From NCBI GenBank assembly GCA_021779135.1, contig JAJYBH010000007.1, positions 1 through 53,484 of the forward strand: a stretch of 53,484 nt of DNA, in the 5' to 3' direction. Position numbers and translations under genes: made by a program. Origin of the DNA: Deltaproteobacteria bacterium. Lineage in GTDB: Bacteria; Desulfobacterota; Desulfuromonadia; Geobacterales; Pseudopelobacteraceae. Below the pieces are notes generated by a model. The model made no database searches. It was not told the DNA's origin and saw only the letters and a list, made by a program, of their open reading frames with translations. This document shows, piece by piece, positions 1 to 53,484 of this stretch (position 1 is its first letter; each line of letters begins with the position of its first letter).

Positions 1-1395
1 TTTACCTGTTCATATTTTATCCCCAATCGTTTTGATGACGGCTATGGCCTCAATGCCGCCTCGATAGAGGCAATCGTCGATCTGGGGGCAACACTGATCG
101 TATCCGTCGACTGCGGCATTACCGCGGTCGATGAAGCAGCGCTCTGCCGGCGGCGCGGTGTTGACCTGATTATTGTCGATCATCATGCGCCCAAAGCAGA
201 ACTTCCGGACGCCTGCGCCATACTGAACCCGCTGCAGCCAGGCTGCGCATATCCCTACAAACTTCTGGCCGGCGTCGGTGTGGCCTTCAACCTGCTGATT
301 GCCCTGCGGTCGGCATTGCGTGAAACGGGCGCTTTTGATGTCAGAGCTATGCCCGACCTCCGGGAGTGGCTCGACCTGGTTGCGCTGGGGACCATTGCCG
401 ATGTCGTGCCGCTGACCGGCCAGAACCGGATCTACACCTTTCAAGGGCTGAAACTGATTGCCCAGCCCGCAAAGCCGGGCCTTCAAGCACTCAAGCGCGT
501 CGCCGGAATCAAGGAAGGTGCCGTAACCTGCGGACAGGTCGGCTTTCGGCTGGCGCCGCGCCTGAACGCCGCCGGCCGCATGGAAAGCGCCGTACCGGGT
601 GTTGATCTGCTGCTGAACGGCAATTTTGAAGAATCCCTGTCGATAGCCGAGGAACTGGATGCCGCCAATGCCGAACGCCAGGCAATTGAACGGCGAATCC
701 TGGACGAGGCGGTGGCCCTGGTCGAATCCCGGGGAGACTACCCGGCACGGCGCAGCATTGTACTGGCCTCCGCCGGGTGGCACCAGGGAGTAATCGGCAT
801 CGTCGCATCACGACTGGTTGAGCGCTATCACAGGCCGACAATCCTGATCGCACTGACGGAAGACGGTCTGGGAAAAGGTTCGGGGCGCAGTATCCCCGGC
901 TTTCATCTGCTGGATGCGCTGGTTGCCTGTTCGCATCATCTGCTCCGTTTTGGCGGACATCGCTACGCTGCCGGCCTGGGCCTGTCAGCGGAGAATGTGC
1001 CGGCCTTTGCCGAGTCGTTCGAGGCGGCGGCCGCGCGTACCCTGACGGATAATGACCTGCTGCCGAAGCTGACCATGGATGCCGAGGTCGAGCCGGGTGA
1101 GGTTACCAAAGACCTGGCCCTGGAGATGAAGCGACTGGAGCCGTTTGGAATGGGAAATCCCGAGCCGCTTCTGCTGCTGCGCGGCATGAAGGTTGTGGAG
1201 CGGCGGATCGTGGGTGACGGACACCTGCGTCTGCGTCTGGCCAGGGGTGGTTGCACGTTTGGCGCCATTGCCTTCAACCTGGCGGACCGTGAGACAACCG
1301 GGTTGATCGACATCGCCTTTTTCCCGGAAATGAATCAATGGAACGGCTCTTCCAGTCTGCAGTTGCGGGTGAAAGATCTCCGATCCTCAAAATGA
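1..1395 (+). CDS. recJ: Single-stranded-DNA exonuclease RecJ, 5'-truncated by the window edge
   Basis: Frame 1 is open from the first base and encodes 464 residues. RecJ degrades single-stranded DNA 5'-3' in recombination and mismatch repair, using metal ions held by the DHH domain. Visible here are FIPNRFDDGYGLN, the DCG motif (bases 109-117), the DHH triad (178-186), the GTIADVVPL motif and the DHHA1 nucleic-acid-binding motif FGGHRYAAGLGL. RecJ is usually about 570 residues, so roughly the first 100 are outside the window. An internal ATG at 280 is not the start, because the DHH motifs lie upstream in the same open frame. The gene has no link with motility and marks the left border of the flagellar region. 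Confidence 0.95.
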   Translation, partial: FTCSYFIPNRFDDGYGLNAASIEAIVDLGATLIVSVDCGITAVDEAALCRRRGVDLIIVDHHAPKAELPDACAILNPLQPGCAYPYKLLAGVGVAFNLLIALRSALRETGAFDVRAMPDLREWLDLVALGTIADVVPLTGQNRIYTFQGLKLIAQPAKPGLQALKRVAGIKEGAVTCGQVGFRLAPRLNAAGRMESAVPGVDLLLNGNFEESLSIAEELDAANAERQAIERRILDEAVALVESRGDYPARRSIVLASAGWHQGVIGIVASRLVERYHRPTILIALTEDGLGKGSGRSIPGFHLLDALVACSHHLLRFGGHRYAAGLGLSAENVPAFAESFEAAAARTLTDNDLLPKLTMDAEVEPGEVTKDLALEMKRLEPFGMGNPEPLLLLRGMKVVERRIVGDGHLRLRLARGGCTFGAIAFNLADRETTGLIDIAFFPEMNQWNGSSSLQLRVKDLRSSK

Positions 1396-1890
1396 ACAGG
1401 CTACAGAATGAACTTCCGACCGTATCGACGGAATCGAGTATACTGTGTCTGAGCTGTCTGACCGGGATGAGAGCGGCCGTGCCCTGGTTTGCAGGTAGTC
1501 TGCGTCACCGTTCACGCTGACCGGCGCAAACATGTCCGGCTCAACATGCAGAGGCGGATTGCCGAGGAGCCGGGAGTCAGGAGGTTTGTCAACCTTCTGG
1601 AACTGGACGGAGGGAATGAACGGGATATCTTGGGTTCCCTCACTTCATATGCCTCCAGGCTTTCAAAATCCTCCGCATCAATGTCCTCATCAGCTGTCCT
1701 TGTTATCCGCCACCCCATTGCCACTCTTGAGATAATCCCAACTACCCCACGCAGGGCCGAAGCATCTTGTTGCCGGTGGAGGCAATATTTGTCTAAACTT
1801 TCCGGTCAACGGGACGAAGAGCAGTAACAGGGCATGGCATGACCAGGCCGTAACCGCCAAGATCCAATACGCTGCGAGGTCAGGGGAGTG
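1396..1890. other. Intergenic stretch between recJ and the PAS kinase gene
   Basis: About 495 bases without a recognisable gene. A 112-codon frame (1489-1827, plus strand) starts with a non-ATG codon and resembles no family I know. A weak sigma-28-like site, TAAACTTT (1794-1801) with GACGAAGA (1813-1820) at the right 15-base spacing, lies about 70 bases before the kinase. Its -10 matches the consensus at only 5 of 8 positions, so it is not annotated as a promoter. Confidence 0.5.
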
Positions 1891-3003
1891 ATGAATACGA
1901 ATCGGCTGGATATGTACTCCGAGGAGCAACCTAAGGGCTTCGATTATATAGGATTCAAGCTTGGTGATGGGAGCGTTGCCAACCTGCTGATGGATAATAT
2001 CGGGCATGGCGTTGTGTTTGTAAACAATGACGGAGTCCTGACGTCCATCAACAGATATGCCGCCGTTCTTCTGCAGGTCCAAAAGGACGCGGTCATAGGC
2101 AAGAGGGTTGACATGCTTCCCTTGCGAACGCCCATTTACCGGGTGTTGAGCGAACAGCGCTCCGGCGTTCCCATGACCATAGCGATCGGAGAACGGGTAG
2201 TTGCCGTGCAGGTAACGGATGTATTCTCCGATGACGGGAATACATCCGGAGAAATGACCGAACTCTGGGATGTTACGGAAGAAAAGAGATCAAAGCGGCA
2301 ATGGGAGGAGTTCGTATCCATGATGACGCATGATCTCAGATCGCCCTTGACCGTTATCATGGGCTACATCCAGGGCATGCAGTGCGGCATGTTCGGTGAG
2401 CTCAACAGCCGGCTCAGCACGGTAATCGAAAAGGCCGAGGAGAGTGGCAAGGCGCTCAACGCAATGATCGAGGAGATGCTCGATCATGTCCGGCTGGAAG
2501 CAGGACTGCTGAACCTCAACCGTCAGAATTGCGACATCGGCAAGCTTCTGGAAGCCTGTTACCGCGACAACCTGCGGGCCGCGCAGGGGCAGGAGGTCAA
2601 GCTTGAACTGACTCCGCCGGGCAAACTCCCGGAACTCCATGTGGACAGCCGGCAGTTGAAGCGCGTTTTCAACAACCTGATCGGCAATGCCATAAAATAC
2701 ACCCCCGCCCGCGGTGAGGTGACCATACAGGTAGCGGGTGACGAGGGTGCCCTGCGCGTGGTCGTGGCTGATTCCGGGATCGGAATCCCGCCGGAGGATC
2801 TCTCGCGTATCTTTATCAAGTACTTCCGCTGCTCCGGCGCCTCCGGTTTCAAGGGTACCGGACTCGGTCTTTCCATCAGCAAGATCATCGTCGAAGCCCA
2901 TGGAGGCAGTATCGCGGTCGAAAGCCTCCTCGGGCAGGGCAGCCGGTTCACGGTAAGCATTCCGTTCAGTTCGCCGGAGGACAGTGATCCGGCAAGTTGC
3001 TGA
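1891..3003 (+). CDS. Soluble PAS-domain sensor histidine kinase
   Basis: A 370-residue kinase with no membrane segment, so it should sense a cytoplasmic signal. A PAS-like domain covers roughly residues 32-130. The HisKA box is FVSMMTHDLRSPLTV, with His147 as likely phosphoacceptor. The HATPase domain shows the N box NLIGNAIKYTP, the G1 box DSGIGIP and the G2 box [12 protein letters not shown] at 1888 directly precedes ATG at 1891; the ATG is chosen because GAGGT lies about 10 bases before it. The gene lies 165 bases upstream of a cheY-cheX module that has its own sigma-28 promoter. A partnership with that CheY is plausible from position only. Confidence 0.88.
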   Translation: MNTNRLDMYSEEQPKGFDYIGFKLGDGSVANLLMDNIGHGVVFVNNDGVLTSINRYAAVLLQVQKDAVIGKRVDMLPLRTPIYRVLSEQRSGVPMTIAIGERVVAVQVTDVFSDDGNTSGEMTELWDVTEEKRSKRQWEEFVSMMTHDLRSPLTVIMGYIQGMQCGMFGELNSRLSTVIEKAEESGKALNAMIEEMLDHVRLEAGLLNLNRQNCDIGKLLEACYRDNLRAAQGQEVKLELTPPGKLPELHVDSRQLKRVFNNLIGNAIKYTPARGEVTIQVAGDEGALRVVVADSGIGIPPEDLSRIFIKYFRCSGASGFKGTGLGLSISKIIVEAHGGSIAVESLLGQGSRFTVSIPFSSPEDSDPASC

Positions 3004-3066
3004 AGGTGAAAAATTCACCAATTACCGGCGTGTTATGAAATACTTTCGACACATGGCATTCGCGGC

Positions 3067-3093
3067 TAAACTTTTCGCCTAATCTGCCGATTC
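3067..3093 (+). promoter_or_regulatory. FliA (sigma-28) promoter of the cheY-cheX module
   Basis: -35 TAAACTTT at 3067-3074 and -10 GCCGATTC at 3086-3093. There are exactly 15 bases between TAAA and the -10, as in the TAAA-N15-GCCGATAA consensus. Transcription should start near 3100, giving a leader of about 70 bases before cheY. Confidence 0.75.
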
Positions 3094-3168
3094 GTTATCT
3101 ACAGACCACCAGATCAAAATTACTGATCCCGGGACGATCCGGGAACAACAACAGCGGGAGGTTACACC

Positions 3169-3531
3169 ATGCCAGATGTATTGATCGTCGATGATTCTTC
3201 GACCATGAGGAAGATCATCACCCGCTCGCTCAGACAGGCGGGCTTCGTCGTAAATGAAATATATGAAGCCGGGGACGGCATCGAGGGGTTGAACGCCCTG
3301 GCCGCCAATAAGGTCGATCTGATCCTCTCGGATATCAACATGCCGAACATGGACGGGCTGGAATTCGTCAAGTCGGTGCGCGGCAAGGGGATCAAGATAC
3401 CGATCGTGATGATAACCACCGAAGGCGGCGAGGATGTCATCAGCGAGGCGCTGGCCAGCGGCGCCAACGGCAGCATACGGAAACCGTTCACCCCCGAGCA
3501 GCTTGAGGAGAAGCTTGGGGGTTTGCTATGA
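3169..3531 (+). CDS. cheY: CheY-like single-domain response regulator
   Basis: A 120-residue stand-alone receiver. The acidic pocket is VDDSS (Asp8, Asp9), the phosphoacceptor is Asp55 in LSDINMPNMDG, the switch Thr lies in VMITTE and the conserved Lys in RKPFTPEQL. With no output domain it should act by protein contact, as CheY does at the flagellar switch or as a phosphate sink. Its ATG follows GGGAGG. It overlaps the next gene, a CheX phosphatase, by 4 bases, so the two are probably translated together and work on the same phosphoryl group. It is driven by a sigma-28 promoter. The window encodes a second CheY at 42015. Confidence 0.93.
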   Translation: MPDVLIVDDSSTMRKIITRSLRQAGFVVNEIYEAGDGIEGLNALAANKVDLILSDINMPNMDGLEFVKSVRGKGIKIPIVMITTEGGEDVISEALASGANGSIRKPFTPEQLEEKLGGLL

Positions 3532-4034
3532 CTCTGAACGAAACGGTGGTCAACAGCTCGAATCTCCATGAGGAGCAAATCGCCGGCTACGTTATAACTG
3601 CCGCCAAGGAAGTGTTCACGACCATGGTGATGATGGATCTGGATGACCATTATCCGCTGCGCGAGCCGGTTTCAAAACTCCAGTGCAGCATTACCGGCAT
3701 GGTTGGTCTGGCGGGGATATACAGCGGCATCCTCTCCATTCATTGCCCGCAGACCCTTGCGCTCCGGATAACCTCGAACATGCTCGGAATGGATGTGGAT
3801 GAGGTCGGCGAAGACGTAAACGACGCCCTGGGCGAGATAGCCAACATGCTGGGCGGGCATGTAAAACAGGTCCTCTCCAAAGGGGGGCTCGACCTGAACC
3901 TCTCGATTCCCACCGTGATCAGCGGCGAGAGTTACACGGTAAACTGCATGTCTGACAAGGATTGCGTCATCATTCCCTTTTCATGGAATAATGAAAAGTT
4001 CCTGGTCGGTCTGACCCTCAGAAAGGAATGTTGA
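3528..4034 (+). CDS. cheX: CheX-type CheY-phosphate phosphatase
   Basis: A 168-residue protein of the CheC/CheX/FliY phosphatase family, which hydrolyses CheY-phosphate. The signature ALGEIANMLGG gives the catalytic Glu103 and Asn106. There is one such motif and no switch-binding domain, which fits CheX rather than CheC or FliY. The ATGA overlap with the upstream cheY indicates translational coupling. The sequence GLAGIYSGILSIHCP is the typical strand before the signature helix. Assignment to the family is firm; the choice of CheX over a generic CheC-like name is probable. Confidence 0.85.
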   Translation: MTLNETVVNSSNLHEEQIAGYVITAAKEVFTTMVMMDLDDHYPLREPVSKLQCSITGMVGLAGIYSGILSIHCPQTLALRITSNMLGMDVDEVGEDVNDALGEIANMLGGHVKQVLSKGGLDLNLSIPTVISGESYTVNCMSDKDCVIIPFSWNNEKFLVGLTLRKEC

Positions 4035-4096
4035 GTAACAGGACAGGCATGACCGGGGCTTCCCCATGGCGCTGATCCGGCTCTAAAGGACAGGAT

Positions 4097-5131
4097 ATGC
4101 AAGAGCTTCCCAACATGCAGGAAATGCTGAAGACGGCTCTGACCCAGGCCTCGCAGGAGTGCGGCACACTGCTCGGCCAGGAACTGGAGATCCGGGAGGC
4201 CTCCTGCCGTGAAATATCAAAAGACGATCACCTGAAAGGCATGGAGGATGCCTCTTTCGTGATCGGCATCTCATCACTGGAGGATTACCAGGGGGTGTTC
4301 TACCTGCTCTTTTCCTTCCGGGACGCCATCGCCCTGAGCGGCACCCTGCTCGGTGTTCCTCCCGCCCGGATCATGGAGAAGAAGAAGCTGGCCATCATAG
4401 AACCGGATGATGAGGATGCCTTTTCGGAGATCGCCAATCAGTTCGTCGGCTCGTTGAACACGGTCTTCAAGCGGAGTCTCCCCAAGAAGGCGCATTTAAA
4501 GCAATTACCACCCAAAAAATTCATACCGCAACAAGACCCGATTGATGCCTCCGAGCCGGTTGCCGACGGTGATTATTACCATGTGCAGGCACAAATCACC
4601 CTGGCCGGCAAGGAATTGGAACTGTTGGATATTCTGGTGCCACTGCATTTGGCCAAATTGTTCGATCTCCGCGAGAGGTCAAAGGAAGTCTCGCAGGAGA
4701 CGAGCATCGAGACAGACCCGGATGCGTCGATCCAGGAGCAAGCGAACCCTGTCGCAAGCGACCCGGGGACGGTGCTGATACTCGACGACAATGTCAGGGA
4801 GCGCCAGCAGTTCCAGGACATCCTCAACGCATCGGGCGTCAGGCCGGTAGGCGCGGCACTCGACGGGGATCTGAAAAAACTCCTCTCCCATAAAGGATTG
4901 AAGGCGGTCCTGGTCGGCCTCACTACCACGAATGACCAGGAACTGTCGGTCTGCCTCAAGATAACCGCCAATCTCAAAGGTATGTCTGTTCCCATCATCA
5001 TGTGCGCGCGTGAATGGACCCGCACCACTGTCCTGAAGGCGCTGAAATACGGTGCCGGAGATATCATGCTGACCCCCTTTTCCGCCGACGAACTGACTGC
5101 GAAATTGCACAAACTGGTGAATACTGCCTAG
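4097..5131 (+). CDS. CheC/CheX-like protein fused to a degenerate receiver domain
   Basis: 344 residues in two parts. The N-terminal part (about 1-190) carries a CheC-type signature, DAFSEIANQFVGSLN, with Glu111 and Asn114, and resembles CheC/FliY proteins. An acidic linker (about 195-222) leads to a receiver fold at 224-344. That receiver keeps the acidic pair LDD (Asp230, Asp231) but has Gly274 where the phosphoacceptor Asp should be (VLVGLTT) and Thr326 in place of the conserved Lys (MLTPFSADEL). It therefore probably cannot be phosphorylated in the usual way. The gene lies 62 bases after cheX, in the same direction, with AAGGA before the ATG. It may be a phosphatase with a docking or regulatory pseudo-receiver; that function is inference. 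Confidence 0.75.
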   Translation: MQELPNMQEMLKTALTQASQECGTLLGQELEIREASCREISKDDHLKGMEDASFVIGISSLEDYQGVFYLLFSFRDAIALSGTLLGVPPARIMEKKKLAIIEPDDEDAFSEIANQFVGSLNTVFKRSLPKKAHLKQLPPKKFIPQQDPIDASEPVADGDYYHVQAQITLAGKELELLDILVPLHLAKLFDLRERSKEVSQETSIETDPDASIQEQANPVASDPGTVLILDDNVRERQQFQDILNASGVRPVGAALDGDLKKLLSHKGLKAVLVGLTTTNDQELSVCLKITANLKGMSVPIIMCAREWTRTTVLKALKYGAGDIMLTPFSADELTAKLHKLVNTA

Positions 5132-5450
5132 CCTCCCGTGTCAAAAAAACGTCCACCCGTACCATCTTTTGACAATCCGCTCCGGTTTTTCCTCGCGACA
5201 GATAACTACTTAAAAATAAAGACATATATCGTCCCTGGCAGTTCTGCCCTGGCTTGTCAGCGCCTGTCGTCTGCTTCTCCTGCAACCGCTCTCTCCCGAA
5301 ATATCTCCACGGAATTCCGATTCTCCCCCCTTTTCTCGTGCCCTCATCTCTGCCTGGAAACATGGTAATCAGTAACATTCCGAAATAAAAGAACAAATAG
5401 CGTTGGTATGGCAATTGCTTGACATGCTTGACAGAAAAAGGAGGCCCATG
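5132..5450. other. Intergenic region upstream of flgB
   Basis: About 320 bases with no gene, holding the flgB sigma-54 promoter at 5404. The 12-mer CCCGTGTCAAAA at 5135-5146 recurs exactly at 15738-15749 upstream of the fliL promoter. An inverted half-site TTTTGAC lies at 5167-5173. No full GTCA-N6-TGAC box was found here. A perfect tandem repeat of the 9-mer TGCTTGACA covers 5416-5433, running from the -12 element over the expected transcription start. Confidence 0.6.
5404..5419 (+). promoter_or_regulatory. RpoN (sigma-54) promoter of the flgB operon
   Basis: TGGTATGGCAATTGCT. The invariant GG (5405-5406) and GC (5417-5418) are separated by exactly 10 bases, and the -12 element is a full TTGC. 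Transcription should begin near 5430, 20 bases before the flgB ATG. Confidence 0.85.
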
Positions 5451-5873
5451 ATGGCTCTGAACGGAATTTTCGACACAACGATTGACCTGCTCGGCAAAAG
5501 CCTTGATCTGCGCTCCCAGAACCACAACCGCATTTCCGCCAATATCGCCAATGCGGAAACCCCCGGTTACACGCCGACGGTACTTTCCTTCGAGAAGGAA
5601 TTGCAAGGCGCCCTGCGGGACAAGCGCGAGGCGTCGCCGCCTCTGACAAATGCCCGCCACATCCCCCTCAGGGGGCAGGCCGGGAGCCTGGATATGGTCC
5701 AGGGGACCGTTATTGAAACGCCGGCCAAGACCGTTGGCTTGGACGGCAACGGTGTGGAACTGGAGAACGAGATGGGCAAAATGGTGGAAAACCAGATTAT
5801 GTATAACGCCGACGTGCAGTTTCTATCCAAAAAATTCGCGCAGCTGACTCTCGCCATCAAAGGGGGTATCTAA
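5451..5873 (+). CDS. flgB: Flagellar proximal rod protein FlgB
   Basis: 140 residues, normal for the family. FlgB is a rod subunit that crosses the periplasm between the MS-ring and the distal rod. The N-terminal rod/hook signature is clear in RISANIANAETPGYTP, and the C-terminal helix NQIMYNADVQFLSKKFAQL fits FlgB. Two adjacent ATGs exist at 5448 and 5451. The second is preferred because AAGGAGG (5438-5444) then lies 6 bases upstream; a longer in-frame start at 5403 would overlap the sigma-54 promoter. First gene of the basal-body operon; its stop overlaps the flgC ATG by one base. Confidence 0.95.
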   Translation: MALNGIFDTTIDLLGKSLDLRSQNHNRISANIANAETPGYTPTVLSFEKELQGALRDKREASPPLTNARHIPLRGQAGSLDMVQGTVIETPAKTVGLDGNGVELENEMGKMVENQIMYNADVQFLSKKFAQLTLAIKGGI

Positions 5874-6307
5874 TGGACTTCTTCAATTCAATGGACATCA
5901 GTTCATCGGCCATGTCCGCCGAGCGGACGAGGATGAACCTGATCTCCAGCAATATCGCCAATGCAAATTCCACCAGGACCGCCGAAGGAGGGCCCTACAA
6001 GAGAAAGGACGCCGTCTTTACCGCTTCTCCCCTGGCCGGAACCTTTTCCAATGCCCTGGATCAGGCCAAGCGCGGGTTGTCCCGGGTGGATGTCAGCGCG
6101 ATCGTCGAAGATACCTCCGCACCCAGGATCCAGTATGATCCGTCCCATCCCGACGCGGACGAGAAGGGGTATGTGGCGCTCCCCAACGTGAACGTGATCG
6201 AGGAAATGGCCGACATGATCTCCGCCACCAGAACCTACGAGGCCAATGTAACCGCGGCCCAGGCGGCCAAAAGCATGGCAATGAAGACCCTGGAGCTGGG
6301 CAGGTAG
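5873..6307 (+). CDS. flgC: Flagellar proximal rod protein FlgC
   Basis: 144 residues, matching family length. It has the N-terminal axial-protein motif LISSNIANANSTRTAEGGPYKRK and the C-terminal FlgC block YVALPNVNVIEEMADMISATRTYEANV. It forms the proximal rod together with FlgB, FlgF and FliE and is exported through the flagellar type III apparatus. TAATG links it to flgB, so the two are translationally coupled. Confidence 0.97.
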   Translation: MDFFNSMDISSSAMSAERTRMNLISSNIANANSTRTAEGGPYKRKDAVFTASPLAGTFSNALDQAKRGLSRVDVSAIVEDTSAPRIQYDPSHPDADEKGYVALPNVNVIEEMADMISATRTYEANVTAAQAAKSMAMKTLELGR

Positions 6308-6383
6308 TGTTGCCGCCGGGCTGAAGACCCGCGAGGGGACTGTCCGCGTGGCTTGATAGTTTAACGGTGTATCGGAGACGCAC

Positions 6384-6692
6384 ATGGTAATCAAAGGAAT
6401 ACAGAGTGGATACGGCATAAGCCAGGCTTTTCCTGCCGGCGGCGCGAAGGAGGCGAAACCCGCCTCGGTTGCCGAGGGCACCGGCAAGTTTCTCGGAGAG
6501 CTGGTGAACAAGGTCAATAACCTGCAACTGCAAGCCGACAAGGAGATCCAGAAGATCTCCACCGGTGAGTCGCAGGGGCTGCACGAGGTGATGCTGGCCA
6601 TGGAAAAATCCGGGGTTGCCTTCCAGTTTCTTACCCAGGTCAGGAACAAGGCCCTGGATGCCTATCAGGAAATCATGCGGATGCAGGTCTGA
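6384..6692 (+). CDS. fliE: Flagellar hook-basal body protein FliE
   Basis: 102 residues, typical size. FliE links the MS-ring FliF to the rod. The conserved C-terminal half is present (SQGLHEVMLAMEKSGVAFQFLTQVRNKALDAYQEIMRMQV). The order flgB-flgC-fliE-fliF is a common arrangement. A 76-base spacer separates it from flgC; I saw no promoter in that spacer. Confidence 0.96.
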   Translation: MVIKGIQSGYGISQAFPAGGAKEAKPASVAEGTGKFLGELVNKVNNLQLQADKEIQKISTGESQGLHEVMLAMEKSGVAFQFLTQVRNKALDAYQEIMRMQV

Positions 6693-6753
6693 TGGATCGT
6701 TGCAATAGTGATTAGCGTTACATCTCAAAATTTTGCCTACATGCGAGAGCTTT

Positions 6754-8352
6754 ATGACTGAAACCGTAAAAAAACTGGCCGCTCCCTACATGACGCTTCC
6801 CCCTGCCAGGCGCTGGCTGGTAGGGGCGGTGGTGCTGCTTTCGATCGCGTGCTTCGGCACCCTCATCATGGTCGCCAACAGGATCGATTACAAACCGCTC
6901 TTTGCCAACCTCAGCAACGAAGACACCGGTGAAATCGTAAAGAAGCTCAAGGAGCAGAAGGTTCCCTACCGAATAGCCTCCGACGGCAAGGCGATCCTTG
7001 TCCCGACCGACAAGGTCTACGACCTGCGGATATCCCTCGCCTCCGAGGGGCTGCCGCAGGGTGGCGGGGTCGGCTTCGAGATCTTTGACCGGAAAAACTT
7101 CGGCATGACCGAGTTCGTGCAGAAGCTGAACTACCAGCGAGCGCTCCAGGGCGAGCTGGCCCGCACGATCATGCAGATTGACGGTGTCGAGCACGCCCGG
7201 GTCCATCTCGCCATTCCGGAGAAATCCCTCTTCAAGGATAATGAAAAGCCGCCGACAGCCTCTATCGTACTGCAGATGAAATCGGGACGGCTGGTGCGGG
7301 ACAGTGAGGTGCAGGGTATCGTTCACCTGGTGGCCTCCTCGGTCGAGGGGATGGACCCGGAACAGGTCACGGTACTGGACAGCCGTGGCAAGGTCATGAG
7401 CCGCACCGGCCCCGCCGACATCACCGGCAAGATGACCAGCACCATGATGGAAACCCAGCGCAGCTACGAGAAAAATCTTGAAGACCGGCTGCAGAGCCTG
7501 CTGGACAAGGCGGTCGGCTCCGGCAAGTCGGTTGCGCGGGTAAGCGCCGTACTCAACTTCAGCCAGGTGGAAAAGGTCGAGGAGCGGTACGATCCCAATG
7601 CCAAGGTTGTCCGCAGCGAACAGCGGATGGAACAGAAAGACGGGACAACCGTGACCACCGGCGGTATCCCCGGAGTCCAGTCCAATACGGGGAAAGCCGC
7701 GCCTGCTGCTCCGGCAACCGCGATTGGCGGTTCCAAGCGCGATGAAACCCTGAATTACGAGATCAACAGATCTTCCTCGAAAATTATTGAGCCGGTTGGG
7801 AATTTGACCAAGCTATCCGTGGCCATACTCGTGGATGGAAAGTACGAGGCGGCCGCCGCGGCAAAATCCGGCAAGGAGTCCAAGCCCAAATACAGCCCGC
7901 GGAGCCCGGAAGAGCTTCAGAAGATAGAAGCCCTGGTAAAGAGCGCGGTCGGTTACAGCGCTGACCGTGGAGACCAGTTGACGGTGGTCAACGTACCCTT
8001 TCAGGAAAGCATGGACGACGCCCCGGTCGATGCGCCCAAGGTGTGGGAAAAACCGTTTTTCGTGGATCTGGGTAAAAACCTGCTGCTGGGTCTTGCCTTT
8101 ATCGCTCTGCTCCTGCTGGTCGTCCGCCCGCTCATGAAAATTCTGTCAACTCCATCGGCGAGCCGGAATGAAACCTTGGACCTGCTGGAATCGCAGAGGG
8201 AACGGATGGAAAAGATCGAGGGCGGAGGCCATGGGCTCTTGCCTCAACAGGAGATGGACTTCAAGGGTCAAACCGAATTGCTCGCCCTGGTCAAACAGGA
8301 CCCGTACCAGACCGCCCAGGTGCTCCAGAACTGGCTTAGACAAAGAGATTAA
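6754..8352 (+). CDS. fliF: Flagellar MS-ring protein FliF
   Basis: 532 residues, normal for FliF, which builds the MS-ring in the cytoplasmic membrane. There are two membrane segments, LVGAVVLLSIACFGTLIMVA near the N-terminus and LLLGLAFIALLLLVVRPLM near the C-terminus, with the YscJ-like ring-building domain between them (IDYKPLFANLSNEDTGEIV, YQRALQGELARTI). The short cytoplasmic C-terminal tail (LLALVKQDPYQTAQVLQNWL) is the FliG-binding segment. The ATG at 6754 with GAGAG upstream is chosen over an in-frame TTG at 6733. Confidence 0.97.
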   Translation: MTETVKKLAAPYMTLPPARRWLVGAVVLLSIACFGTLIMVANRIDYKPLFANLSNEDTGEIVKKLKEQKVPYRIASDGKAILVPTDKVYDLRISLASEGLPQGGGVGFEIFDRKNFGMTEFVQKLNYQRALQGELARTIMQIDGVEHARVHLAIPEKSLFKDNEKPPTASIVLQMKSGRLVRDSEVQGIVHLVASSVEGMDPEQVTVLDSRGKVMSRTGPADITGKMTSTMMETQRSYEKNLEDRLQSLLDKAVGSGKSVARVSAVLNFSQVEKVEERYDPNAKVVRSEQRMEQKDGTTVTTGGIPGVQSNTGKAAPAAPATAIGGSKRDETLNYEINRSSSKIIEPVGNLTKLSVAILVDGKYEAAAAAKSGKESKPKYSPRSPEELQKIEALVKSAVGYSADRGDQLTVVNVPFQESMDDAPVDAPKVWEKPFFVDLGKNLLLGLAFIALLLLVVRPLMKILSTPSASRNETLDLLESQRERMEKIEGGGHGLLPQQEMDFKGQTELLALVKQDPYQTAQVLQNWLRQRD

Positions 8353-8372
8353 GATTACCACGCGGGGTTACA

Positions 8373-9365
8373 ATGAAGGGATCTGACAAAGCTGCAATAT
8401 TGCTCCTGTATCTCGGGCCGGAAGCCACCAGCAGTGTCTTCAAGCATCTTGAGGATGACGAGATCAAGAAAATCGGACAGAGCATGGCCTCTCTCGGACG
8501 TGTCTCCCGTCCCCTTATCCTGGACGTCGTTAACGAATTCAGCCAACTGACCGACCCTACCACCGGCTTCTTTTCGCAGGGGGAGGAGTTCGTGAAAAAG
8601 ATCCTGGAACAAGCCCTCGGTCCCCAAAAGGCGGAGGCCCTGCTGATGGAGCTCTACACCTCGTCGCGTGGCGACATGGTCGATATACTCGGCAATATGG
8701 ACTCCAAGAGTATCGCCAACTTCCTTTCCCAGGAGCACCCTCAGACCGTGGCCGTAATCCTGGCCAAGCTCCGTCCCATGCAGACCGGCGAGATAATCAC
8801 CCTGCTGCCGCAGGAAATGCAGGCCGAAGTGGTGCTGCGGATTGCCGACGTGGAGCACGTATCTCCGGAAATTCTGGCGGAGATCGACGAGGTCATCAGG
8901 AAAGAGCTCACCTCGGTCGGGAGCGGGCAGCGCTTCAAGGTGGGCGGGGTGGAAAAGGTGGTGGAGCTGTTCGGCCATCTGGACCGGAGCCGCGAGAAGC
9001 AGATCCTGGACAAACTCGACGAACTCAACCCGCCCCTGGCGGAACTGATCCGCAAACATCTGTTCACCTTCGAAAATATCTTCAGCCTCGACGACCGCGG
9101 CATCCAGGCGATCATGCGGGAGGTCGGCAACGATACGCTTACCCTGGCCCTGAAGACCTGCACGGATGATCTCAAGGAAAAGATCTTCCGCAACATTTCC
9201 AGCCGCGCTGCGGAAATGATCAAGGACGACCTGGAAGTCATGGGGCCGGTCCGGCTTTCGGATGTTGAAAAGGCGCAGACCGAGATCGTCAAGATTGCGG
9301 GCAAGCTTGAGGAGGAGGGCAAGATAGTCATCGCGGGCCGTGGAGGAGAAGATGTCCTCGTGTAG
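8373..9365 (+). CDS. fliG: Flagellar motor switch protein FliG
   Basis: 330 residues, full length. FliG sits under the MS-ring and transmits torque from the stator. The middle-domain EHPQTVAVIL motif is present, as is the charged C-terminal torque helix around FTFENIFSLDDRGIQAIMREV. It follows fliF after 20 bases. Its end overlaps the start of fliH, whose ribosome-binding site GGAGGAG lies inside fliG. Confidence 0.98.
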   Translation: MKGSDKAAILLLYLGPEATSSVFKHLEDDEIKKIGQSMASLGRVSRPLILDVVNEFSQLTDPTTGFFSQGEEFVKKILEQALGPQKAEALLMELYTSSRGDMVDILGNMDSKSIANFLSQEHPQTVAVILAKLRPMQTGEIITLLPQEMQAEVVLRIADVEHVSPEILAEIDEVIRKELTSVGSGQRFKVGGVEKVVELFGHLDRSREKQILDKLDELNPPLAELIRKHLFTFENIFSLDDRGIQAIMREVGNDTLTLALKTCTDDLKEKIFRNISSRAAEMIKDDLEVMGPVRLSDVEKAQTEIVKIAGKLEEEGKIVIAGRGGEDVLV

Positions 9366-10170
9366 AATCATCAAGGGTGCGCTGCGGACGGAACAGCCGT
9401 TTGCGGAGTTTTCCTTCAACACACTGCAGGACAGGTGTCCGTCTGAGGCGGGCGGTGCGGAGGGAGATTTTGTACCTCTCTTCTCGATTGCACCGGGACA
9501 GTTGCCGGATTCTGCTCCGGCCGAAGGCAGCGGACAAAGCCCCGATGGGGAGATTGAGGCGGAGGGCCCGGGTGCTGAAGAATTGCAGCGGCTCTTGCAG
9601 GAAGCCTGCGACAGGGGATTCGCGGATGGCCGGCGGGAAGCCGAGGAGACATTCAACGCGGTCTGCCGCACCCTCTCGGAAGCGATCGTCTCGGTGAGCG
9701 GACTGCGCGAGAAGATCGTCCGTGAGTGCGAGGAGGATCTGCTCCGGCTGGCCGTCATGGTGGCGAAGCAGGTCATCCGTCAGGAGATAACCCTGGACAG
9801 GAAGATCCTGGCCCAGTTCGTGTGTGAAGCTACTAACGGGATCGGCGACCAGAACGACATCGTCATAGGTTTCCACCCGGAAGACTACCGTGCGGTATCC
9901 GCCAACAGGCATCTCTACCTGGCCGGGGTCAGCGACAAGAAGCAGATAACCATCAAACCCGACGAAACGGTTTCCCTCGGAGGTTGTGTCGTGGAGACCC
10001 CGACCGGTCTGGTGGATGCCAGTGTGGATGCCCAGTTGTCGGTGATATTCAAACGGCTGCTGCAGGAACGGGGGCATGGCTGCGAAGAGCATCTCGAACT
10101 GCCCGCGGAAGCGGAACACTACCTGGCTGAACAATGCGGAGCGGAAAAACATGGCTATCAGCAGGATTGA
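9352..10170 (+). CDS. fliH: Flagellar export regulator FliH
   Basis: 272 residues. FliH forms the peripheral stalk-like partner of the export ATPase FliI. The C-terminal domain is recognisable from LRLAVMVAKQVIRQEI and from LGGCVVETPTGLVDASVDAQL, shared with V/F-type ATPase stator subunits. The start at 9352 (MSSCRIIKG) is chosen because GGAGGAG lies 3-9 bases upstream; a GTG at 9340 would lack this. The N-terminus is poorly conserved, as usual. It overlaps fliG at its start and fliI at its end. Confidence 0.92.
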   Translation: MSSCRIIKGALRTEQPFAEFSFNTLQDRCPSEAGGAEGDFVPLFSIAPGQLPDSAPAEGSGQSPDGEIEAEGPGAEELQRLLQEACDRGFADGRREAEETFNAVCRTLSEAIVSVSGLREKIVRECEEDLLRLAVMVAKQVIRQEITLDRKILAQFVCEATNGIGDQNDIVIGFHPEDYRAVSANRHLYLAGVSDKKQITIKPDETVSLGGCVVETPTGLVDASVDAQLSVIFKRLLQERGHGCEEHLELPAEAEHYLAEQCGAEKHGYQQD

Positions 10171-11482
10171 TCTCAATCGTTACGTGCCGGTCGTGGAAAA
10201 GATCAAATCGATCAGGTTCCAGGGCAAGGTGACCCAGGTGGTCGGGCTGGTGATCGAAGGCTATTGCCCCGACGCGGCGGTCGGAACGCTGTGCGAGATC
10301 CACCCGCAGGGCGGAGAGCCGATCCCCGCCGAAGTAGTCGGCTTCCGCGACAACAAGACTCTCCTCATGCCGCTTGGAGAACTGCGTGGCGTTGGTCTGG
10401 GAAGCCTGATATCGGTGCATCGTCAGATGGCTTCCCTGGGCGTTGGCCCGGCCATGCTGGGGCGCGTGATAGATGGTCTGGGCGCCCCCATCGACGGACT
10501 GGGGCCAATCGCCGTCGAGGAGGAGTATCCGATCTATGCCGCGCCGGTCAACCCGCTGACGCGCGTCCCTATCAGCAAGCCTCTCAACCTGGGGATTCGG
10601 GCCATCAATGGCCTCCTGACGTGCGGTGAAGGTCAGCGGGTGGGGATCATGGCCGGCTCGGGGGTAGGGAAATCGACACTGCTCGGCATGATCGCCCGCT
10701 ACACGGAGGCCGATATAAATGTCATCGCCCTGATCGGCGAGCGCGGCCGGGAACTGCGGGAGTTCATTGAAAAGGATCTGCAGGAGGAAGGGCTCAAAAA
10801 AACGGTGGTGGTCGTTGCCACGTCCGATCAGCCGCCCCTGGTCCGTATGCGGGGGGCCTATATCGCCACCACCATCGCTGAATATTTTCAGGCCCAGGGT
10901 AAAAAGGTGCTCATGATGATGGATTCGGCCACCCGCTTTGCCATGGCGATGCGGGAAGTCGGGCTGGCCATCGGCGAACCGCCCACCACCAAGGGCTACA
11001 CGCCGTCCGTGTTCGCGGCCCTTCCCAAGCTGCTGGAGAGGACCGGAAATTTCCCCAACGGGAGCATCACCGGTCTCTACACCGTACTGGTCGAGGGCGA
11101 CGACTTCAACGAACCGATATCCGACGCCATGCGCAGCATCCTGGACGGGCACATCGTCCTTTCCCGGGATCTGGCCGCGCGCTCGATATACCCGCCCATC
11201 GATGTGCTCGCCAGCGCCAGCAGGGTCATGATGAGCGTGACCGAAAGACCTCACCAGCAACTGGCGGGAAATTTCAAGGAACTGCTTGCCACTCACCGGC
11301 AGGCCGAGGATCTGATCAATATCGGCGCCTACAAGGCCGGCAGCAATCCGAAAATCGACACCGCCATCGCCAAGATGGGCGCAATGAATGCCTTCATAAA
11401 ACAGGAGATCCACGAAGAGGTCGGTATGGAAGCTGCCATCGCCGGGCTGCAGGGTATCTTCGGGGCCGTTGCAACGGTATGA
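10151..11482 (+). CDS. fliI: Flagellum-specific ATP synthase/export ATPase FliI
   Basis: 443 residues, typical. FliI is the F1-beta-like hexameric ATPase that energises type III export. Walker A is AGSGVGKST (168-176) and Walker B is KVLMMMDS (252-259); IGERGRELREF is the conserved catalytic Glu loop. The ATG at 10151 lies inside the end of fliH and follows GGAGCGG. A start further upstream in the frame would add 25 unrelated residues. Confidence 0.98.
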   Translation: MAISRIDLNRYVPVVEKIKSIRFQGKVTQVVGLVIEGYCPDAAVGTLCEIHPQGGEPIPAEVVGFRDNKTLLMPLGELRGVGLGSLISVHRQMASLGVGPAMLGRVIDGLGAPIDGLGPIAVEEEYPIYAAPVNPLTRVPISKPLNLGIRAINGLLTCGEGQRVGIMAGSGVGKSTLLGMIARYTEADINVIALIGERGRELREFIEKDLQEEGLKKTVVVVATSDQPPLVRMRGAYIATTIAEYFQAQGKKVLMMMDSATRFAMAMREVGLAIGEPPTTKGYTPSVFAALPKLLERTGNFPNGSITGLYTVLVEGDDFNEPISDAMRSILDGHIVLSRDLAARSIYPPIDVLASASRVMMSVTERPHQQLAGNFKELLATHRQAEDLINIGAYKAGSNPKIDTAIAKMGAMNAFIKQEIHEEVGMEAAIAGLQGIFGAVATV

Positions 11483-11540
11483 CACACGACGAAAAGGCGG
11501 GGCGGATTCCCGGCCACGGCAGATCACACGAGGATGGGTT

Positions 11541-11984
11541 ATGTCAAAGATGATATTTGGACTGGAGCAGGTACTTTCCTACCGCAAGGAAGTCGAAAAG
11601 GTCTGCAAGATGGAATTCACCGCCGCACAGCAGGAGTTCGACGGCGCATGCGAGCGGCTGAACCGGGAAGAAGGCCGGGTCAGCAGGCTCAATACGGAGG
11701 TGCAGGAGCGTCAGCGCGAAGGGATCACCGCCATGGAGCTGCAGATCTATGCCAACTTCTTCCGGCGAAAGATCGTGGATATCGATCTGCATCGCAAGGA
11801 AACCGCTACCCTCAACGACAGGATGGCACAAAAACGCGACATCCTGGTCGAGGCCGCCAAAGAGAAGAAGGCGCTCGAAACCCTCAAGGAGAAAAAGCTC
11901 CGCATCCATAATCAGGACGTGCTCAACAAGGAGCGGATCTTCCTGGAGGAGATCGCCCTGCGCAACAAGGGGAACGGCAATTGA
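11541..11984 (+). CDS. fliJ: Flagellar export chaperone FliJ
   Basis: 147 residues, almost entirely charged helix as expected of the FliJ coiled coil, which sits in the FliI ring and escorts substrates to FlhA. MIFGLEQVLSYRKEVE and the long Glu/Lys/Arg-rich helices fit the family, together with its place between fliI and fliK. The ATG at 11541, about 7 bases after GAGG, is preferred over a start at 11469 inside fliI. Confidence 0.88.
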   Translation: MSKMIFGLEQVLSYRKEVEKVCKMEFTAAQQEFDGACERLNREEGRVSRLNTEVQERQREGITAMELQIYANFFRRKIVDIDLHRKETATLNDRMAQKRDILVEAAKEKKALETLKEKKLRIHNQDVLNKERIFLEEIALRNKGNGN

Positions 11985-12025
11985 TTCAAAGGATCGTTAA
12001 CTTCCGAAGTAACGGAGAAGAACCG

Positions 12026-13681
12026 ATGGAGATGGTACCGATGATGACGCAACCTCAGGGCACTAGCGCCCCCCTGTCCGGCATGGCTGTCCCGGTCAAT
12101 GTCCCGGGCTCGCCCCGGCAGCCGGCCATCGCGGTCCAGTTCGCGAACCTGCTTGAGGATATGCTGCCGCCGGCGGAGAACAGCGCCGAATCGACGGCGG
12201 TTGCGACGCCGGTTGGAACGGGCCTGGCATCTCCGGTTACTGCTGCCGTGAGCGGTAAGGAAAAAGCCGGCGCCGATTCCCTGGACGGGGCGCGCAGCGG
12301 CAAGGAAACGGCAGGAGAACAGCAGCCCGATGCAATTGAAAGTCAGCTTGCCCAGTTCGTGGCAATGGCCGGACAGGTCCCAACGGAACTCCCTCAAACG
12401 CCTGCCGGAGTGTCGCCGGAGGGCCGGTCCGCCGGGTTGACGGGGACGGGGGGGATCAATGCTGATGGCTCGCCGGGCAAGGCGCCGGGCACCCCGGCCC
12501 CCCGCTCGGCGATCGTTGCTGGCGAAGGGGTTGGTTCAACGCTCGGGCAGACATGGCAGGCCGGTTATGTGCACACTGTTCAGGCAGGCGTGCCGGCAGC
12601 GGGCCGGTCCGATGAAGCCGGACAGACGCCGGTAGCGGCTGGTATCCAAGGGCACGGCGCAGGTCAGACCCGCCAGGCAATCGGCCAGACGCCTTCCCGG
12701 GCGGACGGAAAGGCGCCGGGGCAACCCGAAGAACTGACTCAGCCGGTTGCGACCCCTGATACGCAAGAGAGAACCACCTCGCAACCCTTGAATGGAAATC
12801 CTTCCAGCAGTGGAGACAAGGCCCAAGGGCATCCATCAGGTCCGGTCCCGTTTACCCCCATATTCCCGAATGCCGTGCCAACCCGGCTTGAGGGCGCGGC
12901 TGACATGTCCGCTCCCTTTGCCGGCCTGACCATGTCCATGAAGAGCTTCCCGGCCTATAACAAACCTGTTTCCACCGAAGAGCCGGTAAGTGCGGCCGCG
13001 CCGCTTCAGAGACCTGGCGCCGCTGACGGAAACCCTGCCACCCTTCTGGCGGATGCGGTTGTTGCCGACGCATCATCCAAGGACACCCCCTTTGAGGGGA
13101 ACGGAATGGGTGAATCAGCTGCGAAGGAAAAGGAAAAGGGAGGCGAGCTTGGTTCCGCCGTGGCGATGACGCGTACACCCGATGCTCCGGCGACAACCCG
13201 CTTTGCCCTGCAAGCGAAGGTCGAAGAACCGCGAAGTGCGCTTCACGAGAGTATTCTGAGCCAGGTTAAAGAGAGCGTGGTCAATCATGACGGCAAAGGG
13301 AACGGCATGATCTCGGTCAAGCTCAACCCCGTGGAGCTGGGCGACCTGCAGGTCAACCTGCGGATAGAAAACCATCAGGTAAAAGTGGAGATCATTACCG
13401 AAAACCGCACGGTCAGGGAGGCCTTGATGGGGAACCTCGACAGCCTGAAGGATACCTTCCTGAAACAGAACCTCACCATGGAACGCTTCGAGGTTGTCAG
13501 CGGAGGAGGCAATGGATTCAGCAATGGATTCAGCCAGGGATTCCGGGATGAGCGGGGCGATCAGCGCCGCATCGCAACCCTGCCGCCCGGACACGAATCC
13601 GCTCCCTTCGAAACCGCCAGGGAGAGAGGCATGGACGACTGGGGAGTAGCGGATAATTCGCTGGTGAATCTGAGATTGTAA
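12026..13681 (+). CDS. fliK: Flagellar hook-length control protein FliK
   Basis: 551 residues. The first ~400 are Pro/Ala/Gly/Thr-rich and of low complexity, as in FliK rulers. The C-terminal substrate-specificity-switch domain is clear: MISVKLNPVELGDLQVNL, then VKVEIITENRTVREAL and LKDTFLKQNLTMERFEV. FliK measures hook length and switches FlhB to late substrates. The start at 12026 follows GGAGAAG; an upstream TTG at 11981 overlapping fliJ is less likely. It is longer than the enteric protein (about 405 residues) because of the low-complexity region. Confidence 0.9.
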   Translation: MEMVPMMTQPQGTSAPLSGMAVPVNVPGSPRQPAIAVQFANLLEDMLPPAENSAESTAVATPVGTGLASPVTAAVSGKEKAGADSLDGARSGKETAGEQQPDAIESQLAQFVAMAGQVPTELPQTPAGVSPEGRSAGLTGTGGINADGSPGKAPGTPAPRSAIVAGEGVGSTLGQTWQAGYVHTVQAGVPAAGRSDEAGQTPVAAGIQGHGAGQTRQAIGQTPSRADGKAPGQPEELTQPVATPDTQERTTSQPLNGNPSSSGDKAQGHPSGPVPFTPIFPNAVPTRLEGAADMSAPFAGLTMSMKSFPAYNKPVSTEEPVSAAAPLQRPGAADGNPATLLADAVVADASSKDTPFEGNGMGESAAKEKEKGGELGSAVAMTRTPDAPATTRFALQAKVEEPRSALHESILSQVKESVVNHDGKGNGMISVKLNPVELGDLQVNLRIENHQVKVEIITENRTVREALMGNLDSLKDTFLKQNLTMERFEVVSGGGNGFSNGFSQGFRDERGDQRRIATLPPGHESAPFETARERGMDDWGVADNSLVNLRL

Positions 13682-13702
13682 CAGCCCAAGGAGGCAGAAG
13701 TA

Positions 13703-14371
13703 ATGACCATTTCAATCAATAACCTTACGACTTCACCCGCACCGTCGGCGTCAGACTACATGAAACAGACCACCGGCCTCAACAAGGACGACTTCATGAA
13801 GCTGTTCGTCGAACAGATGAAAAATCAGGACCCGCTGGCCCCTCAGGACAGCTCGGCCATGGTGGCGCAACTGGCGCAGATTACCCAGGTGGAGCAGTCC
13901 TACAATACCAACACGAACCTGAAGAGCCTTTTGAGCGCGATAAACAGCTCGTCAAGCATGTCCGCCGCCTCCTTCATCGGCAAGACGGTGGTGGCGCAGG
14001 GGTCCCAGGTCAACCTTTCCGCGGGCGGCCAGCTGCAGCTCAATTTCAATCTGCCCAGCGCCGCCAGCCAGTTGCAGGTCAATATTCAGGACGCGAACGG
14101 CCGCTCGGTCCGGACAATGAACCTCTCAGGCGGCCCGGCCGGTGACGGGTCGATTGTCTGGGACGGCAAGGACAACAATAATTCGGCCTTACCGGCCGGT
14201 CTCTATAGCTTTTCTGTTGCCGGTTTGGCCCCGGATGGCAGCAGCTTCGACGGTACGCCGCTCATCAAGGCGGTAGTGGACGGGGTGAAGCTGTCTCAGG
14301 GATCGACAGTTTTGACCGCGGGCGGTGTCGATGTGCCGCTGGCCACGGTAACGGCGATCAAGGGTCAGTAA
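13703..14371 (+). CDS. flgD: Flagellar hook assembly scaffold FlgD
   Basis: 222 residues. FlgD caps the growing hook. The N-terminal export and interaction region LNKDDFMKLFVEQMKNQDPLAPQDSSAMVAQLAQ is highly conserved. The C-terminal part contains the FlgD Ig-like module (VRTMNLSGGPAGDGSIVWDGKD) and a Tudor-like fold. A strong AAGGAGG lies upstream. The order fliK-flgD-flgE is the usual hook set. Confidence 0.96.
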   Translation: MTISINNLTTSPAPSASDYMKQTTGLNKDDFMKLFVEQMKNQDPLAPQDSSAMVAQLAQITQVEQSYNTNTNLKSLLSAINSSSSMSAASFIGKTVVAQGSQVNLSAGGQLQLNFNLPSAASQLQVNIQDANGRSVRTMNLSGGPAGDGSIVWDGKDNNNSALPAGLYSFSVAGLAPDGSSFDGTPLIKAVVDGVKLSQGSTVLTAGGVDVPLATVTAIKGQ

Positions 14372-14381
14372 CCAGGGATAC

Positions 14382-14394
14382 GTGAATAGTGAGA
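14382..14394 (-). repeat. Dispersed intergenic 13-mer (ATTCAC family)
   Basis: GTGAATAGTGAGA in the flgD-flgE spacer is the exact reverse complement of TCTCACTATTCAC at 19042-19054 in the fliP-fliQ spacer. Confidence 0.6.
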
Positions 14395-14432
14395 AGGTTA
14401 AACTACGGCGTCAGGCCACAAGGAGAGATCAC

Positions 14433-15632
14433 ATGAGCGTTCAATCAGCGATGTATGCGGGAATCAGCGGACTTAACACAAACGGCGAAGGCATGGGTGT
14501 CATCGGCAACAACATCTCCAACGCGAATACCGTCGGCTTCAAGCAGGGGCGGGCCATATTCTCGGACATGCTTTCCACCAGTCTCAATCAAGGACAGATC
14601 GGTCGCGGTGAGCAGGTTCAGGCCGTGCAGAACATGTTCAGCCAGGGTTCCTTCGAGAACACCGGCAGCCCTACCGATCTGGCCATCCAGGGTAACGCCC
14701 TGTTCGTCCTGGCCGACTCGAACGGGGCCGGGCGCTATTACTCGCGGGCCGGTGCCTTCAGCTTTGACAAGAACCAGACCCTGACGAATCCGGACGGGTA
14801 CCAGGTGCTCGGTTTCGGGATAACCAACGGGCTCTCCAACGGTGTGCTGGCGCCGGTCAATCTGACCAGTTTTGCCAATGTACCCCCCCAGGCAACCGTG
14901 ACCATGGGGCTGGTGGCCAATCTCGACGCGACCCAGACGCCGCCGGCGCAGGTCTGGGATCCGGCCCTTCCCGCTTTCAATCCGAATCTCGCCTCGAATT
15001 TCTCCACCAGCGGCACCTACTATGATGCCCAGGGGAATGCCAAATCCTTGACCGTCTATTACCGGAACACCGGCGTCAACACCTGGGAGGTCAATACCTA
15101 CGACGGCACCACCTACACGCCTGCAGGTGCCGGCACTCCGGTTACGTTCAATGCCAACGGCTCGCTTAGCTCCCCCACGACCATCGCCACCAACGGTCTG
15201 ACCCTCGACATCAGCGGGACGACCCAGTACACCAACTCTTCCATTATCTTTTCCCAGACGCAGGACGGTTTTGGAGCGGGCAACCTGTCAAAGGTGACCG
15301 TTGACGACAAGGGCTATGTCAACGGCACGTACACCAACGGGGTGGTGATGAAGATCGCCCAGGTCGGCCTGGCCAGATTCGCCTCGAACGAAGGCCTGGA
15401 AAAGCTGGGTGGCAGCCTGTATGGTGAAACGGTGTCATCGGGCGCCGCCCTTATTTCCGCCTCGAACACGGACAACAACAAGGTGCTCTCCAACTCCCTG
15501 GAACAGAGTAACGTGGATATGGCCGACCAACTGGTTAAGATGATCATCACCCAGCGGGCCTATACCGCCAATTCCAAGACCATCACCACCGCCGACCAGA
15601 TGATGCAGGATACCCTGAACCTGTTGAGGTAA
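14433..15632 (+). CDS. flgE: Flagellar hook protein FlgE
   Basis: 399 residues, typical. The N-terminal axial motif is MGVIGNNISNANTVGFKQGR and the C-terminal helix is LVKMIITQRAYTANSKTITTADQMMQDTLNLLR. It polymerises into the hook. The ATG at 14433 follows AAGGAGA; an in-frame ATG at 14382 lacks a ribosome-binding site and lies in the dispersed GTGAATAGTGAGA repeat. Last gene of the first basal-body operon, followed by a strong hairpin. Confidence 0.97.
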   Translation: MSVQSAMYAGISGLNTNGEGMGVIGNNISNANTVGFKQGRAIFSDMLSTSLNQGQIGRGEQVQAVQNMFSQGSFENTGSPTDLAIQGNALFVLADSNGAGRYYSRAGAFSFDKNQTLTNPDGYQVLGFGITNGLSNGVLAPVNLTSFANVPPQATVTMGLVANLDATQTPPAQVWDPALPAFNPNLASNFSTSGTYYDAQGNAKSLTVYYRNTGVNTWEVNTYDGTTYTPAGAGTPVTFNANGSLSSPTTIATNGLTLDISGTTQYTNSSIIFSQTQDGFGAGNLSKVTVDDKGYVNGTYTNGVVMKIAQVGLARFASNEGLEKLGGSLYGETVSSGAALISASNTDNNKVLSNSLEQSNVDMADQLVKMIITQRAYTANSKTITTADQMMQDTLNLLR

Positions 15633-15638
15633 CGGATT

Positions 15639-15678
15639 CGCAAGCCGGGAGGCGGAGCAACTCCCTTCCCGGCTTGCG
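15639..15678 (+). terminator. Hairpin after flgE, possible terminator
   Basis: A perfect 12-bp stem, CGCAAGCCGGGA (15639-15650) with TCCCGGCTTGCG (15667-15678), starts 6 bases after the flgE stop. No T-run follows, so it may act as an RNA 3'-end stabiliser rather than a true intrinsic terminator. It separates the flgB and fliL operons. Confidence 0.5.
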
Positions 15679-15742
15679 CGATGCGTGCACTGAACATGCG
15701 GCAAAGCCTCGCTCACCTCCTCGCTTGAAGAAACCGACCCGT

Positions 15743-15756
15743 GTCAAAACTCTGAC
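15743..15756 (+). promoter_or_regulatory. FleQ-like activator box upstream of fliL
   Basis: GTCAAAACTCTGAC fits the dyad GTCA-N6-TGAC of the FleQ box known from Pseudomonas. It lies 130 bases before the fliL sigma-54 promoter, a usual enhancer distance. The protein that would bind it is not encoded in this window. Confidence 0.55.
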
Positions 15757-15885
15757 TTTTTCCCTTCTGCAATTTTGTCATGCTCTCCCTCCACTCCCTG
15801 TGCGGGGACGTCCGCGGCATTCCCAAATCCTTACGGATGCCCGCCAATACGGTATTCTTACCTGCTGCACGATTTATTGATGTGA

Positions 15886-15902
15886 TGGCACTGCTGTTGC
15901 AA
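15886..15902 (+). promoter_or_regulatory. RpoN (sigma-54) promoter of the fliL operon
   Basis: TGGCACTGCTGTTGCAA, a near-perfect match to TGGCAC-N5-TTGCA with GG-N10-GC spacing. Expected start near 15912, about 43 bases before the fliL ATG. Confidence 0.9.
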
Positions 15903-15954
15903 TAAAGGCGATATGGCAGTAAATGCCGTTACTACAAGATAAAAGGGGACAGGC

Positions 15955-16461
15955 ATGGCTCGGCAGGAAGAAACGGCAGAAGCGGAAAAGGCGCCGGAAA
16001 AAAGCAGCAAAAAAATCTACATCATCGCCGGCGTGGCGTTGCTGGTTGCAGCGCTGGCCGGTGGCGGAGTGTACTACAGCCAGAACAATCAGAGCGACAC
16101 AACCGCGGCTGAGGCGGGGACGGAAAAGCCCGTAGCGGCGAAGAAAAAAGAGGTTCCGGTCATGTACCCCCTGGAAGCCTTTGTCGTGAATATCAACGAC
16201 GGCAACGACATGCGCTACCTGAAGGTCAAGGTTGAACTCCAAACGGGTCTTGACGCGGAAAAGGCGAAAAATGAGCTGGATCCCTACCTGCCGCCGCTCC
16301 GTGATTCCATCCTGGTGCTCCTGACAACCAAGACCATTCAGGATGTACGGGACCTTCCCGGGAAGAACCGGCTCAGGGAAGAGATTCTGGCGGCCGCCAA
16401 AAAGATCATGCCCCAGGGAAAGATCAGCAGCGTCTATTTTACCGACTTCGTCGTGCAGTAA
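15955..16461 (+). CDS. fliL: Flagellar basal body-associated protein FliL
   Basis: 168 residues. One membrane segment, IYIIAGVALLVAALAGGGVYY (about 21-41), follows a charged cytoplasmic N-terminus, and the periplasmic FliL domain follows (MYPLEAFVVNINDGNDMRYLKVKVELQ, LRDSILVLLTTKTIQDV). FliL surrounds the stator and supports torque. It is the first gene of the fliLMNOPQR-flhB operon, under a sigma-54 promoter. Confidence 0.96.
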   Translation: MARQEETAEAEKAPEKSSKKIYIIAGVALLVAALAGGGVYYSQNNQSDTTAAEAGTEKPVAAKKKEVPVMYPLEAFVVNINDGNDMRYLKVKVELQTGLDAEKAKNELDPYLPPLRDSILVLLTTKTIQDVRDLPGKNRLREEILAAAKKIMPQGKISSVYFTDFVVQ

Positions 16462-16480
16462 CTTCCTCCGAGAGGGAACC

Positions 16481-17476
16481 ATGGAAAAGATTCTGACCAA
16501 GGACGAGATTGAAGCATTATTGAGCGCGGTAGCCGATGGTCGCATCGATCCGGACAAGGAGCTGGCCAGGGAACGTGGCGGGGTATCCAATTACGACCTG
16601 TTCAGCAGCTCCGCGAACAAGGGGCTGGTGCCCAATCTGGATATCGTCTACGACAGCTTTATCCGCTATCACCGGGTCACGATGTCGAATCAGCTGCGCA
16701 AGATAGTGGAGATACGGAAGGTCGGCGCTCGCCCCTACAAGTTCGACGACTTCCTGATGACCCTCCCTTCGCCGGTCTGCATGGGGATATACAAGATTGA
16801 GCCGTTGAAAGGCGCGTCCATGCTGGCCATGGACAATAGTCTCGTCTTCGCCATCCTCGAAAGTGTGCTCGGCGGCACCGGCACCACCAGCAATCCGGAT
16901 TTCAATCCTGACAACACGCGCATGTTCACCTCCATCGAGCTCAGGATCATGCAGAAGATCGTGAAGGCCGCCCTCCAGGATATGGAAAAGGCCTGGGCGC
17001 CCCTGCTCCCGACGAAGATGAGCCTGTTGCGCATGGATATAAATCCTCGCCTGGTCAACATCGTACCCCCGGAATACCAGGTGATCACCATGGAGCTGGA
17101 GATACAGATAGAGAACATAACGGGGAGCATGGTGTTTGCCGTTCCCTACATGACCGTCGAGCCGATCAGGGACAAACTGAAAAACGGCGTACAGTTCGAC
17201 ATGGCGGGGGTTGACCCCAAGTGGTCCCAGCGGTTGTCATCCGAACTGGCCGAGGCGCCGCTGGAGATTGCCGTGGAGATGGGCCATGCGGCCATCACCC
17301 TGCAGGAGCTGCTGAACCTGACGCCGGGAGACACCATCATGCTCGACAACGATATTCGCGGTGATCTCCTGGTGACGGTTGGCGGCATCAACAAGTTTCT
17401 GGGGACTCCGGGGGTGCAGCGGGGGAACAAGGCAGTGCAGATAACCAGATGTACCAACAGGGAGGTGGAATTGTGA
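16481..17476 (+). CDS. fliM: Flagellar motor switch protein FliM
   Basis: 331 residues, normal. FliM forms the C-ring and binds CheY-phosphate. The N-terminal CheY-binding motif EIEALLSAV is present, as are the CheC-like middle domain and the C-terminal SpoA domain (LAEAPLEIAVEMGHAAITLQELLNLTPGDTI). The ATG at 16481 follows GAGAGGGAACC. The TGA overlaps the GTG start of fliN. Confidence 0.98.
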   Translation: MEKILTKDEIEALLSAVADGRIDPDKELARERGGVSNYDLFSSSANKGLVPNLDIVYDSFIRYHRVTMSNQLRKIVEIRKVGARPYKFDDFLMTLPSPVCMGIYKIEPLKGASMLAMDNSLVFAILESVLGGTGTTSNPDFNPDNTRMFTSIELRIMQKIVKAALQDMEKAWAPLLPTKMSLLRMDINPRLVNIVPPEYQVITMELEIQIENITGSMVFAVPYMTVEPIRDKLKNGVQFDMAGVDPKWSQRLSSELAEAPLEIAVEMGHAAITLQELLNLTPGDTIMLDNDIRGDLLVTVGGINKFLGTPGVQRGNKAVQITRCTNREVEL

Positions 17477-17781
17477 GTGAGACAACAGGACTGGAAAATA
17501 CAAACGATGCGGATCAGGAGATGCAGAAACTGAAATTCATACTGGACATCCCCCTGCAACTGACTGTGGAGTTGGGAAGGACCAATCTGCTGGTAAAGGA
17601 GGTCCTGCAGCTGAATCAGGGCTCGGTGGTGGAACTTTCCAAGCTGGCCGGTGAACCGCTGGACGTGTTTATCAACTCAAAGCTGGTGGCCCGGGGCGAG
17701 GCGGTGGTGGTGAACGAGAAGTTCGGCGTGCGCCTGGTCGATGTCATCAGTCCCAATGAGCGGGTGGAAAAGGTCCTATGA
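17473..17781 (+). CDS. fliN: Flagellar motor switch protein FliN
   Basis: 102 residues, mostly the SpoA domain (LDIPLQLTVELGRTNLLVKEVLQLNQGSVVELSKLAGEPLDVFINSKLVARGEAVVV). FliN completes the C-ring. The start is taken as GTG 17473 because it overlaps the fliM stop in a GTGA and has GGAGGTGG just upstream; ATG 17449 would overlap fliM by 28 bases. Confidence 0.95.
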   Translation: MSETTGLENTNDADQEMQKLKFILDIPLQLTVELGRTNLLVKEVLQLNQGSVVELSKLAGEPLDVFINSKLVARGEAVVVNEKFGVRLVDVISPNERVEKVL

Positions 17782-18248
17782 GATACGCGATGCTTTCAGC
17801 GCTTGTTCTGGGTATTCCCGCTTCAGCCGCGGCCGCGGAAGGGGGGGAGGGTGGCTTCAGTTTTGCCGCCAGCCTGGTGCAGATGTTTGGCGCCCTGGCG
17901 GTGGTGCTCGGGCTTATCTATCTGGTCACCTACCTCTCCCGGCGCTGCTTAAAGGGAGGCTTCGGGCCCATGACCCGCCAGAGTTACATCCGGGTTGTGG
18001 AAACCAGGCACCTGGCGCCGAAGAAATCACTGCTGCTGGTGGAAGTTTCCGGAGAGTACCTCCTTCTCAGCAATGGCAGCGAGGGCATAAGCCTGATCAA
18101 GCAGATCGACATGCTGGAAGAGATCGAGGTCATCGAGTCGCCACGCGAGGCGGGAAATCCGGCCCTGGGGCGCTTCCAGGATAAACTGGACAGCATCATG
18201 TCCAAACTGCAGACTCCCCGCATGATGTCGCTCGAGCCGAGGAACTGA
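17778..18248 (+). CDS. fliO: Flagellar export protein FliO
   Basis: 156 residues. A signal-like hydrophobic N-terminus ([16 protein letters not shown]) and a second membrane helix ([21 protein letters not shown]) precede a small cytoplasmic domain ([27 protein letters not shown]), as in FliO. It helps assemble the FliP gate complex. It overlaps fliN by 4 bases and precedes fliP by 2. Confidence 0.92.
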
Positions 18249-18250
18249 CC

Positions 18251-19012
18251 ATGACCACACTCCGCAAAAGGGCCGCTCTCCTCATTGCCGCTGCCATCCT
18301 TGTATTGACCGCGAGTGTCGCGATGGCCGAACCGCTTGCCCTTCCCACGATCAGTGTCGGCATGGGGAAGGTCACCAAGCCGGGCGACATGGCCGTGGTG
18401 CTGCAGATATTCTTCCTGATGACCATCCTGTCGCTTGCGCCGGGACTCCTCATCATGACCTCATCGTTCACCCGCATCGTGGTGGTACTCTCTTTTCTGA
18501 GAACCGCCATGGGAACGCAACAGGCACCCTCCAACCAGATCGTCATCGGCCTCTCGCTGTTTTTGACCTTCTTCGTCATGTCGCCCGTGTGGCAGCAGGT
18601 CAATACCCAGGCCCTGCAACCCTACAAGGAGCAAAAGATATCCCAGGAGCAGGCCATCGAGTTGGGGGTGGCGCCGGTCAGGAAGTTCATGTTCTCCCAG
18701 ACCAGGGAAAAGGACCTGGCGCTCTTTATCAGTCTTTCCAAGCTTCCCCGGCCGAAAAACGCCGCAGACATACCGATCCTGACCCTGATCCCGGCCTTTA
18801 TCATCAGCGAGCTGAGGACCTCCTTCCAGATCGGTTTCCTGATCTACATCCCGTTTCTGGTGGTGGATATGGTGGTTGCATCGGTGCTCATGTCGATGGG
18901 GATGATGATGCTGCCGCCGGTGATGATCTCGCTCCCGTTCAAGATCCTCCTCTTTGTCCTGGTTGACGGGTGGGGGTTGGTGATCGGCTCCCTGGTAAAA
19001 AGCTTCGGCTAG
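18251..19012 (+). CDS. fliP: Flagellar export gate protein FliP
   Basis: 253 residues with a cleavable signal sequence ([17 protein letters not shown]) and four membrane helices. Family motifs are [52 protein letters not shown] and [15 protein letters not shown]. FliP forms the core of the export gate with FliQ and FliR. Confidence 0.98.
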
Positions 19013-19033
19013 ATGGAAGCGCGCCTTTTCCGC

Positions 19034-19069
19034 AATTCACCTCTCACTATTCACCTTTCACGATTCACG
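19034..19069. repeat. ATTCAC-rich degenerate repeat in the fliP-fliQ spacer
   Basis: Four copies of (A/T)TTCAC separated by one to three bases, one of them within TCTCACTATTCAC, whose reverse complement is at 14382-14394. It fills the 65-base fliP-fliQ spacer, in a region where neighbouring genes almost touch. Confidence 0.65.
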
Positions 19070-19077
19070 AGGTTCTT

Positions 19078-19347
19078 ATGACACCCGAACTGGTCGTACA
19101 ACTGGCGCGCCGCAGTTTTGAAGCGACCCTGCTCCTTTCGGCGCCGCTGCTCATCTTCAGCCTGGTGGTCGGGCTATCCGTCAGCATCTTCCAGGCGGTC
19201 ACCTCGGTGAACGAGGCGACGCTCTCATTTGTCCCCAAGATCGTCGCGGTCATGGTGGCGATGATCATCTTCTTCCCCTGGATGATGAGTTACATGAGCG
19301 ACTTCACCCGCGAGATCTACGGCATGATCGCCAACATGCGGCACTGA
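19078..19347 (+). CDS. fliQ: Flagellar export gate protein FliQ
   Basis: 89 residues with two membrane helices (LLLSAPLLIFSLVVGLSVSIFQAV and IVAVMVAMIIFFPWMMSYM), typical FliQ. Start ATG 19078, with GAGG 8 bases upstream. An in-frame start at 18970 would overlap fliP and add 36 unrelated residues. Confidence 0.97.
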   Translation: MTPELVVQLARRSFEATLLLSAPLLIFSLVVGLSVSIFQAVTSVNEATLSFVPKIVAVMVAMIIFFPWMMSYMSDFTREIYGMIANMRH

Positions 19348-19350
19348 GCC

Positions 19351-20139
19351 ATGTTTCCCCAGTTCCACTTTCCCGATGTTTCCGAATTCGCCCTCTTCTC
19401 CCTGGTGCTGGGACGGATGGCCGGCCTCTTCTCCGCCATTCCCCTCTTCGGCGGCAAGATGGTCCCGGCCCGGGTCAAGGTGGCGACGGTCTTTGCCATG
19501 ACGCTGGTTTTCTTTCCCCTGGTCCGGGCCCGCTTGCCGCAGCTCCCGGCAGACTCGATATCCCTCGGACTTCTTTCCGTCAGGGAGGCGCTGATCGGCC
19601 TCTCCCTCGGCCTTCTCTCCCAGGTGATCTTTTCCGCCGTCGAGTTCTGCGGACAGATCATCGGACTGCAGATGGGGTTCAGCGCCGCCTCGCAATTCGA
19701 CCCCGCCATGGGGACGCAGGTCTCCATCATGTCGGTCATGCAAAACCTGCTCGCCGTTCTGCTCTTCATGACCCTGGGCATGCACCACGTCTTTATCCGC
19801 GCCATCGTGGAAAGCTACGCGGTGGTCCCTCTGGGCGCCTGGCACATGAGCGGCGAGCTGCTCCAGTTCGTGATCGCCACCACCACCGGGGTGTTCATCC
19901 TGGCCATCAAGCTAGCCGCGCCGGTCATGGCCTCACTGCTGGCGGCGACCGTCGCCCTGGGGGTCATGGCGCGCTCCTTCCCGCAGATGAACATCTTCAT
20001 GATCAGTTTTCCGGTCAACATCAGCCTCGGCTTCACGGTGCTGGGAGTCACGCTCCTGGTATTCTTCCGCACCCTCGGCCACGCCTTTGACGCCCTTGGG
20101 CAGCAGATCAACGCACTGTTCCGGATCCTGGGCGGCTAA
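19351..20139 (+). CDS. fliR: Flagellar export gate protein FliR
   Basis: 262 residues, very hydrophobic, six or so helices. Family motifs include FSAIPLFGGKMVPARVKV and GLQMGFSAASQFDPAMGTQVSIM. FliR joins FliP and FliQ in the gate. Spacing to fliQ and flhB is 3 bases each, so they are co-translated. Confidence 0.97.
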   Translation: MFPQFHFPDVSEFALFSLVLGRMAGLFSAIPLFGGKMVPARVKVATVFAMTLVFFPLVRARLPQLPADSISLGLLSVREALIGLSLGLLSQVIFSAVEFCGQIIGLQMGFSAASQFDPAMGTQVSIMSVMQNLLAVLLFMTLGMHHVFIRAIVESYAVVPLGAWHMSGELLQFVIATTTGVFILAIKLAAPVMASLLAATVALGVMARSFPQMNIFMISFPVNISLGFTVLGVTLLVFFRTLGHAFDALGQQINALFRILGG

Positions 20140-20142
20140 CCC

Positions 20143-21207
20143 ATGTCCGCCGAAGATAAAGATTCCAAAACCGAAAAACCGACCGGCAAGCGCCTCGAAG
20201 ATGCGAGGAAGAAGGACGCCCCCCCCCAAAGCCGGGACCTCACCTCCATTGTCACCCTGTTCGCCGCCGTCTTCACCCTGTACTACACCGGCAGTTACAT
20301 GTTCGGCACGCTGCGGGAGTCGAGCCGCGAGATCCTGGCCGGCATGGGTACCTACCAGGTCACCGAGGTGGGGGTCTACAGCCTGATGCTGAAGCTCATG
20401 GGGACCATGGCGCTGGTGCTCGGTCCCTATCTGCTTACGGTAATGGCCGCCGGGATCGCCGTCAACTTCGCCCAGGGGGGGATCGGGTTCTCCTGGGATA
20501 AACTCTCCTTCAAATTCGAAAAACTGAACCCGGTCAACGGCTTCCAGAAGATTTTCAAGAAGGATTCTCTGGTGGATCTGGCCAAATCCATGCTGAAGAT
20601 CGTCATCGTCGGATACGTCTCCTATCGGGTCATTCGCGGCCAGGAGGACGCCCTGTCCTACATGAGCGATCGCGATATCAGCGATATCTTTGCCTTTGTC
20701 GGCCGTTTGGCCTTCAAGATCATCGTCAACAGTTGCGAGGTGCTGCTCGTCCTGGCATTCCTCGATCTGGCCTTCGTCAAGTGGCGTTATCTGGAGAACC
20801 TGCGCATGACCAAGCAAGAGGTCAAGCAGGAAAACAAGGATTCGGAAGGGGACCAGCAGATCAAGGGGAAAATACGCCGGCTGCAGTTCGAACAGTCGCG
20901 CCGGCGGATGATGAAGATTATTCCCACCGCCGACGTGATCATCACCAACCCGACCCACTTCGCGGTTGCCCTCAGGTATGACCGCGACAGGATGGCGGCG
21001 CCGATTGTCATCGCCAAGGGAGCCGACCATCTGGCCCAGCGGATCAAGGCGATCGCCAAGGAAAACCGTGTAATGCTGGTGGAGAACCGTTTTCTGGCCC
21101 GGGAACTGTACGCCAGCGTCAAGGAAGGGCAGGAGATCCCGGAAAATCTGTACGCGGCCGTGGCCGAGGTTCTGGCCTATGTGTTCAGTCTGAAGGGGAG
21201 GATTTGA
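20143..21207 (+). CDS. flhB: Flagellar export switch protein FlhB
   Basis: 354 residues. The N-terminal EKPTGKRLEDARKKDAPPQSR is typical, with four membrane helices and a cytoplasmic domain carrying the self-cleavage site NPTH (269-272). Cleavage between Asn and Pro changes export from hook to filament substrates under FliK control. Last gene of the operon; it converges on a minus-strand CheW-like ORF 21 bases away. Confidence 0.98.
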   Translation: MSAEDKDSKTEKPTGKRLEDARKKDAPPQSRDLTSIVTLFAAVFTLYYTGSYMFGTLRESSREILAGMGTYQVTEVGVYSLMLKLMGTMALVLGPYLLTVMAAGIAVNFAQGGIGFSWDKLSFKFEKLNPVNGFQKIFKKDSLVDLAKSMLKIVIVGYVSYRVIRGQEDALSYMSDRDISDIFAFVGRLAFKIIVNSCEVLLVLAFLDLAFVKWRYLENLRMTKQEVKQENKDSEGDQQIKGKIRRLQFEQSRRRMMKIIPTADVIITNPTHFAVALRYDRDRMAAPIVIAKGADHLAQRIKAIAKENRVMLVENRFLARELYASVKEGQEIPENLYAAVAEVLAYVFSLKGRI

Positions 21208-21228
21208 GGCGGTTTGATTGCCTTGGAT

Positions 21229-21447
21229 TTATTTCCGCAATGAGATGATCGGAATCAATTTGCCGTGCATATTCATGATCCCTTCAACATAGGCCGGCGT
21301 GTTGAGCATGGCGATGAGATTCGCCATGCTGCCGCCATTTGAGTTCAAGCCGCATTCCCCGGCATCCTGGGAGCAGTTGACCAGTAGCTGGATCAGTTCG
21401 CTGGATGTGTTGCTGCATTCAGTTTGTGTCGTCGGCAGGCTTGCCAT
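21229..21447 (-). CDS. Truncated CheW-like small protein
   Basis: 72 residues. SSELIQLLVN and the end, LNTPAYVEGIMNMHGKLIPIISLRK, match the N-terminal half of the neighbouring CheW (SELVQLVSF; PDTPPYIEGIINLRGTVIPIVSLRR). The frame stops exactly after the IPIxSLR strand, so the second half of the CheW fold is missing. In between it differs, with two Cys residues and a SNGGS stretch instead of the usual VREIIRMPTITR. A GGGAGG ribosome-binding site lies about 10 bases before ATG 21447. It may be a relic of a cheW duplication or a small functional protein; I cannot decide. Confidence 0.55.
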   Translation of the reverse strand: MASLPTTQTECSNTSSELIQLLVNCSQDAGECGLNSNGGSMANLIAMLNTPAYVEGIMNMHGKLIPIISLRK

Positions 21448-21527
21448 GGTATATTTCCCTCCCGGTAAGAATTTGAATCGGGGTGATTCGTGCCATCGAT
21501 GCATATGTTGGCAACCCGATCATGTCT

Positions 21528-22028
21528 CTACAGCATCTCCGCCAGGCAGTCCCGCTCATCATCCGAGAACATCCGGTCGATATCCAGAATGATCAGCAAA
21601 CGTTCGGCATGGCTGACGACACCGCTTATGTATTCACGGCCGATGCCGCCGGAGAGAACCAGCGCGGGTGGCGGTTTGATCTCGCCGCGCCGGATGCGGA
21701 TGACTTCCGAGACCGCATCCACGATGAAGCCGATCTGGCTGCCGGCCACGTCCATGATAATGATGCGGGTCTGGGCGCACTGTTCGTGCTCCATCAGGTT
21801 GAAGCGCCTGCGCAGGGAGACGATCGGGATGACCGTCCCGCGCAGGTTGATGATCCCCTCGATGTACGGCGGCGTGTCGGGCATCCTGGTGATGGTCGGC
21901 ATGCGGATGATCTCGCGTACCTTCAGCACCTCGACTCCATACTCTTCCTCCGCCAGCATGAAGCTGACCAGTTGGACCAGTTCACTGCCGGTCTCGATCG
22001 AATGTTTGGCTTTGGCCGATTCTGACAT
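21528..22028 (-). CDS. cheW: Chemotaxis coupling protein CheW
   Basis: 166 residues, full length. CheW couples receptors to the kinase CheA at the inner face of the membrane. Motifs present are EEYGVEVLKVREIIRMP, PPYIEGIINLRGTVIPIVSLR and GFIVDAVSEVIRI. AGGAG precedes the ATG. It lies 29 bases downstream of an MCP gene and is presumably transcribed with it from the sigma-28 promoter at 23780. A second full CheW is encoded at 44719. Confidence 0.95.
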   Translation of the reverse strand: MSESAKAKHSIETGSELVQLVSFMLAEEEYGVEVLKVREIIRMPTITRMPDTPPYIEGIINLRGTVIPIVSLRRRFNLMEHEQCAQTRIIIMDVAGSQIGFIVDAVSEVIRIRRGEIKPPPALVLSGGIGREYISGVVSHAERLLIILDIDRMFSDDERDCLAEML

Positions 22029-22057
22029 GATTTCTCCTGACGCTGAGCTTGTCGAAG

Positions 22058-23710
22058 CTACGACAACTTGAAATGACGTACCATGACCTGCAGTTCCTCG
22101 GCGATGCTGTTCAACTGGCTGGCGGCCTGGGAGGATTCGTGGGCCCCGCGGGCGGTACCCTGGACGACCTCGGTGATCTGCATCATGTTGTTGCTGATCT
22201 CGCTGGTGGTGGCGGTCTGCTCCTCGGCGGCGGTGGCGATCTGGTTGATCTGCATGGTTACTTCGCCGATCTGCTGGAGGATGCTCTGGATGGCCTCTCC
22301 GGAGCGGGCGGATTCCTTCCGTCCGTATTCTACCTTGTGGACCCCTTCTTCCATGGCTGAAACCGCGGCCCTGGTTTCATTCTGGATGCCCTTGATCATC
22401 TCTCCGATCTCGCGGGTGGCCCGGGTGGTGCGCTCGGCAAGGGCGCGCACCTCGTCGGCAACCACGGCAAAGCCTCGTCCCTGGTCACCGGCCCGGGCGG
22501 CCTCGATGGCCGCATTGAGGGCCAGCAGGTTGGTCTGGTCGGCGATGTCCTCGATCGTGCCGATGATCTCCCCGATCTGGTCGGAGCGCTCCCCGAGGCT
22601 CGCAATGGTTACGGAGGTCGTCTGCACCCGGTCGGCGATCTGGTTCATGATTTCCACGGTGCCTTCCACGACAGCCGCGCCATCCTCGGCCTTCTGGCTG
22701 GCATGCCGGGAAGATTCGGCCGCCATGCTGCAGTTCAGGGCGATATCGTTGGAGGTCGCCGACATCTCCTCGCTGGCGGTTGCCACCGTGGCCGCCTGTG
22801 AGGCAACCTCCTCGGCGCCGGTCGCCATCTGCTCCGAGGTGCTGTAAACCTGGGTGGCCGCTGTGGCGACCCGGCCGGAGGTCTGGGCGACCTGTCCAAT
22901 CAGGGAGGCAATAGACTCGACCATGGCATTGAAGGCCTGACCGACACGTCCCATCTCGTCGTTGGCAATTCTTTTGATGCGGATGGTCAGGTCTCCGCCG
23001 GCCAGGCGGTCGGCCGCCTCGGCCAGTTCGTTGCTGGAGCGGGTGATGCCGCGAATGACGAAGAACGAGATCAGCGCCGCTATGATGATTGTCAGTGCCA
23101 CGAGCGCCACGGTGATCGCGATGGAGCGAATATAAGAGGCCTCAGCTTTCTTGAAGTTGTTCTCGGCCTGGGAATACTCCTTGCCGTCCAGTTCGTCGAT
23201 TATTTTGGTGGCCTCCTTGGCCAGGGGGTTGATCTTGGTCAGGGTCAGGTCCACCGCCAGGTCGTAATCGCCGGCCTTGACAGCGGCGATGCAGGGTTTG
23301 AGGCCCTCGTTCTCCAGCTTGGCGTGCTCGATCTTGAAGTCGTCGGCCAGCTTCACCTCGGCCGCGTTGTTCCTGTCCAGTGAAGCGGTATAGGTTTCCC
23401 AGACCTTGTCGATCTCCTGAATCTTGTTCTCCGCCAGGTCGAGATGCACAGACACCGGGTGATCGTGCAGCTTGCTGGATGCATGGCTGGGGTCATGCTG
23501 CATGGACAACAGGAGCTGAATCCTGTTTTCGCGTATCAACCTGGCGATTTCAGCCAGTTTCTTGACTCCCACCATGTTCTCCTTGAAGATCACCCCCATC
23601 TCTTCGTTGGCGGCTTTCAGGGCCAACAGGCCGCTCCCGCCGATAATCGCGATAAAGATGCTGGTCAGGGCAATCATGGATATCAATCTGGTCTTGATCG
23701 TCAGGTTCAT
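22058..23710 (-). CDS. Methyl-accepting chemotaxis protein, four-helix-bundle sensor type
   Basis: 550 residues. Membrane helix 1 is about 10-32 ([22 protein letters not shown]), then a periplasmic helical sensor of about 160 residues resembling the 4HB/TarH type, then helix 2 ([23 protein letters not shown]) and a HAMP domain. The cytoplasmic signalling tip [20 protein letters not shown] is intact. The ligand cannot be told from the sequence. It is divergent from flhA and downstream of its own sigma-28 promoter. Confidence 0.95.
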
Positions 23711-23779
23711 GCCGGTTTCTCCTTTTCTGGTACGAATCTATGAGAACGTTTTCAGGGGTACCGCAGCCCTCAGACATGC

Positions 23780-23806
23780 TCATCGGCAGGGCGCCACAAA
23801 ACTTAA
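23780..23806 (-). promoter_or_regulatory. FliA (sigma-28) promoter of the mcp-cheW operon
   Basis: Read on the minus strand, TTAAGTTT (-35) is followed by GCCGATGA (-10), with 15 bases between TTAA and the -10. The distance to the mcp ATG at 23710 is about 70 bases. Confidence 0.7.
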
Positions 23807-23881
23807 GAATAATTTACGTACTGAAATGAAAGAGCTTTCACCCAGGCCTGTTGTCGTCTGGTCCGGTCGAAACCGGCCCAA

Positions 23882-23895
23882 GTCAAAACCTTGAC
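23882..23895 (+). promoter_or_regulatory. FleQ-like activator box upstream of flhA
   Basis: GTCAAAACCTTGAC fits GTCA-N6-TGAC and differs from the fliL box at only two positions. It lies 109 bases before the flhA sigma-54 promoter. Confidence 0.55.
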
Positions 23896-24003
23896 CTCCC
23901 CATCCTGATAACCGCTGCCAGTGTCAAACTCCCGTCTCGTTTTCGATAGGTGCTCAATCGTTAACTCACGGTAATTACAGTAAAAAATCACCTTGGATAA
24001 CGC

Positions 24004-24019
24004 TGGCATAGCGGTTGCA
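24004..24019 (+). promoter_or_regulatory. RpoN (sigma-54) promoter of the flhA operon
   Basis: TGGCATAGCGGTTGCA with GG-N10-GC spacing. The expected start near 24030 lies about 40 bases before the flhA ATG. Because the promoter overlaps an in-frame TTG at 24015, that longer start can be excluded. Confidence 0.88.
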
Positions 24020-24068
24020 CTACCTGACTGCAAGCAGGACTTATTATGCGGATACAGGGGAACTCTTC

Positions 24069-26156
24069 ATGGCAAATCAGGCGGTCCTGACACTCGACGG
24101 ACAGTCATTCAGGAAAAACTCCGACATCATCATGGCGGTAGCGCTGATCGGGGTGCTGGCGCTGATGATCGTTCCCCTGCCGGCTTTTCTTCTCGACATC
24201 TTTCTGGCGGCCAACATAACCGTGGCCCTGGCGATTCTGCTGATCACGCTCTACACCACGCAGGCGCTCGATTTTTCCGTGTTCCCCTCGGTCCTCCTGG
24301 TGACCACGCTCTTCCGCCTGGCGCTCAACATCGCCTCCACCCGCCTGATCCTGCTCCACGGCAGCGAAGGGCCGGAGGCGGCCGGTGCGGTCATCAAATC
24401 CTTCGGACAGTTCGTGGTGGGCGGGAATTACGTGGTCGGCGCGGTCCTGTTCCTGATCCTGGTCGTCATCAACTTTGTCGTCATCACCAAGGGCGCCGGT
24501 CGCGTGGCCGAGGTTGCGGCCCGTTTCACCCTGGACGCCATGCCCGGCAAGCAGATGGCCATCGATGCCGATCTCTCTACGGGGGCGATCACCGAACGGG
24601 AAGCCAAGGCGCGCCGGGTCAAGATTGCCCGCGAGGCCGACTTCTACGGTTCGATGGACGGCGCCAGCAAGTTTGTCCGCGGGGACGCCGTTGCGGGGAT
24701 CATGATCATGATGATCAACCTGATCGGCGGTTTCGTCATCGGTGTCTGGCAGCAGGGGATGCCGCTCGACACCGCACTGGCCAACTACAGCCTGCTGACC
24801 GTCGGTGAAGGGCTCATGGCCCAGATCCCGGCCCTGATCATCTCGACCGCGGCCGGCATCATCGTCACCAGGTCGGCTGACGAAAAGAGTTTCGGCCACG
24901 AGATCAGCGGCCAGTTCCTCAATTACCCCAAGGTGTTCTACGTGGTCTCCGCCGTGCTCTTCGCCTTTGCCCTCATCCCGCAGATCCCGCACTTCGCCTT
25001 CTTCCTGCTTTCCGGCGTCTCCTACCTGGCCGGGAGGATCGCCCGTGAAAAGGTGCAGGAGGTCGATAACGGGCAGGAAATGCTGACCGCGGCTGGCAAC
25101 GAGGATGCCGGCGAACAGATCGGCTCGATCAAGCCGCTGGAACTTTTGGAGCTGGAGGTCGGCTATGGGCTGGTGCCGCTGGTGGACGCTGCCCAGGCCG
25201 GGGAACTGCTCGACCGCATCCGCAATATCCGTCGCCAGTACGCCCAGAAGATGGGCTTCATCATCCCTCCCATCCATATTCACGACAACCTGCAGTTGCG
25301 GCCCTACGAGTACAACGTCCTCATCAAGGGGGCCAAGGTTGCGGGAGGTGAGTTGACCGGCCAGTACCTGGCCATGGATTCGGGGGCCACCTCCGGGGAA
25401 GTGGCGGGAGAGCGCACCACCGAGCCGGTCTTCGGGCTGCCGGCCGTCTGGATCCGCGCCGCGGACAAGGACCAGGCCCAGCTCTTCGGCTACACGGTGG
25501 TGGACAGCACCACCATCATCGCCACGCACATCGGCGAAATCATCAAAAAGCACGCCCACGAGATGGTGGGCCGCCAGGAATTGCAGCAGCTCCTGGACAA
25601 CCTGGCCACGGTCTGCCCCAAGGTGGTCGAAGACCTGGTTCCGTCACTGCTCAGTCTCGGAACCGTGCTGCGGGTTATCAGAAACCTGCTCCGGGAAGGG
25701 GTGTCCATCCGCGATCTGCGCACCATCGTGGAGACCCTGGCCGATTACGGCTCCCTCACCAAGGACCCGGACATGTTGACCGAATTCGTGCGCCAGACCA
25801 TGGGTCGCTACATAGTCGAGCAGTACAAGAAGGACGACGACACCCTCTGCATGCTGAGCCTGGACCGGAGCGTGGAGGAAGCCGTCATCGACGGGGTGCA
25901 GACATCCGAGCAGGGCAACTACCTGGCCATCGAACCGAACACCGTCCAGCATATCCTTTTCAACCTCCGGCATGAGATGGAGAAATTCAACCAGTCCGGA
26001 ACCAGCCCGCTCCTGATCGCATCACCTTCCATCAGGCGCCACGTGAAGAAACTGACGGAACGATTCATGCCGAACCTGGCGGTACTCTCCCATAACGAGA
26101 TCCCGCCGAATATTAAAATCCAATCTCTAGGGGTGGTGAGTCTCAATGCAAATTAA
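24069..26156 (+). CDS. flhA: Flagellar export gate protein FlhA
   Basis: 695 residues, normal. The N-terminal half has about eight membrane helices and the FHIPEP-family blocks (VLLVTTLFRLALNIASTRLIL, FVVITKGAGRVAEVAARFTLDAMPGKQMAID). The cytoplasmic half (from about 340) binds chaperone-substrate complexes. Start ATG 24069 (MANQAVLTLDG) lies downstream of the sigma-54 promoter. Its end overlaps flhF by 11 bases. Confidence 0.97.
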   Translation: MANQAVLTLDGQSFRKNSDIIMAVALIGVLALMIVPLPAFLLDIFLAANITVALAILLITLYTTQALDFSVFPSVLLVTTLFRLALNIASTRLILLHGSEGPEAAGAVIKSFGQFVVGGNYVVGAVLFLILVVINFVVITKGAGRVAEVAARFTLDAMPGKQMAIDADLSTGAITEREAKARRVKIAREADFYGSMDGASKFVRGDAVAGIMIMMINLIGGFVIGVWQQGMPLDTALANYSLLTVGEGLMAQIPALIISTAAGIIVTRSADEKSFGHEISGQFLNYPKVFYVVSAVLFAFALIPQIPHFAFFLLSGVSYLAGRIAREKVQEVDNGQEMLTAAGNEDAGEQIGSIKPLELLELEVGYGLVPLVDAAQAGELLDRIRNIRRQYAQKMGFIIPPIHIHDNLQLRPYEYNVLIKGAKVAGGELTGQYLAMDSGATSGEVAGERTTEPVFGLPAVWIRAADKDQAQLFGYTVVDSTTIIATHIGEIIKKHAHEMVGRQELQQLLDNLATVCPKVVEDLVPSLLSLGTVLRVIRNLLREGVSIRDLRTIVETLADYGSLTKDPDMLTEFVRQTMGRYIVEQYKKDDDTLCMLSLDRSVEEAVIDGVQTSEQGNYLAIEPNTVQHILFNLRHEMEKFNQSGTSPLLIASPSIRRHVKKLTERFMPNLAVLSHNEIPPNIKIQSLGVVSLNAN

Positions 26157-27453
26157 AACATTCAAAGCAGTCGATATGCCCGAGGCCCTGCGGATGGTCA
26201 AAAGTGAATTCGGGACGGACGCCATGATTCTCTCGTCGCGCAAGCAGCGCAGGGAAGGCCTGCTGTCGAGATTTTCCAAGCCGTATTACGAGGTGACGGC
26301 GGCGCTGGATATTTCCCCCCGTGCAACCCAGAGCCAGCGCCCCGAGCGGGAGACGGACGAGCCGAATACCCTGGATGCATTCCAGAAATCCATGCTGGCG
26401 CCCATGGCCCGCGAACTGAAGGAGCTGCGGACGCTGGTGCAGTCGCTTACCTCCAAGGAAAGCGCCGGCAACCGTGTGCAACCGCCCCAGGCGCGGGCCC
26501 AGCGCGAGCCGGAGGTAGAAAAACCGGCTCTCAAAGCATCCCCGGCCGCGCTTCCCAGTTCCGAGGTGGAAGAGCTGAAGAAGGTTCTGTTGCGGCACCT
26601 TGTGAATCCCGATGACTCCGGCGCAAAACATCCGGCCGGGCCGGCAAAAAAGCCTCCCGCCAGGTCCGGAACGGACCACGCGGCGCCGCTGGCCGGAATC
26701 CTGCGTTCAAACGGAGTGGATGAAGAGGCGATCACCCGGCTGATGATTCCGGTTGCCGCCGCCGCTGCCCGAGGCGAGACGCCGGACCGTCTGCGGGAGC
26801 TGCTTGTCAGATCCGTTGCGGACGAAGTTACCTGCTCGGGGCCGTTCAAGCTGAGAAAGAATGCCCCCCGCATCCTGGCCCTGGTCGGACCTACCGGTGT
26901 CGGAAAGACCACAACCATCGCCAAGCTCGCCGCGCTGGCCTACAAAAAGGGTGTTACCGTTGCGCTGATCACCATTGACACCTTTCGCATCGGGGCCGTG
27001 GCCCAGTTGCAGACATATTCGGGAATCATGGACATGCCGATGGAGATCGCCTCGACACCGGAAGAGCTGGCCGCCGCGATCAGGGCCCATGCCGACAAAC
27101 AGCTTATTTTCATCGATACGGCCGGCCGCAATCCCCGCGACCGGAACAAGATCCTGGAGATGAAGTCCTTCCTGGAGGTCAACCCGGATATCGAGACGCA
27201 TCTCTGTCTTTCCGCCACGACGCGGGACAGGGAACTGACCCAGGCCGTGACCCGCTTCGGCGCACTCCCGATCAGCAGGCTGCTCTTTACCAAGCTGGAC
27301 GAGAGCATGAGTTTCGGCTGCATCGTCAACACGCATCTGCAAAATAAGCTGCCGCTGTCGTATTTCACCACGGGCCAAAGGGTTCCGGAGGATATCGAGA
27401 CCGCCACGCCACAGAGAGTGGCGAACCTGGTTGCAAGGGAGATGAAACGATGA
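26146..27453 (+). CDS. flhF: Flagellar biosynthesis GTPase FlhF
   Basis: 435 residues. FlhF is an SRP-type GTPase that fixes the place of the polar flagellum. The N-terminal B domain starts [19 protein letters not shown]; a variable linker follows to about 165. The NG domain shows G1 GPTGVGKT (248-255), [25 protein letters not shown] and TKLDE. It is paired with flhG by a 4-base overlap, suggesting polar flagellation. Confidence 0.96.
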
Positions 27454-28382
27454 ACGTATCATGCAATATCGGAGATCAGGCGGATACCTTGCGACTGTTG
27501 GCCATTGCCCGCAACGAACAACTGCACTGCACTCCACCCCTGCTTAAAAAAGTCGGCGGGGCACGCGCGCGGGTAATCTCCGTCTCCAGCGGCAAGGGGG
27601 GCGTCGGCAAGAGCAGCGTCGTGGTCAATCTGGCCGTGGCGCTTGCAAAGGAAGGGCAACGGGTCCTGGTCATCGATGCCGATCTGGGGCTGGGCAACAT
27701 CGATATGCTGCTCGGGATGAATCCACCCCACACCCTGAACGACGTATTCAGCGGGAAGAAGCGTCTGGCCGACATCATCATCGATGGGCCGGGAGGCATC
27801 AGGCTGGCGCCGGCCGGTTCGGGGGTGCAGAGGTATACCGACCTGAAACGCGAGGAGCAGTTGCGATTGATGGACGAGCTGGAAACGCTGGATGAGGAGT
27901 TCGATGTCCTCATCATCGACAACGAGAGCGGCATCTCGAAAAACGTCACCTATTTCAATGTCGCCGCCCAGGAGATCCTGCTGGTGGTGGCGCCGGAGCC
28001 GACCTCCATAACCGATTCCTACGCCCTCATCAAGCTTCTGGCGCAATATCACGACGAGGGGCATTTCAAGGTGCTGGTCAATATGGCCCGGGATGACGAA
28101 GAGGGGCTTCAGGTCTTCAGGAAGCTCTCCCAGGTAGTGAGCCGCTTCCTTGACGTATCCCTGGATTACATGGGGTGCGTGGTGCGCGATGAGCGTCTGC
28201 GGGAGGCGGTCAGACGGCAAAGGGCGGTGGTCGAGCTGTACCCCCGTGCCGCGGTTTCCCAGAGCTTCGCCGCACTGGCGCGGACCATGATCGAGTGCCC
28301 GGTGGAGTTCCGGGTAAAGGGCAACATCCAGTTCCTGTTCAGAAGGTATTTTGAACCGAATGACATGAAGAGGTGTGTATGA
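27450..28382 (+). CDS. flhG: MinD-like ATPase FlhG (FleN), flagellar number regulator
   Basis: 310 residues. The N-terminal DQADTLRLL (9-17) matches the FlhF-activating DQAxxLR motif. The deviant Walker A is KGGVGKS (49-55), followed by [17 protein letters not shown]. FlhG stimulates the FlhF GTPase and, in polar flagellates, limits flagellar number and restrains the FleQ-type activator. That last role fits the FleQ-like boxes seen in this window but is inferred. Confidence 0.95.
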
Positions 28383-29134
28383 ACTGCCAGCTCAAGGTGT
28401 ACGTGGAGGAGTCACATCGCGGCTCCTTTGCCAGCCGCGACGAATTGATCATTTCCCATATGCCGCTGGCCAAATTCCTGGTCAAGAGGATGGCGGCCCA
28501 CCTCCCGCCCCATCTGGACGAGGAGGAGCTGATGAGCGCCGCCGTGATGGGACTGATCACCGCGGCCGAACGTTTTGACCCGACCCGTGGAATCCTGTTC
28601 AAGACGTTCGCCGAGCAGCGCATCAAGGGCATGCTCCTCGATGAGCTGCGTTCCCAGGACTGGCTGTCGCGCTCGGTGCGGACCAAGTACAAGCGCCTGG
28701 AAAAGGAATTTGCCATCCTCCGCCAAAGGCTGGGACGTGACCCGACCGGCGAGGAAGTCGCGAAGGAGATGGGACTCGATCTGAACCAGTACAATCGCCT
28801 GTTGGAAGAGGTCCATTCATTTTCCATCGTCAGTCTCAACGAGTCGTGGGAAGACGATGAAGGGAGTTCGGGGAGCCTCCTGGATACGGTGCCGGACAAG
28901 GATGCAATCAGCCCCCAGGCTCAACTGCAGTCCAAGGAGCTTGCCGAGGCGTTGGGGCAATCCATCGATTCACTGCCGGAAAAAGAGCGCCTGGTCATCA
29001 CGCTCTACTACCACGAGGAGCTGAACCTGAAGGAGATCGGGGCTGTCCTGGGTCTGACCGAGTCGCGCGTGTCCCAACTGCACAGCCAGGCCATAGTCCG
29101 GCTCAGGTCGAAGATGAAACCGCACGCGCGTTGA
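28379..29134 (+). CDS. fliA: RNA polymerase sigma-28 factor FliA
   Basis: 251 residues. Region 2 ([35 protein letters not shown]), region 3 and region 4 ([45 protein letters not shown]) are complete. FliA transcribes late flagellar and chemotaxis genes; six matching promoters lie in this window. ATG 28379 overlaps the flhG stop (ATGA) and has AGAGG five bases upstream. Confidence 0.97.
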
Positions 29135-29159
29135 ACCCGCGGAGTGCGGATAAATATAG

Positions 29160-29175
29160 TGGTATGCAAGTTGCA
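29160..29175 (+). promoter_or_regulatory. RpoN (sigma-54) promoter of the flgF operon
   Basis: TGGTATGCAAGTTGCA with GG-N10-GC spacing, 26 bases after fliA. The expected start is near 29186. A one-mismatch FleQ-like box, GTCCTGGGTCTGAC, lies about 100 bases upstream at 29045-29058, inside fliA, and may be chance. Confidence 0.85.
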
Positions 29176-29227
29176 GCTACCAGGCATAAGCAGGCATTGA
29201 CGCCAGGGAAGGGAAAGGGATTTTGAT

Positions 29228-29965
29228 ATGAACAGTGGAATGTACGCAGCGCTTTCAGGCAGCATGGTCGGGCAGGAACGGCTGGACGTTCTTACCAACA
29301 ACCTGGCCAACGCGAGCACCGCCGGATTCAAAAAGGACCGGCTGTCATTCGAGAGCATACTGGGAGGTGTCAAAAACCCGTCACAGAAAACTGGTTCTCT
29401 GACGGATGCGCCGGTCATGTCCGGGGTCAGTTTCGCGACCGACTACTCGGCCGGCGCCTTGAAGTATACCGGCAATCCCCTCGATGTGGCCCTGGACGGT
29501 GACGGATTCTTCGTGGTGAACACACCCGAGGGGAAGGCCTACACGCGTCAGGGGAATTTCCATCTCGACGCCTCCGGCAAGCTTATCAACGCCGGAGGAT
29601 ACGAGGTGCTGGCAGGTGGCGGACCGGTCACCATCAAAGGCGGCACAGTGGTCATCGACTCCAAGGGAGGGATCGTCGTCGACGGGAATCAGGTCGGCAC
29701 CCTGGATGTGGTCGATTTTCAAAAGCCTTACCCCTTGCAGAAAACCGGCGGCGTCATGTTCACCCTCGACGGGCAGGGCGCCGTCGGGCAGCCCGCCGCC
29801 AACACGGCCGTCAAGCAGGGGGTTATCGAGGAGTCCAACGTGAATACCATCTGGGAGATGACCCAGATGGTCGAGTCCAACCGCTATTACGAGAGCTGCA
29901 CCAAAGTCATGCAGGGCTTTGACAACATGGCCAGCAAAGCGGCCAATGAACTGGGCAAGCTGTAA
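29228..29965 (+). CDS. flgF: Flagellar proximal rod protein FlgF
   Basis: 245 residues. Axial N-terminus [20 protein letters not shown], then the FlgE/F/G block ([25 protein letters not shown]) and C-terminus [35 protein letters not shown]. Size and place directly before flgG support FlgF over FlgG. First gene of a sigma-54 operon with flgG, flgA, flgH and flgI. Confidence 0.93.
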
Positions 29966-29997
29966 TTCGGGGAACAGTACGGAAAAGGAGAAATATC

Positions 29998-30786
29998 ATG
30001 ATCAGAGCGTTATCGACGGCAGCCTCCGGGATGCAGTCCCAGCAACTCAACATCGACGTGATCGCCAACAACCTGGCGAACGTGAACACTACCGGCTTCA
30101 AGAAGAGCCGGGCCGACTTCCAGGATCTCATGTACCAGAACCTGAAGACGACCGGGGCGCCATCATCAAGCTCGACGCAGACACCCGCCGGCATCCAGGT
30201 CGGTCTCGGATCCAGGACCGCTGCGGTCAACAAGATCTTTTCGGCGGGCAATATCTCCCAGACCGGCAATGACCTGGATCTGGCCATCGAAGGTGACGGT
30301 TTCTTCCAGATCAAGCTCCCGGACGGCACTACTGCCTATACCAGGGCCGGCTCCTTCAAGAAGGACAGCACCGGTCAGATCGTGACCTCCGACGGATATC
30401 AGCTGGTTCCGGGGGTCGTGATTCCCAACAATGCCTCCAAGATCACCATCGGCACCGACGGTACCGTTTCGGTGCTGCAATCAGGGCAGGGTACCCCGAC
30501 CAGCGTCGGCACCATCCAGCTGGCGACCTTCTCCAATCCATCCGGGCTCTCCAGCATGGGGCGCAACCTGATGCAGCCCACCGAATCCTCGGGCACCGCC
30601 AGTACCGGCACCCCCGGTCAGAACGGTTTCGGCACCATCAGCCAGGGCGCCTTGGAGATGAGCAACGTGAGCGTCATGGAAGAGATGGTCAACATGATCA
30701 TGAGCCAGCGGGCCTATGAGACCAACTCCAAGGCCTTGCAGGCCGCGGATGAGATGCTGCAGCAGGCCAACAATCTGAGAAGGTAG
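29998..30786 (+). CDS. flgG: Flagellar distal rod protein FlgG
   Basis: 262 residues, as usual. N-terminal [28 protein letters not shown], central [14 protein letters not shown] and C-terminal [33 protein letters not shown] are all present. FlgG forms the distal rod that the P and L rings surround. AAAGGAG lies upstream of the ATG. Confidence 0.97.
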
Positions 30787-30798
30787 CAGGGACTGAAG

Positions 30799-31521
30799 AT
30801 GATAAATCTATTCAGAAAATTAATCAGCATCGGGATCCTGGTCCTGGCCCTGTCGCCACTGACCGTGAACGCGGCGGAGCGCCATGTGCTGAAGGAAGCC
30901 GAGGTACGGCAGGTCATTAGCGATTACCTGCGCCAGAAGACCGAGCACCAGGGTGTCGAGATCCTGGTCAAAAAAACCGGTTTCAGCGGCGAGGTCGCCC
31001 TTCCGGCGGGGAACACTACCTACGAGGTGGTCGCCCCACAGGATTGGGAAGGGTGGGGGAGAGGCTCCCTGGCACTGATCGTCAGGGTCAACGACCGCGT
31101 GGAAAAGAACATCCCGCTCTATGTGGAGGTGGAGGCCCTGGCCAATGTAGTGGTCAGCACGCGCCCCCTGGAACGGGGCGAGTTGCTGGAGAAAGGCGAT
31201 GTGCTGCTGCAGCGGCGCGACATGGCGACCACTTCCGGCAGGGTGTGCCGCAATCTGGACGAGGCGCTCGGCATGCGGGTGCGGGTCGGGATGCGCGCGA
31301 ATTTCCCGGTACGGGGCGATTATCTGGAAAGGCCGCCCCTGGTCAAGAGTGGCCAGATGGTGACGATTGTAGCCGAAAACAAGGCCTTTCGCATTACCGC
31401 CACCGGCACGGCAAAAGGGAACGGCGCCGAGGGAGACACCGTCATGGTCCGGAACATGAATGCGCAGAAGGACGTGCCGGCCGTAGTGGTGGATGCCAAC
31501 ACGGTACGGGTGGAGTTTTGA
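30799..31521 (+). CDS. flgA: P-ring assembly chaperone FlgA
   Basis: 240 residues with a signal peptide (LISIGILVLALSPLTVNA). The C-terminal SAF domain is clear (VVVSTRPLERGELLEKGDVLLQ, FPVRGDYLERPPLVKSGQMVTIVAENKAFRITATGTA). FlgA acts in the periplasm, helping FlgI form the P-ring. It lies between flgG and flgH, 1 base before flgH. Confidence 0.94.
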   Translation: MINLFRKLISIGILVLALSPLTVNAAERHVLKEAEVRQVISDYLRQKTEHQGVEILVKKTGFSGEVALPAGNTTYEVVAPQDWEGWGRGSLALIVRVNDRVEKNIPLYVEVEALANVVVSTRPLERGELLEKGDVLLQRRDMATTSGRVCRNLDEALGMRVRVGMRANFPVRGDYLERPPLVKSGQMVTIVAENKAFRITATGTAKGNGAEGDTVMVRNMNAQKDVPAVVVDANTVRVEF

Positions 31522-31522
31522 C

Positions 31523-32188
31523 ATGAAAAAGCTAATGACCCTGATCACCGTGCTCACCGCGGGTTGTGCCTTTCAGCCGCCACCGGCCAAATTCCCGGCC
31601 ATGGAGCAGCAACTGGAGAGGCCCCCGGTCAGCTACAACAACGGATCGCTCTGGCAGGGCTCCTCCGTGGGGCTGGTCGACGATTTCAAGGCGCGCACCA
31701 GGGGGGACATCCTGACGGTGGTGATCTCGGAAACGGCCAGCGCCAGCAAAGAGGCCACTACCGGCACGTCCCGCGCCTCCTCGGCTGCCGCCGGCATCCC
31801 CAATCTGATGGGACTCGAAACCGCCGGCATCAGCAAATGGATGGACCTGAGTAAACTTGTGAATGCCAGCGCCAGTACCAAGTTCGATGGCAGCGGCTCC
31901 ACCACGCGCAAGGAAAACCTGAACGCCACCATCACCGCCCGGGTGATCGATGTCCTGGCCAACGGCAACCTGCTCATCGAGGGGCGGCGTAATGTCCTGG
32001 TCAACAATGAGGACCAGATCATCGTCCTGACCGGTACGGTCCGTCCACGTGACATCACCCCGGACAACCTGGTGAACTCGACCCTCATCGCCGATGCCCG
32101 GATAGCATACAGCGGCAAAGGCATCATCAGCGACCGGCAGCAACCGGGCTGGCTCATGGGGATCATGGACAAGGTCTGGCCGTTTTGA
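31523..32188 (+). CDS. flgH: Flagellar L-ring lipoprotein FlgH
   Basis: 221 residues. The lipobox LTAGC puts the lipidated Cys at position 15, so it is anchored in the outer membrane. Family motifs are DDFKARTRGDILTVVISETASASKEA and RVIDVLANGNLLIEGRRNVLVNNEDQIIVLTGTVRPRDI. The ATG at 31523 is preferred over an upstream in-frame start at 31493. Its presence shows a Gram-negative envelope with an L-ring. Confidence 0.97.
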   Translation: MKKLMTLITVLTAGCAFQPPPAKFPAMEQQLERPPVSYNNGSLWQGSSVGLVDDFKARTRGDILTVVISETASASKEATTGTSRASSAAAGIPNLMGLETAGISKWMDLSKLVNASASTKFDGSGSTTRKENLNATITARVIDVLANGNLLIEGRRNVLVNNEDQIIVLTGTVRPRDITPDNLVNSTLIADARIAYSGKGIISDRQQPGWLMGIMDKVWPF

Positions 32189-32221
32189 AAGGGTTGAGGG
32201 ATGAGGGTTGAAGCGGATTTT

Positions 32222-32250
32222 TTCATAATCCATAATTCACAATTCATAAT
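32222..32250. repeat. CATAAT/ATTCA degenerate repeat in the flgH-flgI spacer
   Basis: Short iterated units (TCATAATCCATAATTCACAA, then TTCATAAT) make an AT-rich block in the 80-base flgH-flgI spacer. It is related in look to the ATTCAC block at 19034-19069. Confidence 0.5.
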
Positions 32251-32268
32251 TTTCCATTAAGGCATGCC

Positions 32269-33363
32269 ATGAAAAAGATTCTTGTTATAACGCTTCTACT
32301 CCTTGTGACCGCCCAATCGGCCCTGGCCATCCGCATCAAGGATATCGCCAGTTTTGACGGGGTTCGGGATAACCAGCTGATCGGCTATGGCCTGGTGGTG
32401 GGATTGAACGGAAGCGGCGACGGAGACCAGACCAGGTTTCCGGTACAGTCCCTGGTCAACGTGCTGGAGAGGATGGGTATTACCGTCAATCGTACCGATA
32501 TCACGGTGAAAAACGTGGCAGCGGTCATGGTGACCGCGACGCTGCCCCCCTTCGCCAAGCAGGGGACCACCATCGACGTACTGGTATCCTCACTGGGTGA
32601 CGCCAAGAGCATAGCCGGCGGCACCCTGCTGCTGACATCTCTCAAGGGCGCCGATGGCCAGGTATACGCCGTGGCCCAAGGAGGCGTGCTTACCAATTCC
32701 TTTTCCTATGGCGGGCAGGCCTCCTCGGCCCAGAAGAACCACCCCACCGCCGGGCGTGTCCCGGCCGGGGCGCTGGTGGAGCGGGAAATCCCCAATGTGC
32801 TGTCGGGCAAACACAGTCTCAGGCTCAACCTGCACCAGCCTGATTTCACCACTGCCAGCCGCATGGCAGCCGCCATCAACGCCAAGTTTCAAAGCCCTCT
32901 GGCAACCTGCAGCGACCCCGGCGCCGTGGTTCTCCAGATCCCCGAGGCCTACCAGGGAAGGACCGTGGAGTTCGTGGCCGACCTGGAGCGGCTTCAGGTA
33001 CAGCCGGACAACCTGGCCCGGGTGGTGATGAACGAGCGGACCGGCACCATTGTCATGGGGGATAATGTCCGCCTGTCAACGGTGGCCGTTTCCCACGGCA
33101 ACCTTACCCTCTACATCAAGGAAACCCCCGAGGTTTCACAACCCGCTCCGTTTAGCAGAACCGGTGCTACAAAGGTGGTTCCACGCACCTCCGTCAAGGT
33201 GAGCGAGGATTCGGGGGGGCTGGCCTTATTGCAGGAAGGGGCAAATATCGGTGATGTGGTCCGGGCCCTGAACTCGCTCGGGGTGACCCCCCGCGACCTG
33301 ATCAGCATCATGCAGTCCATCAAGGCGGCCGGCGCCCTCCAGGCCGAACTGACGGTCATATAA
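32269..33363 (+). CDS. flgI: Flagellar P-ring protein FlgI
   Basis: 364 residues with signal peptide ILVITLLLLVTAQSALA. The start of the mature protein IRIKDIASFDGVRDNQLIGYGLVVGLNGSGDGD is highly conserved, as is LNSLGVTPRDLISIMQSIKAAGALQAEL at the end. It forms the P-ring in the peptidoglycan layer. Confidence 0.98.
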   Translation: MKKILVITLLLLVTAQSALAIRIKDIASFDGVRDNQLIGYGLVVGLNGSGDGDQTRFPVQSLVNVLERMGITVNRTDITVKNVAAVMVTATLPPFAKQGTTIDVLVSSLGDAKSIAGGTLLLTSLKGADGQVYAVAQGGVLTNSFSYGGQASSAQKNHPTAGRVPAGALVEREIPNVLSGKHSLRLNLHQPDFTTASRMAAAINAKFQSPLATCSDPGAVVLQIPEAYQGRTVEFVADLERLQVQPDNLARVVMNERTGTIVMGDNVRLSTVAVSHGNLTLYIKETPEVSQPAPFSRTGATKVVPRTSVKVSEDSGGLALLQEGANIGDVVRALNSLGVTPRDLISIMQSIKAAGALQAELTVI

Positions 33364-33369
33364 AAGGAT

Positions 33370-33396
33370 TAAAGTTTTCGAAGCCGCTGACGATAG
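33370..33396 (+). promoter_or_regulatory. FliA (sigma-28) promoter of the flgJ-flgM operon
   Basis: -35 TAAAGTTT (33370-33377) and -10 GACGATAG (33389-33396), with exactly 15 bases between TAAA and the -10. Transcription should start near 33403, only about 7 bases before the flgJ ATG. Confidence 0.75.
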
Positions 33397-33409
33397 GTGA
33401 GGTAGAGGC

Positions 33410-33820
33410 ATGGAAATAACAATTGGAGCGAACGGGAATGTGCCGGGCAGCGGTGTGAGCATGGCGAACCCCGCAACCGGGAAGACGGCCCCGAGGCCCT
33501 CGGACAAGGATGCGGTGGCGGCCAGGAGAGTGGCGAGAGAGTTCGAATCCCTGTTCGTCGGTATGATGATCAAGTCCATGCGGGAGACCGTTGGCAAAGA
33601 CAAGCTCATCAACGGCGGCCATGGGGAAGAAGTCTACCGCTCACTGCTCGATCAGGAATACGCCAGGTCCCTGACGGAACATGGCGGAGTGGGGCTGGCA
33701 GCAATCGTGGAGCGTCAGCTCGTTAAACCGGCCCCCGACGGTGCCATGAACCAGGATATACAGAGCCATGACACAACAAACCAGAGCGCCAAAACTGAGG
33801 TTACTTATGAAAATCGATAA
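33410..33820 (+). CDS. flgJ: Rod-binding protein FlgJ, short form without muramidase domain
   Basis: 136 residues carrying only the rod-cap domain (VAREFESLFVGMMIKSMRETVGKDKLINGGHGEEVYRSLLDQEYARSLTEHGGVGLA). Enteric FlgJ (about 310 residues) has an added glucosaminidase domain that is absent here, as in many non-enteric bacteria, so another enzyme must open the peptidoglycan. The predicted transcript start is almost at its ATG. An internal ATG at 33461 is a possible alternative. It overlaps flgM by 14 bases. Confidence 0.88.
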   Translation: MEITIGANGNVPGSGVSMANPATGKTAPRPSDKDAVAARRVAREFESLFVGMMIKSMRETVGKDKLINGGHGEEVYRSLLDQEYARSLTEHGGVGLAAIVERQLVKPAPDGAMNQDIQSHDTTNQSAKTEVTYENR

Positions 33821-34112
33821 CGAGCAGCTACACTCGACAGTGAACAAGTTCAAGAACGAACCGCTCGAAAAGAACGAATCCGCTGCTGCTGGCGGTGAAA
33901 AATCGTCACTCCGCGGGAGCGACCGCGTGGAATTATCCACGAACGGCGCGGCCATCGAGAGGCTGAAAAAGACCATGCAGGTGGCACCGGATTTCCGGGC
34001 CGACCGGGTGGCCCAACTGAAGGCACGGATCGACGCGGGCACCTACCAGGTGGAAGGGAAGGCGGTGGCTGCCAGGATGCTGCAAAGCTGGAGCGAGCTC
34101 CATGCCAGGTAG
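33807..34112 (+). CDS. flgM: Anti-sigma-28 factor FlgM
   Basis: 101 residues. Conserved C-terminal half: SDRVELSTNGAAIERLKKTMQVAPDFRADRVAQLKARIDAGTYQVEGKAVAARML. FlgM holds FliA inactive until it is exported through the finished hook-basal body. Start ATG 33807 lies inside the end of flgJ, with GAGG about 6 bases upstream. Being in a sigma-28 operon, it makes a negative feedback loop on FliA. Confidence 0.95.
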   Translation: MKIDNEQLHSTVNKFKNEPLEKNESAAAGGEKSSLRGSDRVELSTNGAAIERLKKTMQVAPDFRADRVAQLKARIDAGTYQVEGKAVAARMLQSWSELHAR

Positions 34113-34599
34113 CATGGTCGAACTCATATCGGTTCTGAAGGATAACGAGCAGGTCCTGACGGAACTTGCCTCGGCCTTGACCGAGGAGCAGAGCTGTATC
34201 ATCGACCTTGATCTGGAGCGGCTTGCACGGAACGGCAGCCGGAAAGAGGCCATTATGTCACGGCTCGCCAGGGTGCGGGAAGAGTGCGGCGACTTGATGC
34301 GGCAGGCGGGCGCGGAACTGGGTCTTGCGGAAATCCCGAGCCTGTCGCCCCTGATCGCGGCGGCCGCGTCAGCCGAGCAGTCCAGGCTGCTGCCCTTGCA
34401 GCGGCGGCTGATGCAACTTGCCCGGACACTGGAGCGGCAGCACGATATGAACCGGCGCATGCTCGAAAACTCGATCGGCATGATTAACGGCTCCATGGCC
34501 ATGTTCAGCCGGCTGCTCGGCGGCTGCGACACCTACGGCGCCCGGGGTCACATCAACAACGGCATGACGAGCGGAAGCTTCCTCCGCCAGGAGATATAG
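34102..34599 (+). CDS. flgN: Flagellar export chaperone FlgN
   Basis: 165 residues, helical and charged, with the FlgN-like start VELISVLKDNEQVLTELASALTEEQSCIIDLDLERL. FlgN protects the hook-filament junction proteins FlgK and FlgL, which are encoded next. It overlaps flgM by 11 bases. ATG 34114 (MVELISVL) is an alternative start. The family is weakly conserved, so the call leans partly on position. Confidence 0.85.
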   Translation: MPGSMVELISVLKDNEQVLTELASALTEEQSCIIDLDLERLARNGSRKEAIMSRLARVREECGDLMRQAGAELGLAEIPSLSPLIAAAASAEQSRLLPLQRRLMQLARTLERQHDMNRRMLENSIGMINGSMAMFSRLLGGCDTYGARGHINNGMTSGSFLRQEI

Positions 34600-34601
34600 C
34601 T

Positions 34602-36056
34602 ATGAGTGTCCTGGGTCTCATGGATATCGGCCGATCGGCTCTGGCCGCGCAGACCGCCGCAATCGGGGTGACCGGGGAGAACATCTCCAACGTCAACACC
34701 CCCGGTTATTCCCGGCAATCCCCCATTCTGGAAACCGCCCCGTATGATCCCAACCAGAAACTCTCCATCGGCAACGGCGTCACGGTCGCAACGATACAGC
34801 GGAGCTTCGACCGTTTTCTGCAGGCCCAGATCAATACCTCAACCAGCGCCGGCGGGCAGCAGAGCACCATGCAGTCTGCGCTGCAGCGGATTGAGCCGCT
34901 TTTCGGCGATCTTACCGGCACCGGCATCGGCACCTCGATGCAGAATTTCTTCAACGCCTGGCAGGACCTGGCCATGAACCCCCAGGGGGCGGCTGAACGG
35001 CAGTCCGTGCTGTCCAAGGCACAGACCCTGGCGGACAACTTCCACCAGATCAACAACTCCCTGAATGCGGTGAAAAATGATGCCAACCAGTCACTGCTGG
35101 CGATCACCAGCGACATCAATACCGTGACCGGTCAGATCGCCGCATTGAACTCGCAGATCAGAATTGCGCAGATAAGCGGCGGCAATGCCAACCAGCTGCG
35201 CGACAGCCGCGACCAGCTGATTCAGAACCTTTCCGGGAAGGTGGGCATTACCACGCTGGAACAGTCCGACGGCACGGTCAACGTGAGTCTGTCGCGCGGA
35301 CCGCAGCTGGTAGGCAGCAACGGCTCGGCTACGCTTTCCCTGTTCGATGATCCGGCCAATTCCGGCCTCTACAGCATCATCCTCAACCCGCCCGGCGGCG
35401 GCAACGGTACCGATGTCACACCGCTCGTCTCCGGCACGGACGCCAATTCCGGTATCCTGGGCGGAACGCTCCAGGTGCGCGACAGCCTGGTCAATGGTTT
35501 CCTGGCGAGCCTGGATGAGATGGCCAGCGCCCTGGCCAATCAGGTGAACAGTGTGCACTCGGCCGGCTACGGGTTAAACGGCGGCACCGGTGTCAACTTC
35601 TTCACCCCCCCGGCGGCACCGACCCCTCCTGCCACGTACACCGCCGGCTACAGCAACTCCATCGCGCTGGCGTTTTCCAACTCTGATTTCATTGCCGCCG
35701 CTGCCGATGATCCGACCCTGCCGGGCGGCGGAAGCGGCAATAACGTCAATGCCCTGGCAATCGCCGGCCTGGGAAACAAGACCATTTCCTTGACCGGGGG
35801 CAGCAACACCCTGTCCGGTTTTTACGGGTCACTGGTCGGCAAGGTCGGTCTGGTGGTTCAGACAACGAACCAGAACATCACGCAGAACACCGCCATGCTC
35901 AACCAGTTGAACACGTACCGCGATTCCAGCTCCGGCGTCTCGCTGGACGAGGAGCTTATCGCGCTTACCAAGTACCAGAAGGCTTTCCAGGGTGCCGCCC
36001 GGTTGATTACCACGGGGCAGGAGATGATGGACACCGTGCTCAACATGGTACGGTAA
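34602..36056 (+). CDS. flgK: Hook-filament junction protein FlgK
   Basis: 484 residues. N-terminal axial motif IGVTGENISNVNTPGYSRQSPIL; C-terminal VSLDEELIALTKYQKAFQGAARLITTGQEMMDTVLNMVR. FlgK (HAP1) is the first junction zone on the hook. It lies 2 bases after flgN, its export chaperone. Confidence 0.97.
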   Translation: MSVLGLMDIGRSALAAQTAAIGVTGENISNVNTPGYSRQSPILETAPYDPNQKLSIGNGVTVATIQRSFDRFLQAQINTSTSAGGQQSTMQSALQRIEPLFGDLTGTGIGTSMQNFFNAWQDLAMNPQGAAERQSVLSKAQTLADNFHQINNSLNAVKNDANQSLLAITSDINTVTGQIAALNSQIRIAQISGGNANQLRDSRDQLIQNLSGKVGITTLEQSDGTVNVSLSRGPQLVGSNGSATLSLFDDPANSGLYSIILNPPGGGNGTDVTPLVSGTDANSGILGGTLQVRDSLVNGFLASLDEMASALANQVNSVHSAGYGLNGGTGVNFFTPPAAPTPPATYTAGYSNSIALAFSNSDFIAAAADDPTLPGGGSGNNVNALAIAGLGNKTISLTGGSNTLSGFYGSLVGKVGLVVQTTNQNITQNTAMLNQLNTYRDSSSGVSLDEELIALTKYQKAFQGAARLITTGQEMMDTVLNMVR

Positions 36057-36068
36057 GGAGGTAGTGTC

Positions 36069-36968
36069 ATGCGTATAACCGAAGGTATGATTAACAATAC
36101 CATCCTGAATAACCTCCAGGTGGGGCAGGCCCGGCTCGAAAAACTGCAGCAGCAGGCTTCTTCCGGTCTGAAGGTCAGCACTCCGGGGGATGATCCGGTT
36201 TCCGCCCAACAGGTGCTTCAACTGAAGGGGCTCCTCCAGAACAACGAACAGTATTCGCGCAACATCACCACCGGCAACTCCTGGCTGGAACAGTCGGACA
36301 GCGCGATGTCCGATATGGGGAATGTAGTGACGCGGGCCCGTGAGCTGGCCGTACAGATGGCCAACGGCACTTACTCGGCCCAGGACCGCGCCACCGCCGC
36401 GAGCGAGCTGAAGCAGCTGAAGAATGAGCTTGTTCAGCTCGGCAACAGCCAGGTGGCGGGTAAATACATATTCGGAGGCTTCGTCAGCGATAAACCGCCT
36501 TTTGACACAACCAGCGGCGCATATAACGGTACCAATGATGCCGTCAACATGGAGGTGGACCAGGGGGCGTACGTGACCATCAACGTTCCCGGCGGCTCTC
36601 TCCTGCGCGGCGGCACCCCCCCGGGGAGCAGCGGCACGGATATCATCGGCGAACTGGACAAGCTGACCACCGCCCTCTCGACAAACGACCTGGCCGGTAT
36701 CCAGGGAGCGCTCCCGGCGCTGCAGAATGCACAGAACCAGATCCTGGCGGCGCGTGGCGACGTGGGGGCACGGATGAATCGTGTCCAGACCGCATCGGAC
36801 AAGCTCGATTCCATGAAACTCAGCCTGCAGAAGGTTGTTTCCTCCAAACAGGAGATCGATATCCTGCAGGTGATCAGCGAACTCACCAGTCAGCAGACCG
36901 CCTTCCAGGCGGCGCTGGCTTCGTCGGCGAAGACATCCCAGATGTCGCTGCTCGATTATTTGAAGTAG
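36069..36968 (+). CDS. flgL: Hook-filament junction protein FlgL
   Basis: 299 residues. Flagellin-like N-terminus (RITEGMINNTILNNLQVGQARLEKLQQQASSGLKVSTPGDDP) and C-terminal helix (DILQVISELTSQQTAFQAALASSAKTSQMSLLDYL), as in FlgL (HAP3). AAGGAGG lies 6-12 bases upstream. Confidence 0.96.
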   Translation: MRITEGMINNTILNNLQVGQARLEKLQQQASSGLKVSTPGDDPVSAQQVLQLKGLLQNNEQYSRNITTGNSWLEQSDSAMSDMGNVVTRARELAVQMANGTYSAQDRATAASELKQLKNELVQLGNSQVAGKYIFGGFVSDKPPFDTTSGAYNGTNDAVNMEVDQGAYVTINVPGGSLLRGGTPPGSSGTDIIGELDKLTTALSTNDLAGIQGALPALQNAQNQILAARGDVGARMNRVQTASDKLDSMKLSLQKVVSSKQEIDILQVISELTSQQTAFQAALASSAKTSQMSLLDYLK

Positions 36969-37061
36969 TCAGCAACTATCAATGCGGCAGGGGAGACCCT
37001 GCCGATGCCGATCCGGCGGGCATATGGGCCGGTCTCGCACAATCAAGCCAAGGAGGGCAAG

Positions 37062-37310
37062 ATGTTGGTACTGACCAGGAAGGTCGGCGAAGCGATAGCG
37101 ATCGGTGACCAGATAACAATCAAGGTGCTGGAGGTCAAGGGCACCAATATCCGGGTGGGGATCGAGGCACCCAGCGATTTTCGGATCTATCGCGAAGAGA
37201 TCTACGTGAAGGTGAAGGAACAGAACCAGTTGGCGGCCCAGTGGGATCTGCTCGATTTCGAGAAGGTGCTGAGCCTCATGAACGATGGGAAAAAGGAGCT
37301 ACGACATTGA
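37062..37310 (+). CDS. csrA: Carbon storage regulator CsrA
   Basis: 82 residues. MLVLTRKVGEAIAIGDQITIKVLEVKGTNIRVGIEAPSDFRIYREEIY is classic CsrA, a dimeric RNA-binding translational repressor of GGA-containing leaders. The C-terminus is about 20 residues longer than in E. coli, the length often found where FliW is present; FliW is known to act on that extension. AAGGAGG precedes ATG 37062. Its TGA overlaps the TTG start of fliW, so the antagonists are made together. Confidence 0.97.
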   Translation: MLVLTRKVGEAIAIGDQITIKVLEVKGTNIRVGIEAPSDFRIYREEIYVKVKEQNQLAAQWDLLDFEKVLSLMNDGKKELRH

Positions 37311-37831
37311 GAGTCACGACAACACGCTTCGGCGAACTGGAACTGGAAGACAGCAAGGTCATCGACATGCCCGACGGCATGGTAGGATTCAGTGAGCGGC
37401 GTTTCTTCATCCTTAACCCTGAAAACGGGGGTCCGTTCTGCTGGTTCCAGGCAGTGGACAATCCGGATCTGGCCTTCGTCGTCATCGACCCGGTCCGCTT
37501 CTTCCCCGAGTATCAGGTAAGGCTCTCCCGGGAGGAGTACGACAAGCTGCGGATTGAACCGGGGGATGAGACGCTCCTGCTCTGCGTGGCGACCATGGCT
37601 GCCGACCCGCACAAGATTACGATCAATCTCCAGGGGCCCATCGTGGTGAATCCCGCCGGCATGCTGGCCAGACAGGTTGTCCTGGATGGGAATCATACGT
37701 CCCGGCAACCTCTGTTTACGCCCCGGGAACCGGCCGCAACCGGGGGCATCCGGAAGGTGACGCCGCTCCTGGCGGTGGACAGGTTTCCCTCTCTGTACTG
37801 TGGAATGGATAGCGCCTCGGCCTGCGTCTAG
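37307..37831 (+). CDS. fliW: Flagellar assembly factor FliW (CsrA antagonist)
   Basis: 174 residues starting at TTG. Family motifs: [31 protein letters not shown], then FAWFQAVD-like [18 protein letters not shown] and [21 protein letters not shown]. FliW binds either flagellin or CsrA; free FliW releases flagellin mRNA from CsrA. The start is fixed by AAGGAG 8 bases upstream and by the TTGA overlap with csrA. The last ~25 residues extend beyond the usual family end (about 150). Confidence 0.93.
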
Positions 37832-37893
37832 TAACAATAGCTGAACCTGGTTATTCGATTGAGGAGCTACCTACGTTCAGTGAGGATTGCATT

Positions 37894-39072
37894 ATGAAAT
37901 ATCTTATTGAACTGTACCTGCATCTGAAAATCAGCATGCGGATAATACTCCTCTGCGTCTGTTACAGCTTCTGCATCATCTTTGCGGTTGTTGCCGGACG
38001 TACGCTTCCGACCACGTTAACGGTTGCCTCGACCGTGGTATTCGTCCTGTTGGGCATGTTTTTCAGCGGACTGCTGTTCTGGTCCATAAATAATGCCCTT
38101 CAGCGCATCATCGGCTATCTGGAAGGTCTGACAGACGGTGATCTGACACAAACGATAGCCGCCCGGCGCAACAACGAGATCAGCACAATCATCCGCTCCA
38201 TCTGCAGCCTCCAGACGACCATGCGCGACATTATTTCGCGGATATCCCAGACCTCCGAGCAGGTAGCCACGGAGTCCCATCAACTCCAGGCAAATGCCGA
38301 AAACATGGCCTCCGGTGCCGAGGAGATCGCCTCCCAGACCAACAATGTTGCCGTTGCCAGCGAAGAGATGGCGGCGACTTCCGGCACGATTGCCCAGAAT
38401 TGCCTCTCCGCCGCCGCAAACTCCAATTGTGCCAGCACAACCGCGCGAGAGGGCGCGGACGTGGTCAGGGAAAATATCCTCGGGATGGAACGCATCGCCT
38501 CCCGGGTGCGTGATGCGGCACAGACCGTCGAAGAGCTCGGCGCCCGCTCCGACCAGATCGGCCAGATTGTCGGCACCATCGAGGATATTGCGGATCAGAC
38601 CAACCTCCTGGCGCTCAATGCCGCCATCGAGGCCGCCCGTGCCGGCGAGCAGGGGCGCGGCTTCGCGGTCGTCGCCGACGAGGTGCGCGCCCTGGCCGAG
38701 CGGACCACCCGCGCAACCAGGGAAATAGGCGCGATGATCAGGTTGATCCAGGATGAGACCAAAGGCGCGGTGACCGCCATGGAAGACGGCGTTGCCGAGG
38801 TCGAGCGAGGCACCGAATCATCGGTAAAATCGGGTCAGGCGCTGGAGCAGATCATGGAGCAGATCAACAATGTCTCCCTGCAGGTCAATCAGATAGCCCT
38901 GGCGGCCGAGGAGCAGAACACCACCACCAGCGAGATCAGCACAAACATCTCGCAGATCACCGATGCGGCGCACTCCACCGGCAGGACCGCCAGTGAAACG
39001 GCCGCCGCATCGTCTCATCTCTCCCAGGAGGCCCTGCACCTGCAACAGCTGGTCGGACGGTTCAAGCTGTGA
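37894..39072 (+). CDS. Methyl-accepting chemotaxis protein lacking a periplasmic sensor domain
   Basis: 392 residues. Two membrane helices, [19 protein letters not shown] and [16 protein letters not shown], are joined by only about 13 residues. A HAMP-like segment and a full signalling domain follow, with tip [43 protein letters not shown]. Without an external domain it may sense membrane or energy state, or an intracellular signal. The tip is nearly identical to that of the MCP at 22058, so the two may join one array. No clear promoter was seen in the 62 bases after fliW. Confidence 0.92.
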
Positions 39073-39701
39073 TACGTGCCGTTCGCTAAGGTGGCTGTTA
39101 TCTTCGGCGGATATGGTGAATTCTAAATCATCAAAGAATCCCTGTCGATAAAGCATCGTATGTAATTGACGTCGCTGCTCGATTATTCAGCGCAGTCCCT
39201 ATCCACCCAATGAGGCAGGGCGTCTCATAGATGACTTCCTCTCCATTGAGATCTCCACGCTCGCAGTTTACCCGAGGCGTACCTTCCAAGATTCAACACC
39301 CGGAGTTCTGTCAACAAACGCTGCTCCGGGCTGTAGCCAACTTTACAATTACATCGAATTGACCATTTCCCCGCTTCTTTCCTCTTCATTTTTTGTGAAC
39401 AGTCGATGTGTGTTTTAATCAGTAAATGTTCGCACTCCCCTGGGAAAATCGGTTGTTTTCGATGTTCCCGTCTCGCTTCGACAGAATCTGATCGTATTTA
39501 AATAATTATATTAAAGTTTCCAATTTAAACGCCGATAACATCAACTAGTTCATCTGAATTGTTCTGACAGGCGCTGATTTCTTTTAGCTGAAGTCTCTTC
39601 AGCTATGAGAACAGTGCTGCGTGAAGATACTGTCGGATCATTTTGTCGGATGCCCGCCCACTGTTGTTTGTCAAATCCGACAACGGAAAGAGACCGACTA
39701 T
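39073..39701. other. AT-rich intergenic region before the che cluster
   Basis: About 630 bases without a firm gene. The last 250 are markedly AT-rich and include the sigma-28 promoter at 39512. On the minus strand a 52-codon TTG-started frame (39131-39289) reads GTPRVNCERGDL then NGEEVIYETPCLIGW. It looks protein-like but I recognise no family and see no good ribosome-binding site; it could be a gene remnant. The plus-strand frame continues upstream of 39702 to a GTG at 39621. Confidence 0.5.
39512..39538 (+). promoter_or_regulatory. FliA (sigma-28) promoter of the main che cluster
   Basis: TAAAGTTT (39512-39519) and GCCGATAA (39531-39538) with 15 bases between TAAA and the -10: a perfect consensus. 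Expected start near 39545. Confidence 0.9.
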
Positions 39702-41606
39702 ATGCTGTTTTTTCAACGAAAAATCAAAATACAGCTCCCATCGGAAATAGCCGATCAGACACATATCCCGCTGAACGAAATGGTTGAAAATGAAAAAGGC
39801 TGCCTTCACGAAGTCCAATCAACGCTTCGCTATCAGCAGGAGCGGCTGTCCCGGTTGGCCGGTTCAACCGAGAATGAATTCCTGGCCACTGGTGCACGAC
39901 TGCAGGAGTTCTATACGCGAACCATGGAGATCGGAGGGACCTCATCGTTGGTGACGGGACAGTTAGACGGAGAAGAAATCGTCAAGGACATCGGCGAACT
40001 GAAGTCCATCATCGATCGGATGGAAGAATTTCTCAACATTGTCGAAGCGGAGTCCGAACAGAGCAGTATGTCCCTGCTGAAGACACTGCAGATGATCGCC
40101 GGAGTGGACGAACCGTTGGCTGGGTTCAAAAAGATCATGAATATTCTTCACGTATTAGGCATCTCCACCAAGATCGAGAGCGCGCGGCTTGGCCAGCTCG
40201 GGGCCGGTTTCAACACCCTGGCTGATGATGTGGAAAATCTCGCGGTACAGATCAGTGACAAATCCAGCAGAATTATGAGCGAAAATGTCTCACTGAGCAG
40301 CAAGATCCAGGAAACCCTCGGACGTATGAATGATATAGAGGCGGGTCAGAGGGAGGACGTGCGACTGGTGCTCGATACGACCCGTTCCAGCCTGGAGATG
40401 ATCACCGGTGTTCACCGGAAATGCGCCGAAGTTGCCTCTGCCATCGCAACGGCATCCGACGAGATTTCACGGAATATCAGCCAGGTTGTCACTTCCATGC
40501 AGTTCCATGACATTACCCGCCAACAGCTGGAACATGTGGAGGAAGCGCTTTGCGACCTGGAGTGCCAGATCGAAGAGGCACGGGCTGCAGGTGAAGTAAA
40601 CGACCAGACTGTTGGCTCAACAAGCAAACTGGCCGGCGATGTGTACGGTGCCTGTCGGCTGCAATCCGCCCAACTGCTCCACGCTCGGGACGGACTCGCT
40701 TCAGCAGTTTCCGGCATTATCGGAAACCTTCAAGGACTCGCCGACAAGGGGCAGGGGATCGTCCGGCAGACCAGGGAGATGATCCGGGCTGCGGACGGGG
40801 CCGGGGATTCCCTCTTTATCGAAATCGAAAAGAATCTTGCTCCGGTGGTGGGTCTTCTGGCAAAAAGCGCGGCTGCAAACAGCAATCTGGCGCGGGCCTT
40901 GGAGTCGGTTGCTGAAACGGTCGGAGAGATCTCCACATTTGTAATCGATATCGAAACGATTGGCGAGGAGATCAAGCTCATCGCCCTGAACTCACAGATC
41001 AAGGCGGCCCGAACAGGAAAAGAAGGTGCGGCGCTCGGGGTGCTGGCGGAAGCCATCCAGCGGCTGTCGGTCGAAGCCTGCCTCCAGACCGCCGCTGTTT
41101 CCGGTACGTTGCGAGATATCACCAGGGTAACGGAAGTGTTTACCGGCAATAACGCAGTCCAGGCCAGCAGCGGCGAACTGGATCCCGAGGCCATGTCAAT
41201 CCGCCTGAAAGCACTCATCGATTCGATCCGGAACATGAACGACGAGGTTATGACGTCTCTTGCGCAGAGCGATGCTGCCGTTCAGGAGTTGACGGATGAC
41301 ATTGAGAGTGTCACCAGCGGGATAACCGTCCATGAACTGGTCGATGCCGAAGTGGGGGAGATAAGCGCCGAGCTGGAAAAGGTCATGGCCCGGACCTGCG
41401 AGATAGTCCCCGAAGCGGCCACGATTGATCTGACATCGCTGGCCGGGCGGTACACCATGCAGAGCGAACGAGAGATCCACAATTCGTTTACTAGGGAAGG
41501 TGCAGTTGCCTTGAACAGTACGTCCGTACAGGTCTGGGATTCGGTTTCTCCTGCGGAAACCGGAGAAGTAGAGCCGGATCTGGGAGACAACATCGAACTT
41601 TTTTGA
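39702..41606 (+). CDS. Soluble MCP-like protein with two degenerate signalling tips
   Basis: 634 residues, almost all helical, with no membrane segment or HAMP domain. Two regions resemble the CheA/CheW-contacting hairpin of MCPs. The first, residues 148-183, includes GISTKIESARLGQLGAGF followed by NTLADDVENLA. The second, residues 424-456, includes IKLIALNSQIKAARTGKEG followed by LGVLAEAIQRLS. Both depart from the near-invariant [21 protein letters not shown] pattern. It heads the che cluster after a consensus sigma-28 promoter. ATG 39702 follows GGAAAGAG; a GTG at 39621 would add 27 residues without a visible ribosome-binding site. Receptor, scaffold and CheA regulator are all possible roles; none is shown by the sequence. 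Confidence 0.75.
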   Translation: MLFFQRKIKIQLPSEIADQTHIPLNEMVENEKGCLHEVQSTLRYQQERLSRLAGSTENEFLATGARLQEFYTRTMEIGGTSSLVTGQLDGEEIVKDIGELKSIIDRMEEFLNIVEAESEQSSMSLLKTLQMIAGVDEPLAGFKKIMNILHVLGISTKIESARLGQLGAGFNTLADDVENLAVQISDKSSRIMSENVSLSSKIQETLGRMNDIEAGQREDVRLVLDTTRSSLEMITGVHRKCAEVASAIATASDEISRNISQVVTSMQFHDITRQQLEHVEEALCDLECQIEEARAAGEVNDQTVGSTSKLAGDVYGACRLQSAQLLHARDGLASAVSGIIGNLQGLADKGQGIVRQTREMIRAADGAGDSLFIEIEKNLAPVVGLLAKSAAANSNLARALESVAETVGEISTFVIDIETIGEEIKLIALNSQIKAARTGKEGAALGVLAEAIQRLSVEACLQTAAVSGTLRDITRVTEVFTGNNAVQASSGELDPEAMSIRLKALIDSIRNMNDEVMTSLAQSDAAVQELTDDIESVTSGITVHELVDAEVGEISAELEKVMARTCEIVPEAATIDLTSLAGRYTMQSEREIHNSFTREGAVALNSTSVQVWDSVSPAETGEVEPDLGDNIELF

Positions 41607-41652
41607 ATTAGTACAAATAAACCGGCCTATTGCATCATGCCAGGATGGGATT

Positions 41653-42015
41653 ATGAGCGACTTTTCAGTAACAACTTCAACTCCGAAGGAAACTCCTTCC
41701 GTTAAAGAGATCGGCATCAGCGGTCCCATGACTATCCAGCATGCCGGCGAGATCAGGACCGTCCTGTTGGAGGCGCTGACCGAGGCGGAAGAGGTCCGGA
41801 TGGAAATGGCACAGGTTACGGAGATTGACGTTGTCGGCCTGCAGCTTCTCTGCTCGGCCCACAGGACATCGGCCGGCCTGAACAAGCGATTCACTCTCGG
41901 CGGCTGCAATGAAACCAGCGTCACTGAAGCCATGCGAATGTCGGGGTTCGCGCGTCACGTCGGCTGCGTACAAGATATCAATCATACCTGCCTTTGGCTT
42001 GGAGGTAAAAAATAA
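41653..42015 (+). CDS. STAS-domain protein lacking the phosphorylatable serine
   Basis: 120 residues with the STAS fold: ISGPMTIQHAGEIRTVLLEAL, then EVRMEMAQVTEIDVVGLQLLCSAHR. Typical anti-sigma antagonists read DSSGL or DTSGL here, with Ser or Thr as phosphate acceptor. This protein has Asp59-Val60-Val61, so phosphorylation control of the SpoIIAA type is unlikely. It lies between the MCP-like gene and cheY, overlapping the cheY ATG by one base, and probably works as a protein-interaction module in the chemotaxis complex. Confidence 0.8.
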   Translation: MSDFSVTTSTPKETPSVKEIGISGPMTIQHAGEIRTVLLEALTEAEEVRMEMAQVTEIDVVGLQLLCSAHRTSAGLNKRFTLGGCNETSVTEAMRMSGFARHVGCVQDINHTCLWLGGKK

Positions 42016-42380
42016 TGGCTAAGATAATCATGACGGCCGATGACTCGGCCAGCGTCCGTCAGATGGTGAGCTTCACGCTCAAGCAGGGCGGCTACGACGT
42101 AATCGAAGCGGTCGACGGTATGGACGCCCTGACAAAACTGCAGTCAACCAAGGTCGACATGCTCATCACCGACCTGAATATGCCCAACCTGGACGGAATT
42201 GGCCTGATCAAGGCTGCGCGCGCCATTCCGGCGTGCAAGTTTATCCCGATTGTCATGCTCAGCACGGAATCCCAGGACACCAAGAAACAGGAAGGCAAAG
42301 CTGCAGGGGCCACCGGCTGGATCATAAAGCCATTCAAACCGGAACAACTGATTGCAGTTGTCAAAAAGGTGCTTGGATGA
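42015..42380 (+). CDS. cheY: Chemotaxis response regulator CheY
   Basis: 121 residues. Acidic pocket TADDS (Asp9, Asp10), phosphoacceptor Asp53 in ITDLNMPNLDG, Lys in IIKPFKPEQL. GGAGG precedes the ATG. It overlaps cheA by 4 bases (ATGA), so it is the likely primary phosphoryl acceptor of that kinase and, by family, the ligand of FliM. Confidence 0.95.
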   Translation: MAKIIMTADDSASVRQMVSFTLKQGGYDVIEAVDGMDALTKLQSTKVDMLITDLNMPNLDGIGLIKAARAIPACKFIPIVMLSTESQDTKKQEGKAAGATGWIIKPFKPEQLIAVVKKVLG

Positions 42381-44467
42381 CGGATCAACATGGGCAGGCA
42401 TATAAAGAAGAGGCGTATGAACTTCTGGCCGAGCTGGAAACCTCCCTGCTGGAACTGGAGGAAAGCCCCGACGATAGGGAGCTGATCGGACGAGTGTTCC
42501 GTGCCATGCATACCATCAAGGGTTCCGGAGCGATGTTCGGATTCGATGACATCGCTGCTTTTACCCACGAGGTAGAGACGGTTTTCGACCTGGTGCGCAA
42601 CGACAAGCTCACGGTCACAAAAGAACTGATCAACCTGACACTGGCAGCCCGCGACCAGATCACGGCTATGCTGGATGCATCGGGAGGTGCCGGGTCGGTC
42701 AACGCCTCTGTCTCAGTAAAGATCATAAACGGCCTGCGAGCGTTGCTGCCGCAAGCGACAACATCTGCTGCGCCTGTCGCAGTCCCTGTCGAAACGGGTC
42801 CGGCAACAACCCTCAATGGAGTGACTTACCGGATTCGCTTCCGACCGTCACGCGATATCTTTGCCAATGGCACCAATCCGATAGGGTTGCTGAACGAACT
42901 GCGCGAACTCGGCCAAAGCAAAGTTCTTGCCCAACTGTGCAACATCCCCGTTTTGACGGATCTGGATCCGGAAACCTGTTACATTTACTGGGACGTGATT
43001 CTGACAAGCGGGCGGGGGATTGACGCCATCAGGGATGTATTTATCTTCGTTGAGGATGACTGCGAGATAAATATCGACGTGATTGAAGACGGTATACCAG
43101 GAGACGAAGGTTGCGACAAGAAGCTCGGCGAGATCCTCGTGGAGCGAGGTGACCTCGCTCCTGATGACATGCATGAGATAATCGCCACACAGAAGCGTTT
43201 TGGCGAGATCCTGGTGGACAAGGGTCTGGTGACTCCCGAGAGCGTACAAACGGCCCTGGTGGAACAGAGGTATGTCAAGGAGGTGCGCAAGGAGCGGCAG
43301 AAACTGGAGGCTGCGGCCAGTATCCGCGTGCCGGCGGAGAAGCTGGATATCCTGGTAAATCTGGTGGGGGAACTGGTGACGATCCAGGCCCGACTGACCC
43401 AGACCGCAAACGGCCGTCAGGATTCAGAGCTGGAAACCATTGCCGAAGAGGTGGAACGGCTGACCGGAGAACTGCGTGACAATGCCCTGAATATCCGAAT
43501 GCTTCCTATCGGCAGCACATTCAGCAAGTTCAAGCGCCTGGTCCATGACCTCTCCAATGAACTCGGCAAACAGATCGAGATGACTACTGCGGGTGCTGAA
43601 ACGGAATTGGACAAAACCGTCATCGAAAAGCTGAACGACCCGCTTGTCCACCTGATCAGGAACAGCATCGACCATGGTATCGAATCACCGGAATCAAGGC
43701 AGGCAGTTGGCAAAACACGTATGGGCACAATCCATCTGGCGGCGACCCATTCCGGTGACAGTGTCCTCATCACCATAACCGATGATGGCGCCGGATTGGA
43801 CAAAGAGGTGATCCGGGCCAAGGCTATTGAAAAGGGACTGATAACCGCTACCGCGGAATTAACGGAGAAGGAGATTTTTGCTCAGATATTCGCACCCGGT
43901 TTTTCCACTGCCAAAAAAGTGACCAATGTTTCCGGACGCGGGGTGGGTATGGATGTTGTCAAGCGCGCCATCGATGCCCTGAGGGGCAGGATCGAAATCA
44001 GCAGCAGGCGCCGGGAAGGTACGACGATCAGCATCCGGATTCCCCTGACGCTTGCTATCATTGAGAGCCTGCTTGTGAAGATCGGAGTTGACCGGTTCCT
44101 TATCCCGCTTTCTCTGGTGCATGAATGCGTGGAGCTTACCCGTACCGACGTGGCCAATGCCCACGGAAGGAACCTGGCCGCTGTTCGCGGACAGATGGTT
44201 CCCTACATCCCACTCCGCAAGAGATTCTGTATCGGTGGCGAAGCACCGGATATAGAACAGATTGTCATTACCCAGGTTGACGGCATACGCGTCGGAGTGG
44301 TGGTTGATCATGTAATCGGTGAACACCAGACCGTCATCAAATCGCTCGGAAAAGTATACCGTGACGTGAGCGGAGTCTCCGGAGCGACGATTCTTGGGGA
44401 TGGAGCCGTGGCTCTGATACTGGACATCCCGCATCTGCTGCGCGAGGTGGAACTGGAAGCCCCCTGA
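42377..44467 (+). CDS. cheA: Chemotaxis histidine kinase CheA with an inserted tandem repeat
   Basis: 696 residues. The HPt domain (about 1-108) has His45 in AMHTIKGSGAMFG. A P2-like region follows (about 148-236). Residues 249-297 hold two copies of a 24-residue motif, KLGEILVERGDLAPDDM... and RFGEILVDKGLVTPESV..., similar to MshEN/GspE-N repeats. Then come the dimerisation helices (IRVPAEKLDILVNLVGELVTIQARL), the ATPase domain (HLIRNSIDHGIE, DDGAGLD, GRGVGMDVV) and the CheW-like domain. ATG 42377 overlaps the cheY stop; a longer frame back to 42233 lies inside cheY. Confidence 0.96.
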   Translation: MTDQHGQAYKEEAYELLAELETSLLELEESPDDRELIGRVFRAMHTIKGSGAMFGFDDIAAFTHEVETVFDLVRNDKLTVTKELINLTLAARDQITAMLDASGGAGSVNASVSVKIINGLRALLPQATTSAAPVAVPVETGPATTLNGVTYRIRFRPSRDIFANGTNPIGLLNELRELGQSKVLAQLCNIPVLTDLDPETCYIYWDVILTSGRGIDAIRDVFIFVEDDCEINIDVIEDGIPGDEGCDKKLGEILVERGDLAPDDMHEIIATQKRFGEILVDKGLVTPESVQTALVEQRYVKEVRKERQKLEAAASIRVPAEKLDILVNLVGELVTIQARLTQTANGRQDSELETIAEEVERLTGELRDNALNIRMLPIGSTFSKFKRLVHDLSNELGKQIEMTTAGAETELDKTVIEKLNDPLVHLIRNSIDHGIESPESRQAVGKTRMGTIHLAATHSGDSVLITITDDGAGLDKEVIRAKAIEKGLITATAELTEKEIFAQIFAPGFSTAKKVTNVSGRGVGMDVVKRAIDALRGRIEISSRRREGTTISIRIPLTLAIIESLLVKIGVDRFLIPLSLVHECVELTRTDVANAHGRNLAAVRGQMVPYIPLRKRFCIGGEAPDIEQIVITQVDGIRVGVVVDHVIGEHQTVIKSLGKVYRDVSGVSGATILGDGAVALILDIPHLLREVELEAP

Positions 44468-44718
44468 CAGGTCGGAACGATCACGCTACAGTTTTGCATA
44501 AGCAGGGATAATACGACACTGGCTGCATGAAGTTTCTGTTGTAATTACAGTAACTTCCCTGCATTTCCCGTAATACAGATATGAATACTGCACCCGTATT
44601 GTTGCGTTTTCAACATCTGAATGTATTTGTGCTGATCTGTTTCCCGTCGTTCGGCTTGATCGCAATCGTTTGACCAGTGATCATAAGAAGGTAAAGCATA
44701 CCTGGAAAAGGAGAGTTT
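44468..44718. other. Spacer between cheA and cheW
   Basis: 251 bases without a gene inside an otherwise tight cluster. I found neither a sigma-28 nor a sigma-54 promoter. It contains GTAATTACAGTAA (44541-44553), identical to 23971-23983 upstream of flhA. Confidence 0.5.
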
Positions 44719-45252
44719 ATGAGCGTTGCAGCCATCACGGAAACAACCCAATACCTGACCTTTGTACTAGATCGGGAAACCTTCGCGCTGGATGTTGCCA
44801 AGGTCCGGGAAATACTGGACTCACCCGGCGTCACCAGGGTGCCGCAGACCCCGGAGTACATGCGGGGAGTGATCAATCTGCGTGGCAGCGTAGTGCCGGT
44901 AATCGACCTGCGCTTGAAGTTCGGCATGTCCGAAACAGTGCAGACGGTCAATACCTGTGTCATCGTCGTGGAGATCGATGTTGAGGGTGAACTGATCATC
45001 CTGGGAGCACTGGCTGACTCGGTGCAGGAGGTGATCGACCTGGAGTCGGAACAGATCGAACCGGCGCCGCGCATCGGTACGAAACTCAATACCGACTTCA
45101 TTAAAGGTATTGGCAAGCATAACGAGCAGTTCATTATGATCCTCAACATTGACAAGGTCTTTTCGTCAGAGGGATTGACTTCAATTCGAGAGACCGGAAC
45201 GGAATACTCCAAACCGGACAGCAATTCAAGTGGCTCCGACTTTGCTTCTTAG
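44719..45252 (+). CDS. cheW: Chemotaxis coupling protein CheW
   Basis: 177 residues. TFVLDRETFALDVAKVREIL, YMRGVINLRGSVVPVIDLRLKFG and GALADSVQEVIDLESEQI are all present. AAAAGGAG lies before the ATG. It lies 33 bases ahead of an MCP gene; the two presumably form a receptor-coupling unit with the CheA encoded upstream. Confidence 0.96.
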   Translation: MSVAAITETTQYLTFVLDRETFALDVAKVREILDSPGVTRVPQTPEYMRGVINLRGSVVPVIDLRLKFGMSETVQTVNTCVIVVEIDVEGELIILGALADSVQEVIDLESEQIEPAPRIGTKLNTDFIKGIGKHNEQFIMILNIDKVFSSEGLTSIRETGTEYSKPDSNSSGSDFAS

Positions 45253-45285
45253 ATAAATAAACAGAATAATAATAAGGAGATAACT

Positions 45286-46962
45286 ATGTTAAAGAATGTT
45301 AAAATCGGCACCCGCCTGGGTCTGGGATTTGGTTTGGTACTGACGATCTTTATGGTAGCAGTAGTTGTCGTGACCTTCATGTTTCGAGGTATCAGCACGC
45401 AGTCGGCCCAGGTGAAAAACGAATCCCTGCCGTTTCTGATCACTGCCTATGAATTGGATGTGAACGTAATCAGCCTCTCCGAGACATTGACTGATGCCGC
45501 CGCGACCCACAACCTTGAAAGCCTGAAGGAGGCGGAGAAGAAGTATAAAGATGTTGTTGCGGATCTCGATAAATTCAAGGAAATGTTCAAACGTGAGAAC
45601 GATACGGCTCTCTTGAAAGCAACGGAAGAGATCTCCGTGGATGCTTCCCGTTTTTATGAACAAGGCAAGAGCATGGCGCACACGTATATGGAAAAAGGAC
45701 AGGTCGACGGTAACAGAGCCATGGCTGAGTTTGACAAGACCCGTGCCCCGCTGCTGGAAAAGGTGGAAAAGATGCAGAGGCTGCAGACGGATGAGGCCAA
45801 TAAAAGTTCCGAAGATGTTGTTGCCGCTTCTGCCAAAGGTACAAAGACTCTTATTATCCTGGGCGGTTTTTCCTTGATGTCGGGGATTCTCATTGCTCTT
45901 TTCATAACCCGTTCGATCGTCGTGCCGATCCGGCTGGCAGGGGAGATTGCCGACCGCCTGGCTGAAGGGGATCTCACCATAAAGGTCGAAGCGACAAGCA
46001 AGGACGAGACCGGTCAACTATTGGGCGCCATGAAAAACATGGTGGAGAGGCTCAAGGAGATCGTCAGCGAGGTGCAGTCGGCCTCCGACAACGTAGCTGC
46101 CGGAAGCCAGGAGCTCTCCTCCAGTTCGGAGCAGATGTCTCAGGGGGCCAGCGAACAGGCGGCGGCCGCCGAAGAGGCCTCCTCCTCCATGGAGCAGATG
46201 TCTTCCAACATCAAACAGAACGCCGACAATGCCATTCAGACGGAAAAAATCGCCTCCAAATCCGCGCTGGATGCGCAATATGGCGGTAAGGCAGTGGGCC
46301 AGACCGTGACGGCCATGAAAGAGATCGCTGGCAAGATTTCTATCATCGAGGAGATCGCTCGGCAGACCAACCTGCTGGCCCTGAACGCAGCCATCGAGGC
46401 TGCCCGGGCCGGTGAGCACGGTAAAGGGTTTGCCGTGGTGGCCTCAGAGGTGCGCAAGCTGGCCGAAAGGAGCCAGAAAGCCGCCGCCGAGATCTCTGAG
46501 CTCTCTTCGTCCAGTGTTGAAATTGCCGAGAAGGCCGGCGAGATGCTGAACAGCATGGTTCCCGACATTCAGAAGACCGCCGAGCTGGTCCAGGAGATCA
46601 GCGCCGCCTGTCGGGAGCAGGACACCGGTGCCGAACAGATTAACAAGGCCATCCAGCAACTGGACCAAGTCATCCAGCAGAACGCTTCAGCTTCTGAGGA
46701 GATGTCTTCAACTGCCGAAGAGCTGTCTTCCCAGGCTGAGCAGTTGCAGGGCAGCATCGCCTTCTTCAAGGTTGATTCGCACAGCACGCATTCACCATCC
46801 CATGCCCCGGCCAAATCTGCGCGCAAGGCTCCGGTAAAGCATATCGCTCATCTCAAGCCTGCAGGGCATGAGCGAAAGGTTGTCGACTCGGGTATCCGTG
46901 GTGTGAGTCTGGTCATGGATGAGGGGGGAGATAACCTGGACAATTCCTTTGAGAAGTTCTAA
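45286..46962 (+). CDS. Methyl-accepting chemotaxis protein with helical periplasmic sensor
   Basis: 558 residues. Membrane helix 1 about 13-34, periplasmic four-helix-type sensor about 35-185, helix 2 ([21 protein letters not shown]), HAMP domain, then a signalling domain with tip [44 protein letters not shown]. This tip differs from the DQTNLL...[23 protein letters not shown] type of the other two MCPs here, hinting at a different array. The C-terminal end has no NWETF-type CheR tether. AAGGAG precedes the ATG. A hairpin follows 6 bases after the stop. Confidence 0.96.
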
Positions 46963-46968
46963 TGCCCA

Positions 46969-47009
46969 CCAATTACCAGGGGATGGCGGATGCCGCCCCT
47001 GGTAATTGG
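46969..47009 (+). terminator. Strong hairpin between mcp and cheR
   Basis: CCAATTACCAGGGG (46969-46982) pairs perfectly with CCCCTGGTAATTGG (46996-47009). The 13-base loop can pair further (GGC with GCC). No clear T-run follows, so partial termination or mRNA processing is as likely as full termination. It would lower expression of cheR-cheD-cheB relative to the receptor. Confidence 0.6.
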
Positions 47010-47104
47010 GCATGCCGTCTCTTTATACCTCAATTACTTCTGAAACATGGCGATACATATCAACAAACATCAACGGTGACGACGTTATTACAGGAGTTGC
47101 GACA

Positions 47105-47965
47105 ATGTACAATAGCGGCCCCGCCTTCGAGAATTCTGCCGCGACCATGTCGAGTCGGGAATTCGCCCGCATGAGCAGCTTTATTTACGAGCAATGCGGC
47201 ATAAAGATGCCCGTGACAAAGAAGACCATGCTGGAGGGCCGTCTCCAGAAGAGGCTTCGAACGCTGGGGATGAAGAATTTTGAAGAGTACGGCAACTACC
47301 TGTTCAGCCCGGAGGGCATCCGGCTGGAAGTGGTGCAGATGATTGACCTGGTCACCACCAACAAGACCGATTTCTTCCGCGAGCCTGAGCACTTTGATTA
47401 CCTGACGGAACAGGTGTTGCCGGAGTGGTGCCAGAAATATGGTTCCCGAAAACTTACGGTCTGGAGCGCGGGCTGCTCCACCGGCCAGGAACCCTATACC
47501 CTGGCCATGGTGATGAGCGAGTTTGCAGAACGACAGCCAGGTTTCGATTTCCAGATACTGGCCACCGATATCTCCACCAGGGTCCTGGAGAAGGCGATAA
47601 ACGCCGTTTATGCCGAGAGTCTAATCAGTCCGGTCCCTCCGCACTTGAAAAAAAAATATCTTCTCCGCAGTAAGGATCGTAGCAGCGCCCTTGTGCGGAT
47701 TGTCCCTGAACTGAGAGGAAAGGTCCGTTTCCGGCGGCTGAATTTCCTGGATGATGACTTCGGATTGCGCGAACCGCTCGATATCATCTTCTGCCGCAAC
47801 GTCGTTATCTATTTCGACCGCCCAACCCAGGAGCGGTTGTTGCAGAGATTTCACGATCATATGCGTCCTGGTGCCCATATCTTCATGGGGCATTCCGAGA
47901 CCCTGAGCGGGCTTGATGTGCCACTGATCAGCGTCTTCCCGACTGTCTACCGGAAGATGAAATGA
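47105..47965 (+). CDS. cheR: Chemotaxis methyltransferase CheR
   Basis: 286 residues. CheR methylates receptor glutamates with S-adenosylmethionine. The SAM site is VWSAGCSTGQEPYTLAM; DIIFCRNVVIYFDRPTQERLL and FMGHSETL are also typical, as is LVTTNKTDFFREPEHF. ATG 47105 has AGGAG about 9 bases upstream; an in-frame start at 47006 would begin inside the hairpin. It overlaps cheD by 4 bases. Confidence 0.95.
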   Translation: MYNSGPAFENSAATMSSREFARMSSFIYEQCGIKMPVTKKTMLEGRLQKRLRTLGMKNFEEYGNYLFSPEGIRLEVVQMIDLVTTNKTDFFREPEHFDYLTEQVLPEWCQKYGSRKLTVWSAGCSTGQEPYTLAMVMSEFAERQPGFDFQILATDISTRVLEKAINAVYAESLISPVPPHLKKKYLLRSKDRSSALVRIVPELRGKVRFRRLNFLDDDFGLREPLDIIFCRNVVIYFDRPTQERLLQRFHDHMRPGAHIFMGHSETLSGLDVPLISVFPTVYRKMK

Positions 47966-48477
47966 GCCCCACAGGGCAAAAACCTGCCGGGCACTACCTC
48001 AAGCCGGGAGAGTTGTTTTTTGGAGAAACGGCGACCATGGTATCGACTCTGCTCGGTTCCTGCGTGGCTGTTACCATGTTCTCTCCGCGCTGTCGGGTCG
48101 GGGCCATCTGCCACGTCCTGCTGCCGTCTCGACGGGAAGAGCACCACTGTCCGGGCAGTTGCGATGAGGGTGCCAGGTATGTGGACTGTGCCCTGCGGCT
48201 GATGCTGGACTGGTTCACCCAGCGCGGGATCGTGCGCAGCGAGATCGAGGTCAAGGCCTTTGGCGGTTCGGACATGTTTGCCGTCAAGGGTGAAGAGAGC
48301 AGGTCGCTGACCGTGGGCAGGCAGAATCTCGAATTGGCCCTGCACCTTATCAAAAAGGCCGGCTTGCGTCTGTATGCATCGGACCTGGGAGGGCCGAGCG
48401 GGCGGAAGATATTTTTTTCCACCCATACCGGCGAGGTGCTGCTGAAACGGTTGAACAAGTCTCAGCGCAAGGTGTGA
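47962..48477 (+). CDS. cheD: Chemoreceptor glutamine deamidase CheD
   Basis: 171 residues. The catalytic set is visible: Cys34 in LLGSCVAVTMFSP, His51 in GAICHVLLP, Thr29 nearby, and the KAFGGSDMF motif. CheD deamidates receptor glutamines and can bind CheC; a CheC-like protein is encoded at 4097. Coupled to cheR by an ATGA overlap. Confidence 0.95.
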   Translation: MSPTGQKPAGHYLKPGELFFGETATMVSTLLGSCVAVTMFSPRCRVGAICHVLLPSRREEHHCPGSCDEGARYVDCALRLMLDWFTQRGIVRSEIEVKAFGGSDMFAVKGEESRSLTVGRQNLELALHLIKKAGLRLYASDLGGPSGRKIFFSTHTGEVLLKRLNKSQRKV

Positions 48478-48529
48478 AGCGCTCGGCGTCTTTTTTCAGT
48501 GAAGAAAATACGATTCCTCGGGACAGTGT

Positions 48530-49597
48530 ATGAAGAAAAAGATACGGGTACTGATTGTCGATGATTCTGCCGTGGTGCGCCAGACTCTGGCAGAGATTCT
48601 TTCTTCCGACCCGGAGATAGAGGTTATGGCAACGGCCTCCGACCCGTTTGTTGCCGCCGAGCGGCTCAGGCATGAGGTGCCGGACGTCATCACCCTGGAT
48701 GTGGAGATGCCCCGCATGGACGGCATCACCTTTCTTCAGAAGATTATGAGCCAGCATCCCATTCCGGTTGTGATGTGCTCCAGCCTGACGGAGAATGGTT
48801 CGGAAACCGCCCTGAAGGCCATGGACTATGGGGCGGTGGAGATAATCCAAAAACCGCGTCTGGGAACCAAACAGTTTCTGGAGGAGTCGCGGATGAGAAT
48901 CTGCGATGCGGTCAAGGCGGCCAGCAAGGCACGGGTGAAGAACATCCCCACTCATCGGCACGAGGTGGCTCCCAAGCTGACCGCCGATGTGATCATGGCG
49001 AAAGCGACCTCCAAGGCGATGATGCAGACGACCGAAAAGGTGGTGGTGGTTGGCGCCTCTACCGGTGGTACCGAGGCATTGCGAATCTTTCTCGAGTCGT
49101 TTCCTGCCGATTGTCCGGGAATCGTCATTGTACAGCACATGCCGGAAGGCTTTACCAGAGCCTTTTCACAGCGTCTCGACGGACTTTGCCGCATCACGGT
49201 CAAGGAGGCTGCCGACAACGATACGGTGGTGCGCGGCCGTGCCCTGATAGCGCCGGGCAACCACCATCTGCTGCTCAAGCGCAGTGGTGCCCGCTACTAT
49301 GTGGAGGTGAAAGACGGTCCGCTTGTCTCGCGACACCGTCCTTCGGTGGATGTGTTGTTCCGCTCGGCGGCTCGTTATGCCGGCAAGAACGCGGTGGGGG
49401 TGATCATGACCGGCATGGGCGACGATGGAGCCAAGGGGATGTTGGAGTTGAAAGAAGCCGGTGCTCGGAATATTGCCCAGGATGAGGCGTCATCTGTCGT
49501 CTTCGGCATGCCCAATGAGGCGATCAAGCTGGGTGGGGTGGATTTTGTCCTGCCGCTCAGGGGCATCTCCGCTGAGGTCCTCACGTTATGCGGATAG
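48530..49597 (+). CDS. cheB: Chemotaxis methylesterase/response regulator CheB
   Basis: 355 residues. Receiver domain with Asp57 ([11 protein letters not shown]), a linker, then the esterase domain with the triad Ser177 ([10 protein letters not shown]), His203 (VQHMPEGFT) and Asp299 (MGDDGAKGM). It removes methyl groups from receptors after phosphorylation by CheA, giving adaptation with CheR. Last gene of the che cluster. Confidence 0.97.
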
Positions 49598-49997
49598 CCG
49601 GGAACAAAGGAAACCAATCCACTTGGCTGGTGATCGGATGAAATCAGGTCGCGGTGACCAGAAAGATGTCTGCGAGTTGGATTTGTAAACTATAAAAATA
49701 ATTCAATTACTTCTTGACGCGTTATAAAATTTAACGTGAAGTTCAGTGAATCTCGCCTGTGTAATCCTCATTAATAACCTGTCCTGATAAATTGCACTCC
49801 TTTTTGCTGTAAAATCTCACTAATTTAGACACTTCACAAGTAGCAGGTAAAAAAACGTAAATCACGAATATCAGGAACCACCACTCTTTACCTGCCGGTA
49901 ATTGGACCTGCTTATCGGGCTAAAGTATTATCGCGCAATTCCGATAAGCTATCGTGGGCAAATGTTTTTATTTTGAACTTTCACAACGGGGTGGCAC
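49598..49997. other. AT-rich intergenic region between cheB and the PAS kinase gene
   Basis: 400 bases without a gene. The middle part is AT-rich. The only signal I can support is the sigma-28 promoter at 49921-49947. No clear intrinsic terminator for cheB was found. Confidence 0.6.
49921..49947 (+). promoter_or_regulatory. FliA (sigma-28) promoter of the kinase/HD-GYP pair
   Basis: TAAAGTAT (49921-49928) and TCCGATAA (49940-49947) with 15 bases between TAAA and the -10. The predicted start near 49954 is about 44 bases before the GTG start. Confidence 0.75.
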
Positions 49998-51755
49998 GTG
50001 GATCAGGATCTGACAGGGCGCGGCTGTGGAACAATCGCGGTACCGGACGATGTCGTCGGCGATAGCTGCTTTGCTGAGTTCAGCAAGACCTGCCATGACC
50101 TGCGCGAAGAACTGAAATTCTACGAGACGCTGGTCAGATACTCGGCGGTGCCCACGTTCGTCATCGATGCCCGCCATCGGGTCATCATCTGGAACCGTGC
50201 CTGCGAACAGCTGACCGGTGTCGCCGAATCGGAGATTCTCGGTACCGATAACCACTGGCAGCCCTTTTACGAGCAACGGAGACCCACTCTGGCGGACCTG
50301 GTTGTCGAGAATAAAGCGGCGGATATTTCCGCGTTTTACGCTACCCACCGTGCTTCCTGCCAGACTATGGAAGAGCTGCAGGCAGAGGGCTGGTATGCCG
50401 CGCTCGGGGGGAAGGCCCGTTATATCGTATTCGAGGCGGCCCCGATCCATAACGGCAAAGGCGAGCTGATCGCGGCCATCGAGACGCTGCGGGATATTAC
50501 CGAAAGCAAGCTGCTGGAGCGGCAACTGCAGAAGAGCAAGGCGGAACTTCAGGTCAAGCACGAGCAGATGAAACACCTGTTTCATGTGGTCAACGGGGTC
50601 AAGAAGGAATGGGTCAAAACCATGGACTGTCTTGCCGACGTCATCATCGTGACGGATGAAAACGGCCGCATCAAACAGTGCAACCGGGCCTTGCGGGAGC
50701 TGGTCAACAAGCCGGACAACGAAATCATGGGTAAATCATGGTCCGATATTCTTTCCATTCCACAGGCGTCGGAGAAGAACTTCTGCCTGCGGGCCATGGA
50801 ATTTTTTTACGAAGCGGCCGAGAGGTGGTTCGACCTGCGGATCTATTCATCAGTGGATGCCAATGGAGCTGGAATCCCGGGCATGCTCATCACGCTCCAT
50901 GACACGACCGAGTCCAGGTGGATGCACAGTGAACTGGAACAGGCCTACAGCCAGCTCAAGAACACCCACGCCCAGATGCTGCAGAATGAAAAGCTGGCCT
51001 CGATCGGCCAACTTGCCGCCGGAGTCGCCCATGAGGTCAACAATCCGATCGGCTTCATCTCCAGCAACCTGACCAGCCTTGGCAAGTACGTCGAGAGGCT
51101 GCGGGAGTTCATCGCCCTGCAGGACAGAGCGGTCAATTCCGATACGACGGACCGGGAGGAGCTTGCAGGCGCACGCCGGCAGATGAAGGTCGACCACATC
51201 CTGGAGGATATCGGCCCGCTCATCGCCGAGTCCGTCGATGGCGCCGACCGGGTGCGGAAGATAGTCCAGAATCTGAAGAGTTTTTCGCGGGTAGACGAAG
51301 CTGAAAGCAAGCAGGCGAATCTGGTCGAATGTCTGGATTCGACCATCAACATTGTCTGGAATGAACTGAAGTACAAGGCGACCCTGCAGAGGGATTTCAG
51401 CGAGATCCCCCTGACCGTGTGCCATCCGCAGCAGCTCAACCAGGTATTCATGAACCTATTGGTGAACTCCGCCCAGGCAATCGAGGTTCAGGGCGAGATC
51501 ATTGTGTCGTGTTGGCATGAAAACGGCTCGATATACGTTTCCGTATCCGATACCGGTTCCGGTATCCCGGAGGAGATCAGGCACCGGCTGTTCGAGCCGT
51601 TCTTTACCACCAAAGAGGTCGGCATGGGCACCGGTCTGGGACTCAGCATCAGCTACGACATCATCAAAAAACACAACGGAGAGATCACGGTGCAGAGCGA
51701 GGTCGGCAAGGGGACCACCTTCACCGTACAAATCCCGGTGGTGGAACGGAGATAG
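49998..51755 (+). CDS. Soluble two-PAS sensor histidine kinase
   Basis: 585 residues, no membrane segment. PAS 1 about 40-165 ([25 protein letters not shown]), a coiled coil, PAS 2 about 207-305 ([24 protein letters not shown]), then HisKA with His345 ([18 protein letters not shown]) and HATPase ([29 protein letters not shown]). The start is GTG 49998, preceded by GGGGTGG; no ATG lies near. One base separates it from the receiver/HD-GYP gene, a likely partner. It has a sigma-28 promoter, so it belongs to the late flagellar class. Confidence 0.92.
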
Positions 51756-51756
51756 T

Positions 51757-53061
51757 ATGGCCGATCAGGTACGCATCCTGTGCGTCGACGATGAAGAGAA
51801 TATCCTCAATTCACTGCGACGGCTGTTCATGGACGAGGAATTCGAGACCGTCATCTCCGGATCGGGCGCAAAGGCTTTGGAGATCCTCGGAAGCGGCCGG
51901 GATTTCGCGGTAATCATCTCCGACCAGCGGATGCCGGGCATGACCGGCACCGAGTTTCTGGCGCAGGCCCGGGAGGCCGCTCCCGAAGCCACGCGCATTC
52001 TCCTGACGGGTTACGCCGATATCGAAGCAACCGTTGATGCCATCAACAGGGGAGGGGCCAGCCGTTACATCACCAAACCGTGGAACGACACCGAGCTCCT
52101 CCAGACAGTGAAAGACGCGATCAGCAGTTATCTGCTCAGGCGTGAGAACAGGAGATTGGCCGCACTGGTCCAGCAGCAGAACGAGGAACTGAAGGAATGG
52201 AACGGTAATCTGAAGCACCGGGTTCTGGAGCAGACCGCCGACATCAGGAAGAAGAACGGGGAACTCCAGGAGCTGATCGACCACCATCAGAAGAACTTCG
52301 AGGACACTATCGAGGCTTTTTCGAATCTTGTCGAATTGCACAACCCCGGAGTTCGCAGCCATTCCCGCAACGTTGCCCGGATTGCCGTACGTGCGGCGGA
52401 GATACTCGAACTTCCCGATCCGGAGCTTAAAACGGTCAGGGTCGCCGCCCTTCTGCATGATATCGGCAAGATCGGCGGTCCATCCACGCCCGCGTTGCGT
52501 GATACTGTCACCCAGGGCACCCGCGACCTGACGGAATACATGCAACACCCGGTGAGAGGGCAGGCGGCGGTTGACGGTGTTGAAGGACTGCGCGCGGCCG
52601 GGGTGCTCATCAGGCACCACCATGAACACTATGACGGGAGCGGTTTTCCCGACCGGCTGCTGCGGGCGGAAATCCCTCCGGGGGCTCAGTTGATCGGCAT
52701 GGCCGATTTCCTTGAGATCGGTCTGCGCGGTTTCCAGGGCGACAATGCCGTTGAGCTGGCGCTGGCGGAGTTGAAGAAACAGCTGGGCAGCCTGTTCGAT
52801 CCTGAACTTTTTCCGGCGGTTGCCAGGGCGGCGCTTGAGGTTTGTGACGCATTCCGTGCCAAAAGCGGCCTGGAAGAGCGGGAAGTATCCTCCACCGGTC
52901 TTGCCGAAGGGATGGTGCTCTCCAGGGACATCTGCAGCGGCACCGGCCTGCTCCTGCTCAGCAAGGGGATCGAGCTCGATGCCGACAATATTCAGGCCCT
53001 GCGGCGCAATTACCGCCTCGACCCTCCCAAGGGCGGGGTGTTTGTGCTTGTCAGAAAGTAG
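51757..53061 (+). CDS. Receiver/HD-GYP protein, putative cyclic-di-GMP phosphodiesterase
   Basis: 434 residues from ATG 51757. Receiver at 1-120 with Asp56 (ISDQRMPGMTG) and Lys in ITKPWND; a coiled coil at about 125-185; HD-GYP domain from about 185 with LLHDIGKIG (His234-Asp235) and HHEHYDGSGFPD (about 288-299). HD-GYP enzymes hydrolyse cyclic di-GMP. The usual DxLTSxRPYR-like loop after the GYP motif is replaced by MADFLEIGLRG, so activity is probable but not certain. The C-terminal LAEGMVLSRDICSGTGLLLLSKGIEL is a common tail of such regulators. Domain order matches RpfG. Confidence 0.88.
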   Translation: MADQVRILCVDDEENILNSLRRLFMDEEFETVISGSGAKALEILGSGRDFAVIISDQRMPGMTGTEFLAQAREAAPEATRILLTGYADIEATVDAINRGGASRYITKPWNDTELLQTVKDAISSYLLRRENRRLAALVQQQNEELKEWNGNLKHRVLEQTADIRKKNGELQELIDHHQKNFEDTIEAFSNLVELHNPGVRSHSRNVARIAVRAAEILELPDPELKTVRVAALLHDIGKIGGPSTPALRDTVTQGTRDLTEYMQHPVRGQAAVDGVEGLRAAGVLIRHHHEHYDGSGFPDRLLRAEIPPGAQLIGMADFLEIGLRGFQGDNAVELALAELKKQLGSLFDPELFPAVARAALEVCDAFRAKSGLEEREVSSTGLAEGMVLSRDICSGTGLLLLSKGIELDADNIQALRRNYRLDPPKGGVFVLVRK

Positions 53062-53188
53062 TTCCGGAGTAGTGCTGCGTACCAGCGGTATAACGCCCTG
53101 ATTGACATGAATCCGACAATAAGGCGGACTTGGATACCACGAAAGGCTGTATCTATTCCCGATCTTTCGATTTCGTCAGAAAAAACAT

Positions 53189-53215
53189 TAAAGTTATCCG
53201 CCGGGGAGCCGATAG
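53189..53215 (+). promoter_or_regulatory. FliA (sigma-28) promoter of fliC
   Basis: TAAAGTTA (53189-53196) and GCCGATAG (53208-53215) with 15 bases between TAAA and the -10. Predicted start near 53222 gives a leader of about 45 bases. Confidence 0.9.
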
Positions 53216-53225
53216 GATTATTAAA

Positions 53226-53259
53226 GGGCACGGACGCCCAAAAACATTTCACGGAGGAA
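53226..53259 (+). promoter_or_regulatory. Probable double CsrA-binding site in the fliC leader
   Basis: GGGCACGGACGCCC (53226-53239) forms a 4-bp stem with ACGGA in its six-base loop. A second ACGGA (53251-53255) overlaps the ribosome-binding site GGAGG (53253-53257). The two GGA triplets are 21 bases apart, within the range for one CsrA dimer to bridge. csrA and fliW are in this window. Confidence 0.65.
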
Positions 53260-53266
53260 CGACCCC

Positions 53267-53484
53267 ATGGCACTCACGATCAACACCAACATCATGTCGC
53301 TCAACGCACAACGCAACCTGAGCGGCACCCAGAACGCACTCTCCACCTCGATGCAGCGCCTCTCATCCGGTCTGCGCATCAACAGCGCCGCTGACGATGC
53401 CGCCGGTCTGGCTATCTCGGTCGGCATGAACGCCCAGGTGAAGTCAATGAACCAGGCCGTCCGCAATGCCAACGACGGCGTCTC
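53267..53484 (+). CDS. fliC: Flagellin FliC, 3'-truncated by the window edge
   Basis: The first 72 residues are visible. [40 protein letters not shown] and [13 protein letters not shown] form the conserved D0/D1 N-terminus of bacterial flagellin. ATG 53267 lies 9 bases after GGAGG. It is transcribed from a sigma-28 promoter and its leader carries likely CsrA sites. The central and C-terminal parts lie beyond the window. Confidence 0.97.

Follow-up and report, generated by a model that had tools for sequence, protein, structure and literature searches.

Soluble proteins with two chemoreceptor signalling domains in one chain have been described before. Vibrio cholerae DosM, which lacks a sensor, has two tandem signalling domains and links two CheA/CheW baseplates (PMC7534058, PMC9321776); natural soluble single-chain double MCP domains were noted between 2005 and 2015 in Rhodospirillum centenum and others, with their role unexplained; and engineered single-chain receptors (Tsr~Tsr) work (PMC4692393). 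Among proteins that dephosphorylate CheY-P, CheZ has DxxxQ as its phosphatase motif and, beyond a linker, a conserved C-terminal peptide that binds CheY (PMC7750401), and S. meliloti CheT, according to a review, is a CheY-P phosphatase with DxxxQ that falls outside the CheZ sequence family. Geobacter genomes are without cheZ, and a CheZ-independent mechanism must operate in them (Tran et al. 2008).

We describe here a gene of a Geobacterales bacterium whose product has two receptor tips and a single CheZ-like site, and which we call the two-tip protein. We consider it somewhat better than even (probability about 0.55) that this protein is an array-docked CheY-P phosphatase, CheZ-like in action, built on a tandem-duplicated receptor hairpin. 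The window, meaning the whole stretch of 53,484 nucleotides that was analysed, contains the following features around the gene.

37894-39069: minimal MCP (P0002), 392 aa, directly upstream of the two-tip gene
39512-39538, + strand: sigma-28 (FliA) promoter TAAAGTTT-N11-GCCGATAA, 0 mismatches, about 165 bases 5′ of the start codon
39702-41606, + strand: open reading frame of the two-module receptor-tip protein, 634 aa
39834-40586, + strand (residues 45-295): module 1, a long helical hairpin bearing tip 1 and the DxxxQ site (AlphaFold2 on the module alone, pLDDT 86.9)
40143-40250, + strand (residues 148-183): tip 1, ISTKIESARLGQLGAGF, matched by PF00015; the E385-equivalent is E159
40485-40535, + strand (residues 262-278): CheZ-like motif VVTSMQFHDITRQQLEH, aligning on CheZ D143/Q147
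40509-40511, + strand: proposed catalytic D270, in the register of CheZ D143
40521-40523, + strand: proposed catalytic Q274, in the register of CheZ Q147
40611-41426, + strand (residues 304-575): module 2, the second hairpin and, by hhalign, a duplicate of module 1
40962-41072, + strand (residues 421-457): tip 2, LIALNSQIKAARTGKEGAALGV, matched by PF00015; the E385-equivalent is replaced by K434
41316-41348, + strand (residues 539-549): decayed second copy of the motif, SGITVHELVDA, by hhalign register; the position of Q274 is A549, unconserved
41451-41480, + strand (residues 584-593): YTMQSEREIH motif, common to the one-module relatives
41580-41603, + strand: C-terminal tail LGDNIELF, a proposed CheY-binding or tethering peptide, preceded by a variable linker
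41653-42015, + strand: STAS-domain protein (PF13466/PF01740), the conserved next gene by synteny
42015-42380, + strand: CheY (PF00072, synteny), the proposed substrate
42377-44467, + strand: CheA, with Hpt, H-kinase_dim, HATPase_c, and CheW domains
44719-49597, + strand: remaining cluster of CheW, HAMP-type MCP, CheR, CheD, and CheB

An alternative GTG start at 39621, upstream of the start at 39702, would give a protein of 661 aa. The minimal MCP at 37894-39069 is nearly devoid of a sensor part and lacks the methylation-site consensus. Rfam gave no match within 39000-42100.

PF00015 (MCPsignal) matched the 634-aa protein with a whole-protein E of 1.1e-17, and a genome-wide search with this profile gave two separate matches within it, both above the Pfam cut-off, at residues 151-267 (40152-40502, E 1.7e-10) and at residues about 394-541 (40881-41324, E 4.4e-9). 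The protein thus shares the signalling hairpin of MCPs, but differs from them in that HAMP, membrane, and sensor regions are all absent: Pfam families of the HAMP and sensor kinds give no match in the 634 residues, and there is no membrane helix, the highest 19-residue hydropathy mean being 1.23. All of this agrees with the first-pass annotation, which had seen two MCP-tip motifs in a protein lacking these three parts; its description of the tips as degenerate, however, has to be given up. We found 80 two-module homologues (alignment counts are from 78 of them, spacing and tail counts from the 77 full-length ones), and in the 78 both tip motifs are kept, with a mean identity to the column consensus of 79% for tip 1 and 86% for tip 2, as against 44-56% for most other helix. 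Both tips rank among the most conserved stretches of the protein, and since their conservation exceeds that of the other helix we regard them as diverged but strongly selected rather than decayed. The tips are asymmetric, in that the receptor-invariant glutamate (E385 in Tsr) is a glutamate in tip 1 and lysine 434 in tip 2; on the sequence, this E159/K434 difference could set the partner choice of each tip. A regular-expression search for the methylation-site consensus gave 0 matches in the two-tip protein and likewise 0 in the ordinary-looking MCP P0002.

An AlphaFold2 model of the full-length protein, built from an alignment of 40 homologues, is all-helical (mean pLDDT 81.5, pTM 0.59). The model of module 1 superimposes on the T. 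maritima soluble receptor 3g67_B (Z 13.2, 1.9 Å, 212/212 residues, to be read with the caveat that high Z-scores are common among helical bundles) and on the E. coli receptor tip 6s1k_E (1.2 Å, 102/102 residues), and chemoreceptors fill its best 14 Foldseek matches; module 2, taken within the full model, fits 6s1k_E at 2.3 Å over 102 residues. Antiparallel hairpins are therefore predicted at both tips, and an opposite reading, prompted by DSSP helices that run unbroken through both tips, was overturned by these structural matches. Each module resembles 3g67 and other cytoplasmic MCPs in its hairpin fold (1.9 Å over 212 residues), and differs from them in that those are single-module homodimers with neither a DxxxQ site nor a tail. 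The matches listed by the fold searches were receptors, toxins, and further helical bundles; CheZ was absent among them, which proves nothing. Residues 132..470 are fitted, at 1.7 Å over 127 residues, by 8a3k, a designed antiparallel four-helix bundle made of one chain, and because the aligned ranges span both modules the model suggests, though not firmly, that the two hairpins lie alongside each other with their tips at a shared end, much as in a receptor dimer but within a single chain. A pseudo-dimer is likewise expected of the R. centenum-type single-chain MCPs and of Tsr~Tsr, which also have two signalling hairpins per chain.

These features invite comparison with DosM, and with the earlier suggestion of a double-headed scaffold that bridges or blocks arrays: the tips would insert in CheA/CheW baseplates and hold or bridge arrays, while the motif and tail described below would do no more than bind. 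DosM, too, is a soluble single chain with two MCP signalling domains and no sensor (PMC9321776), the tips of the two-tip protein are highly conserved, and neither its N-terminus nor its C-terminus has a sensor. DosM, however, has its tips at opposite ends, engages two baseplates, and sits in F9 clusters with a triple CheW, whereas the present cluster is of the cheY-cheA-cheW-mcp-cheR-cheD-cheB type, each CheW match of the genome lies in its own reading frame, and no multi-CheW ORF, triple or otherwise, was found there. Bridging needs tips at opposite ends and is weakened by the predicted placement of both at one end, and a plain scaffold would have no need of a D..RQQ.EH kept invariant in module 1 alone, or of a one-module relative that bears this motif and the tail as well. 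Engagement of CheA/CheW is a likely part of the earlier suggestion; as an account of the whole protein we hold an array scaffold to be unlikely. The CheZ-like DxxxQ, the C-terminal tail, and the one-module relatives point instead to a CheY-directed enzyme rather than to a plain scaffold or blocker.

The putative catalytic site lies in module 1. Q267, D270, R273, Q274, E277, and H278 are identical in 78/78 homologues, and the resulting Q..D..RQ motif fits the CheZ catalytic signature FQD[LI]TxQ (D143, Q147), the site reading SMQFHDITRQ in the two-tip protein, SIQFQDITRQ in one-module members of the family, and AQDFQDLTGQ in E. coli CheZ. Specifically, i) D270/Q274 fall in register with CheZ D143/Q147 in module 1, one-module, two-module, and pooled alignments, compared independently; ii) the one-module, two-module, and pooled alignments reach E 0.006-0.010 to CheZ, versus 0.04-0.17 for reversed controls; iii) the NCBIfam CheZ model NF041271 matches at the place of the motif in the Methylosinus protein P0005 (2.5e-5, the best), in L128 (3e-4) and L151 (5e-4), in the two-tip protein itself (P0001, 0.0043), and in P0004 (0.035), and no CheZ model was among the matches listed for four ordinary MCPs that this genome encodes (25 of 27 for one MCP); and iv) a scan of 395 genomes of the phylum for the motif as DNA found it in 50 and the backwards pattern in 0, with 28/30 sampled motif loci carrying it within the two-/one-module family. 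The curated CheZ cut-offs are not reached (PF04344, E 0.7; NF041271, 16.6 bits at E 0.0043 against a cut-off of 350), and the profile-profile probability to CheZ is about 5%, in a class of long coiled coils that give spurious matches. Because the CheZ matches are recurrent yet below every curated cut-off, we claim a likeness of the site to that of CheZ and not proven homology; the sequence matches are too weak to make the two-tip protein a CheZ homologue.

The site also keeps its place along the hairpin. The spacing from the tip glutamate (E385-equivalent) to the D is 111 residues in 74/77 two-module proteins and 109-116 in the six one-module proteins measured, and the DxxxQ position corresponds, in receptor (Tsr) numbering, to what we take to be the second methylation helix. 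In module 2 the D is mostly E at this register and the Q is unconserved, while the tip is kept, as expected if one site is catalytic. H269, R273, E277, and H278 are invariant in the family yet are not CheZ hallmarks, and the conserved patch could be a binding site. The likeness to CheZ comprises an [A/S]xxF[QH]D[IL]TxQ signature carried by the returning arm of a long hairpin of helices, a flexible linker and conserved C-terminal peptide, and a gene adjoining cheY and cheA; the model of the two-tip protein is a bundle of two long hairpins within one chain, which may recall the four-helix bundle of CheZ. The differences are that the two-tip protein is three times longer, carries receptor tips, has one site per two hairpins and extra invariant H, R, and EH, and scores below cut-off with CheZ profiles. 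Likewise it shares with S. meliloti CheT, as described in a review, a DxxxQ motif and helical structure, and differs from CheT as there described, which is small, has no receptor tips, and forms a complex with CheR.

At the C-terminus, N630 and F634 are identical in 78/78 homologues, the GDN[VI][ED]LF-type tail is invariant in two-module homologues, and N[IVF][ED][LF]F forms the end of 77/77 full-length ones; [IVF][ED][LF]F similarly ends 26/26 full-length motif proteins of the phylum scan (one with one extra residue), a count that leaves out two proteins cut by contig or locus ends. The linker before the tail is the least conserved part of the protein (27%). By analogy, the tail is perhaps parallel to the CheY-binding tail of CheZ, although it is shorter. 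A tail that is C-terminal after a flexible linker also recalls the NWETF peptide, and would suit a sensor-less pseudo-receptor which, as a dominant decoy or regulator of CheA, would join mixed receptor trimers and shift kinase output while tethering CheR/CheB. Receptor-like tips with conserved E159 and N430 fit such a role, as does the control of CheA by engineered single-chain receptors (PMC4692393); we nonetheless find it more doubtful than the scaffold, as the tail has no aromatic at pentapeptide position 2, the two-tip protein has no methylation-site consensus (though the minimal MCP P0002 lacks one too), and the DxxxQ motif and its spacing are left unexplained.

The two halves of the protein are, by sequence comparison, a tandem duplication of a one-module protein of 340-460 aa found in other genomes. 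Module 1 aligns with module 2 over 231 columns (hhalign Prob 95, E 1.7e-8), and the one-module profile aligns with both modules, over 245 columns with module 1 (E 2e-21, Prob 99.4) and over 283 columns with module 2 (E 1e-18, Prob 99.1), where the alignment takes in the YTMxSERxIH motif, part of these last two scores being the shared receptor hairpin. Since the DxxxQ and C-terminal motifs align in register, we place one-module and two-module proteins in one family. The YTMxSERxIH motif is common to both forms across phyla. Two-module homologues range over Geobacterales-type genomes, Syntrophorhabdia, Ignavibacteria/Bacteroidota, and Deferribacteres, and among the close relatives searched all gave some match and most a full-length one. 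The one-module form occurs in Desulfobacterota (L127, L128, L129, L138, L151) and, plasmid-borne, in Sphaerotilus and Methylosinus; plasmid sequences gave no relative of the complete two-module protein, and viral contigs none of the two-tip protein. In L113, a Deferribacteres MAG, each module has an ORF to itself (311 and 312 aa), by a frame break or a natural split. The present genome has a two-module paralogue (L001:14457-16388 on contig C89, 36% identity) with two weaker PF00015 matches. It reads HDIMRQQ, with D and Q kept, and lies in a second che cluster, after a stand-alone CheB esterase domain (13999-14562) and directly before cheY.

The two-tip gene opens a cluster that continues with STAS, CheY, CheA, CheW, HAMP-MCP, CheR, CheD, and CheB and is read from 39702 to 49597, as the first-pass annotation, which placed it first after a sigma-28 promoter, had it. 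In the homologues the order two-tip-STAS-cheY-cheA is kept in nearly all of 80 loci, and the Photobacterium order cheY-cheZ-cheA resembles it. One-module genes lie directly 3′ of a receiver gene of cheY size in 5/5 Desulfobacterota loci, and both plasmid genes (Sphaerotilus, Methylosinus) adjoin response regulator genes. The STAS gene is a constant neighbour between the two-module gene and cheY. Adjacency to cheY, a STAS gene that is always next in two-module loci, and a conserved patch extending beyond D and Q would all suit a platform that sequesters or delivers CheY (or the STAS protein), its patch and tail binding CheY without catalysis, for example as a phosphate-sink or localisation device. 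One-module relatives, however, have no STAS neighbour in the sampled flanks, and the active site of CheZ has exactly this D-x-x-x-Q spacing, together with the FQDIT context; of the alternatives weighed here we rate this platform the least probable.

A census of phosphatases found CheZ above cut-off in 0/39 related genomes, the present one included, and CheX, another CheY-P phosphatase, in 38/39; in the window it lies at 3528-4034. With CheX present, the pathway does not strictly need another phosphatase. Phosphatases of the CheX/CheC/FliY kind share the reaction proposed for the two-tip protein and are also encoded in the present genome, where the CheC-type matches are the CheX-like genes; they differ in having an unrelated fold and an ExxN-type site. 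By gene content, the E. coli-like che cluster appears to have no phosphatase of its own apart from the two-tip candidate.

The sigma-28 promoter ahead of the gene is perfect, as originally reported, and sites with ≤3 mismatches are expected 0.07 times per whole window. Five more, with 2-3 mismatches, lie at window positions 3067, 23780, 33370, 49921, and 53189; six sites against 0.07 expected in all mark the window as a region of the sigma-28 regulon. Among orthologues, 7/78 upstream regions have a sigma-28 site with 13/16 positions matching, versus 0.6 expected; because this excess is moderate and the sequences are partly related, we read flagellar control of the two-tip gene as clear in the present genome but not general.

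If the two-tip protein is an array-docked phosphatase, its two hairpins would form an intramolecular pseudo-dimer whose tips share one end and anchor the protein in the CheA/CheW array; CheY-P would be captured by the flexible C-terminal [IV][ED][LF]F tail, as it is by the tail of CheZ; and D270 would orient, and Q274 activate, the water that attacks the CheY phospho-aspartate, the outcome being signal termination at the array in bacteria without CheZ. The hairpin might also convey the state of the array to the phosphatase site, but this is purely speculative. More tentatively, with confidence short of even, we propose that the family is a widespread class of CheY-P phosphatase evolved from the receptor signalling hairpin, with its site at the second methylation helix and dephosphorylation that array state could control; it would comprise a one-module form beside cheY in Desulfobacterota and in alpha- and betaproteobacteria, and, in clusters of the Geobacterales type and others, a form with two modules fused.

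The first-pass annotation knew of no described system of this kind, and in this DosM (PMC7534058, PMC9321776) and the R. centenum proteins contradict it: the soluble architecture with a double signalling domain is already known, while the phosphatase-like site and the family appear to be undescribed, no paper on the two-tip/one-module family having been found in the open-licence literature. By their descriptions, DosM and the single-chain MCPs are set apart from the two-tip family by its DxxxQ site, tail, type of cluster, and lack of a triple CheW, the CheZ-like site being absent from the descriptions of DosM (PMC7534058, PMC9321776), with which the comparison is by description only. Natural single-chain double MCPs, compared in the same way, may nevertheless be of the same family.

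For Geobacter-type chemotaxis, which has an E. coli-like cluster without CheZ, the two-tip protein, whose gene is in the right place, offers a concrete candidate for the off-switch. Were the phosphatase reading borne out, the protein would represent a new class of CheY-P phosphatase, a signalling scaffold that had become an enzyme of its own pathway, and some at least of the natural single-chain double receptors would gain a function. Proteins annotated as methyl-accepting chemotaxis proteins would then include a family that may be phosphatases.
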